Of a DNA stretch of 35,073 nt, positions 1-35,073 are shown piece after piece; the first letter of the stretch is position 1, and each line of letters starts with the position of its first letter. The DNA is from Candidatus Poribacteria bacterium. GTDB taxonomy: Bacteria > Poribacteria > WGA-4E > WGA-3G. Position numbers and translations under genes: made by a program. Where the stretch lies: positions 1 to 35,073 of the forward strand of contig VXMD01000007.1 of assembly GCA_009841255.1 (NCBI GenBank). Reading direction: 5' to 3'. Under the pieces are notes generated by a model. The model saw only the letters and a program-made list of their open reading frames with translations, was not told where the DNA came from and ran no database searches.

Positions 1-110
1 GATACCTTGCGGGTCGATCAGATCAATTGGTAAATAACATCACTCGCCGTATATCCGCCTGCGCTTGCTTCGCAGTGAGAATGCAGGCTACAATTTGGGT
101 TTAACGTTTC
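1..110. repeat. Partial copy of the ACCTTGCGG / CCGCCTGCG intergenic repeat
   Basis: The left edge starts inside a copy of the long intergenic repeat: ACCTTGCGGG at about 4-13, a diverged 'GATCAATTGGTAAATAAC' block at about 23-40, then 'ATCCGCCTGCG' and 'GCAGGCTACAA' at about 53-93. The last two form an inverted GCCTGC/GCAGGC pair. No gene is supported in 1-182. Confidence 0.75.
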
Positions 111-115
111 ATTAC

Positions 116-138
116 GGGCGAGAGAACCTCGCCCCTAC
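116..138 (-). repeat. REP-like hairpin with CTAC foot
   Basis: Stem GGGCGAG (116-122) pairs with CTCGCCC (128-134) across a 5-nt loop, immediately followed by CTAC (135-138). Read on the minus strand this is GTAG followed by a palindrome, the arrangement of RAYT-associated REP elements. A sister copy with a different stem lies at 9159-9181. Confidence 0.7.
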
Positions 139-182
139 GGTCTCGTTGCTATTTTATGTAGGGATGTCATTCCTAAGTTCAG

Positions 183-944
183 TTACGACAAAGCATTATA
201 GAGTTCTATGTGTCGTTGCAGCACGGCATCTGAATCGGGTGGATTGATGACCTCAATAGAGACGAACCCGTCATATCCATCCTGTGCGAGAAGCGTAAGC
301 GAATCTTTTTCCGTGTCGGGCAAGGGTCCGCTGTCGCCGAAGTTGACATGCGCATGTCGCACCTTGCCGCGCAGGTGCACATAAGCGACGTCTATAGGTT
401 CCCCATGGCGAACGTGATGTGCTGCGTGCCAGTTCACAAAAGTATTCTGCGCTGCTGCTCGGTGTAAGGTTTCGGCGACCCAACTGGCGATGAGATTGCC
501 GTGTGTCTCCAAACAGAGTGCAACACCGGCATCGCCAGCGAGGCCATCACACGCACGAATGCCTTCCGCTTCCCAATCCAAAGTCTGGGATACCGCAACG
601 GGTGTTTCCGGCACCCGATCCCCGAAAATCCGAATATTTTTGGCGCCCATGGTTTCGGACAAGTCGATATACCGCTTGAGCAACTCTACCTGTTCGGCGC
701 GTTTTTGTGCGTCCGGATCTATGAATCGCACACCCGTCGCGATGCAGGAGAGTTCAATACCACTATCGGTCAAGCGATGGCGCGCTTCCTGCAGCTGCTG
801 GGGTGTCGAATCCAACTCCACGCCGTGCCCGTGATCCCACTCGACGCGGAGTTCTAAGTGTTCGTAATTGTAGTGTTTCACTTTGTCAATGAGTTCTGCC
901 AGCGTTAGCGGCGGACATACAGACGACATAAAACCAAATTTCAT
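183..944 (-). CDS. Sugar phosphate isomerase/epimerase-like TIM barrel protein
   Basis: A 253-residue protein that resembles the AP-endonuclease-2/xylose-isomerase-like TIM barrel superfamily, whose members isomerise or epimerise sugars and inositols with a divalent metal. Visible support is the N-terminal 'FGFMS' strand, the repeated strand-helix layout, and candidate metal ligands E146 and H148 ('CLETHGN'), H199 ('RHAHVNFGD') and E231 ('SIEVINP'). The usual Asp of the fourth-strand 'W-D-x-x-H' motif appears replaced in 'NWHAAHH' (about 171-177), so metal ligation may differ from the family. The start at 944 is preceded by an AGGAAAG-type ribosome site that lies inside a repeat boundary element. 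The substrate cannot be read from sequence. It is a single gene; the nearby Gfo/Idh oxidoreductases are common partners of this family. Confidence 0.82.
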   Translation of the reverse strand: MKFGFMSSVCPPLTLAELIDKVKHYNYEHLELRVEWDHGHGVELDSTPQQLQEARHRLTDSGIELSCIATGVRFIDPDAQKRAEQVELLKRYIDLSETMGAKNIRIFGDRVPETPVAVSQTLDWEAEGIRACDGLAGDAGVALCLETHGNLIASWVAETLHRAAAQNTFVNWHAAHHVRHGEPIDVAYVHLRGKVRHAHVNFGDSGPLPDTEKDSLTLLAQDGYDGFVSIEVINPPDSDAVLQRHIELYNALS

Positions 945-1293
945 TTTTTAATCTTTCCTTACGGTTCGGTCAGGTGAATTGGATAAATAACGTTAATCGA
1001 CGTAGATCCGCCTTCCGCTTCGCTTACAGACTACGGTCTCGTTAAAACTCTTTTTTTATACTTTGCGGATAAGCATCGATTGTTTCTTCCTCAACGGGCG
1101 GTTCGGTCAGGTGAATTGGATAAACAACATTAATCGACGTAGATCCGCCTTCCGCTTCGCTTACAGGCTATGGTTTCGTTAAAACTGCTTTTTTATACTT
1201 TGCGGATAAACATCGATTGCCTCTCTCAACGGTTTGTGTGTTCAAGTCACCTGCACCGTTGTTGCAGGCTTGTGGTTTTGACATTTTATTAGG
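945..1293. repeat. Gene-free stretch with tandem 137-nt intergenic repeats
   Basis: No gene is seen here. Two head-to-tail copies of one unit occupy about 962-1098 and 1099-1231, a period of 137 nt. Each contains GGTTCGGTCAGGTGAATTGG, a 'GTAGATCCGCC' segment, 'TACTTTGCGGATAA' and 'CATCGATTG'. The copies differ by scattered substitutions (ATAAATAACG versus ATAAACAACA) and small length changes, so duplication is not very recent. The boundary motif TTTTTAATCTTTCCTTACGG at 945-964 abuts the start codon of the minus-strand gene ending at 944. A further short palindrome (CCTGC..GCAGG) follows at about 1250-1268. Related copies occur at 1-110, 7656-7860, 8901-9130 and 14091-14280. Confidence 0.85.
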
Positions 1294-4200
1294 TTAATCT
1301 CGAATGTCAACAGATGAGCTACCATCCGTCCCTTTCCTAACATTAATCTTGACGGGCAAACGTCTTGTTAATTCCTGAATATGGCTGATAAGGAAAATGC
1401 TGCGTCCCTGCATACGGAGTCCTTCCAGTGCGGCGATAGCGATGTCAAGCGTTTCTGTATCGAGTGTGCCGAATCCTTCGTCGAGGAACAACGAGTTGAG
1501 TTGTGCACGTCCGCGACTCAGATCCGCAAGCGCGAGTGCCAAAGCGAGACTTGTCAGAAACGATTCCCCGCCAGAGAGCGTTTCCACAGGACGTTCCTCG
1601 TTGGCGTTCCATCGGTCAATAACCGTCAAATCACCGATTCCCTCAACTTTAAGCTGGTAACGCTCAGAGGTGAGATAACGCAACTGCACATTGGCAATAC
1701 TGCCCATCTGCTTGAACATAATCTCCAGTGCAAAATCACGCAAATCGTTTCTCGGAATTGTGTCCTGTAATCTTTTCCAACGGTTCAACTCCTGTTCTGC
1801 CTCACTGATTTCAGCACCGAGTGCCTGACGTTTTTCAAGCGCATCTTTCAAATTGTCGATTCTTTGCTGTTGCGCGCCTCGCTCTTCCAATTTTGCTTGG
1901 AACTGTGCTTCGACTTCCTGAACTTGGGTTTCAATTGCCTCTAATACCTCCGGATCAAATGGGTTCTCCTGAAACCGAGTACGTAATTCGGTAATCACTA
2001 ATTCAAGAGCCTGCTTTTCATTTTCATGAGCATCAATTCGATCAGTCAGTTCTTGCATCTGTTCCTCATCCCGGAAGGCGTTATCGTGTGCTTCTGGTGA
2101 ATCAAATTCTGCATCACTTAACTTCTTAAAGTAAGTATCGCGCGCCGTCTTAAGTTTTTGGGAGGATTCTTCATCCTGTTCCTCACAATGCCCATGGGTC
2201 GTCTGCTTTTGCGTGAGCAGATCCCGGCTTTTCTGTAATTGACGGTTGACTTCCTCACGTTCGTTCTCTTTCGCCTGCAGTTCCGCTTCCAACTTATCAA
2301 TAGCGGCGTTAATCTCATCTTCCGTTTCGAACCCACCCGTTTTATCACGGACGGCGCTGAGATATGTTTCCCCATTGCATCGATACCGGTCTATCTCGGC
2401 GTTTAGGGTTTCGCGGCGTTCTTTCAAACCTTTAAGATTCGTTTGGTCTGCCTCGATACTGGTGTCAAGCACTTGAAGTTGTGTCTTTGCGCTGTCCCGT
2501 TCCTGCTCATGCTTTCCAACTTCCTCAATCTTATCATCAAATTGCTCTACCGCCGCAGCAGGAGCAATACCGTGAAAAGTATCAGGCATAGATTCCCAAA
2601 AACGGGTTTCTGTCGCTGCAATATCCGCATGCCAATCCGCAATAATATTGCTTAAATCGGTCAACTGCGTTTCAGTATCGTTTAAGTCCTTCGTCTCGCG
2701 CTTGATATCTTTTTGACAGGTTTCGAATTGTTGTGACACCATTTGAAGGGCATTTGATGCCTGTGCGTGGGTCTGTTCAGCTTCCGTGATGCCTGCGATA
2801 GTCGTATCCGCTATGTCGAACTGTTTAGATGCCCATTTTGACGAAACACCAGCGTCCGGATAGATCGCCTGCCATTCAGTGAAGGACTTCGCGGCTTCGT
2901 CACGCAGGGTTGCTATCTGTGCTGTGCATGTTTTAATCTGATCCGCAGTGTTATGACGATTCTGTTCAGTTTGAATTTGCTGAGTCTTCAAATTTTGTAG
3001 CTCTGCTTGCGCTGCATCTGCCTCGGTCTCTGCAGCTGCTAAAGTCTCTTTTACACGCTGAAGTTGTTCCTCACTTTCAGGTTCCACAACCTCAGCGGAC
3101 GGATGCTCTGTCGCGCCACACACCGAACACGGTTCTCCGGGTTGAAGGCGTTGACGGAGTTGATTGATCGGGTTCGCCCACATCGCAGATTCTCTCTCTA
3201 TTTCACAACGTTGAACGCCTTCAGCGGCTCCCTGACACGCTTTGTTTTGACGTGCTAAGTCGGTTTCGATCTGTTCAAGTTCTGCATCCAGTGCCGCTGT
3301 AGTATCATTTAATGCGCTTAGTTGATTTTCAGCATCCGCCAAGTCGTCTTGGGTGGCTTCATATTTCTGTGCAATGGGTTGTGCCTGAGATGCCTGCTGC
3401 TTTCGGTCAGTCCATTCCTCGTGGGTGCCGGTTGCCAACAATTTGTTCAATTGTGTAGTGGCATCCTCTAACGTCGTCTCTGCCTCTGCTTTTTCGGAGA
3501 GACGTTTTTGCCGAGCGTGAGTTAATTTCTTAATTTCCCGTTTCAATGCGGATAGATTCTTTTCGGTGTTTGTTTTATTCGCCAACTCCGTTTCTAACCG
3601 CTTTTCTTGCGAACCGAGTTCCGCGTGAAGACCGGTCGCTCGCGTAAGACGTTGTTGTCGGTCGAATGGGAGCGGATTCTCATCTAAAAAGGTTTGTGCT
3701 GCCTGAATCTTTTCGTGCAACTGAGATTGCTCAGTCTGTCTGTCGTCTAATTGGCTTGACAACGTGTCAATTTGATTATCCAATTCTGCCAGATCTGAAG
3801 TCTGTCTATCTGCTTCAGCGAACTGATCCGCTGCGCGCGCTACATCTAATTTGGCATCACGATAGCGCGGCATTTTCTGAGCGTGTTCCTGAGATGTGGT
3901 TTGATAGGCTTTCTCTTTTTCGTCATAAAGAGTTTGATCAGTTTTCACCTGCGCTTCTGTCTGGGTTTTCTCGGTTGTTGCTGTATCGAGTGCTTTCTCT
4001 GCATTTTCGAGATCGGATTTTGCGGTATCATACGTCTGCTTTTCAGGACGAAGCCGGTCAGCACGATTCGCGTTTTCGAGCGTCGTTTGAAGTGTATGAA
4101 TCTCGGGTTGCTGCTCAGTGAGTTCATTTTGACGATCTTTTGAAGATTGGAGTCTCTCAAAATCGACTGTGCGTCCCTCTTCGCGCTGCTTTTCATCTTG

Positions 4201-4938
4201 AATGTGTTGGCTTTGCGTTCCTAATGCATCGGCTTCCGTTTGTAAACTCTCAAGTTCTGTTTCGGCTTCTGTAAGTTGCTCCTGAGAGGCTTCCGGAATT
4301 TTGTTCAGTTTGTCGAGAACATCGGCATTCGCTGCCTCAACTTCGTTAACTTTCTCATTTAATGCTTGCCGAAGTAGGTCGTAGATGTGGATACCCGCGG
4401 TCGCTTCCAGAATCTGTCGTCTATCCTCCTGCTTTGCCTTCAAGAACGCCGCAAACTCGCCCTGTGCGAGCATAACGGAACGTCTGAAAGCATCAAAATC
4501 AAGCCCTAAGATAGATTCAACCTCTTCACTGACCGTTCTTTGACTTGAACCGAGAGTTTTACCTTTACCGCTCAATTTATCGCTAATTAACTTGTTATCT
4601 TCTGCATAAGACAACCGCACCTCTGCAGGACTCCCGCGGCGCAGGGACCAAACAGCAACATAACGCGTTTCGTTTGCGATAAAATGGACCTCAACAAATC
4701 CTTCCGTTTCCCCATGGCTGATGAGATGTCTCGGATGCTGACTTCCCGTTCCACTCAAGCGAGGCGTTTTCCCGTAGAGCGCGACACAGATTGCATCCAA
4801 CAAAGTGGTTTTTCCTGCCCCTGTTGGACCGGTAATCGCGACAAGCGAAGCATCACCTAACGGCGGGTTTTCAAAATCGAGTTCAATGGGTTCACGAAAA
4901 CTATTCAGGTTTTTAAGTTTGAGTCTACATAATTTCAT
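1294..4938 (-). CDS. sbcC: Exonuclease SbcC (SbcCD nuclease ATPase subunit)
   Basis: A 1214-residue SMC-like ATPase, the Rad50-type partner of SbcD in the complex that opens DNA hairpins and trims double-strand ends. The N-terminal Walker A (GPTGAGKTT, 37-45) is followed by a very long, Glu/Gln-rich coiled coil. The zinc-hook CxxC (C604, C607 in 'EPCSVCG') sits at the exact middle of the chain, as expected for the antiparallel coil. The C-terminal lobe has the LSGGESF signature (about residue 1120) and Walker B 'FLDEGFGTLD'. Length is in the usual 1000-1250 range. It lies 97 nt downstream of sbcD on the same strand, so co-transcription is likely. Its start abuts a TTTTAAT..CTTGCGG repeat boundary at 4941-4959, which may supply its ribosome site. 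The palindrome-rich surroundings are natural SbcCD substrates (inference). Confidence 0.96.
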   Translation of the reverse strand: MKLCRLKLKNLNSFREPIELDFENPPLGDASLVAITGPTGAGKTTLLDAICVALYGKTPRLSGTGSQHPRHLISHGETEGFVEVHFIANETRYVAVWSLRRGSPAEVRLSYAEDNKLISDKLSGKGKTLGSSQRTVSEEVESILGLDFDAFRRSVMLAQGEFAAFLKAKQEDRRQILEATAGIHIYDLLRQALNEKVNEVEAANADVLDKLNKIPEASQEQLTEAETELESLQTEADALGTQSQHIQDEKQREEGRTVDFERLQSSKDRQNELTEQQPEIHTLQTTLENANRADRLRPEKQTYDTAKSDLENAEKALDTATTEKTQTEAQVKTDQTLYDEKEKAYQTTSQEHAQKMPRYRDAKLDVARAADQFAEADRQTSDLAELDNQIDTLSSQLDDRQTEQSQLHEKIQAAQTFLDENPLPFDRQQRLTRATGLHAELGSQEKRLETELANKTNTEKNLSALKREIKKLTHARQKRLSEKAEAETTLEDATTQLNKLLATGTHEEWTDRKQQASQAQPIAQKYEATQDDLADAENQLSALNDTTAALDAELEQIETDLARQNKACQGAAEGVQRCEIERESAMWANPINQLRQRLQPGEPCSVCGATEHPSAEVVEPESEEQLQRVKETLAAAETEADAAQAELQNLKTQQIQTEQNRHNTADQIKTCTAQIATLRDEAAKSFTEWQAIYPDAGVSSKWASKQFDIADTTIAGITEAEQTHAQASNALQMVSQQFETCQKDIKRETKDLNDTETQLTDLSNIIADWHADIAATETRFWESMPDTFHGIAPAAAVEQFDDKIEEVGKHEQERDSAKTQLQVLDTSIEADQTNLKGLKERRETLNAEIDRYRCNGETYLSAVRDKTGGFETEDEINAAIDKLEAELQAKENEREEVNRQLQKSRDLLTQKQTTHGHCEEQDEESSQKLKTARDTYFKKLSDAEFDSPEAHDNAFRDEEQMQELTDRIDAHENEKQALELVITELRTRFQENPFDPEVLEAIETQVQEVEAQFQAKLEERGAQQQRIDNLKDALEKRQALGAEISEAEQELNRWKRLQDTIPRNDLRDFALEIMFKQMGSIANVQLRYLTSERYQLKVEGIGDLTVIDRWNANEERPVETLSGGESFLTSLALALALADLSRGRAQLNSLFLDEGFGTLDTETLDIAIAALEGLRMQGRSIFLISHIQELTRRLPVKINVRKGTDGSSSVDIRD

Positions 4939-4940
4939 AC

Positions 4941-5044
4941 TTTTAATTTTTTCTTGCGGTTAAATCTATTTATAGACATAGCACTCCGCTGGAGTGCGGT
5001 GCCTTGAAACAACAATTCTATAGACATATCACCCCTACGGGGTG
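4941..5044. repeat. Boundary motif plus twin-hairpin repeat, copy A
   Basis: The 4941-4959 segment matches the TTTTAAT..CTTGCGG boundary of the long intergenic repeat. It is followed by a twin-hairpin element: GCACTCC-GCT-GGAGTGC at 4981-4997, then 'TATAGACATA', then CACCCC-TAC-GGGGTG at 5030-5044. The second hairpin runs into sbcD and contains its stop codon. A second copy with the same order and spacing lies at 27304-27384, after the DUF433 gene. Confidence 0.85.
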
Positions 5045-6237
5045 GGGAAAAGATTGAAACCCCCTTCTGAGCTGTCTGAAACCATCTGGAGCAATTCACT
5101 AAATGTCTGTGCTAAGGTTTCATCGGGGAGTTCACCATCGAATTTCGCCTTGTGAAATTGCGCAAAGATTTTTTCGGGACGTTCCATTTCCTCAACAGGA
5201 ATTACCGGTCCTTGTGTTGCCTCTGGCAGTTCAATTTCAACGCTCAGCACCTCGCCGCCGCGATCGCCAAAGGCTTGCCGAATTTCATCGTTGATGCCCG
5301 TTTGAGGCTTGCTTAATTTTAGTTTGATTTGGATGTACTTACCGCCCCAGTTACCCGTCATCGCTCTTGAAAGGATAGCGGCTTCATCACCCTCAACAGT
5401 ACACAGCTCCTTGAAAACAGGAATCTCAATATCTTCATCTCGCACCAGCGATCCATCATCAGACAATTCCAGCAGATACACTTTCTTGGAATAGCCTGTC
5501 TCGTTGAACCGCAGTGGGATTGGTGAGCCTGAATATCGGATCGGGTAATCGGTGTCCTTGATTGTTTGTGGTCTGTGGAGATGCCCAAGTGCGACATAAT
5601 TCACACCGTCCGGAAAATCAGCGGCACGAATAGCCGTTGCGCCGCCAATCTGGATATTTCGTTCGGAATTGGTTTCTTTCCCGCCTTGAACGAAGAGATG
5701 TCCCATTAAAATTTTAGGGAGTTCTGCAGGCATATAGGCGACACAATCGGCGTAGAATGCCTTAAGCCACTCCCGGTACCGATCGTTTCTTTCCGCCTCC
5801 GTTTGATATGAGAAGTGTCGAAGTTCGCTTTCTAAGAGGTATGGAACCGCTGCGACCATCAATCGCGGGTTGTCGGGTGGAAACGGTAAAACACATTTGG
5901 CAGGCTCAGTGGCAAGTCCAACAACATAAATTTTGCCCATTTCGAGAAATTCTCGTGGGGCTTCCAAGTGCCGAGCGGAGTCGTGATTGCCTGCGGTAAT
6001 CACTGTATACGCATCGGTTTCATCGAAAAGGCGGTAGAGAAACCGATAGTAGAGATTCGTTGCTTCTGCTGATGGGAGGGAGGTATCGAAAATATCGCCT
6101 GAAACGAGGAGGAGCTCGACCTTACGTTTCTGAATTGTTTCAAGGAGCCAGTCCAAGAATTGTTTGTGTTCGTCAAGTCGGGAGCGTTCGTGGAGTCGTT
6201 GTCCGATGTGCCAATCGGCGGTGTGTAGAATTTTCAT
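5035..6237 (-). CDS. sbcD: Exonuclease SbcD (SbcCD nuclease subunit)
   Basis: A 400-residue Mre11-type metallophosphoesterase that supplies the nuclease active site of SbcCD. Phosphoesterase motifs are clear: D8 and H10 in 'TADWHIG', D48 in 'SGDIFD', N84-H85-D86 in 'AGNHDS', and later 'GHLFVQGG' and 'ALGHLHRPQ' histidines. The reading frame is open upstream to 6354, but I chose the ATG at 6237 because the universally conserved MKILHTADWH N-terminus begins there; the extra 39 residues look like translated leader. The last residues and the TAG stop (5035-5037) lie within a CCCCTACGGGG repeat hairpin, so the extreme C-terminus (…FPTP) is repeat-derived. A TTGAAA-17-TACGAT promoter sits about 55 nt upstream. 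Confidence 0.95.
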   Translation of the reverse strand: MKILHTADWHIGQRLHERSRLDEHKQFLDWLLETIQKRKVELLLVSGDIFDTSLPSAEATNLYYRFLYRLFDETDAYTVITAGNHDSARHLEAPREFLEMGKIYVVGLATEPAKCVLPFPPDNPRLMVAAVPYLLESELRHFSYQTEAERNDRYREWLKAFYADCVAYMPAELPKILMGHLFVQGGKETNSERNIQIGGATAIRAADFPDGVNYVALGHLHRPQTIKDTDYPIRYSGSPIPLRFNETGYSKKVYLLELSDDGSLVRDEDIEIPVFKELCTVEGDEAAILSRAMTGNWGGKYIQIKLKLSKPQTGINDEIRQAFGDRGGEVLSVEIELPEATQGPVIPVEEMERPEKIFAQFHKAKFDGELPDETLAQTFSELLQMVSDSSEGGFNLFPTP

Positions 6238-6292
6238 ATTCTTTGTACGTTTACCATCCGTTGTAGATTGTTTCGCGGACCTAATAGGTATT

Positions 6293-6321
6293 ATCGTAGC
6301 AAACCTTAATCCTTTTTTCAA
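6293..6321 (-). promoter_or_regulatory. Candidate sigma70 promoter of sbcDC
   Basis: On the minus strand TTGAAA (6321-6316) is separated by 17 nt from TACGAT (6298-6293). Transcription would begin near 6286, leaving a leader of roughly 50 nt before the sbcD ATG at 6237. It lies in the divergent gap with the plus-strand dioxygenase gene. Confidence 0.5.
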
Positions 6322-6424
6322 GCAAATTAACCGTTGCGAAAAAATACGAGGCATGATAGATTAAAAACTATTCTAAAGTCATTCGCTTTTGACGTTCGCT
6401 GTCTACGCGGAAAAAAGAATATTT

Positions 6425-6448
6425 TCCCATCACTCGCAGCAGATGGGA
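6425..6448 (+). other. Hairpin just upstream of the dioxygenase ribosome site
   Basis: TCCCATC (6425-6431) pairs with GATGGGA (6442-6448) across a 10-nt loop. It ends two nucleotides before the AAGGAG ribosome site at 6451-6456. It could influence translation of the gene at 6466, or be another repeat remnant. Confidence 0.4.
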
Positions 6449-6465
6449 GTAAGGAGTCAACCATA

Positions 6466-7659
6466 ATGAGTAACAACGGACGGACCTTCACGGCAGAACT
6501 CGAAGAGATGGAAGTCTACGGCGACACACGGGTCGGGTGGGATGAGAATACACCCGTCAATGAGACCGTTGATGCGGAAGGAAATCTCTTCCCCGGCGAA
6601 AGAGGGTTCGGCGTAGCAGATCCCACCTCGCCCAAACGCCGCGTTTACGACGACCCAGAGGTCGAGGCACTACGCGAAAAGTTACGCGAGCACAACGGTA
6701 TTCGCGGGCTGGAAATTTGCGAGCCACACGAAACCGAGAAGATCGCTCGAATTTTCCATCGCGACGGTTTCGCTGTCGTCAAAGACCTCCTCAACGCCGA
6801 GCAACTTGCACAGTGGAGAGCAGGATGCGCCGAAGCCCTACGCGACATCCTTTCAATACCGGGACCCGAGAACAGAAAATATACAACGGAGACCGGACGG
6901 TTGCCACACCGCTATAGTTACGGCACCTCTTCCGCTTCAAGGCAGATGCTGCACCATTCCGCATGGGCAAGCATGATAGATCTGCCGACAACAACGCCGA
7001 TCGTTAAAGAAATCTTCGGTTCGTCAGATTATCGCGTCTGGGGTTCAGGCGGCGACCTCTGCCTCCCCGGCGCAGTAGAGTACCAACACTTGCATTCCGA
7101 CGGTAGGGATCCACAGCATCCCACTGAAGCACGCATCCGGCAAGCGGAACGCCTCGGCCTTCAACTCCATAGAGACGAGAATGGAAATCTTGATGTCCCG
7201 TCACAAAAACTGGTTATGGAGATGACCCCGCCGACCGTAACGATTAACTTCATCATGTGTGATCTGACATGGGAAAACGGTCCTATCCGCCAGATTCCGG
7301 GATCCCATACACTGCAGCAGCATCCGCCACCTCCGGGCGATGAACCCGATTGGATGAAACATTCGACCCTCGTCGGCGCAACTGCTGGTTCCGGTGTGTT
7401 CCGGGATAACCGCGCATGGCACGGAGCAACCCCGAACCTCTCAAGAGAAATTCGCGCACTGCCAAACGTTGAGTACGCCGCGCCCTGGCGTTCACAACAC
7501 GGTTTCAGTAGGATTATGCCGCACGAAATTTGGGAAACCCTGACACCGCACGCTCAGAAGTTATGTGAATGGATCAAGGCAGACCCGGGAGTCTGGCCCC
7601 CCGGTGCCGGTATTATGCATCCGCTCTCCAGCAAGCGTGCAGAAGCCCAGAATTCTTAA
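6466..7659 (+). CDS. Phytanoyl-CoA dioxygenase (PhyH) family protein 1
   Basis: A 397-residue Fe(II)/2-oxoglutarate-dependent oxygenase of the PhyH superfamily, which hydroxylates small molecules with release of CO2 and succinate. The metal triad is visible as H210-x-D212 ('HLHSDG') and distal H319 ('AWHGAT'), with R330 eleven residues on as the likely 2-oxoglutarate-binding arginine. The N-terminal 80 or so residues are polar and family-specific. The start at 6466 has AAGGAG at 6451-6456; the open frame extends upstream to 6334 but lacks a ribosome site. A Gfo/Idh dehydrogenase follows after 210 nt of repeats, and the same pairing recurs at 9275-11726. The substrate is unknown. The stop codon is at the boundary of a repeat (TTAATTTACCTTGCGG, 7656-7671). 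Confidence 0.88.
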   Translation: MSNNGRTFTAELEEMEVYGDTRVGWDENTPVNETVDAEGNLFPGERGFGVADPTSPKRRVYDDPEVEALREKLREHNGIRGLEICEPHETEKIARIFHRDGFAVVKDLLNAEQLAQWRAGCAEALRDILSIPGPENRKYTTETGRLPHRYSYGTSSASRQMLHHSAWASMIDLPTTTPIVKEIFGSSDYRVWGSGGDLCLPGAVEYQHLHSDGRDPQHPTEARIRQAERLGLQLHRDENGNLDVPSQKLVMEMTPPTVTINFIMCDLTWENGPIRQIPGSHTLQQHPPPPGDEPDWMKHSTLVGATAGSGVFRDNRAWHGATPNLSREIRALPNVEYAAPWRSQHGFSRIMPHEIWETLTPHAQKLCEWIKADPGVWPPGAGIMHPLSSKRAEAQNS

Positions 7660-7860
7660 TTTACCTTGCGGATTTTTAATTTTACCTTGCGGTTCGGTCA
7701 GGTCGGTTTGAAGAATAACATGCCTTTACGTATATCCGCCTGCGCCGATGTTGCAGGCTACAAGTTTGGTTTGATGTTTAAGCAAAGAATTCTCAACTTA
7801 CCTTCTGCGCCGTTGTTGCAGGCTACAGGTTTGATTTGACGTGTAAAAGAAAACAGGAGG
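7656..7860. repeat. Intergenic repeat mosaic after the first PhyH gene
   Basis: The boundary motif appears twice in a row (7656-7671 and 7673-7692, both ending ACCTTGCGG). It is followed by the TTCGGTCAGG block, 'CCGCCTGCG' and 'TTGCAGGCTACAAG' (about 7736-7765). A second 'TTGCAGGCTACAGG' unit lies at about 7815-7828. No gene fits in 7660-7869. AGGAGG at the 3' end (7856-7861) is the ribosome site of the next gene. Confidence 0.75.
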
Positions 7861-7869
7861 AAATAAGAT

Positions 7870-8907
7870 ATGTTAAACTGGGGCGTTATGAGTGCAGGCG
7901 GCATCGCCTATGTCTTCTGCAACGGGATGCGTTTCACGGGCTCCGGGCAGATCCTTGCCGTTGCGAGTCGCACCCAATCCAAGATGGATAGACTCGTCAA
8001 CGATTTCGGTATCCCGCGCCAATACAACGATTACGCAGACCTGTTGACGGATGACGATATCGACGCTATCTATATTGCCACAATCCATCCACTTCATGCG
8101 GAGTGGGCGATAAAGTGTGCTGAAGCCGGGAAACACCTCCTCGTTGAGAAACCGATCAGCATGAACCACGCCGAAGCCGCGGCGATGGTAGACGCGGCAC
8201 GCGAAAATGACGTGTTTCTCATGGAAGCCTTCATGTATCGCACCCATCCACAGGTCGCGAAGGTGGTCGAACTGATACAGGACGGCACGATCGGCGAGGT
8301 CCTTGTTATCCGATCCACTTTCAGTTACCGATCGAATTTTAACCCGCAAAGCCGAATTTTTAACCGCGAAATGGGTGGCGGCGGTATCCTTGATATCGGA
8401 TGTTATACCGCTTCAATGACGCGCAAAATGGCGGGTGCCGCTGACAATAAGTTGTTCCTGAACCCCGTGGAAATAAAAGGGAACGGCAAAATCGGTCCGA
8501 CGGGTGTTGACCATATCGCAGCAGCGACGCTGAAGTTTGAAAACGGTATCATTGGGGAGATCATAGCTGCCGTTGAATGCAGCGTTGGGAGCAGTGTCTT
8601 TATCTACGGCACAGAAGGCTCGATTACCATCCCAAGCCCTTGGTTACCTTCATCGCTCTGTCGCCACGCAAGGGAGCCGTTACCCCTCGATACAGTTTTC
8701 CCGTCAACACAAATTATCGTTGAATCGCATCAGCGTCGGGAAGAAATTACGGTCGATGTTGATCAGGATCTCTTTACCTACGAGGCGGATACAGTCGCGA
8801 ACCATATCGCAGATCGGCAGGCACCGGCGATGTCTTGGGACGATACGCTCGGCAATATGCAACTACTGGAAGCTTGGCTCGCAGAGGTAGGCGTTACTCA
8901 TTTTTAA
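7870..8907 (+). CDS. Gfo/Idh/MocA family oxidoreductase 1
   Basis: A 345-residue NAD(P)-dependent dehydrogenase. The N-terminal Rossmann fold begins 'WGVMSAGGIA', and the family's EKP motif is at residues 93-95 ('LLVEKPISMN'), where the lysine serves in hydride transfer. 'GGGGILDIGCY' in the C-terminal domain resembles the dihydrodiol-dehydrogenase/glucose-fructose-oxidoreductase branch. Members oxidise sugars, inositols and related polyols. A strong AGGAGG ribosome site precedes the ATG. The stop codon (8905-8907) is part of the TTTTTAATCTTACCTTGCGG repeat boundary, so the last residues are repeat-encoded. It probably works with the dioxygenase upstream and possibly the isomerase-like barrel at 183-944 (inference). 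Confidence 0.9.
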   Translation: MLNWGVMSAGGIAYVFCNGMRFTGSGQILAVASRTQSKMDRLVNDFGIPRQYNDYADLLTDDDIDAIYIATIHPLHAEWAIKCAEAGKHLLVEKPISMNHAEAAAMVDAARENDVFLMEAFMYRTHPQVAKVVELIQDGTIGEVLVIRSTFSYRSNFNPQSRIFNREMGGGGILDIGCYTASMTRKMAGAADNKLFLNPVEIKGNGKIGPTGVDHIAAATLKFENGIIGEIIAAVECSVGSSVFIYGTEGSITIPSPWLPSSLCRHAREPLPLDTVFPSTQIIVESHQRREEITVDVDQDLFTYEADTVANHIADRQAPAMSWDDTLGNMQLLEAWLAEVGVTHF

Positions 8908-9181
8908 TCTTACCTTGCGGGTCGGTTAGGTAGGTTTGATAGATAAGGTGTCTCTCCGTAGATCCGCCTGCGTGTTTTTGCTTGGGCGTTTCTGCGTATT
9001 GTTGCGGGCTTGGTTTTCGCTTTTAATTTTACCTTGCGGAGAAACGACGCGATTTGAGATTTCACACTTTCTGTATTCGAGCCGCCTGCGTGTTTTTGCA
9101 GGCTTGGTTTTCGTTAAGCAATTTGCGGTATTAAATATGCACATTGTACATCAATAACGGGCGGGGAAACCCCGCCCCTAC
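8901..9181. repeat. Repeat mosaic filling most of the 8908-9274 gap
   Basis: The boundary TTTTTAATCTTACCTTGCGG (8901-8920) overlaps the upstream stop codon. CCGCCTGCGTGTTTTTGC occurs at about 8964 and again at about 9082, with a second boundary copy (TTTTAATTTTACCTTGCGG) at 9021-9039 between them. The region ends with a GTAG-type REP hairpin, GGGCGGGG-aaa-CCCCGCCC followed by CTAC (9159-9181). No gene is seen in 8908-9274. Confidence 0.8.
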
Positions 9182-9274
9182 GGGGTCTACATCCAACGAC
9201 AACACGGAAAATTGCCAATTTATTATTCAATATTGCTTAACGTAGAATTTCAGAATTATTCAGGAGTAACACCG

Positions 9275-10483
9275 ATGGTGAAAGACGATATTTTTCAGGA
9301 ACGCGTTGTCCGGGTTGAAAAGCCGTCGGCGCACTTTACACTACTTCGGAACGCCGCTGGCGATTTCCTCGGCGTGTCGGATGCGAAAGAACTCTCAACC
9401 TTTGATTACACCGACGATAAGGCAATATGGGAAAAGGTCAAAGATGCCGATGCCTACCGCCACGTCGTCACGGGTATCCACCTCGAAGCCGAATCTGCTG
9501 ACGCTGAGAACGGTTATCACTTGCATCATAACGGGGATTCACTCGCGAGCGACGGCAGCGTAGGCACCGAAAGTGCCGTGTTCTCCGCTGGACACGGTCC
9601 CGCGCACCTGCCGTCCGAGTATCTGGAATCCTTCAAACAGAACGGCTGGGCCTGCCTCCCCTCCATTATCGCCCCTGATATTGTCGAAGAATTGGAACGG
9701 GTGAGCTGCACGGGTCGCTGGGAAGAAGGCACCTACGAGCGGCGTATGCCTCCGATGAATGAGACTGCCGCGGTTGCGAAAATTGCGACAGAACCCGTCT
9801 CTTTGTGGCTGATGCGTCAATACATGCGAACGGAGGAAATCCGTCTCGGACACTCACCGGGTTTTGCTATACTCCCACCAGACGATGGCAGACGGAAGGT
9901 TCAAGGTTGGCACTCAGATTTCCCCTATCTCTGGGGTATCGCTGGCAGTGAAGTCGTCAACCGAATCCCCATTCACCAGGTCGATGGTTTGGTGATGGGG
10001 GTCCAGCGGAATCTTTGTGTCTCGGAATTCCGTAAGGAAAACGGAGCGACCTGTTTCAAGCTCGGATCCCACACATTCGGTCAAGGTCCACCCATCGAGT
10101 GGGTAAACGGAAACACCTCCAGGGAGGACGGACACCGTGAGTCGAAAGGATTGCCATACACCGGACCGGACGCGGATGTCGTCGAGGCACCGCCGGGTAG
10201 CTACATCGTCTATGATTCTCGGGTATGGCATCGCGCCGGTGTAAATCGCACGCCACATAAGCGCGCCGCGATGCTGCAGGCGGTAATTCCGATGTATATC
10301 ATGCCGTTCATGGATACAAGCCGTCCGTATAAGGACTTTATCAACAGTCCTTTGGCAGAAGAACTCACAGCACTTGAGCATAAAGAACTTGAAGCGATCA
10401 TGGTGAATAAGATGGTCGGACCCCAAGGACATCTGGCAATCACCGTTGACGAAGAATTGACTGAGAAAATACGCCCATCGTAG
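9275..10483 (+). CDS. Phytanoyl-CoA dioxygenase (PhyH) family protein 2
   Basis: A 402-residue Fe(II)/2-oxoglutarate dioxygenase. The facial triad is H213-x-D215 ('GWHSDF') and H319 ('VWHRAG'), with R330 eleven residues later for 2-oxoglutarate. The distal His and Arg fall at the same residue numbers as in the other PhyH protein of this window, yet the sequences are otherwise clearly different, so this is not a recent duplicate. The start at 9275 follows CAGGAG at 9261-9266; 21 further in-frame upstream residues lack such a site. It lies 25 nt before a second Gfo/Idh gene and they probably form an operon. The substrate is unknown; the phytanoyl name is only the family label. Confidence 0.88.
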   Translation: MVKDDIFQERVVRVEKPSAHFTLLRNAAGDFLGVSDAKELSTFDYTDDKAIWEKVKDADAYRHVVTGIHLEAESADAENGYHLHHNGDSLASDGSVGTESAVFSAGHGPAHLPSEYLESFKQNGWACLPSIIAPDIVEELERVSCTGRWEEGTYERRMPPMNETAAVAKIATEPVSLWLMRQYMRTEEIRLGHSPGFAILPPDDGRRKVQGWHSDFPYLWGIAGSEVVNRIPIHQVDGLVMGVQRNLCVSEFRKENGATCFKLGSHTFGQGPPIEWVNGNTSREDGHRESKGLPYTGPDADVVEAPPGSYIVYDSRVWHRAGVNRTPHKRAAMLQAVIPMYIMPFMDTSRPYKDFINSPLAEELTALEHKELEAIMVNKMVGPQGHLAITVDEELTEKIRPS

Positions 10484-10508
10484 AGGCGGAGTAACAAGGA
10501 GACAAGGA

Positions 10509-11726
10509 ATGCGGAAAGCCAAGATTGCATCCGTAGGTTGCGGTTGGGTCGCGAAACGTTGGCATCTGCCAACAATCGCTGAGTTAACGAAAAGAGGGGA
10601 TCTGGATTACATTGCCGTCTGTGACGTAGATGCGGATACCGCTCGCGAAGCCGGTGAAACGTACGGTCTCCCGTACTATACGGATGTCGAGGAACTGCTG
10701 GATAAACACAGTGACATCGACGTCGTAGATATCAGTACCGGCGACTATGAACACCACACGGTCGCGAAGATGGCGGCTGAGCGCAAGATGCACCCGATCG
10801 TCGAAAAACCGATGGCACCGACCCTCGCTTGCTGTGATGTAATCATAGATAGTTGTAGAAAAAATGGGGTTCATTTTGAGGTCGCTGAGAATTACTTTCG
10901 AATGCCAGGGGATCGCATCATCATAAAATTGATCCAAGAGGGTGTGCTTGGTGACATTGCGCGGGTTCACTTTATCGAACCTTTCGGACGTAGACCGTTT
11001 GTGCACGGTGCCGGAAAGCCGCGCGGTATAGAATCTCCTATCTCAACATTTACTTCCCACTCGGGTGTCTGTATTGACATGGGTGTTCATCGGATGTCCC
11101 AGATTCGGTTTTATGCGCAAAGCGAACCGAAACGCATTACTGGAATTACCAAGCAATTCGCGCCGAGTTCCAATAACAACGTTTACGAAGATTGGGGACA
11201 TGCGATGATTGAGTTTGAAAGCGGTGCCGTCGGTGTCTATGAAACCTCCCGAGTCGGAGAGGAAACGATTAAGTACAGACAGATTATGGGAACGAAGGGC
11301 GTGATAACAGACATTGATTTCTGGACAGCCGATTTTCCGCTGCGTGCCATCGTTAACGGTGAAATGAAAGATATCCCGATCGAAACGGAGCGGCATCAGG
11401 TTGACGGAGTAGACGTCCTTTCCAGAATTGTCGTGCATACTGATCCACAGATTGTCTATGAAAATCCTTTCAGAACGTATGCAATAGACGATTGGAATGT
11501 CGGAACCGCCGAAGAGATTATGACTATCGCGAGGGCGGCTCTCACAGGAGAACCACCGGAGTACGGTATCGGCGGCAGGAAAGATGTGGAGATGTGTATC
11601 GCTCTATACGAATCCTCGCGGACGGGCATGATGCCGATCGACCTCCCGATCACGGAAACGACCGGCTATGAGCAGATGGTTCACGACGAATTCCGCCAGA
11701 AATTCGGTCATGCTATCGATGCGTAA
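10509..11726 (+). CDS. Gfo/Idh/MocA family oxidoreductase 2
   Basis: A 405-residue NAD(P)-dependent dehydrogenase with N-terminal nucleotide-binding loop 'SVGCGWVAKRWH' and the EKP motif at 99-101 ('PIVEKPMAP'). The C-terminal domain has 'CIDMGVHRMSQIRFY', where the Asp-His pair fits the family's substrate-binding D-x-x-x-H arrangement. AAGGAG lies just upstream. It is closely spaced after PhyH 2, suggesting sequential oxidation of one substrate: hydroxylation, then dehydrogenation (inference). Sequence divergence from Gfo/Idh 1 again argues for a different substrate rather than a copied gene. Confidence 0.9.
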   Translation: MRKAKIASVGCGWVAKRWHLPTIAELTKRGDLDYIAVCDVDADTAREAGETYGLPYYTDVEELLDKHSDIDVVDISTGDYEHHTVAKMAAERKMHPIVEKPMAPTLACCDVIIDSCRKNGVHFEVAENYFRMPGDRIIIKLIQEGVLGDIARVHFIEPFGRRPFVHGAGKPRGIESPISTFTSHSGVCIDMGVHRMSQIRFYAQSEPKRITGITKQFAPSSNNNVYEDWGHAMIEFESGAVGVYETSRVGEETIKYRQIMGTKGVITDIDFWTADFPLRAIVNGEMKDIPIETERHQVDGVDVLSRIVVHTDPQIVYENPFRTYAIDDWNVGTAEEIMTIARAALTGEPPEYGIGGRKDVEMCIALYESSRTGMMPIDLPITETTGYEQMVHDEFRQKFGHAIDA

Positions 11727-11762
11727 TAGTATCTATTCACACACCAATTTCCCCAATCTAAG

Positions 11763-11786
11763 GTAGGTGCGGTTTCTAACCGCACC
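11763..11786 (+). repeat. REP-like hairpin with GTAG foot
   Basis: GTAG (11763-11766) is followed by the perfect stem GTGCGGTT-TCT-AACCGCAC (11767-11785). The core GGTTTCTAACC recurs in inverted orientation within the imperfect palindrome at 23197-23217, and a degenerate inverted copy is at 19136-19161. Confidence 0.75.
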
Positions 11787-11854
11787 ATAAGTTTCAATTT
11801 AGCTCTGTAGGAATGTGAACACTTTTTATTCGAATCATAAAAGGGAGCACGCGC

Positions 11855-12307
11855 ATGAACATCCTCGTCCTTCACGGACCGAATCTACACCTCTTAGGGA
11901 AACGCCAACCGGAGATTTATGGACACCAAACATTATCAGACATCAACGCTATGCTCGACCGCCAAGCAGCGGCATCGCCTCACGCGATTACACTCAAAAT
12001 CTCCCAATCCAATCACGAAGGCGAACTCGTCTCCATCATCGGTGATAACATCGACTGGGCAGATGGTATCTTGATTAATCCTGCTGCTTACACACATACC
12101 AGTGTCGCCATCCGAGACGCACTCTCTACCGTCGCACTCCCCGTCATAGAGATTCATCTCTCTAACATCTATGCCCGCGAAGAATTTCGGCATCATTCCT
12201 ACATATCGGCGGTTGCTGTCGGTGTCATCGGCGGTTTCGGAACGCATAGTTACACGCTTGCCCTTGAGGCAATGATCCAGATATTGCAACAAACTCAGGA
12301 AAATTAA
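11855..12307 (+). CDS. aroQ: Type II 3-dehydroquinate dehydratase
   Basis: A 150-residue enzyme of the shikimate pathway that dehydrates 3-dehydroquinate to 3-dehydroshikimate. The type II signatures are intact: 'GPNLHLLGKRQPEIYG' (8-23) with R17 and catalytic Y22, 'NPAAYTHTSVAIRDAL' (75-90), catalytic H101 in 'EIHLSN', and 'REEFRHHSYIS' (108-118). The usual GPNLNLLG Asn is His here. Length is typical of the dodecameric family. The DegT aminotransferase gene starts 4 nt after its stop, so the two are almost certainly cotranscribed. No other shikimate genes are nearby. Confidence 0.96.
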   Translation: MNILVLHGPNLHLLGKRQPEIYGHQTLSDINAMLDRQAAASPHAITLKISQSNHEGELVSIIGDNIDWADGILINPAAYTHTSVAIRDALSTVALPVIEIHLSNIYAREEFRHHSYISAVAVGVIGGFGTHSYTLALEAMIQILQQTQEN

Positions 12308-12311
12308 AAAG

Positions 12312-13457
12312 ATGGCAAAAAACCCTTTCATACCCTTTAGTCGCCCTTGGATCGATGATACCGAAATCGAAGCCGTTAGCCAAGTCCTCGCCTCCAAATG
12401 GATCAGCACAGGTAACAGAGTCCGCGAATTTGAACGCTCTTTTGCCGAATATCTCGGTGTTAAACACGCCATTGCTGTCAGTTCCTGCACCCATGCCCTA
12501 CATCTAAGTCTCGTCGTAACCGGAATCGGTAACGGCGACGAAGTCATCACGACCCCTTACACCTTCACCGCGACTGCTGAAGCGATCCGATATGTCGGTG
12601 CTAAACCTGTCTTTGTGGACATCGAACCAGATACATTGAATATTGACATAACCCAAATCGAACAGGCGATAACCCCACGCACGAAGGCGATACTGCCCGT
12701 CCATTTTGCAGGTCTCCCGTGCGATATGGAGGCGTTACAAGACCTCTGCCGAAACCACAACCTCGTCCTCATTGACGACGCTGCGCACGCGATTCCAACC
12801 GAATACAAAGGGCAATACATCGGCAACATCGGTGACCTGTCCGCCTTCAGTTTTTATGCGAACAAAAACTTGACAACAGGGGAAGGCGGGATGATTACCA
12901 CCAATAACGATGCCTTCGCCAAACCGCTCCGCACGATGCGACTCCACGGCATCGACAAAGACGCTTGGGCGCGTCAATCAGAGCGCGACATCTGGCGGTA
13001 CGACATCGCGACTGAAGGTTATAAATACAACATGACCGATATCCAAGCGGCGATGGGGTTATGCCAACTCATAAAACTCAACAAACAGCATGAACGCCGC
13101 CGAGACCTAGCGCAGATCTATCAAACAGAATTGGCGAATTTTCCACAAATCAGCACGCCGGTGGCACCGGAGAATCCCAGCGAGCACTCGTGGCATCTCT
13201 ATATTATTCAACTCCCACCCGGTGAACGCGACGGATTTATCAGAGCTTTGAGCGAGGCAAACATTGAATGCAGTGTCCACTATATTCCGCTACATCTCTT
13301 CGAGTTTTATCAGGAGCACTACGGTTACCGTGTCGGCGATTTTCCGTGCGCTGAGGCGGCATTTGAAGGCGTCGTGAGTCTACCGCTTCACCCGGGATTA
13401 ACCGAAGAGGAGATCCATATCGTAATCGATGAAATAGGAAAGATTTTAGGTCCATAA
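12312..13457 (+). CDS. DegT/DnrJ/EryC1/StrS family aminotransferase
   Basis: A 381-residue PLP-dependent aminotransferase of the sugar-aminotransferase type. The family's opening 'IPFSRPWIDDTEI' is present, with cofactor residues 'D155-D156-A-A-H' ('LIDDAAHA') and Schiff-base lysine K185 in 'SFYANKNLTTGEGG'. C-terminal 'HYIPLHLFEFYQ' matches the substrate loop of this class. Members aminate keto-sugars of nucleotide-sugar pathways used in cell-surface glycans or natural products. No nucleotide-sugar dehydratase or glycosyltransferase is adjacent, so the substrate is open. It is coupled to aroQ (4-nt gap). Confidence 0.92.
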   Translation: MAKNPFIPFSRPWIDDTEIEAVSQVLASKWISTGNRVREFERSFAEYLGVKHAIAVSSCTHALHLSLVVTGIGNGDEVITTPYTFTATAEAIRYVGAKPVFVDIEPDTLNIDITQIEQAITPRTKAILPVHFAGLPCDMEALQDLCRNHNLVLIDDAAHAIPTEYKGQYIGNIGDLSAFSFYANKNLTTGEGGMITTNNDAFAKPLRTMRLHGIDKDAWARQSERDIWRYDIATEGYKYNMTDIQAAMGLCQLIKLNKQHERRRDLAQIYQTELANFPQISTPVAPENPSEHSWHLYIIQLPPGERDGFIRALSEANIECSVHYIPLHLFEFYQEHYGYRVGDFPCAEAAFEGVVSLPLHPGLTEEEIHIVIDEIGKILGP

Positions 13458-13480
13458 TCATATCCCGGAAATTAAAGAAC

Positions 13481-13499
13481 GGGCAATGAATTGCCCTAC
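13481..13499 (-). repeat. REP-like hairpin with CTAC foot
   Basis: GGGCAA-TGAA-TTGCCC (13481-13496) is followed by CTAC, giving GTAG plus palindrome on the minus strand. A second small hairpin (GGATTTC-TGT-GAAATCC, about 13509-13525) follows. It lies between the aminotransferase and the cysteine-cluster gene. Confidence 0.65.
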
Positions 13500-13563
13500 T
13501 ACAAACGGGATTTCTGTGAAATCCGTGTTAATTCGCGATTCAGAACACCACTTCAGTAAGAAG

Positions 13564-14097
13564 ATGGACACACCTAACCCAGCGAACGCTACCCTTTATC
13601 AAATCATCCCTAGCGACGTCTGTTTCTCATGTGATGTCTGCTGCCGATTTTTAGAAGCAGACAGTCCACTCGCGCCCATCTTCACCGAAATAGAGACGGA
13701 AAAAGCCATTGCCCACGGTGCCGATCCCGCCCTGTTCCGTCCACAACCAGACGGAAAGAGTGCCCAAATCCAGCTAAAACCGTACAACGATTTCTACATC
13801 TGTCCGTTTTTTGAACCGGAGACGAGCCACTGCACGATCTATTCAATCCGTCCGCTTGACTGCCAACTTTACCCATTTGCCCTCATGCGCAGTGAGGATG
13901 GAAACTCGGTCGTGCTCGGCGTAGATACACTCTGTCCGTTTGGCGAAGCATACCTCGAAACGGAAGCTTTTCAGAAGCATATCCGTCACGTCATCGATTA
14001 CGTCGAATCTGAACCGGTCACGGCGCAGATACTCGCCAACTGGAGCTTGATCGGCGATTACCAAGACACGGTGAAAATTGTCCATACCTTTTTTTAA
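13564..14097 (+). CDS. YkgJ-type cysteine cluster protein
   Basis: A 177-residue protein with eight conserved-looking cysteines: C20, C23, C26, C27 ('CFSCDVCC'), C80, C90, C100 ('RPLDCQLYPF') and C124. The pattern is that of the YkgJ/UPF0153 zinc- or iron-chelating family; the biochemical function of the family is not firmly known. I start it at the ATG at 13564. The frame is open back to 13486, but those 26 residues come from the REP-hairpin region and are probably untranslated. The TAA stop (14095-14097) lies inside the repeat boundary motif at 14091-14111, so the terminal 'FF' is repeat-encoded. Confidence 0.82.
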   Translation: MDTPNPANATLYQIIPSDVCFSCDVCCRFLEADSPLAPIFTEIETEKAIAHGADPALFRPQPDGKSAQIQLKPYNDFYICPFFEPETSHCTIYSIRPLDCQLYPFALMRSEDGNSVVLGVDTLCPFGEAYLETEAFQKHIRHVIDYVESEPVTAQILANWSLIGDYQDTVKIVHTFF

Positions 14098-14283
14098 TTA
14101 TTCCTTGCAGGGAAATGACGTGCGTTCTATCTATCAAGGACGTTTCTTAAATCCGCCTGCGTGTTTTTGCGAATCAGAATCAACGGTATGAAGCCCGTGT
14201 GGGCTTCAAATCAACGGTATTCATGCCGTGTGGCATTCCCCGGGGTATTTCTGCGTATTGTTGCAGGCTACAATTTTTTATTT
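14091..14283. repeat. Long intergenic repeat interrupted by a smaller tandem hairpin repeat
   Basis: The boundary TTTTTAATTATTCCTTGCAGG (14091-14111) and CCGCCTGCGTGTTTTTGC (about 14153-14170) are followed, after an interruption, by TTTCTGCGTATTGTTGCAGGC (about 14247-14268). In the copy near 8964-9007 the same two blocks are only 7 nt apart. The interruption carries two tandem AATCAACGGTAT units (14178 and 14209), each followed by a GTGT-loop hairpin: TGAAGCCC/GGGCTTCA (14189-14208) and ATGCC/GGCAT (14223-14236). Confidence 0.75.
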
Positions 14284-14295
14284 ATTTTTTCAAAG

Positions 14296-15219
14296 ATGCA
14301 ACTCCAACCGCTAACGCTCAATAACAAGCCAATTTTTGACGAATACGCGCATCGGATGTGCCCGCGCTTGTCTCACTACGCCTTCGCACCGATCTACGTG
14401 TGGAAAGAACATTTTCAGTTTTATTGGACACTGTTAACAGACTATCTATGCATCTTCGCAAAACAGGGTGAAGACTATTTCATGCCGATTCTACCGATGC
14501 CGTGCGATCCTGAAAACCACATCTACCGAAATGTTATTCGCACGGCATACCACTTTATGTTAGAATCAAATCGGAATCCACATATCGCTCGAATCGAAAA
14601 TGTTCCACAGGCGTTGTACACTTTTTTTCAAGAGGACGGATTCCGCGTCACCCTGAAGGAGACCGAATACCTCTATGAGATAGGAACACTCAGCGAGTTG
14701 CGTGGCAATCGCTTCAAAAGCAAGCGCAACGTTTATAACGCCTTTATGGAGCGGTATCCGTCGGCAGAATTGAGACCCTATCGCATCGCCGACCGCGAGG
14801 CGTGTTTCTCACTTTATGATGCATGGCACACTGACCGCGCAGCAAAATGTGACGACGCAGTCTATTGTGCGATGCTTGAGGATTCTCGATCGGTGCACCG
14901 TATCGCGATTGCGCATGCGGAGGCGCTCGGACTTCGCGGAAGGGTTGTTCGTATTGATGGGGAAATCAGCGGCTACACCTTCGGATATCCACTGAACGCG
15001 GATATACTCTGTGTGCTATTCGAAGTTACAGACCTTAGGATAAAAGGACTCGCACAGTTCATTTACCGCGAGTTTTGCAAGGAATTGGTGGGGACTTACA
15101 GATGGATTAACGCAATGAGCGATTCAGGGTTAGACAACCTAAAACGTGTCAAACGCTCTTATCACCCAATCCAACTGATACCGTTATATAACGTTGTGAG
15201 TCGGGAGCAGAGAATATGA
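14296..15219 (+). CDS. DUF2156 (LPG-synthetase C-terminal-like, GNAT fold) protein
   Basis: A 307-residue protein resembling the DUF2156 family, the double-GNAT fold also forming the soluble domain of phosphatidylglycerol lysyltransferases. Evidence is the opening 'LSHYAFAPIYVWKEHFQFYW' region (split: LSHYAFAPIY then VWKEHF), 'LRGNRFKSKRN' near the middle, and 'GEISGYTFGYPLN' followed by 'KGLAQFIYREFCKEL' in the second half, the usual acceptor/acyl-binding strand and helix. No transmembrane segments are present, so it is the stand-alone soluble form. The start at 14296 begins right after the repeat and has no good ribosome site, so the start is less sure than the frame. Its stop overlaps the next start as ATGA, indicating translational coupling with the thiN-like gene. 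No specific substrate can be assigned. Confidence 0.78.
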   Translation: MQLQPLTLNNKPIFDEYAHRMCPRLSHYAFAPIYVWKEHFQFYWTLLTDYLCIFAKQGEDYFMPILPMPCDPENHIYRNVIRTAYHFMLESNRNPHIARIENVPQALYTFFQEDGFRVTLKETEYLYEIGTLSELRGNRFKSKRNVYNAFMERYPSAELRPYRIADREACFSLYDAWHTDRAAKCDDAVYCAMLEDSRSVHRIAIAHAEALGLRGRVVRIDGEISGYTFGYPLNADILCVLFEVTDLRIKGLAQFIYREFCKELVGTYRWINAMSDSGLDNLKRVKRSYHPIQLIPLYNVVSREQRI

Positions 15220-15941
15220 AAGTGGCTCTTATTTTTCTTAACGGCTATTATGATCTCCGCTATCTCGATTTTTACCGGCACGAGATCGAAACCGCAGTGG
15301 AAAAGGGTTCTTTGCTCATCTGTGCCGACGGCGGCATCCGCATATTTGATGAATTAAATCAGGGTACGGATAGGGCACTGATTCCTGATGTTCTCATCGG
15401 GGACATGGATTCGGTAAGGTATCGGGGTTCCAAACCCCTCCTACAAGCAAAACATGTCGTTCAGGAATGGGTGGGAAAAACGGACAAAGATTACACCGAC
15501 GGACAACTCGCCGTAGACTACGCTTTGGAACAGTTTAACTGCCGACATATTGTTATCTACGGCGGTTTACCGCGTCCAGCGGAATATGAAACTGACCAGT
15601 TCCTCGGGAATCTCAAACTGATGCGTTTCGGGCATTATCGCGCGTCCGTAGGTGCGCCTTACGCAGCCGAAATGCGGGATCCGAGACAAACAATCCACTA
15701 TGTGCTATCAGTTATACGTTTAACCCGGAAAAGCAGCGGACTGCAACGCGTCTCTCTCATTGCGGAATCTCCCAACGTCATTGTCGAAAAGAGCGAAAAT
15801 CTCCGTTGGGACTTGGCATCGCTACACATTCATCCCGATTTAACAAACGCCCTTCGCAACGAGTTCGTAGCAGGTGCGGAGTCGGCACTCGTTCAATTGA
15901 CTGATGGATCCGCCCCCGTCTACGTGATTCACAATTGGTAG
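15216..15941 (+). CDS. Thiamine pyrophosphokinase-like protein
   Basis: A 241-residue protein with the catalytic-domain motifs of thiamine pyrophosphokinase, which makes TPP from thiamine and ATP: 'CADGGI' (36-41), 'DVLIGDMDSV' (58-67), 'KDYTDGQLAVDYAL' (91-104) and 'IYGG' (114-117). The usual 'GGRxDH' stretch is altered to 'GLPRPAEYETDQFLGNL', so activity is probable but not certain. The loop between GDMDS and KDYTD (residues about 70-77) is encoded by a GTAG-type REP hairpin. It overlaps the upstream DUF2156 gene as ATGA and converges with the threonine dehydratase-like gene, sharing 13 nt. The korAB-like TPP enzyme downstream would use its product (inference, not linkage). Confidence 0.82.
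   Translation: MKVALIFLNGYYDLRYLDFYRHEIETAVEKGSLLICADGGIRIFDELNQGTDRALIPDVLIGDMDSVRYRGSKPLLQAKHVVQEWVGKTDKDYTDGQLAVDYALEQFNCRHIVIYGGLPRPAEYETDQFLGNLKLMRFGHYRASVGAPYAAEMRDPRQTIHYVLSVIRLTRKSSGLQRVSLIAESPNVIVEKSENLRWDLASLHIHPDLTNALRNEFVAGAESALVQLTDGSAPVYVIHNW
15424..15444 (-). repeat. REP-like hairpin inside a coding sequence
   Basis: GGGGTT-CCA-AACCCC (15424-15438) followed after two nucleotides by CTAC (15441-15444). It is in frame within the thiN-like gene, in a surface-loop region between two catalytic motifs. The architecture is the same as the intergenic GTAG hairpins. Confidence 0.7.
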
Positions 15942-16894
15942 GCGAGTACCTTTTTGAGCGTTTCTGTGTCCAGATTCGCGCCACTCATTACCATTACCAC
16001 GCGTTTCCCCGCCAGCGTATCCGTGAGTTTATGCGCTGCCGCTATCGGAGCCGCGCCTGCCCCCTCCGCCAAGTTGTGTGTCCATCTTAACGCCAAACGA
16101 ATGCCTTCCACAAGTTCCGCCTCACTGAGCAGAACAATGTCGTGAACGCCCTTCTTGATGATAGACAATGGCAACGAGAACGGTGCACGCGTTGCGATTC
16201 CATCTGCCATAGTATCGCAAGCATCGGTTTCTACACGCTGTCCGGTCTTCCATGAGCGATAGATAGCGGGTGCATTTTCTGCTTGCACACCAATCACCTT
16301 GACATCTGGGTTGATCGCTTTGGAAACTGTGATAGCACCACAGCAACCGCTCCCACCGCCGACAGGTACGATGATTGCATCCACGTCTGGGAGCCTCTCA
16401 AAAATCTCAAGCGAATAGGTGCCGACACCGTGGAAGAGGGCAGGTTCCATGCACGGATGAACGTAGTAAAGTCCGCGTTCCACTTGAAGCTTTTCACACA
16501 ACGTTAGTGCTTCGTCAAAATCGGCACCGTGTTCAATTAGCTCGGCACCAAACGCTCGCATCGCACTGTTCTTTTCTGGGTTATTCCCGTACGGCACAAC
16601 GACAGTCGCCTTGACACCATACTGTGCCGCGGCGTAGGCGATCGACTGTCCATGATTCCCACGTGTCGCCGTAATTACACCCTTTTCACGTTGCGCTTGC
16701 GGTAGGTGGTGCATGAAATTGATGCCGCCGCGCACTTTAAAACTACCCGTTGGATGATGGTTTTCGTGCTTGATATACGCTTGAAATCCAAGTCTCTCGG
16801 ACAATTCTGGATAGTGAATCAAAGGTGTGGGTTTTAAAAATCGTGATACGACGCCTCGCGCCGCAATAATGCCCTGAAGGGTAATAGTTTTCAT
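15929..16894 (-). CDS. Threonine/serine dehydratase-like PLP enzyme
   Basis: A 321-residue fold-type II PLP enzyme of the threonine ammonia-lyase (IlvA/TdcB) group, which deaminates threonine or serine to the 2-oxoacid. The cofactor lysine is K53 in 'GSFKVRGG', the substrate loop is 'TATRGNHGQS' (75-84), and the phosphate-binding loop is 'GGGSG' (179-183). 'MVMSGANLD' near the end is the ring-nitrogen region. It lacks a C-terminal ACT regulatory domain, so it is of catabolic-type length. A TAGGAGA ribosome site precedes the start. It overlaps the convergent thiN-like gene by 13 nt. Serine racemase and ectoine-utilisation EutB-like proteins share this fold and cannot be excluded. Confidence 0.88.
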   Translation of the reverse strand: MKTITLQGIIAARGVVSRFLKPTPLIHYPELSERLGFQAYIKHENHHPTGSFKVRGGINFMHHLPQAQREKGVITATRGNHGQSIAYAAAQYGVKATVVVPYGNNPEKNSAMRAFGAELIEHGADFDEALTLCEKLQVERGLYYVHPCMEPALFHGVGTYSLEIFERLPDVDAIIVPVGGGSGCCGAITVSKAINPDVKVIGVQAENAPAIYRSWKTGQRVETDACDTMADGIATRAPFSLPLSIIKKGVHDIVLLSEAELVEGIRLALRWTHNLAEGAGAAPIAAAHKLTDTLAGKRVVMVMSGANLDTETLKKVLAYQL

Positions 16895-16986
16895 TTTTTC
16901 TCCTAACGTATTTTAATTTTTTTATCCGTAACGTATAAAAAAAGAATCGGGAATCGGAGTTCCCTCCTGCAAGGACAAATAGCATA

Positions 16987-17024
16987 TTGAAAACCTATAA
17001 AATCTATGCTAATATGATAGCATA
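16987..17024 (+). promoter_or_regulatory. Sigma70-like promoter with overlapping palindrome
   Basis: TTGAAA (16987-16992), 17-nt spacer, TAATAT (17010-17015). The perfect inverted repeat TATGCTA-ATATGA-TAGCATA (17005-17024) overlaps the -10 box and start point, the position expected for a repressor operator. It drives the gene at 17070, which has a good AAAGGAAA ribosome site. No regulator gene is adjacent. Confidence 0.6.
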
Positions 17025-17069
17025 CCCTGACAGGCATATTCAAAAGCAATATTCAGAAAGGAAACACGT

Positions 17070-18011
17070 ATGGCACAAGAATGGCATTCCACAGCGTTAG
17101 AAATTGACGAAACCGAAGACCTCATTGAGGTCTGTTATCAGAACGGATGGACGGATGGACTTCCAGTCGTTCCACCGACCCCTGAACGCGTCGAACGCAT
17201 GCTCAGCGGTACTGACCGCGATCCAGATGAACTCATCGCAGCGGTCCCTCCAAAATGGGGAAGAGCCACCGTCGAAAAGGTCGCGATTAACGCCGTCATG
17301 GCAGGCTGTAAACCGGAATATCTATCGCTGATTCTCACAGCGACGGAGGCAATGACATCCGAGCAGTTCAACCTCCACGGCGTTCAAGTCACGACCTCCC
17401 ACGTTTCACCGATGCTCGTTGTGAACGGCCCCATCCGAAAGCAGTTAGAAATCAATGACGGATTCAATCTCTTTGGGCAAGGGTGGCGCGCAAACGCAAC
17501 GATTGGTCGCACGTTGCGGTTCATCTGTACCAACATCGGTGGCGGCTTGCCCGGTGAACTCGACCGATCGGCATTCGGACACGCTGGAAAATACACCTGT
17601 TGCATCGCTGAAAAAGAGGAAGAGAGCCCTTGGGATCCGTTGCATGTCGAACGCGGTTTCCAAGCCGACGATAGTACTGTCACCATCTTTGCGGGTGCGG
17701 GTCCCCATACCGTTGACGACCACGGCAACAACACCGCAGAAGGCATCCTCAACACAATCTCGGATAACATCGCCGCCCCGGGCAACAGCGTCGGTGAAAC
17801 CATACTCGTCATCGGCGTTGAACACGCAAAGACGATCTCAGAGGACGGGTTCAACAGTGCCGATATACGCCAGTACATCGCTGATACCACAAAGCAATAC
17901 TCGGCAGAGGATCTGATGCTGATGGTAGCAGGTGGACCCGCAGGGAGATGGACGATTGTTGTCCCCGGATGGGGTTCACGGTCCTCTCGCGCGATTACGT
18001 TGGCAGTCTAA
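17070..18011 (+). CDS. Conserved protein of unknown function (NGWTDGLPVVPPT type)
   Basis: A 313-residue soluble protein that I do not recognise as a characterised enzyme. Near the N-terminus it has 'NGWTDGLPVVPPTPERV' (about 25-41), a stretch I have met in uncharacterised proteins sometimes found near UGSC/GrdB-like proteins; that link is memory, not proof. Other visible features are 'WGRATVEKVAINAVMAGC', a Gly-rich 'CTNIGGGLPGELDRSAFGHAGKY' centre (with C-C pair in 'YTCCIAE'), 'VIGVEHAKTI' and a closing 'VVPGWGSRSSRAIT'. There is no signal peptide or membrane segment. It has its own promoter, a possible operator and a terminator, so it is a single-gene unit. The product could be catalytic, given the conserved Asp, His and Cys clusters, but no function is proposed. 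Confidence 0.85.
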   Translation: MAQEWHSTALEIDETEDLIEVCYQNGWTDGLPVVPPTPERVERMLSGTDRDPDELIAAVPPKWGRATVEKVAINAVMAGCKPEYLSLILTATEAMTSEQFNLHGVQVTTSHVSPMLVVNGPIRKQLEINDGFNLFGQGWRANATIGRTLRFICTNIGGGLPGELDRSAFGHAGKYTCCIAEKEEESPWDPLHVERGFQADDSTVTIFAGAGPHTVDDHGNNTAEGILNTISDNIAAPGNSVGETILVIGVEHAKTISEDGFNSADIRQYIADTTKQYSAEDLMLMVAGGPAGRWTIVVPGWGSRSSRAITLAV

Positions 18012-18018
18012 ACACCCC

Positions 18019-18042
18019 AAATTCTTCGTCGAAGATTTTTTT
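18019..18042 (+). terminator. Intrinsic terminator after the unknown gene
   Basis: AAAT-t-CTTC (18019-18027), loop GTC, GAAG-ATTT (18031-18038), running into seven T residues (18036-18042). It starts 8 nt after the stop codon. The T-run directly adjoins the next promoter. Confidence 0.65.
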
Positions 18043-18069
18043 GCAAATCGGCGAAAAATATGGTATCCT
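18041..18069 (+). promoter_or_regulatory. Promoter of the CBS-korAB operon
   Basis: TTGCAA (18041-18046), 17-nt spacer, TATCCT (18064-18069) preceded by TGG. A start near 18076 would give a leader of about 60 nt before the CBS gene at 18136. The TGG-TATCCT -10 form recurs at 23148-23156. Confidence 0.55.
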
Positions 18070-18135
18070 TATATTAAAGCAGACAATAGGAAACCCAAAT
18101 CTGTTTTCTGACGTTACACTAAAGGAATAGATACG

Positions 18136-18564
18136 ATGGACACAAGAACGCTGTCTTTGCCGATCAGCACTCTGAATTACAAGCAACCCACCACCGTGCA
18201 AATCGGATCCCCTGTTTCTGTCGTCATTGATATGATGCAAGAGAAAAGAACAGGGTGTGTTCTCGTCGTTGATGAAGATGAACAATTAATCGGAATCATC
18301 ACTGAACGGGATCTGCTTCAGCACTTGAGTGGGCAGCGCGCTGCACCGGCGGAATTTAAGGTCGAACAGGTGATGACAGCGGACCCAGAGACACTACGCG
18401 CCAGTGACCCAATTGCCTTCGCTCTAAACCTGATGCATCTGGGGCACTTCCGGCACCTACCTCTCTGTGTTTGGGACGACCAAGGAGAGGCATACCCCAT
18501 CGGTATAATTTCAACCCGCGATATTCTGGAACATATCGCCATATTTATAGAAAATCAGGAGTAG
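18136..18564 (+). CDS. CBS-domain pair protein 1
   Basis: A 142-residue protein made of two CBS motifs (about 15-70 and 75-138), the Bateman module that binds adenine nucleotides and senses energy status. Typical segments are 'GCVLVVDEDEQLIGIITERDLL' (written in parts: GCVLVVDEDE, LIGIITERDLL), 'VEQVMTADPETL', 'HFRHLPL' and 'IGIISTRDIL'. There is no other domain. AAGGAA precedes the ATG. It is the first gene of a run of four closely spaced plus-strand genes ending in korAB, and may modulate the oxidoreductase or report AMP/ATP ratio (inference). Confidence 0.9.
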   Translation: MDTRTLSLPISTLNYKQPTTVQIGSPVSVVIDMMQEKRTGCVLVVDEDEQLIGIITERDLLQHLSGQRAAPAEFKVEQVMTADPETLRASDPIAFALNLMHLGHFRHLPLCVWDDQGEAYPIGIISTRDILEHIAIFIENQE

Positions 18565-18575
18565 GAGGCGTAACC

Positions 18576-19109
18576 ATGCTATATGACCTGGCAATTGATG
18601 AAGAATTAGAGCAGATGGACGAAGATGCTGCCTTGAGAGCATGGAGCGCGCCAGAGATTCAGGTTTCGCTAAAGGATTTGATGCGTCCCATCATTCAGAT
18701 TGACATTGACGCCAACACAAACGAAGCCATAGACCTGTTGTTAGCAAACAACATCGGCGCCGCACCTGTTGTTGAGAACGGTTATCTCCGCGGAATATTT
18801 AGTGAGCGAGATGTGCTAAACCAAATTCTCAATAAACAGGTCGGCGACTTGGACGACATTAACGTTACAGAATTCATGATCGCAGACCCGCAGACAGCAC
18901 AGCCGGAAGATACATTGAACACTGCCATCCTCTACATGGCACGGGGCGGTTACCGACACGTCCCGATTGTTGATACGGAAAATCGCCCGATTGGGATGGT
19001 ATCCATTCGGGACGCGATCTCCTATCTTGTCGAGGAATTTCTCCAAGAAGTCTTAACGCTACCGCCGAAACCGGTTCGAGACGCTTTTAAAGCCCGAGAG
19101 GGTGCCTAA
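18576..19109 (+). CDS. CBS-domain pair protein 2
   Basis: A 177-residue protein with an acidic N-terminal segment ('EELEQMDEDAALRAW', about 9-23) and two CBS motifs (about 32-90 and 100-160). 'LANNIGAAPVVENG', 'LRGIFSERDVL', 'VTEFMIADPQT' and 'GGYRHVPIVDTE' are the recognisable CBS strands. The start at 18576 has AGGAGG at 18563-18568, only 11 nt after the first CBS gene; an overlapping upstream frame exists but has no such site. It differs considerably from CBS protein 1, so the two may form a heteromer. It is followed after 72 nt by korA, with a degenerate hairpin in between. Confidence 0.9.
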   Translation: MLYDLAIDEELEQMDEDAALRAWSAPEIQVSLKDLMRPIIQIDIDANTNEAIDLLLANNIGAAPVVENGYLRGIFSERDVLNQILNKQVGDLDDINVTEFMIADPQTAQPEDTLNTAILYMARGGYRHVPIVDTENRPIGMVSIRDAISYLVEEFLQEVLTLPPKPVRDAFKAREGA

Positions 19110-19135
19110 ATCTTCAAAACTTTTCATATTTCTTT

Positions 19136-19161
19136 GGTGCGGTTGCCAAACACGCACCTAC
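19136..19161 (-). repeat. Degenerate REP-like hairpin upstream of korA
   Basis: GGTGCG (19136-19141) pairs with CGCACC (19153-19158) and is followed by CTAC. It is an inverted, decayed relative of 11763-11786. It lies just before the AAAGGA ribosome site of korA, so it could affect korA translation or transcript stability within the operon. Confidence 0.55.
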
Positions 19162-19181
19162 CATAACAAAGGACAATTGTG

Positions 19182-21035
19182 ATGCGCAAGCCAGTAGAGC
19201 AAATCGAGGAAGCGACAATCCTATTTGCTGGCGACTCCGGCGATGGGTCGCAGACCATTGGCACACAAATGACTGAAACCACCGCCCTCATTGGGAACGA
19301 TGTCGCCACGCTCCCCGATTACCCCGCTGAAATCCGTGCACCCGCCGGATCGTTAGCAGGGGTGTCAGGGTTCCAACTCCACTTCTCAAGCGAACAAATT
19401 CATACCCCCGGTGATCTCTGTGATGTTCTCGTCGCGATGAACCCTGCGGCTTTAAAGGTCCACCTCAACAAACTCAAACCCAACGGCATCCTGATTGTAA
19501 ATACTGACAACTTCGCGCGCCGCAATTTACGACTCGCAGGCTATGAAGAAGATCCACTCGAAGACGATAAATTCACGAAATACCAAGTTTTCCGCGTCGA
19601 ATTAACACAACTCACTCGAAAATCGCTCGAAACGACACAATTAAGCACTCCGGAAATCGACAGATGTAAAAACTTTTTCGCACTCGGTATGATCCTCTGG
19701 CTTTACAATCGCCCAATGGAATACACGATGAAGTGGATCAAGGAGAAATTCGCGAAGAGACCGCAGTATATAGAATCCAACATCCTCGCGCTCCGTGCTG
19801 GGAACACCTACTGTGAAGCGACCGAGCAGTTTGCCGTCTCCTATGATGTAAAACCCGCCGATTTTGAACCCGGTACCTATCGGAACATCGAAGGGAATAT
19901 GGCAACCGTGCTTGGACTTGTCGCCGCTTCGTATCAATCTGGTCTCCCTCTCGTTTACGGCAGCTACCCGATCACACCGGCAAGTGATATTCTTCACGGA
20001 CTTGCGCAATATCGGAATTTTGGGGTTGTCACAATGCAGATGGAGGATGAGATTGCCGCTGTCGGTGTCGCAATCGGTGCGGCATTTAGTGGCGCGCTCG
20101 GTGTCACGGGTAGTAGTGGACCCGGGCTCGCTCTCAAATCGGAAGCGATTAACCTCGCGATGATTGCCGAACTTCCGCTCGTGGTATGCAATATCCAGCG
20201 TGCGGGTCCCTCAACAGGAATGCCGACAAAGACGGAACAATCGGATCTCTTGCAAATGTTCTACGGCAGGAACGGCGAATCTCCGTTGCCTATTATTGCC
20301 CCCTCACGTCCCTTCGACTGCTTTGAGACTGTCTATGAAGCCTGTCGCATTGCCGTGAAATATAGGACGGCGGTCATCTTCCTATCAGATCTCTATATCG
20401 GGATGGGGGCTGAACCGTGGAAGATTCCGCAACTCTCCGAACTCCCAGAAATCAGAGCCGATTTCGCAGTAGGGGCAGATACCAACAATGGATTTGAACC
20501 GTATCTACGCGACCCGGAGACCTTGGCGCGTCCGTGGGCAAAACCTGGCACCACTGGCTTAGAGCACCGCATTGGAGGTTTAGAGAAATCAGATGTGACT
20601 GGACACGTCAGCTACGATGCCGAAAACCACCAAAGGATGGTGGAGATCCGCGCAGAAAAGGTTGCGCGCATCGCCGATGAGTTACCGCCGACGGAGGTGT
20701 TCGGTGCAACAGAAGGGGACATCCTGCTCCTTGGATGGGGTGGTACCTACGGCGCAATCCGAACCACAGCAGAAAATTACATCGCTGAAGGACTTCCAGT
20801 CGCACACGTCCATCTCCGACACCTCAACCCTTTCCCTAAAGATTTAGTCGACATTCTACAGAGATTCAAAAAGATTTTAATCCCTGAACTCAACAGCGGT
20901 CAGCTCCTCCAACTTATTCGCAGCACTTATCTCATTGACGCAATCGGACTTAACAAGGTGCAAGGACAACCTTTCCACGTCTTTGAGTTGGCATCGAAAA
21001 TTGACGAGATACTTGAAGAAATAGGGCAGGCTTAG
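19182..21035 (+). CDS. korA: 2-oxoacid:ferredoxin oxidoreductase, fused gamma-alpha subunit (KorA-like)
   Basis: A 617-residue subunit with the gamma domain (about 10-195; 'FAGDSGDGSQTIG' opening) fused in front of the alpha domain (from about 222), the layout of 2-oxoglutarate:ferredoxin oxidoreductase KorA. The alpha part has 'YGSYPITPASDILHGLA', 'MQMEDEIAAVGVAIGAAFSG' (in part) and 'GSSGPGLALKSEA', matching the pyrimidine-binding domain, and 'QRAGPSTGMPTKTEQSDL'. C-terminal 'LGWGGTYGAI' is domain II. The enzyme oxidatively decarboxylates 2-oxoglutarate (or another 2-oxoacid) to the CoA ester, reducing ferredoxin, and can run reductively. I chose the ATG at 19182; a GTG one codon upstream is possible. 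The beta subunit follows after 29 nt. Substrate choice is by family resemblance only. Confidence 0.92.
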   Translation: MRKPVEQIEEATILFAGDSGDGSQTIGTQMTETTALIGNDVATLPDYPAEIRAPAGSLAGVSGFQLHFSSEQIHTPGDLCDVLVAMNPAALKVHLNKLKPNGILIVNTDNFARRNLRLAGYEEDPLEDDKFTKYQVFRVELTQLTRKSLETTQLSTPEIDRCKNFFALGMILWLYNRPMEYTMKWIKEKFAKRPQYIESNILALRAGNTYCEATEQFAVSYDVKPADFEPGTYRNIEGNMATVLGLVAASYQSGLPLVYGSYPITPASDILHGLAQYRNFGVVTMQMEDEIAAVGVAIGAAFSGALGVTGSSGPGLALKSEAINLAMIAELPLVVCNIQRAGPSTGMPTKTEQSDLLQMFYGRNGESPLPIIAPSRPFDCFETVYEACRIAVKYRTAVIFLSDLYIGMGAEPWKIPQLSELPEIRADFAVGADTNNGFEPYLRDPETLARPWAKPGTTGLEHRIGGLEKSDVTGHVSYDAENHQRMVEIRAEKVARIADELPPTEVFGATEGDILLLGWGGTYGAIRTTAENYIAEGLPVAHVHLRHLNPFPKDLVDILQRFKKILIPELNSGQLLQLIRSTYLIDAIGLNKVQGQPFHVFELASKIDEILEEIGQA

Positions 21036-21064
21036 CCCTCAACGCCAAAAGGCGGTAAACAATC

Positions 21065-22111
21065 ATGAGAAGCAAAAGAAGCTCACGCCTCCCCGCTGGG
21101 GCACCCACCCTCTCCAAAAAGGACTTTGAATCCGACCAAGACGTACGATGGTGTCCCGGTTGCGGCGATTATTCCATTCTCGCCCAGACCCAACGCATTA
21201 TGCCGGAACTCGGCATCCCCAAAGAAAACATTGTCTTTATCTCGGGTATCGGGTGTTCGAGTCGGTTCCCTTACTACATGGACACCTACGGCTTCCATAC
21301 CATCCACGGTCGAGCCCCAACGATCGCCTCCGGTGTAAAAATGGCGAACCCTGACCTCTCTGTATGGATTATTACAGGGGATGGCGATGCGCTTTCAATC
21401 GGTGGTAACCATTTCATCCACCTCATGCGCCGCAATTTTGATGTTAACGTCTTGCTGTTTAACAACCGCATCTACGGACTTACGAAGGGACAATACTCCC
21501 CCACCTCCGAGCAAGGGAAACAGACGAAGTCCACGCCTCTCGGTTCAGTGGATACCCCCTTTAATCCGATTAGCCTCGCATTGGCTTCGGGTGCCACATT
21601 CGTGGCACGCTCACTGGATAGAGATCCAAATCACCTTCGCACCCTCATTAAGGCAGCGTTTGAACACAAAGGCACCTCTTTTATCGAAATCTACCAAAAC
21701 TGCAACGTGTTCAATGACGGCGCCTTCTTTCAATACACGGAAAAGGAAACAAAGGCTGACAATACGGTGGTTCTGGAACACGGCGAACCTCTCATCTTCG
21801 GTACAGAACACGATAAAGGTATCCGGCTGAACGGCTTCCAGCCCGAAGTCGTCAAAACCACAAATGGCGAATACGCCACTGAGGATCTCATTGTTCACGA
21901 TCAGTATGCTGAAAACACGACCTTGGCGAACTTCCTTGCCCGGATGAGCGACACGCTTGACATGCCGGATCCCATCGGTATCTTCCGCAGTGTCCGACAG
22001 CCCTGTTATGAAGACTTGATGACGAATCAGATCCGCACTGCACGGGAACGGATGGGCGAAGGCGACCTCGAAGCACTCCTCAATGACGGTGAAACGTGGA
22101 CTGTGTCATAG
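21065..22111 (+). CDS. korB: 2-oxoacid:ferredoxin oxidoreductase beta subunit (KorB-like)
   Basis: A 348-residue TPP-binding subunit. C30 and C33 ('WCPGCGD') with C64 ('GIGCSS') are family-typical, and the TPP/Mg motif is 'GDGDALSIGGNH' (105-116) with 'NNRIYGLTKGQYSP' (133-146). There is no additional 4Fe-4S ferredoxin domain, consistent with the two-subunit Kor type in which the cluster is carried by the conserved cysteines. The chain is somewhat longer than the usual 280-340 residues, with an N-terminal basic tail. It is co-transcribed with korA. It ends just before a pair of inverted hairpins at 22132-22188 that could stabilise the transcript 3' end. Confidence 0.92.
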   Translation: MRSKRSSRLPAGAPTLSKKDFESDQDVRWCPGCGDYSILAQTQRIMPELGIPKENIVFISGIGCSSRFPYYMDTYGFHTIHGRAPTIASGVKMANPDLSVWIITGDGDALSIGGNHFIHLMRRNFDVNVLLFNNRIYGLTKGQYSPTSEQGKQTKSTPLGSVDTPFNPISLALASGATFVARSLDRDPNHLRTLIKAAFEHKGTSFIEIYQNCNVFNDGAFFQYTEKETKADNTVVLEHGEPLIFGTEHDKGIRLNGFQPEVVKTTNGEYATEDLIVHDQYAENTTLANFLARMSDTLDMPDPIGIFRSVRQPCYEDLMTNQIRTARERMGEGDLEALLNDGETWTVS

Positions 22112-22131
22112 TTTGGTCCTGTGGGTTCTTT

Positions 22132-22188
22132 GTACCGCAAACTGTTAGTTTGCGGCTCAGACTGGCACAAACTAACAGTTTGTGCTAC
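22132..22188. repeat. Inverted pair of REP-like hairpins (BIME-like)
   Basis: Two perfect hairpins face each other: CCGCAAACT-GTT-AGTTTGCGG (22135-22155), preceded by GTAC, and GCACAAACT-AAC-AGTTTGTGC (22165-22185), whose last C begins CTAC (22185-22188). The inner 13 nt of one is the exact reverse complement of the inner 13 nt of the other, so they are inverted copies separated by 9 nt, like bacterial interspersed mosaic elements. They may also act as a korB 3' stabiliser. Confidence 0.8.
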
Positions 22189-22294
22189 AACAGACTCCTG
22201 TTTAAGCCAAACCTACGTTAGGTTAGTGCTAACAAACGTTCGGTCCCCTCAATTCAAAGTTAATTGGCTCCCATTTTTTTGCAGGATTCCAACA

Positions 22295-23068
22295 ATGAAG
22301 ATTTACATCCTCACCGACTTAGAAGGGGTTGCGATGGTATCCCGCTTCAGTCAAACCCGTGAAGAAGGTCCCCAGAAACAGGCAGCCATGAAATTGTTGA
22401 CGCAGGAGGTAAATGCTGCTGTTGATGGCATTCTTGATGTGGATTCGAACGCAGAAATTGTGGTCTGGGATGGACACGGGACTGGCGGCATTGATTCGCT
22501 TGAATTCCATCCGAAGGCGAAACTCATCGCGCGAGGTCCGATCCGTCCGCCCTATTATCTTGATACTACATACGATGCCCTCTTTTTCTTGGGACAACAC
22601 GCCATGGCAGGCACTCAAAACGCTCCCCTGAGTCATACGTATTCCTCTTTGTCAATTGAATACTACAAGCTCAACGGAAAAGAGATCGGAGAATTCGGAT
22701 GCCGTGCCGCACTCGCAGGCACTTTCAATGTCCCAACGGTTTTCATCTCCGGTGACGATAAAGCGGTTGCAGAAGCGAAGCAACTGATACCCAACATTTA
22801 CGGCGTTGAAACCAAAGAGGGGCTCGGACAGGAACTGGCGTTGCATCTATCACCGCAACGGTCGAGAGAACTGATTCGAGAAACTGCGGCGGCGGCTTGC
22901 CGAAATATCATTGAGATCGCCCCATTTAAAATCGAGCCACCCTACACGTTTGAAGTTCGGGTCCTCGAAGGTAAATCAATTGACGGGTACCTGAACCGGG
23001 GTGCGGAGAAGATAGACGATCGCACCGTCAGCTGGCACACCGATGACCTTTGCGCCTTGTCTATTTAG
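22295..23068 (+). CDS. M55 family D-aminopeptidase (DppA-like)
   Basis: A 257-residue zinc peptidase of the DppA family, which in Bacillus subtilis releases D-amino acids from D-Ala peptides. The metal-site residues fall at almost the same numbers as in DppA: D8 and E10 ('TDLEGV'), H61 ('WDGHGTGG'), H102 ('GQHAMAG') and E133 ('IGEFG'), with H114 ('LSHTYSS') near the active site. I start at the ATG at 22295, where the conserved MKIYILTDLEGV begins; the open frame upstream crosses the REP pair and is not coding. An AGGA ribosome site precedes it. A role in peptidoglycan or D-peptide recycling is likely. It appears monocistronic; no peptide transporter is next to it. Confidence 0.92.
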   Translation: MKIYILTDLEGVAMVSRFSQTREEGPQKQAAMKLLTQEVNAAVDGILDVDSNAEIVVWDGHGTGGIDSLEFHPKAKLIARGPIRPPYYLDTTYDALFFLGQHAMAGTQNAPLSHTYSSLSIEYYKLNGKEIGEFGCRAALAGTFNVPTVFISGDDKAVAEAKQLIPNIYGVETKEGLGQELALHLSPQRSRELIRETAAAACRNIIEIAPFKIEPPYTFEVRVLEGKSIDGYLNRGAEKIDDRTVSWHTDDLCALSI

Positions 23069-23126
23069 TATCCCCGATCAGAACGTATCTCTCCAATCCG
23101 GTATCTGAGACAACCAACCGTTCCCC

Positions 23127-23156
23127 TTGACTTTATCCCCCAGAATCTGGTATCCT
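23127..23156 (+). promoter_or_regulatory. Promoter upstream of the alcohol dehydrogenase
   Basis: TTGACT (23127-23132), 18-nt spacer, TATCCT (23151-23156) preceded by TGG. The leader to 23268 is about 105 nt and contains the imperfect palindrome GGCG-a-GGTT-AGA-AACC-a-CGCC (23197-23217), a member of the same hairpin core family as 11763-11786. Confidence 0.55.
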
Positions 23157-23196
23157 GTTATCAGGAACACGATTTTCCACAGCATGCCTTGAAAGA

Positions 23197-23217
23197 GGCG
23201 AGGTTAGAAACCACGCC
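23197..23217 (-). repeat. REP-like imperfect palindrome in the dehydrogenase leader
   Basis: GGCG-a-GGTT (23197-23205) pairs with AACC-a-CGCC (23209-23217) with one A-A mismatch. The central GGTTAGAAACC is the reverse complement of the core at 11771-11781. No CTAC foot remains. Confidence 0.55.
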
Positions 23218-23267
23218 AGCAAAAAAATAGAATTTACAAACACGCCATATTATACCAGATTTCGATC

Positions 23268-24389
23268 ATGCAACCTTTCGACTGCGAACTGAACCAACAG
23301 GTCATTTACGGGGACAATGCTATCGAGAGACTCGGTGAGTTGAGCCGCGAACGCGGTGGGAGTCGCGTCCTCATTGTGACAGACACCGGCATCGAAAAGG
23401 CAGGCATCCTGGAGCGAGCCGTCTCAGCACTGCAAAGCGAAAGGATCGCCGCCTATGTTTTTTCCGATGTCACGTCCAACCCAACGACGGAAGATGTTGA
23501 CGCTGCGCTTGCCGTCGCGAAAACCAACGCATCGATAGATATCATCGTTGGACTTGGGGGTGGCAGTGCAATGGATTGCGCGAAAGGCGTAAATTTCCTA
23601 CTCACAAACGGCGGAAAGATGGCGGACTACTGGGGCACCAACAAAGCAACACAACCGATGCTCCCCTCTATCGGCATCCCGACGACCATCGGCACAGGCA
23701 GCGAAGCGCAGTCCTATGCACTCATCGCACAAGCAGATACACACATCAAAATGGCGTGTGGTGATAAAAAAGCACGATTCGGAACTGTCATTTTGGATGC
23801 CACACTCACGAAGACTTTGCCGAGACGCGTTGCCGCAATCACTGGAATAGATGCGATTGCACACGCTGTCGAAAGTTACGTCTCAACGAAACACAACCCG
23901 ATGTCTCAGATGTTCGCACGGCACGCATGGGAGTTACTAAACGCTCACTTTGAAGCATGTCTTGAATCCAAAAACGCTACCGTCCGAAGTAAAATGCTGT
24001 TCGGTGCTTATCTCGCTGGACTCGCGATTGAAAACTCGATGTTGGGTGCCGCACACGCTTGCGCCAATCCCTTGACAGCGAGATACGAGGTTCCCCACGG
24101 TGTCGCCGTCGCGTTGATGTTACCACACGTCATCCGATTCAATAGCACTGTCGTAGAAGATACCTATCGTGAACTGTATCCAGATGGAGATTTAGTAGAT
24201 AGAATTACAGCGCTCAAACAGATTGGCAATTTGCCGAATAGACTTCGGGATTATCCCATCCAATCCACAATCGGAACAACAGACATACCGACGTTGGCAA
24301 AGGAAGCGGCAACACAGTGGACAGCGCAGTTCAACCCGCGTCCGCTCAACATTAGAGACTTTATGAAACTTTATGAACAAGTTTACTGA
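23268..24389 (+). CDS. Iron-containing alcohol dehydrogenase
   Basis: A 373-residue group III alcohol dehydrogenase. The NAD(P)-binding part has 'GLGGGSAMDCAKG' (95-107), and the metal ligands are D195 and H199 ('GIDAIAHAVE'), H263 ('GAAHACANP') and H277 ('VPHGVA'), all intact. Substrates in this family range from ethanol and butanol to lactaldehyde, 1,3-propanediol and hydroxyacid semialdehydes, and cannot be chosen here. It has its own promoter. The following beta-propeller gene starts 17 nt before its stop, so translation is probably coupled. Confidence 0.93.
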   Translation: MQPFDCELNQQVIYGDNAIERLGELSRERGGSRVLIVTDTGIEKAGILERAVSALQSERIAAYVFSDVTSNPTTEDVDAALAVAKTNASIDIIVGLGGGSAMDCAKGVNFLLTNGGKMADYWGTNKATQPMLPSIGIPTTIGTGSEAQSYALIAQADTHIKMACGDKKARFGTVILDATLTKTLPRRVAAITGIDAIAHAVESYVSTKHNPMSQMFARHAWELLNAHFEACLESKNATVRSKMLFGAYLAGLAIENSMLGAAHACANPLTARYEVPHGVAVALMLPHVIRFNSTVVEDTYRELYPDGDLVDRITALKQIGNLPNRLRDYPIQSTIGTTDIPTLAKEAATQWTAQFNPRPLNIRDFMKLYEQVY

Positions 24390-25530
24390 TACACCAGCAG
24401 TTGAAGGAATAAAAGTCTTTTCCATCCTGGCATTACTCCTCTTCGTTGCACATACAGTCCTTGGCGACTGGGCAAGTTTCCGTGGTGATCCACAACTCAC
24501 TGGAGTTGCTGATTCCCAACTCCCCAAAAATCCACAATTGCTTTGGACTTTTCAGGCGGGAGATATGATTGAATCCACCGCCGCAGTCGTCAATGGCACT
24601 GTCTATGTTGGCGCATTGGATGGAACCCTCTACGCAATCGACGCACAAACCGGCGACAAAAAGTGGACGTATCAAACAGGGGCACAGATTAAAGCCTCAC
24701 CCTCTATTCAGGACGGAATTGCCTACTTCGGTGATGGAGATGGGATTTTCCATGCAGTGGACATTCATACGCAAGAAGTGAAATGGAAGTTCACTACGGA
24801 AGGAGAAATCATATCATCGGCAAATGTCGTTGGCGACCGCGTGCTGTTCGGTTCGTATGACGGATTTCTGTACTGTCTCAACCGGGAGAACGGGGAACTG
24901 GTCTGGAAATTAGAGACTGAAGGCTACGTCCACGGCACCCCTGGGGTCTGGACACACGTCGCAGGCGATACCGGTAAAGCAGAAAACTTCGCGATCGTCA
25001 CCGGATGCGACAGTTATCTCCGCGTCATCAATATTGACGACGGTACACAGACACAACAGGTAAATCTCGGGGCGTATGTCGGTGCGAGTCCAGCGATTTC
25101 ACAAGATCGCGTCTATTGTGGCACGTATGGCACCGAAATACTGGCGGTTGCCTTAGACCCTGGGGAGATTGTCTGGCGGTATCGACATCCCAAACGCAGA
25201 TTCCCATTCTTTGCGTCCGCCGCCCTCACGGAAGACAGCGTCATTATCGGCGGACGCGATAAGATGGTGCATGCGCTTTCACAGGAAACCGGTGAGCCGC
25301 TATGGACGTATACCGCTAAATCCCGGATCGAGTCTTCCGCTGTGATTGTCGGGAGGCACGCCTTTGTGGGGACAACTCGCGGATTGTTTATCGCTTTAGA
25401 TATTACGACTGGGGAATCGGTGTGGGAGTTCGCGACAGGTTCCTCTATTGTCGCTTCACCCAGCGTCTCCAATGGTAGAATCTTCATCGGCACCGAGGAC
25501 GGGATCTTGTATTGCTTTGGGTCAACATAG
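24373..25530 (+). CDS. Exported PQQ-type beta-propeller repeat protein
   Basis: A 385-residue protein with an N-terminal signal sequence (hydrophobic 'VFSILALLLFVAHTVLG', about 15-31) and seven or so repeats of the PQQ/BamB type, seen as recurring 'G.VYVGALDGTLYAIDAQTGDKKW'-like units (e.g. 'VGALDGTLYAID', 'FGSYDGFLYCLN', 'GTEDGILYCFG'). Such propellers serve as scaffolds (BamB) or bind PQQ; the dehydrogenase-specific Cys-Cys and Trp-docking features are not evident, so a structural role is favoured. No lipobox cysteine is seen after the signal. It overlaps the alcohol dehydrogenase gene by 17 nt; a functional link is possible but unproven. Confidence 0.88.
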   Translation: MNKFTDTPAVEGIKVFSILALLLFVAHTVLGDWASFRGDPQLTGVADSQLPKNPQLLWTFQAGDMIESTAAVVNGTVYVGALDGTLYAIDAQTGDKKWTYQTGAQIKASPSIQDGIAYFGDGDGIFHAVDIHTQEVKWKFTTEGEIISSANVVGDRVLFGSYDGFLYCLNRENGELVWKLETEGYVHGTPGVWTHVAGDTGKAENFAIVTGCDSYLRVINIDDGTQTQQVNLGAYVGASPAISQDRVYCGTYGTEILAVALDPGEIVWRYRHPKRRFPFFASAALTEDSVIIGGRDKMVHALSQETGEPLWTYTAKSRIESSAVIVGRHAFVGTTRGLFIALDITTGESVWEFATGSSIVASPSVSNGRIFIGTEDGILYCFGST

Positions 25531-25531
25531 A

Positions 25532-25561
25532 TTGGCATGATTTGCTCTTTCGTGTTATAAT
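25532..25561 (+). promoter_or_regulatory. Promoter upstream of the radical SAM gene
   Basis: TTGGCA (25532-25537), 18-nt spacer, TATAAT (25556-25561), a consensus -10. The leader to 25681 is about 110 nt and contains a CCTATC/GATAGG pair (about 25626-25650). The AAGGAG ribosome site at 25667-25672 decides the start at 25681. Confidence 0.6.
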
Positions 25562-25680
25562 TGTTGAACTTATTCAATCGTGAGTTTGACTAAAAATCAG
25601 AGGAAACCGGCACAATACATCACGCCTATCGTGGATTTAATGATGGATAGGTCGCTGCTTAAGGCTAAGGAGCATCAATA

Positions 25681-27021
25681 ATGCCTGAAACAAAACCGGA
25701 ACCTGCAACAGCAGGCATAGACTCAAAAGACACAACCGTAGGAAGCGTTTTCGTCTCCAACTACCCACCGTATTCCGTATGGGGTGAGTCCGATGTACCA
25801 GAAGTGCATCGTGCGCTCGGTGAACAGCCGCGTCCAGATGCTACGTTGGGGCTTTACCTCCACATCCCTTTCTGTCGCAAACGGTGCAAATTCTGCTATT
25901 TCCGCGTCTACACCGATAAAAACAGCTCGGAAATCGATACGTATCTGAACGCACTCGCGAAAGAGATCGAACTTTACAGCACACAACCCGCAATCACAGG
26001 CAGACCTCTGAAATTCGTCTATTTCGGTGGTGGGACCCCTTCCTATATTAGCGTCAAACACCTGATGGCTCTCGTGAACAGGGTAAAACGGGTAATGCCG
26101 TGGGACGCCGCCGAAGAAGTGGCTTTTGAATGTGAACCGGGTACCTTGACGGAAAAGAAAGTAGAGGCGATCAAAAGGATCGGTGTCACCCGATTGAGCC
26201 TCGGTGTTGAGAATCTCAATGACGAGATCCTCGCCGAAAATGGCAGAGCGCATCTTTCCAAAGAGGTGTATCGGATTGTCCCGTGGATCAAGACGCTGGC
26301 GTTCGATCAGGTCAACGTCGACCTCATTTCAGGCATGATCGGTGAAACGTGGGAGAGCTGGCGAGAAACCGTCAAAAAGACCATTGAACTTGATCCGGAT
26401 AGTATTACCGTGTATCAACTGGAATTGCCGTTCAATACTACCTATTCCAAGGACATCCTCGGCGGCGATACACTGCCGGTGGCAGATTGGAAACTGAAGC
26501 GCGAATGGCATCAATACGCCTTTGAACAGTTTGAGCAAGCCGGTTACGCACAATCCAGCGCGTATACGGTCCTCAAGAAAGATAAGCATTGCCAATTCGT
26601 CTATCGCGATGCCGTCTGGCAGGGCAGCGATATGATCGGAACAGGCGTCGCTTCCTTCTCGCATCTCAGCGGGATTCACTTCCAGAACGCACCCTCGTGG
26701 GGAGATTATCTCACGCACCTTGAGGAAGATAGGATCCCAGTTTACCGAGCACTGAAACCAACGGAAACGGAACGGTTGACGCGGGAGATGATACTGCAAC
26801 TCAAACTCGGAAAGATCAGACCTTCCTATTTCAAAGCGAAGTTCGACGCAGATATCCTCGATACTTTTGCCGAATCCTACGAAAAACTGCAAAACGACGG
26901 CATGTTGCGTGTCAACGCCGCATCGGACGAGATTCAACTGACGCAACGCGGATTGCTCCAAGTCGATAGCCTGCTTCCAGCGTTCTATGCTCCGGAATAC
27001 CAGAACACGCGATATACCTAA
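25681..27021 (+). CDS. Radical SAM coproporphyrinogen III oxidase-like protein (HemN/HemW family)
   Basis: A 446-residue radical SAM protein. The 4Fe-4S motif is C65-x3-C69-x2-C72 ('PFCRKRCKFCYF'), followed by 'YFGGGTPSYIS' for SAM binding and 'VTRLSLGVENLND'. The C-terminal HemN domain ('LTREMILQLKLG' to 'LTQRGLLQVD', about 360-430) is complete. The protein differs from housekeeping HemN and HemW in having a 55-residue N-terminal extension ('VSNYPPYSVWGE') and a Phe-Tyr-rich segment after the cluster. It may be a haem-handling protein or a specialised radical SAM enzyme; true coproporphyrinogen oxidase activity is not established. It has its own promoter. Confidence 0.9.
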   Translation: MPETKPEPATAGIDSKDTTVGSVFVSNYPPYSVWGESDVPEVHRALGEQPRPDATLGLYLHIPFCRKRCKFCYFRVYTDKNSSEIDTYLNALAKEIELYSTQPAITGRPLKFVYFGGGTPSYISVKHLMALVNRVKRVMPWDAAEEVAFECEPGTLTEKKVEAIKRIGVTRLSLGVENLNDEILAENGRAHLSKEVYRIVPWIKTLAFDQVNVDLISGMIGETWESWRETVKKTIELDPDSITVYQLELPFNTTYSKDILGGDTLPVADWKLKREWHQYAFEQFEQAGYAQSSAYTVLKKDKHCQFVYRDAVWQGSDMIGTGVASFSHLSGIHFQNAPSWGDYLTHLEEDRIPVYRALKPTETERLTREMILQLKLGKIRPSYFKAKFDADILDTFAESYEKLQNDGMLRVNAASDEIQLTQRGLLQVDSLLPAFYAPEYQNTRYT

Positions 27022-27070
27022 GCAACGCCAATCGTAGAACACATCTCTTCTACAGTAGAAGGAACAAAAT

Positions 27071-27280
27071 ATGGATACTCAATTGATCGAATCTAATCCA
27101 TCAATTATGATGGGCACACCCGTTATTGCAGGCACTCGCATCCCTGTGGAATTAATTTTAGAAAAGTTCGCAGCGGGTGAGACGATTGAGCAACTACTTG
27201 AGGAGTATCCACGCTTAACTGAGGAAGGCATACGGGTAGCACTTTATTTTTCAGATATGGCTTCCTTATTCATCGACTAA
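27071..27280 (+). CDS. DUF433 family small protein (antitoxin-like)
   Basis: A 69-residue protein matching the DUF433 family: 'SNPSIMMGTPVIAGTRIPVELIL' in parts (NPSIMMGTPVI, AGTRIPVELIL), then 'GETIEQLLEEYPRLTEEGIRVAL'. DUF433 proteins are winged-helix-like and are usually followed by a DUF5615 PIN-like toxin gene. No such gene follows here: the next 170 nt hold a twin-hairpin repeat and then a CoA-ligase gene. A GAAGGA ribosome site (27057-27062) supports translation. It is therefore an orphan antitoxin or a chromosomal regulator. Confidence 0.88.
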   Translation: MDTQLIESNPSIMMGTPVIAGTRIPVELILEKFAAGETIEQLLEEYPRLTEEGIRVALYFSDMASLFID

Positions 27281-27303
27281 ACCTAACGCAAGTTGCCATC
27301 CAT

Positions 27304-27384
27304 TTGACATAGCACTCCTACGGAGTGCAGTGGACCTGAATATACCATTTCCTATAGACATACCACCCCTACGGGGTGGGGAAA
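27304..27384. repeat. Twin-hairpin repeat, copy B
   Basis: GCACTCC-TAC-GGAGTGC (27312-27328), spacer with 'CTATAGACATA', then CACCCC-TAC-GGGGTG followed by GGGAAA (27364-27384). Order, spacing and flanks match copy A at 4976-5048. No gene lies in 27281-27450. Confidence 0.8.
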
Positions 27385-27450
27385 GTGCCTAAAGAACCTT
27401 ATCCAAACGCCCAAAATTTGTGAAGATCAACTTGGGTTAAACCTATTAAC

Positions 27451-28701
27451 ATGGATACAAATACACCATTACATCGCTTCCGTGAGATGCTGGCTCCGGT
27501 GTTAGAAACAAACGCTTTCTACAAACAAAAACTCACTGAAGTCGGGGTCACCCACCCAAACGACGTACAATCGTTCGCAGATTACCGGCAACTTCCTTTT
27601 ACCACAAAGGAAGAGCTCAGCACTGATCAGGTATCGCACCCTCCTTACGGCACGAATCTCACCTTTCCGTTGGAGCGGTATACCTGTCTCCACCGTACCT
27701 CAGGCACAACAGGTTCGCCGCTGCGATGGTTAGATACGGCGGAATCGTGGGACTGGTGGGGAAAGTGCTGGGGACAAATCTATCGCGCTGCTGGCGTAAC
27801 TTCGGCGGACCGACTCATGATCGCCTTTTCGTTCGGTCCCTTTATCGGTTTCTGGAGTGCGTATCACGGCGCGCAGCAGTTAGGTGCGCTCACAATCCCA
27901 AATGGCGGCATGACCTCCGACCAGCGGATACGTGCTATCCTCAGCAATGACGTGACGGTACTCATCGCGACACCGACGTACGCGTTGCGACTCGCCGAAG
28001 TCGCAGAACAGGACGGCATCACTCTCCCTGAAGAAACCTCAATTCGGGTGACACTCCACGCCGGTGAACCGGGAGCGAGTCTACCTGCTACGAAACATCG
28101 GATTGAAAGCCGTTGGGGTGCGCGTGCTTACGATCATGCCGGGGCAACGGAAGTCGGTGCCTGGGGCGTTATGTGCGAGCCGCAAGCGGGTGTCCATCTC
28201 AACGAAGACGAATTTATCTGTGAAGTCCTCAATCCAGAAACTGGAAATCCGGCAGACGCGGGCGAGTTGGTGATTACCAATTTAGGGCGCGTCGGTATGC
28301 CTGTCATCCGTTACCGGACGGGAGACTACGTCAAACTCAAATCAGTACCGTGTGAATGCGGTAGGGAGAGCCGTGTGCTTGATGGCGGTGTTATCGGACG
28401 ATTAGATAAAGCCATTATCATTCGGGGTTTAAATGTATATCCTGCTACGCTCGAAAACATCATCCTCAAGTTTCCTGAGGTCCGTGAATTTGCCGGACGT
28501 ATTTACGGAACAGGCACACTCGACGAACTCGAAATTCAGATTGAATCTACACATCCAGATCCTGCTGAAACCGCCACGACTGTCGCTGCTGCGATCCGAG
28601 ATGAGTTGGGTTTACGTGCCGAAGTGAAAGCAGTCCCACTCGAAACGTTACCGAGGTCCGAACTTAAATCAAACCGATTCATCGATGAACGGACCTCGTG
28701 A
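27451..28701 (+). CDS. Phenylacetate-CoA ligase-like adenylate-forming enzyme
   Basis: A 416-residue AMP-forming ligase of the PaaK type, which activates aryl or alkyl carboxylates to CoA thioesters through an acyl-adenylate. The P-loop is 'HRTSGTTGSPLRW' (81-93), the adenine/acyl segment is 'YDHAGATEVGAWG', 'MPVIRYRTGDYVKL' is motif A8-like, and the C-terminal catalytic lysine is in 'RSELKSNRF'. A 'CECGRESRV' segment near the hinge suits the Cys-rich zinc site seen in some family members. The ribosome site is weak. It is followed by a small antitoxin-like gene and a halogenase-like monooxygenase, so an aryl acid could be activated and then halogenated (inference). Confidence 0.9.
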   Translation: MDTNTPLHRFREMLAPVLETNAFYKQKLTEVGVTHPNDVQSFADYRQLPFTTKEELSTDQVSHPPYGTNLTFPLERYTCLHRTSGTTGSPLRWLDTAESWDWWGKCWGQIYRAAGVTSADRLMIAFSFGPFIGFWSAYHGAQQLGALTIPNGGMTSDQRIRAILSNDVTVLIATPTYALRLAEVAEQDGITLPEETSIRVTLHAGEPGASLPATKHRIESRWGARAYDHAGATEVGAWGVMCEPQAGVHLNEDEFICEVLNPETGNPADAGELVITNLGRVGMPVIRYRTGDYVKLKSVPCECGRESRVLDGGVIGRLDKAIIIRGLNVYPATLENIILKFPEVREFAGRIYGTGTLDELEIQIESTHPDPAETATTVAAAIRDELGLRAEVKAVPLETLPRSELKSNRFIDERTS

Positions 28702-28718
28702 AAAACACATTTCAGTTT

Positions 28719-28758
28719 GTAGTCGTGAACTCATTACGTATGTGAAACACAATGAGTT
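28719..28758 (+). repeat. GTAG-footed palindrome after the CoA-ligase gene
   Basis: GTAG (28719-28722), then AACTCATT (28728-28735) pairing perfectly with AATGAGTT (28751-28758) across a 15-nt loop that itself contains GTG/CAC. It may act as the 3' end structure of the ligase mRNA. Confidence 0.5.
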
Positions 28759-28794
28759 GGAATTATGCCTCATCCTATGTTAATCAATTAGGAC

Positions 28795-28823
28795 TTACGC
28801 AATCTTTTAGGTTGTGGTACAAT
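28795..28823 (+). promoter_or_regulatory. Extended -10 promoter upstream of the BrnA-like gene
   Basis: TTACGC (28795-28800, a weak -35), 17-nt spacer ending TGTGG, TACAAT (28818-28823). The start codon at 28838 lies only 15 nt after the -10 box, so the leader would be nearly absent. The -35 lies in 'TAGGACTTACGCAA', which I recall as a frequent intergenic or mobile-element end in other bacteria; this is not verified. Confidence 0.4.
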
Positions 28824-28837
28824 AAAGAAAAGATACG

Positions 28838-29071
28838 ATGAAACTTTCAAAAACACGGCTTCCTGAAATTGAGAGCATTCCTGAGGACGCGATTGACACA
28901 TCAGAAATCCCCGAACTTGATGATGATTTTTGGGAAAATGCCCGACGGATTATCCCTGAAAATTACCTCCAGATTGAACATGAAATCTTGGAATGGTTTA
29001 AGGGACAGGGACAGGATTACCACGATCGGATAAATACAGTGCTCCGAACGTATATGGAAGCACATAGATAA
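28838..29071 (+). CDS. BrnA-like antitoxin (orphan)
   Basis: A 77-residue protein whose C-terminal half matches BrnA antitoxins, the ribbon-helix-helix partners of the BrnT ribonuclease: 'EHEILEWFKGQGQDYHDRINTVL' in parts (EILEWFKGQG, DYHDRINTVLRTYMEA). The N-terminal half is acidic ('PEDAIDTSEIPELDDDFWENARRI'), the toxin-binding side in BrnA. BrnT normally lies just upstream, but only 136 nt separate this gene from the CoA ligase and they hold no BrnT. It ends 8 nt before the halogenase-like gene, so it may be its autoregulatory leader gene or a remnant. Confidence 0.85.
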   Translation: MKLSKTRLPEIESIPEDAIDTSEIPELDDDFWENARRIIPENYLQIEHEILEWFKGQGQDYHDRINTVLRTYMEAHR

Positions 29072-29079
29072 ATCAACGA

Positions 29080-30342
29080 ATGCACACACACCACAATTAT
29101 GACACCATCGTTATTGGGGGCGGACCCGCTGGAAGTACCGTGGCAACGCTTATCGCGGAACAGGGGCATCGCGTCCTTCTCCTTGAACGGGAAGCCGAAC
29201 CGAAATTTAAAATCGGGGAATCGCTGATTCCTGCTACCTACTGGACCTTCAAACGACTCGGTATGCTCGAAAAGCTACGAACGAGTCATTTTCCACAGAA
29301 GTACAGTGTGCAGTTCTACGCACGCTCCGGTAAAGCCTCCACGCCGTTCTACTTCTTTCAAACCAACCCGCACGAAAGTGCCGTCACATGGCAGGTCTTG
29401 CGGAGTGAGTTCGACGAGATGCTCTTGGAGAATGCGAAAGAGAAAGGTGTAGAAATCCGTAGGGGAATCGGTGTGCGAGAAGTCCTTTTTGAAGGGGACA
29501 CGGCAACGGGCGTTGTTACGCAGCACGCAGACGGCACCCGTGAAACCCTGAACGCTACCGTCATTGTGGATTCGACTGGACAGCGGTCCCTCATCGGAAG
29601 GCAGCTGAACCTGAACACGACGGAGCAGAACCTCAAAATGGCATCGCTCTTTACACACTACGAAGGTGGACACAGAGACAAAGGCATTGACGAAGGGGCG
29701 ACGCTCATCCTACACACCGAAGCGAAAGATTCTTGGTTCTGGTCGATCCCGCTCCCCTATAACCGCACGAGCATCGGGGTTGTGGGCGAGTTGGACTACC
29801 TCCTTCAACATCGAAGAGATGCCGACAGTAAACTCAATGCCCAGAAAATCTTCGCCGAAGAACTCGCCAAGTGCCTACCCTTGCAACAACGGCTCGAAGG
29901 CGCGAAGCAGCTTTTCCCGATCCAAACCACAAAAGACTTCTCCTACCGCGCCAGTCGTATCGCAGGCAATAACTGGGTGCTCATCGGCGACGCATTCGGA
30001 TTCTTGGATCCCGTTTACTCGACAGGACTGTTTCTTGCGCTTAAATCCGGTGAGATGGCGGCGGATGTCATCGTCGAAGCATTTCATAAGAATGATTTCT
30101 CCGAAGCACAGCTCGGAAGTTTCGGACCTGAGTTTGTAAAGGGAATGGAGGCATTTCGGAAACTCGTCTACGCTTTCTATACAAAGGAATTTAGCTTCGC
30201 GCGGTTCCTGTCAGAATATCCAGAGCATCAGGGAGGTATCGTTGACATCTTGAGTGGAGATGTGTTTAGGAAAGATGTAACGCATATCTTCCCAGCAATG
30301 GCAGAAATGTGCCCATTTCCACCTGAAATGCCACTCAGTTAA
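29080..30342 (+). CDS. Flavin-dependent halogenase-like FAD monooxygenase
   Basis: A 420-residue FAD protein. The N-terminal dinucleotide fold is 'IVIGGGPAGST' (10-20) and the second FAD motif is 'VLIGDAFGFLDPVYSTG' (300-316). Halogenase hallmarks are 'KFKIGESLIP' (42-51), a lysine in the expected active-site position (K74, 'FPQKYSVQF'), and W219-F-W221-S-I-P224, matching the WxWxIP motif that blocks ordinary monooxygenation. This resembles the carrier-protein- or phenol-directed branch rather than tryptophan halogenases; the glutamate of tryptophan halogenases' 'EPLESTG' is changed ('DPVYSTG'). Geranylgeranyl-reductase-like enzymes share the fold. It follows the BrnA-like gene by 8 nt and precedes a transporter lipoprotein. 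Confidence 0.85.
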   Translation: MHTHHNYDTIVIGGGPAGSTVATLIAEQGHRVLLLEREAEPKFKIGESLIPATYWTFKRLGMLEKLRTSHFPQKYSVQFYARSGKASTPFYFFQTNPHESAVTWQVLRSEFDEMLLENAKEKGVEIRRGIGVREVLFEGDTATGVVTQHADGTRETLNATVIVDSTGQRSLIGRQLNLNTTEQNLKMASLFTHYEGGHRDKGIDEGATLILHTEAKDSWFWSIPLPYNRTSIGVVGELDYLLQHRRDADSKLNAQKIFAEELAKCLPLQQRLEGAKQLFPIQTTKDFSYRASRIAGNNWVLIGDAFGFLDPVYSTGLFLALKSGEMAADVIVEAFHKNDFSEAQLGSFGPEFVKGMEAFRKLVYAFYTKEFSFARFLSEYPEHQGGIVDILSGDVFRKDVTHIFPAMAEMCPFPPEMPLS

Positions 30343-30375
30343 TCAAAAAATATCTCACATCCATAGGAGACTCTC

Positions 30376-31401
30376 ATGAAATTAATCCTGTCCTATCTGT
30401 CAGTTCTCTGCGTTATACTCACCATCGGGTGCGACAACACCTCAAAACAAAACGCTGCCGAAAATGAAAAGGGCGATACCCCTGCCCAGTTAGTGAACGA
30501 CAATTCCACAAAACGCCGCTATATCAGCATCGGCACTGCACCTGCGGGTGGGGCATTTTTCGTCGTCGGTTCCGCAATCGCCGAGGTGGTCGATGGTAAC
30601 GTTTCAGAAGCAAACTGGGAAGTGACCGCCGAAGCCACGAAAGGTACACAGGAAAACATCCGACGCATCGTAAACGGTGAACTGGAATTCGCGCTCGCCA
30701 ATGCCGCAATCTCCTATTTTGCTGTGCGCGGCGAAGGCGCGTGGGCAACCGAACACACCATCCAAACGGTGATGACGCTTGCTCCCAATGTTGGACTCTT
30801 CCTTACACCGCAATCCTCCGATGTGCGTAGCATCCGAGACTTCGCCGGTAAACGGATCGTTGTTGGTCCCGCAGGGGCAGGCTTCGAGTACTTCCTTAAA
30901 CCGATACTGGCGGCACACGGTATCACCTACGACGATTTCACACCCATCAATAGCACCTATATCGGGGCAGTAGATTTGTTAGCGGACGGTTCCGCTGCCG
31001 CGGCATTCGTCGGTGGTGCGGTCCCAACGCCAGCCGCTACGCAAGCCAGCACGTCCCAAGACATCTTCTTCATTCCATTCGACGATGCGGCGAAACAGTC
31101 CCTTTTCGCAGATTACCCTTTCTTTAATGCGATAACTATTCCTGCCAATACCTATAAAGGACAGACGGAGCCGTTTGCGAGCATGAACGTTGGCGCGATG
31201 CACCTCATCACCGCTGAAAACACAGATGAAAATATCGTCTACGCATTCACGAAGACCTTGTATACACACCGAGCGGAAGTTGTGAAACGGCACGGTGCGG
31301 GCAAAGCGATTAATCCGAAAAACGTCGTCAAAGATACAGGTACACCTTTTCATCCGGGTGCCGTCCGTTTCTACCGCGAAATTGGCATCTGGCAGGAATA
31401 A
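30376..31401 (+). CDS. TAXI family TRAP transporter solute-binding lipoprotein
   Basis: A 341-residue periplasmic binding protein. The N-terminus is a lipoprotein signal with cysteine C19 ('VILTIGCDN'), followed by a polar linker and the TAXI opening 'ISIGTAPAGGAFFVVG' (about 51-66). 'ATKGTQENIRRIVNGELEFALANAA' (in parts) and 'DFAGKRIVVGPAGAGFEYFLK' (in parts) are typical of the family. TAXI proteins deliver organic acids or amino acids such as glutamate to a fused DctQM permease, but no permease gene is near. AGGAG precedes the ATG. It follows the halogenase-like gene by 33 nt and may be cotranscribed. Confidence 0.9.
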   Translation: MKLILSYLSVLCVILTIGCDNTSKQNAAENEKGDTPAQLVNDNSTKRRYISIGTAPAGGAFFVVGSAIAEVVDGNVSEANWEVTAEATKGTQENIRRIVNGELEFALANAAISYFAVRGEGAWATEHTIQTVMTLAPNVGLFLTPQSSDVRSIRDFAGKRIVVGPAGAGFEYFLKPILAAHGITYDDFTPINSTYIGAVDLLADGSAAAAFVGGAVPTPAATQASTSQDIFFIPFDDAAKQSLFADYPFFNAITIPANTYKGQTEPFASMNVGAMHLITAENTDENIVYAFTKTLYTHRAEVVKRHGAGKAINPKNVVKDTGTPFHPGAVRFYREIGIWQE

Positions 31402-31793
31402 CAGTATCCTTTCTCATTTTCTATCATTCTGCAAAATAATGCACCCCTTTCGTCTCTAAACCGCGTCACTAACAAAAAAGAAAAAGGACAATAGTAAGTC
31501 AAATTGACCTATGAAATTGCAATCCTTTTAAAATTTTGGCCAATTTGGCAGAAAATCCGCGAAAATTTCCCCTATTTCAAGTAATTACCGTTGGCATAAA
31601 TATTGCCTACTACATGAAAATGTGCAACCTTTTAGGGACTCGTTTGTAGTAACAATACGCGCATAGAGGGACCGGAAATAGAGTTACTCGGTCAAGAATA
31701 CGTTTGATTGAAATACTGCTGTTTCCGGTCGGCTTCGGTCTGAAAAGGAGAACAATCTCCCACAGACCGAAGCCTTATTCGCGTTATAGAAAT
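31402..31793 (+). promoter_or_regulatory. Long leader region of the ABC exporter
   Basis: No gene is supported in this 392-nt gap. The first 190 nt are AT-rich and unremarkable. Promoter-like motifs are a -24/-12 pair (TTGGCATA-AATA-TTGCC, GG at 31593-31594 and GC at 31605-31606) and an ECF-like pair GCAACC (31624-31629), 16-nt spacer, GTAGTA (31646-31651). These are alternatives and neither is proven. The last 125 nt are the structured leader described separately. Confidence 0.45.
31670..31774 (+). ncRNA. Candidate structured 5' leader with two stacked helices
   Basis: GACCGGAAA (31670-31678) pairs with TTTCCGGTC (31722-31730). The next nucleotide begins a 12-bp perfect helix, GGCTTCGGTCTG (31731-31742) with CAGACCGAAGCC (31763-31774), capped by an inner GGAG/CTCC helix (31747-31750 with 31757-31760). 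The first strand can instead pair locally as GACCG/CGGTC (31670-31674 with 31689-31693), which would break the outer helix. The structure ends 19 nt before the exporter ATG. It could be a cis-regulatory RNA; a repeat insertion is the main alternative. Confidence 0.45.
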
Positions 31794-33554
31794 ATGAAAG
31801 ATGTTCTGCGGCTTCTGTCATACATAAAACCGTATTGGCATTTCCAAGGGCTTTACATCCTTTGTCAACTCGGCTACTTTGGCGGGTTTATCGTTCTCCC
31901 TTGGATCGAAAAGATTCTGATTGACGATGTCTTTCTCGCAAAAAACGCCGACAAACTGCTGCCCACGTGCGGACTCTGGATGCTGGTCGCATTCGGCATG
32001 TATCTCTTTTCACTTGGGTTCGCTTACTTCCCTATAAAGGTTTCACAGAATGCCGCGAAAGACATCGAACTCGCCGCTTACCACCATCTTCGTAGATTAG
32101 GCTTCCAATTTTACGACACGCAGCAGACTGGAAAAGTCATGGCACTGTTCACATCAGACGCGCCAAAGGCTACAGAGGGGTTCCAGATATTTGCCAGCGA
32201 CTATCCGACAAACACCATCCTGTTCATTGTTACCGTCCCTGTCGTCATGAACGTTAGTTGGCAATTATGCCTTCTCTCACTACTCCTCGCTGGTGTGACT
32301 GTTCTGATGCCAATTTTTTTCAACAAATCCCTCAATCGAATCGGGGAAGAAGTTCAAGAACAGAACGCCGTGCTGTCAAACAACCTACAGGAAAGCATTG
32401 CGGGTTCCCGCGAACTTAAAGGATTGGGAAAAGAACTCTACGATCTAAAAAACATCCATCACTTCCTGAAGCAACTTGTGACAATTCGTATCAAACAGGT
32501 AAAGATCCAAAAGGTAGGGGATATCTTAGTCATCTGGTGGCTCAGTGATGCCCTGGTGCTTCTGGTAGGAGGTGGGTATGTCTTACAAGACGCTATGACC
32601 GTGGGCGAACTCTTTGCAGTCGTCATGTGGTTCAATGCCCTGCAACGTCCCATACATTTTCTCGTCAGCCTGCATCTCAGCATTCCATCCGTCATGGCGG
32701 CTGCTCGCCGGATCTTCGCGTTCTTTGACGAACAGGAGGAAGAACCGCAAGGCGGGACACCCATCACGCACATTGAGGGCAACGTTCAATTTTCGAATGT
32801 CTCCTTTGAATACAGCGAAGCACAACCTGTTTTGAAAGGGATTAATTTTCAAGCAGAACCCGGCGAAACAATTGCCATCGTTGGCCCCAGCGGTGCGGGT
32901 AAAAGCACTCTGGTGAGCCTAATTCCGCGCTTCTATGAACCCCAACAGGGCGATATCCGCATCGACACCACGCCCATCAACACAATCCAAATCCAGTCGT
33001 TGCGATCCCATATCGGTATCGTTTTCCAAGATCCCTATCTATTCGCCGAGAGCATCGCCTATAACATCCGTCTGGGCGCGGAAGATCCAGATGCAGTCAC
33101 ACATGAAGAGATCGTCAGAGTCGCAAAGTTAGCAAACGCACACGACTTCATCGTGAATTTCCCTGAACAATACGCAAGTGAAGTCGGAGAACGTGGGGTT
33201 AAGCTATCCGGTGGTGAACAGCAACGCATCGCTATTGCGCGCGTGCTTATCAGAGACCCCAAAATCCTCATTCTCGATGAGGCGACCTCGTCTCTGGATG
33301 CAGAATCCGAGGCACTCGTTCAAGAAGCACTCACACGCCTCATGGAGGGACGCACCAGTTTCGTCATCGCACACCGACTCTCAACCGTTTTGAACGCCGA
33401 CAAGATTCTCGTTCTCAGTGACGGAAAACTCGTCGAATCCGGCACACATGCTGAATTGATTCAACAGAGCGGTGTATACTACGATCTATTCCAGAAACAG
33501 TTCGCAGGCATACAAGCAGGCAACTCAGCTATCGGCATTACCGAAATTACTTAA
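31794..33554 (+). CDS. ABC transporter, fused permease and ATPase (MsbA/exporter type)
   Basis: A 586-residue half-transporter that would act as a homodimeric exporter in the inner membrane. About six transmembrane segments occupy residues 1-300. The ATPase domain has Walker A 'GPSGAGKST' (364-372), Q-loop 'FQDPYLF', signature 'LSGGEQ' (471-476), Walker B 'ILILDE' (491-496) and switch H527 ('IAHRLST'). Substrates of this class include lipid A, peptides and drugs. I start at the ATG at 31794; a TTG 30 codons upstream is in frame, but those residues would be encoded by the leader hairpin. The ribosome site is weak. The nearby TAXI binding protein belongs to a different transporter class. Confidence 0.93.
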   Translation: MKDVLRLLSYIKPYWHFQGLYILCQLGYFGGFIVLPWIEKILIDDVFLAKNADKLLPTCGLWMLVAFGMYLFSLGFAYFPIKVSQNAAKDIELAAYHHLRRLGFQFYDTQQTGKVMALFTSDAPKATEGFQIFASDYPTNTILFIVTVPVVMNVSWQLCLLSLLLAGVTVLMPIFFNKSLNRIGEEVQEQNAVLSNNLQESIAGSRELKGLGKELYDLKNIHHFLKQLVTIRIKQVKIQKVGDILVIWWLSDALVLLVGGGYVLQDAMTVGELFAVVMWFNALQRPIHFLVSLHLSIPSVMAAARRIFAFFDEQEEEPQGGTPITHIEGNVQFSNVSFEYSEAQPVLKGINFQAEPGETIAIVGPSGAGKSTLVSLIPRFYEPQQGDIRIDTTPINTIQIQSLRSHIGIVFQDPYLFAESIAYNIRLGAEDPDAVTHEEIVRVAKLANAHDFIVNFPEQYASEVGERGVKLSGGEQQRIAIARVLIRDPKILILDEATSSLDAESEALVQEALTRLMEGRTSFVIAHRLSTVLNADKILVLSDGKLVESGTHAELIQQSGVYYDLFQKQFAGIQAGNSAIGITEIT

Positions 33555-33572
33555 CATAAGTTGAAAAAGTGC

Positions 33573-33601
33573 TTGACTTTAACGCGTTTTTTTTGTAGAA
33601 T
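33573..33601 (+). promoter_or_regulatory. Promoter of dnaN
   Basis: TTGACT (33573-33578), 17-nt spacer, TAGAAT (33596-33601), close to consensus. An AAGGAG ribosome site lies at 33617-33622, 8 nt before the ATG at 33631. dnaN is therefore transcribed on its own. Confidence 0.75.
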
Positions 33602-33630
33602 TGTAAAAATGCTTGTAAGGAGAACTGGAA

Positions 33631-34734
33631 ATGGAATTAACTTTTGAAAAACATGAACTCTTGTATTCTCTGCAAGTGCTACAGAGTGTAGCGAGTGGAC
33701 GCACGACCCTACCGATTCTTTCAAATGTTCTTATCCAAGCCGTTGATGGAAAAATTGAATGTATCGCCACAGATCTGGAGGTCGGGATTAAGATCAAAGT
33801 GGAAGGTGCCATTCAAGAAGAGGGGACAATTACTGTCTCTGCCAAAAAGCTAGCAGACATTGTCAAAGAATTGCCCGAAGACAAACCGATCCACTTCGCA
33901 ACGACAGCAAATGACCGGGTTGAACTCACCTGTGGGGACGGCGTTTATAAAATCATTGGACTTCCAGACGAAGAATTCCCACAATTACCTGCTGTTGACG
34001 GAGACTCATTAACGATCGACGGCGATATCCTGCGCAATCTACTCCAAAAAACTGAATTCGCCGCTGCAACGGAGGATGTCCGCTACTTCCTAAACGGACT
34101 CTACTTTAATTTCCTCCCAGATAAAACGGAAGTCGTTGCAACGGATTTGAGATGGATCGCACTCGCACGTTGTGAACCGCTCACGTCGTCGGAGAACGTA
34201 AAAGGTTTCATTATCCCACTCAAAGCCGTTAAAGAGATCGCTCGCACTTTCGCTGAATCTGATACAGTGCAGGTCTCAATTTTTGAAAATCAGATTCTCT
34301 TCGCTGATGAGAATGCTACCTTAACCACACGGCTCGTCGAGGGGGATTATCCGCCATACCAGAAGATCATCCCTGAATCCAACGAAGGCAGCACGGTGGT
34401 CTCTAAAGAACAGATCCTGCATGCGGCACGGCGCGTTGCATTGCTATCGAATCCGAAGAATTATGCGATTGCTTTGGAAATCAATACGGAGCAGATCCAG
34501 ATTTCGGCGAAGACCCCGGAATTAGGGGAGGCATACGAGCCTGTTCCTGTGGAGTCTGGCACTGGACGCATACGAATTGGTATCGATGCCCGTCTGTTGA
34601 TAGGCACTTTGGGACACATTGAGGCAGAATCTATCGCAATAGAATTTAGAAGTGAAGTAGAGCCTATCGTCTTTAAACCGATCGGTGAGGACAATCACGT
34701 CTGTCTTGTGATGCCGATGCGTTTGGAATCGTAG
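33631..34734 (+). CDS. dnaN: DNA polymerase III beta subunit (sliding clamp)
   Basis: A 367-residue sliding clamp, the ring that tethers DNA polymerase III to DNA. All three clamp domains are present: domain I opens 'MELTFEKHELLYSLQVLQSVAS' (in parts) with 'TLPILSNVLIQ', domain II contains 'DGDILRNLLQKTEFAAATEDVRYFLNGLY' (in parts), and domain III ends with the canonical clamp tail 'VCLVMPMRL' (about 356-364). Length is normal. It has its own sigma70 promoter. dnaA, recF and gyrB, its usual neighbours near the origin, are absent; upstream is an ABC exporter and downstream are tRNA genes. Confidence 0.97.
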   Translation: MELTFEKHELLYSLQVLQSVASGRTTLPILSNVLIQAVDGKIECIATDLEVGIKIKVEGAIQEEGTITVSAKKLADIVKELPEDKPIHFATTANDRVELTCGDGVYKIIGLPDEEFPQLPAVDGDSLTIDGDILRNLLQKTEFAAATEDVRYFLNGLYFNFLPDKTEVVATDLRWIALARCEPLTSSENVKGFIIPLKAVKEIARTFAESDTVQVSIFENQILFADENATLTTRLVEGDYPPYQKIIPESNEGSTVVSKEQILHAARRVALLSNPKNYAIALEINTEQIQISAKTPELGEAYEPVPVESGTGRIRIGIDARLLIGTLGHIEAESIAIEFRSEVEPIVFKPIGEDNHVCLVMPMRLES

Positions 34735-34795
34735 AGACAAATTTTGTAGTTCTGGGGTCTGAAGGCATCACCCTACAAGATAGGGATAGAGGTTA

Positions 34796-34821
34796 TTGCG
34801 CGCTCTTGCTTTCGCGCGCAA
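34796..34821 (+). terminator. Hairpin after dnaN, possible terminator
   Basis: TTGCGCGC (34796-34803) pairs perfectly with GCGCGCAA (34814-34821). The run of T residues comes about 20 nt later (34841-34848), after an A-tract that can itself pair with it, so this is a plausible but not canonical terminator. Confidence 0.4.
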
Positions 34822-34858
34822 ACGCCCAAAAAAAACGATCTTTTTTTTCCAAAAAAAC

Positions 34859-34887
34859 TTGACATCCCTTCCGTTTAATGGTATTAT
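34859..34887 (+). promoter_or_regulatory. Promoter of the tRNA genes
   Basis: Consensus TTGACA (34859-34864), 17-nt spacer ending TGG, TATTAT (34882-34887). The tRNA-Phe gene begins 13 nt after the -10 box, so the primary transcript has a very short 5' leader. It lies in an A/T-rich tract. Confidence 0.75.
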
Positions 34888-34899
34888 TATATACCTAAC

Positions 34900-34972
<73 letters not shown>

Positions 34973-35001
34973 CTCCCTTTCCAACCGTAATAATTTGCTA
35001 A

Positions 35002-35073
35002 GCCGGTGTAGCTCAGTGGAAGAGCAACTGATTCGTAATCAGTAGGTCGGAGGTTCAAATCCTCTCATCGGCT
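35002..35073 (+). tRNA. tRNA-Thr (CGT)
   Basis: A 72-nt cloverleaf ending at the window edge. The acceptor stem GCCGGTG (35002-35008) pairs with CATCGGC (35066-35072) with one G-U, discriminator T35073. The anticodon loop TTCGTAA (35032-35038) gives CGT (35034-35036), reading ACG. The T-loop is GTTCAAATC. It follows tRNA-Phe by 29 nt and shares its promoter. Confidence 0.93.

Follow-up and report, generated by a model that had tools for sequence, protein, structure and literature searches.

In the available text of the papers that describe them (PMC3733652 and PMC2817692), GTAG REPs are palindromes of 20 to 40 bp that occur at high copy number, lie mostly between genes, carry GTAG at the foot of a short hairpin, and are associated with a RAYT (Y1 transposase) gene, and they have been reported to supply a TAG stop codon to flanking open reading frames (PMC3733652). 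The MITEs covered by the accessible portion of PMC2229807 (Correia/NEMIS, RUP, ERIC, and YPAL) are non-coding, intergenic elements of about 100 to 200 bp that form transcribed structures and leave filled and empty sites between relatives; their fusion with reading frames is known, and some contribute sequence to the frames. Escherichia coli REPs, as cited in the available part of PMC12306157, are found within 15 nt of stop codons and have been proposed to act on translation. The REP literature searched yielded, as far as its available text goes, no report of a REP that abuts start codons or carries a Shine-Dalgarno (SD) sequence, and elements with one end locked to start codons are not described for MITEs in the accessible text of PMC2229807. 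At the level of titles and abstracts, we also found no literature on repeats of Poribacteria or on SD sequences provided by repeats, and a search that covered few subscription papers returned no repeat that is locked to start codons with an SD sequence of its own.

The DNA analyzed here (the window, 35,073 bp) is the whole of one contig (C7) of the 5.73-Mb genome (G000) of a sponge-associated Candidatus Poribacteria bacterium. The motif found at positions 8901 to 8920 is present in six copies in the window at up to 3 mismatches (starting at 945, 4940, 7673, 8901, 9020, and 14091), compared to 0 in 100 shuffles, and in 440 copies genome-wide at up to 2 mismatches, compared to 0 for the reversed pattern. 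A dispersed, non-coding repeat of ~100 bp, in which no open reading frame function was seen, has this motif as its fixed terminus. From the motif end, the unit consists of the motif, a spacer of ~45 bp, a hairpin (hairpin A) with compensatory base changes, and then CTACGGTTTTG; in 52 aligned copies, the strand that reads outward through the motif is 5'-GTAGCCTGCAACAACGGCGCAGGCGGAT..(spacer)..CCGCAAGG(T/A)AAAATTAAAAA-3'. At one pair of hairpin A (columns 10-25), TA is found in 26 copies and CG in 21, and the observed pairing was reached in 0 of 2000 shuffles; this hairpin could act as DNA or RNA. Conservation stops ~10 nt past the hairpin, so that a unit with a short hairpin loop measures ~100 bp; the loop is enlarged in many copies. 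The strict hairpin is accompanied by the motif in 26 of 27 cases (1 of 27 is without it), and a search with the body alone, in which the motif was not used, recovered 100 copies, nearly all of which have an intact motif. A second conserved stem proposed in the spacer (stem B) is paired in one variant, without covariation, and was dropped.

This repeat resembles the GTAG REPs, as they appear in the available text of PMC3733652 and PMC2817692, in its high copy number, its short hairpin, its GTAG at the hairpin foot (24 of 52 aligned copies), and its mostly intergenic location (18 of 96 copies overlap a predicted gene, compared to 87% of random positions). However, the ~100-bp unit is longer than those palindromes and has an asymmetric, unpaired terminus, its stop codon is TAA and comes from the opposite end, and it lacks the association with a RAYT gene. 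Like the MITEs in the accessible text of PMC2229807, the unit is non-coding, dispersed, and within the 70-to-300-bp size range, and its sites are filled or empty between relatives; unlike them, it shows no terminal inverted repeats, with ends (TTTTTAATTTTACC and CTACGGTTTTG) that are not mutually inverted when compared by eye. It shares with the E. coli REPs, as cited in the available part of PMC12306157, a position near stop codons, but here the stop codon comes from the repeat, whose terminus is found at start codons as well. A search of the window against Rfam gave no match besides two tRNAs.

The terminus reads differently on the two strands. Read away from the repeat, it is CCGCAAGG(T/A)AAAATTAAAAA, an SD-like AAGG followed by an A-rich spacer; read into the repeat on the opposite strand, it is TTTTTAAT, which gives a TAA to the incoming gene (TTT-TAA). 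In the window, where all copies are in the plus orientation, the motif at 8901 to 8920 contains the stop (TAA, 8905 to 8907) of the gene at 7870 to 8907 and begins a copy whose hairpin loop is enlarged (8901 to 9019); a second copy (9020 to 9117) is directly joined to the far end of this one. The copy at 14091 to 14278, with 3 mismatches in its motif, similarly ends the gene at 13564 to 14097 (TAA, 14095 to 14097). A short form of the motif (7656 to 7671) holds the stop (TAA, 7657 to 7659) of the gene at 6466 to 7659 and precedes a full copy with a perfect motif (7673 to 7762), which has the best covariance-model score in G000. On the start side, the motif at 945 to 964 adjoins the start codon of the minus-strand gene at 183 to 944, reading CCGTAAGGAAAGATTAAAAA-ATG on the minus strand, and belongs to a copy (945 to 1040) made up of motif, spacer, and hairpin CCGCCTTCCGCTTCGCTTACAGACTACGG; a degenerate motif (4940 to 4959) lies one base from the start codon of sbcC (minus-strand gene, 1294 to 4938). 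A further copy, TACCTTGCGGGTCGATCAG..CCGCCTGCG..GCAGGCTACAATTT (1 to 108; repeat families D3, D4, and D8), is truncated by the contig start. The original prediction, that the motif contains the stops at 8907, 14097, and 7659 and in inverted sense follows immediately on the ATG at 944, is thus borne out by the window sequence. It had also placed a copy at 4941, in direct contact with the start codon at 4938; this copy is near the ATG but begins at 4940, one base off, and the ribosome-site sequence expected in the complement is AAGG at 944 but a degenerate AAGA at the 4938 copy.

The body of the 945-to-1040 copy is partly duplicated 137 bp on, as part of a 126-bp tandem duplication (962 to 1087 and 1099 to 1224, within 962 to 1224) with 137-bp spacing and 92% identity. 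The hairpin loop of the copy at 14091 contains an unrelated doubled repeat, AATCAACGGTAT..CCGTGTGG, at 14178 to 14238; similar units, and also GCTTGGGG..TTTTTGC units, are found in the loops of other copies, and loop length is very variable. Exact tandems of the motif with 21-bp spacing occur at C26:237720, C8:13251, C18:191080, and other places in G000 and can be compared to the pair at 7656 and 7673 in the window.

The placement of the repeat was measured in 1.23 Mb of G000, with genes called by our own simple hexamer-based gene finder, and the genome-wide enrichment at gene termini that was anticipated for the motif proved strong in this sample for both starts and stops. Among the copies that face a start, 25 of 54 lie within -4 to 0 of the start codon, compared to 72 of 2745 random intergenic positions (2.6%; Fisher P = 9e-24, which, like the other boundary P values given here, assumes independent copies, and related copies are not independent). 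Of these copies, 23 are exactly at position 0 (register 0), while other positions hold ~1 each. Among those that face a stop, 12 of 23 lie within -10 to 0, inside the gene end, and 10 use the motif's own TAA, compared to 82 of 2154 random positions within the same distance of a gene end (3.8%; P = 2e-11). In the body-only set, an ATG directly follows the repeat in 36 of the 100 copies, where 1/64 is expected (P = 7e-39). A leader profile identified a degenerate form at register 0 in 20 more genes that lack a called motif, compared to a mean of 0.2 at other registers. A boundary of a coding sequence is adjoined by the motif end in 37 of 68 cases and by the hairpin end in 1 of 67, showing that the boundary effect has polarity. 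Overall, the repeat is in register at 42 of the 982 gene starts in the 1.23-Mb sample, and the degenerate form is found at about 20 more, which is roughly 6% of starts and, by extrapolation to the whole genome, near 290 genes.

At these starts, the AAGG of the terminus, which is a weak SD sequence, sits 12 nt from the ATG (11 nt for AGGA), compared to a peak at 5 to 9 nt for native SD sequences. The native SD is lost at the repeats: AGGAG or GGAGG is found between -20 and -4 in 0 of 42 repeat-bearing starts, compared to 24% of other starts in G000. In the motif-independent search, AAGG is intact in 91 to 100% of copies in every positional class, so the SD sequence is not conserved more strongly in the copies next to start codons, and we rejected selection on the SD as judged by such an excess. 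The position of the repeat, its SD-like sequence, and the loss of the native SD suggest that it may help to start translation.

We also compared 30 of the G000 sites with those of relatives: of the species-site pairs, 34 carry the repeat and 75 lack it, and G022 and G028 are empty in nearly all cases. Relatives with an empty site mostly keep the start codon, and an SD sequence is found 5 to 10 nt away in most of their leaders. For example, three relatives that lack the repeat at site S10 have AGGAG at 7 nt, and G022 and G012, without the repeat at the 945 site, have GGAGG-type leaders. The sbcD and sbcC genes abut or overlap (ATGA), with no spacer, in six relatives, and the repeat comes between them in G000 and G010; overlapping pairs of this kind are uncoupled by it. 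Comparison of empty and filled sites did not reveal a target duplication, and changes in the flanking spacers are too extensive for one to be defined.

Orthologs without the repeat have other C termini for all three window genes that end in the motif, as the original prediction required. The gene ending at 8907 encodes ..GVTHF-TAA in G000, one residue longer than the ..GV(V/T/I)H-stop of 12 of 13 relatives; the protein of the gene ending at 14097 is shorter than in all seven relatives, by 7 residues for G017 and by 10 to 12 for the other six; and the tail encoded by the gene ending at 7659 is changed compared to relatives. At sites T3, T5, and T10, the stop lies at one position whether the repeat is there or not, and a replaced stop can thus leave the protein unaltered. 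The proposal of a single repeat family that terminates proteins when facing one way and assists their start when facing the other is supported: for the ends by the changed C termini, with the stop unchanged at those three sites, and for the starts as a prediction from the position of the repeat, its SD-like sequence, and the loss of the native SD.

Among 35 congeners, most have between a few and ~420 copies of the motif and one has none, while 24 genomes outside the genus have at most one copy each. A clade of the genus carries high copy numbers, and some congeners drop to 0 or 1. The covariance model gave at least 150 matches in each of G000, G010, G024, and G018, 148 in G001, 73 in G005, 40 in G012, 10 in G028, and 1 in G022, and no match in three genomes outside the genus. 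We found no mobilizing enzyme whose presence tracks copy number. A Y1/RAYT transposase was rejected as the mobilizer because its gene number fails to follow copy number across the genus: G013 has 250 copies and no Y1_Tnp match, G022 has no copies and five Y1_Tnp matches, and in G000 the motif is nearby at only one of six Y1_Tnp loci.

With moderate confidence, we favor the explanation that this is a mobile REP/MITE-like repeat with a boundary-compatible terminus, and that selection retains insertions by which a start or stop signal is restored. The repeat would have moved about within one genus of Candidatus Poribacteria, presumably spreading by transposition. Its terminus would serve at once as an SD sequence with an A-rich spacer and as a TTT-TAA stop, and the A-rich spacer would put AAGG within reach of an ATG placed right after the terminus, where ribosomes could use it. 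In a compact genome, with many genes that abut or overlap, an insertion at a junction would survive mainly if the displaced start or stop signal were restored; because the terminus is SD and stop together, we propose that the genome tolerates insertions where genes meet closely. Copies fused exactly to an ATG would persist, the native SD would then be lost, and selection would be the cause of the lock on start codons. Insertion and selection alone, however, would make the ATG-adjoining position no more common than acceptable positions upstream, and register 0 far exceeds these, an excess that seems to call for a degree of targeting or positive selection. Together with a hairpin end that does not abut stops, this excess suggests some preference in the joining of the motif end. 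The equal intactness of AAGG in all classes, its weakness as an SD sequence, and its long distance from the ATG count against the explanation, as does the failure to find terminal inverted repeats, a target duplication, or a mobilizing enzyme that tracks copy number.

A less likely explanation is site-directed insertion, in which the mobilizing machinery recognizes translation starts or a T-tract and the lock reflects target preference instead of selection. Register 0 is ~20 times more common than other tolerated positions, as this would predict, and several relatives without the repeat have a T-run at the junction (S0, S2, S11, S16, T5, T8, T10, and T12). In repeat-rich relatives, T-runs may have been left behind by copies that were lost, and most empty start sites in the nearly repeat-free G022 and G028 have no T-run; the case for a T-tract target is suggestive in the former and weak in the latter. 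As a target trinucleotide, CAT was rejected, since it precedes the motif in 35 of 41 start copies but in only 5 of 89 others and so is not, as such, the target. The enrichment behind the earlier idea that gene ends are targeted is real, but it does not separate targeting from selection after insertion. More doubtful is an element whose insertion is directed to translation starts and whose own ribosome binding site replaces that of the host at an exact register, in which case many genes of one bacterial lineage would be translated from element-borne sites.

It is slightly less probable again that the end sequence spreads by recombination between existing leaders, through gene conversion or template switching, whether or not the remaining repeat comes along, and not by transposition of whole units. 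The minimal leader of G008 at T9 (CCGAACCGCAAGGAAAATTTAAAAA-ATG), which has the motif without the body, fits this explanation, as do the exact 21-bp motif tandems and internally deleted copies (T11), whereas the intact motif in nearly all of the 100 body-only copies and the near absence of hairpins without it (26 of 27 have it) argue against it. Very improbable is a conserved, non-mobile cis-regulatory leader (an attenuator or riboswitch-like RNA) passed on together with its genes, because, despite a hairpin with compensatory changes upstream of start codons, presence at the same gene differs between close species, the repeat occurs in both orientations, at gene ends too, and next to unrelated downstream genes, and the window has no Rfam match besides tRNA.

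If selection on a mobile repeat is indeed the explanation, a non-coding repeat would multiply in a dense genome because its end repairs what insertion breaks, and the ribosome binding sites and protein C termini of a lineage would have been rewritten by a repeat. The Poribacteria repeat offers a route to testing selection against targeting in the placement of repeats at gene ends.

Other repeats are also present in the window. Paired short hairpin repeats at 4970 to 5050 and 27301 to 27384, ATAGACATA(T)CACCCC TACG GGGGTG and a relative with AGCACTCC..GGAGTGC, represent another dispersed family, which at 4970 to 5050 adjoins the sbcC leader. A 23-bp inverted repeat, TTGTACCGCAAACTGTTAGTTTG, lies at 22130 to 22190, and a similar sequence, ACAAACTGTTAGTTT, is found at an empty site of G028 (L157). 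Finally, GTAG-tagged hairpins of other sequence (GTAGGGGCG.., GTAGGTGCGG.., and GTAGGCACGC..) occur at 111 to 140 and 9154 to 9183 and at loci L091, L092, and L095; such hairpins are enriched in G000, lie near some Y1 transposase genes, and appear to be ordinary REPs.
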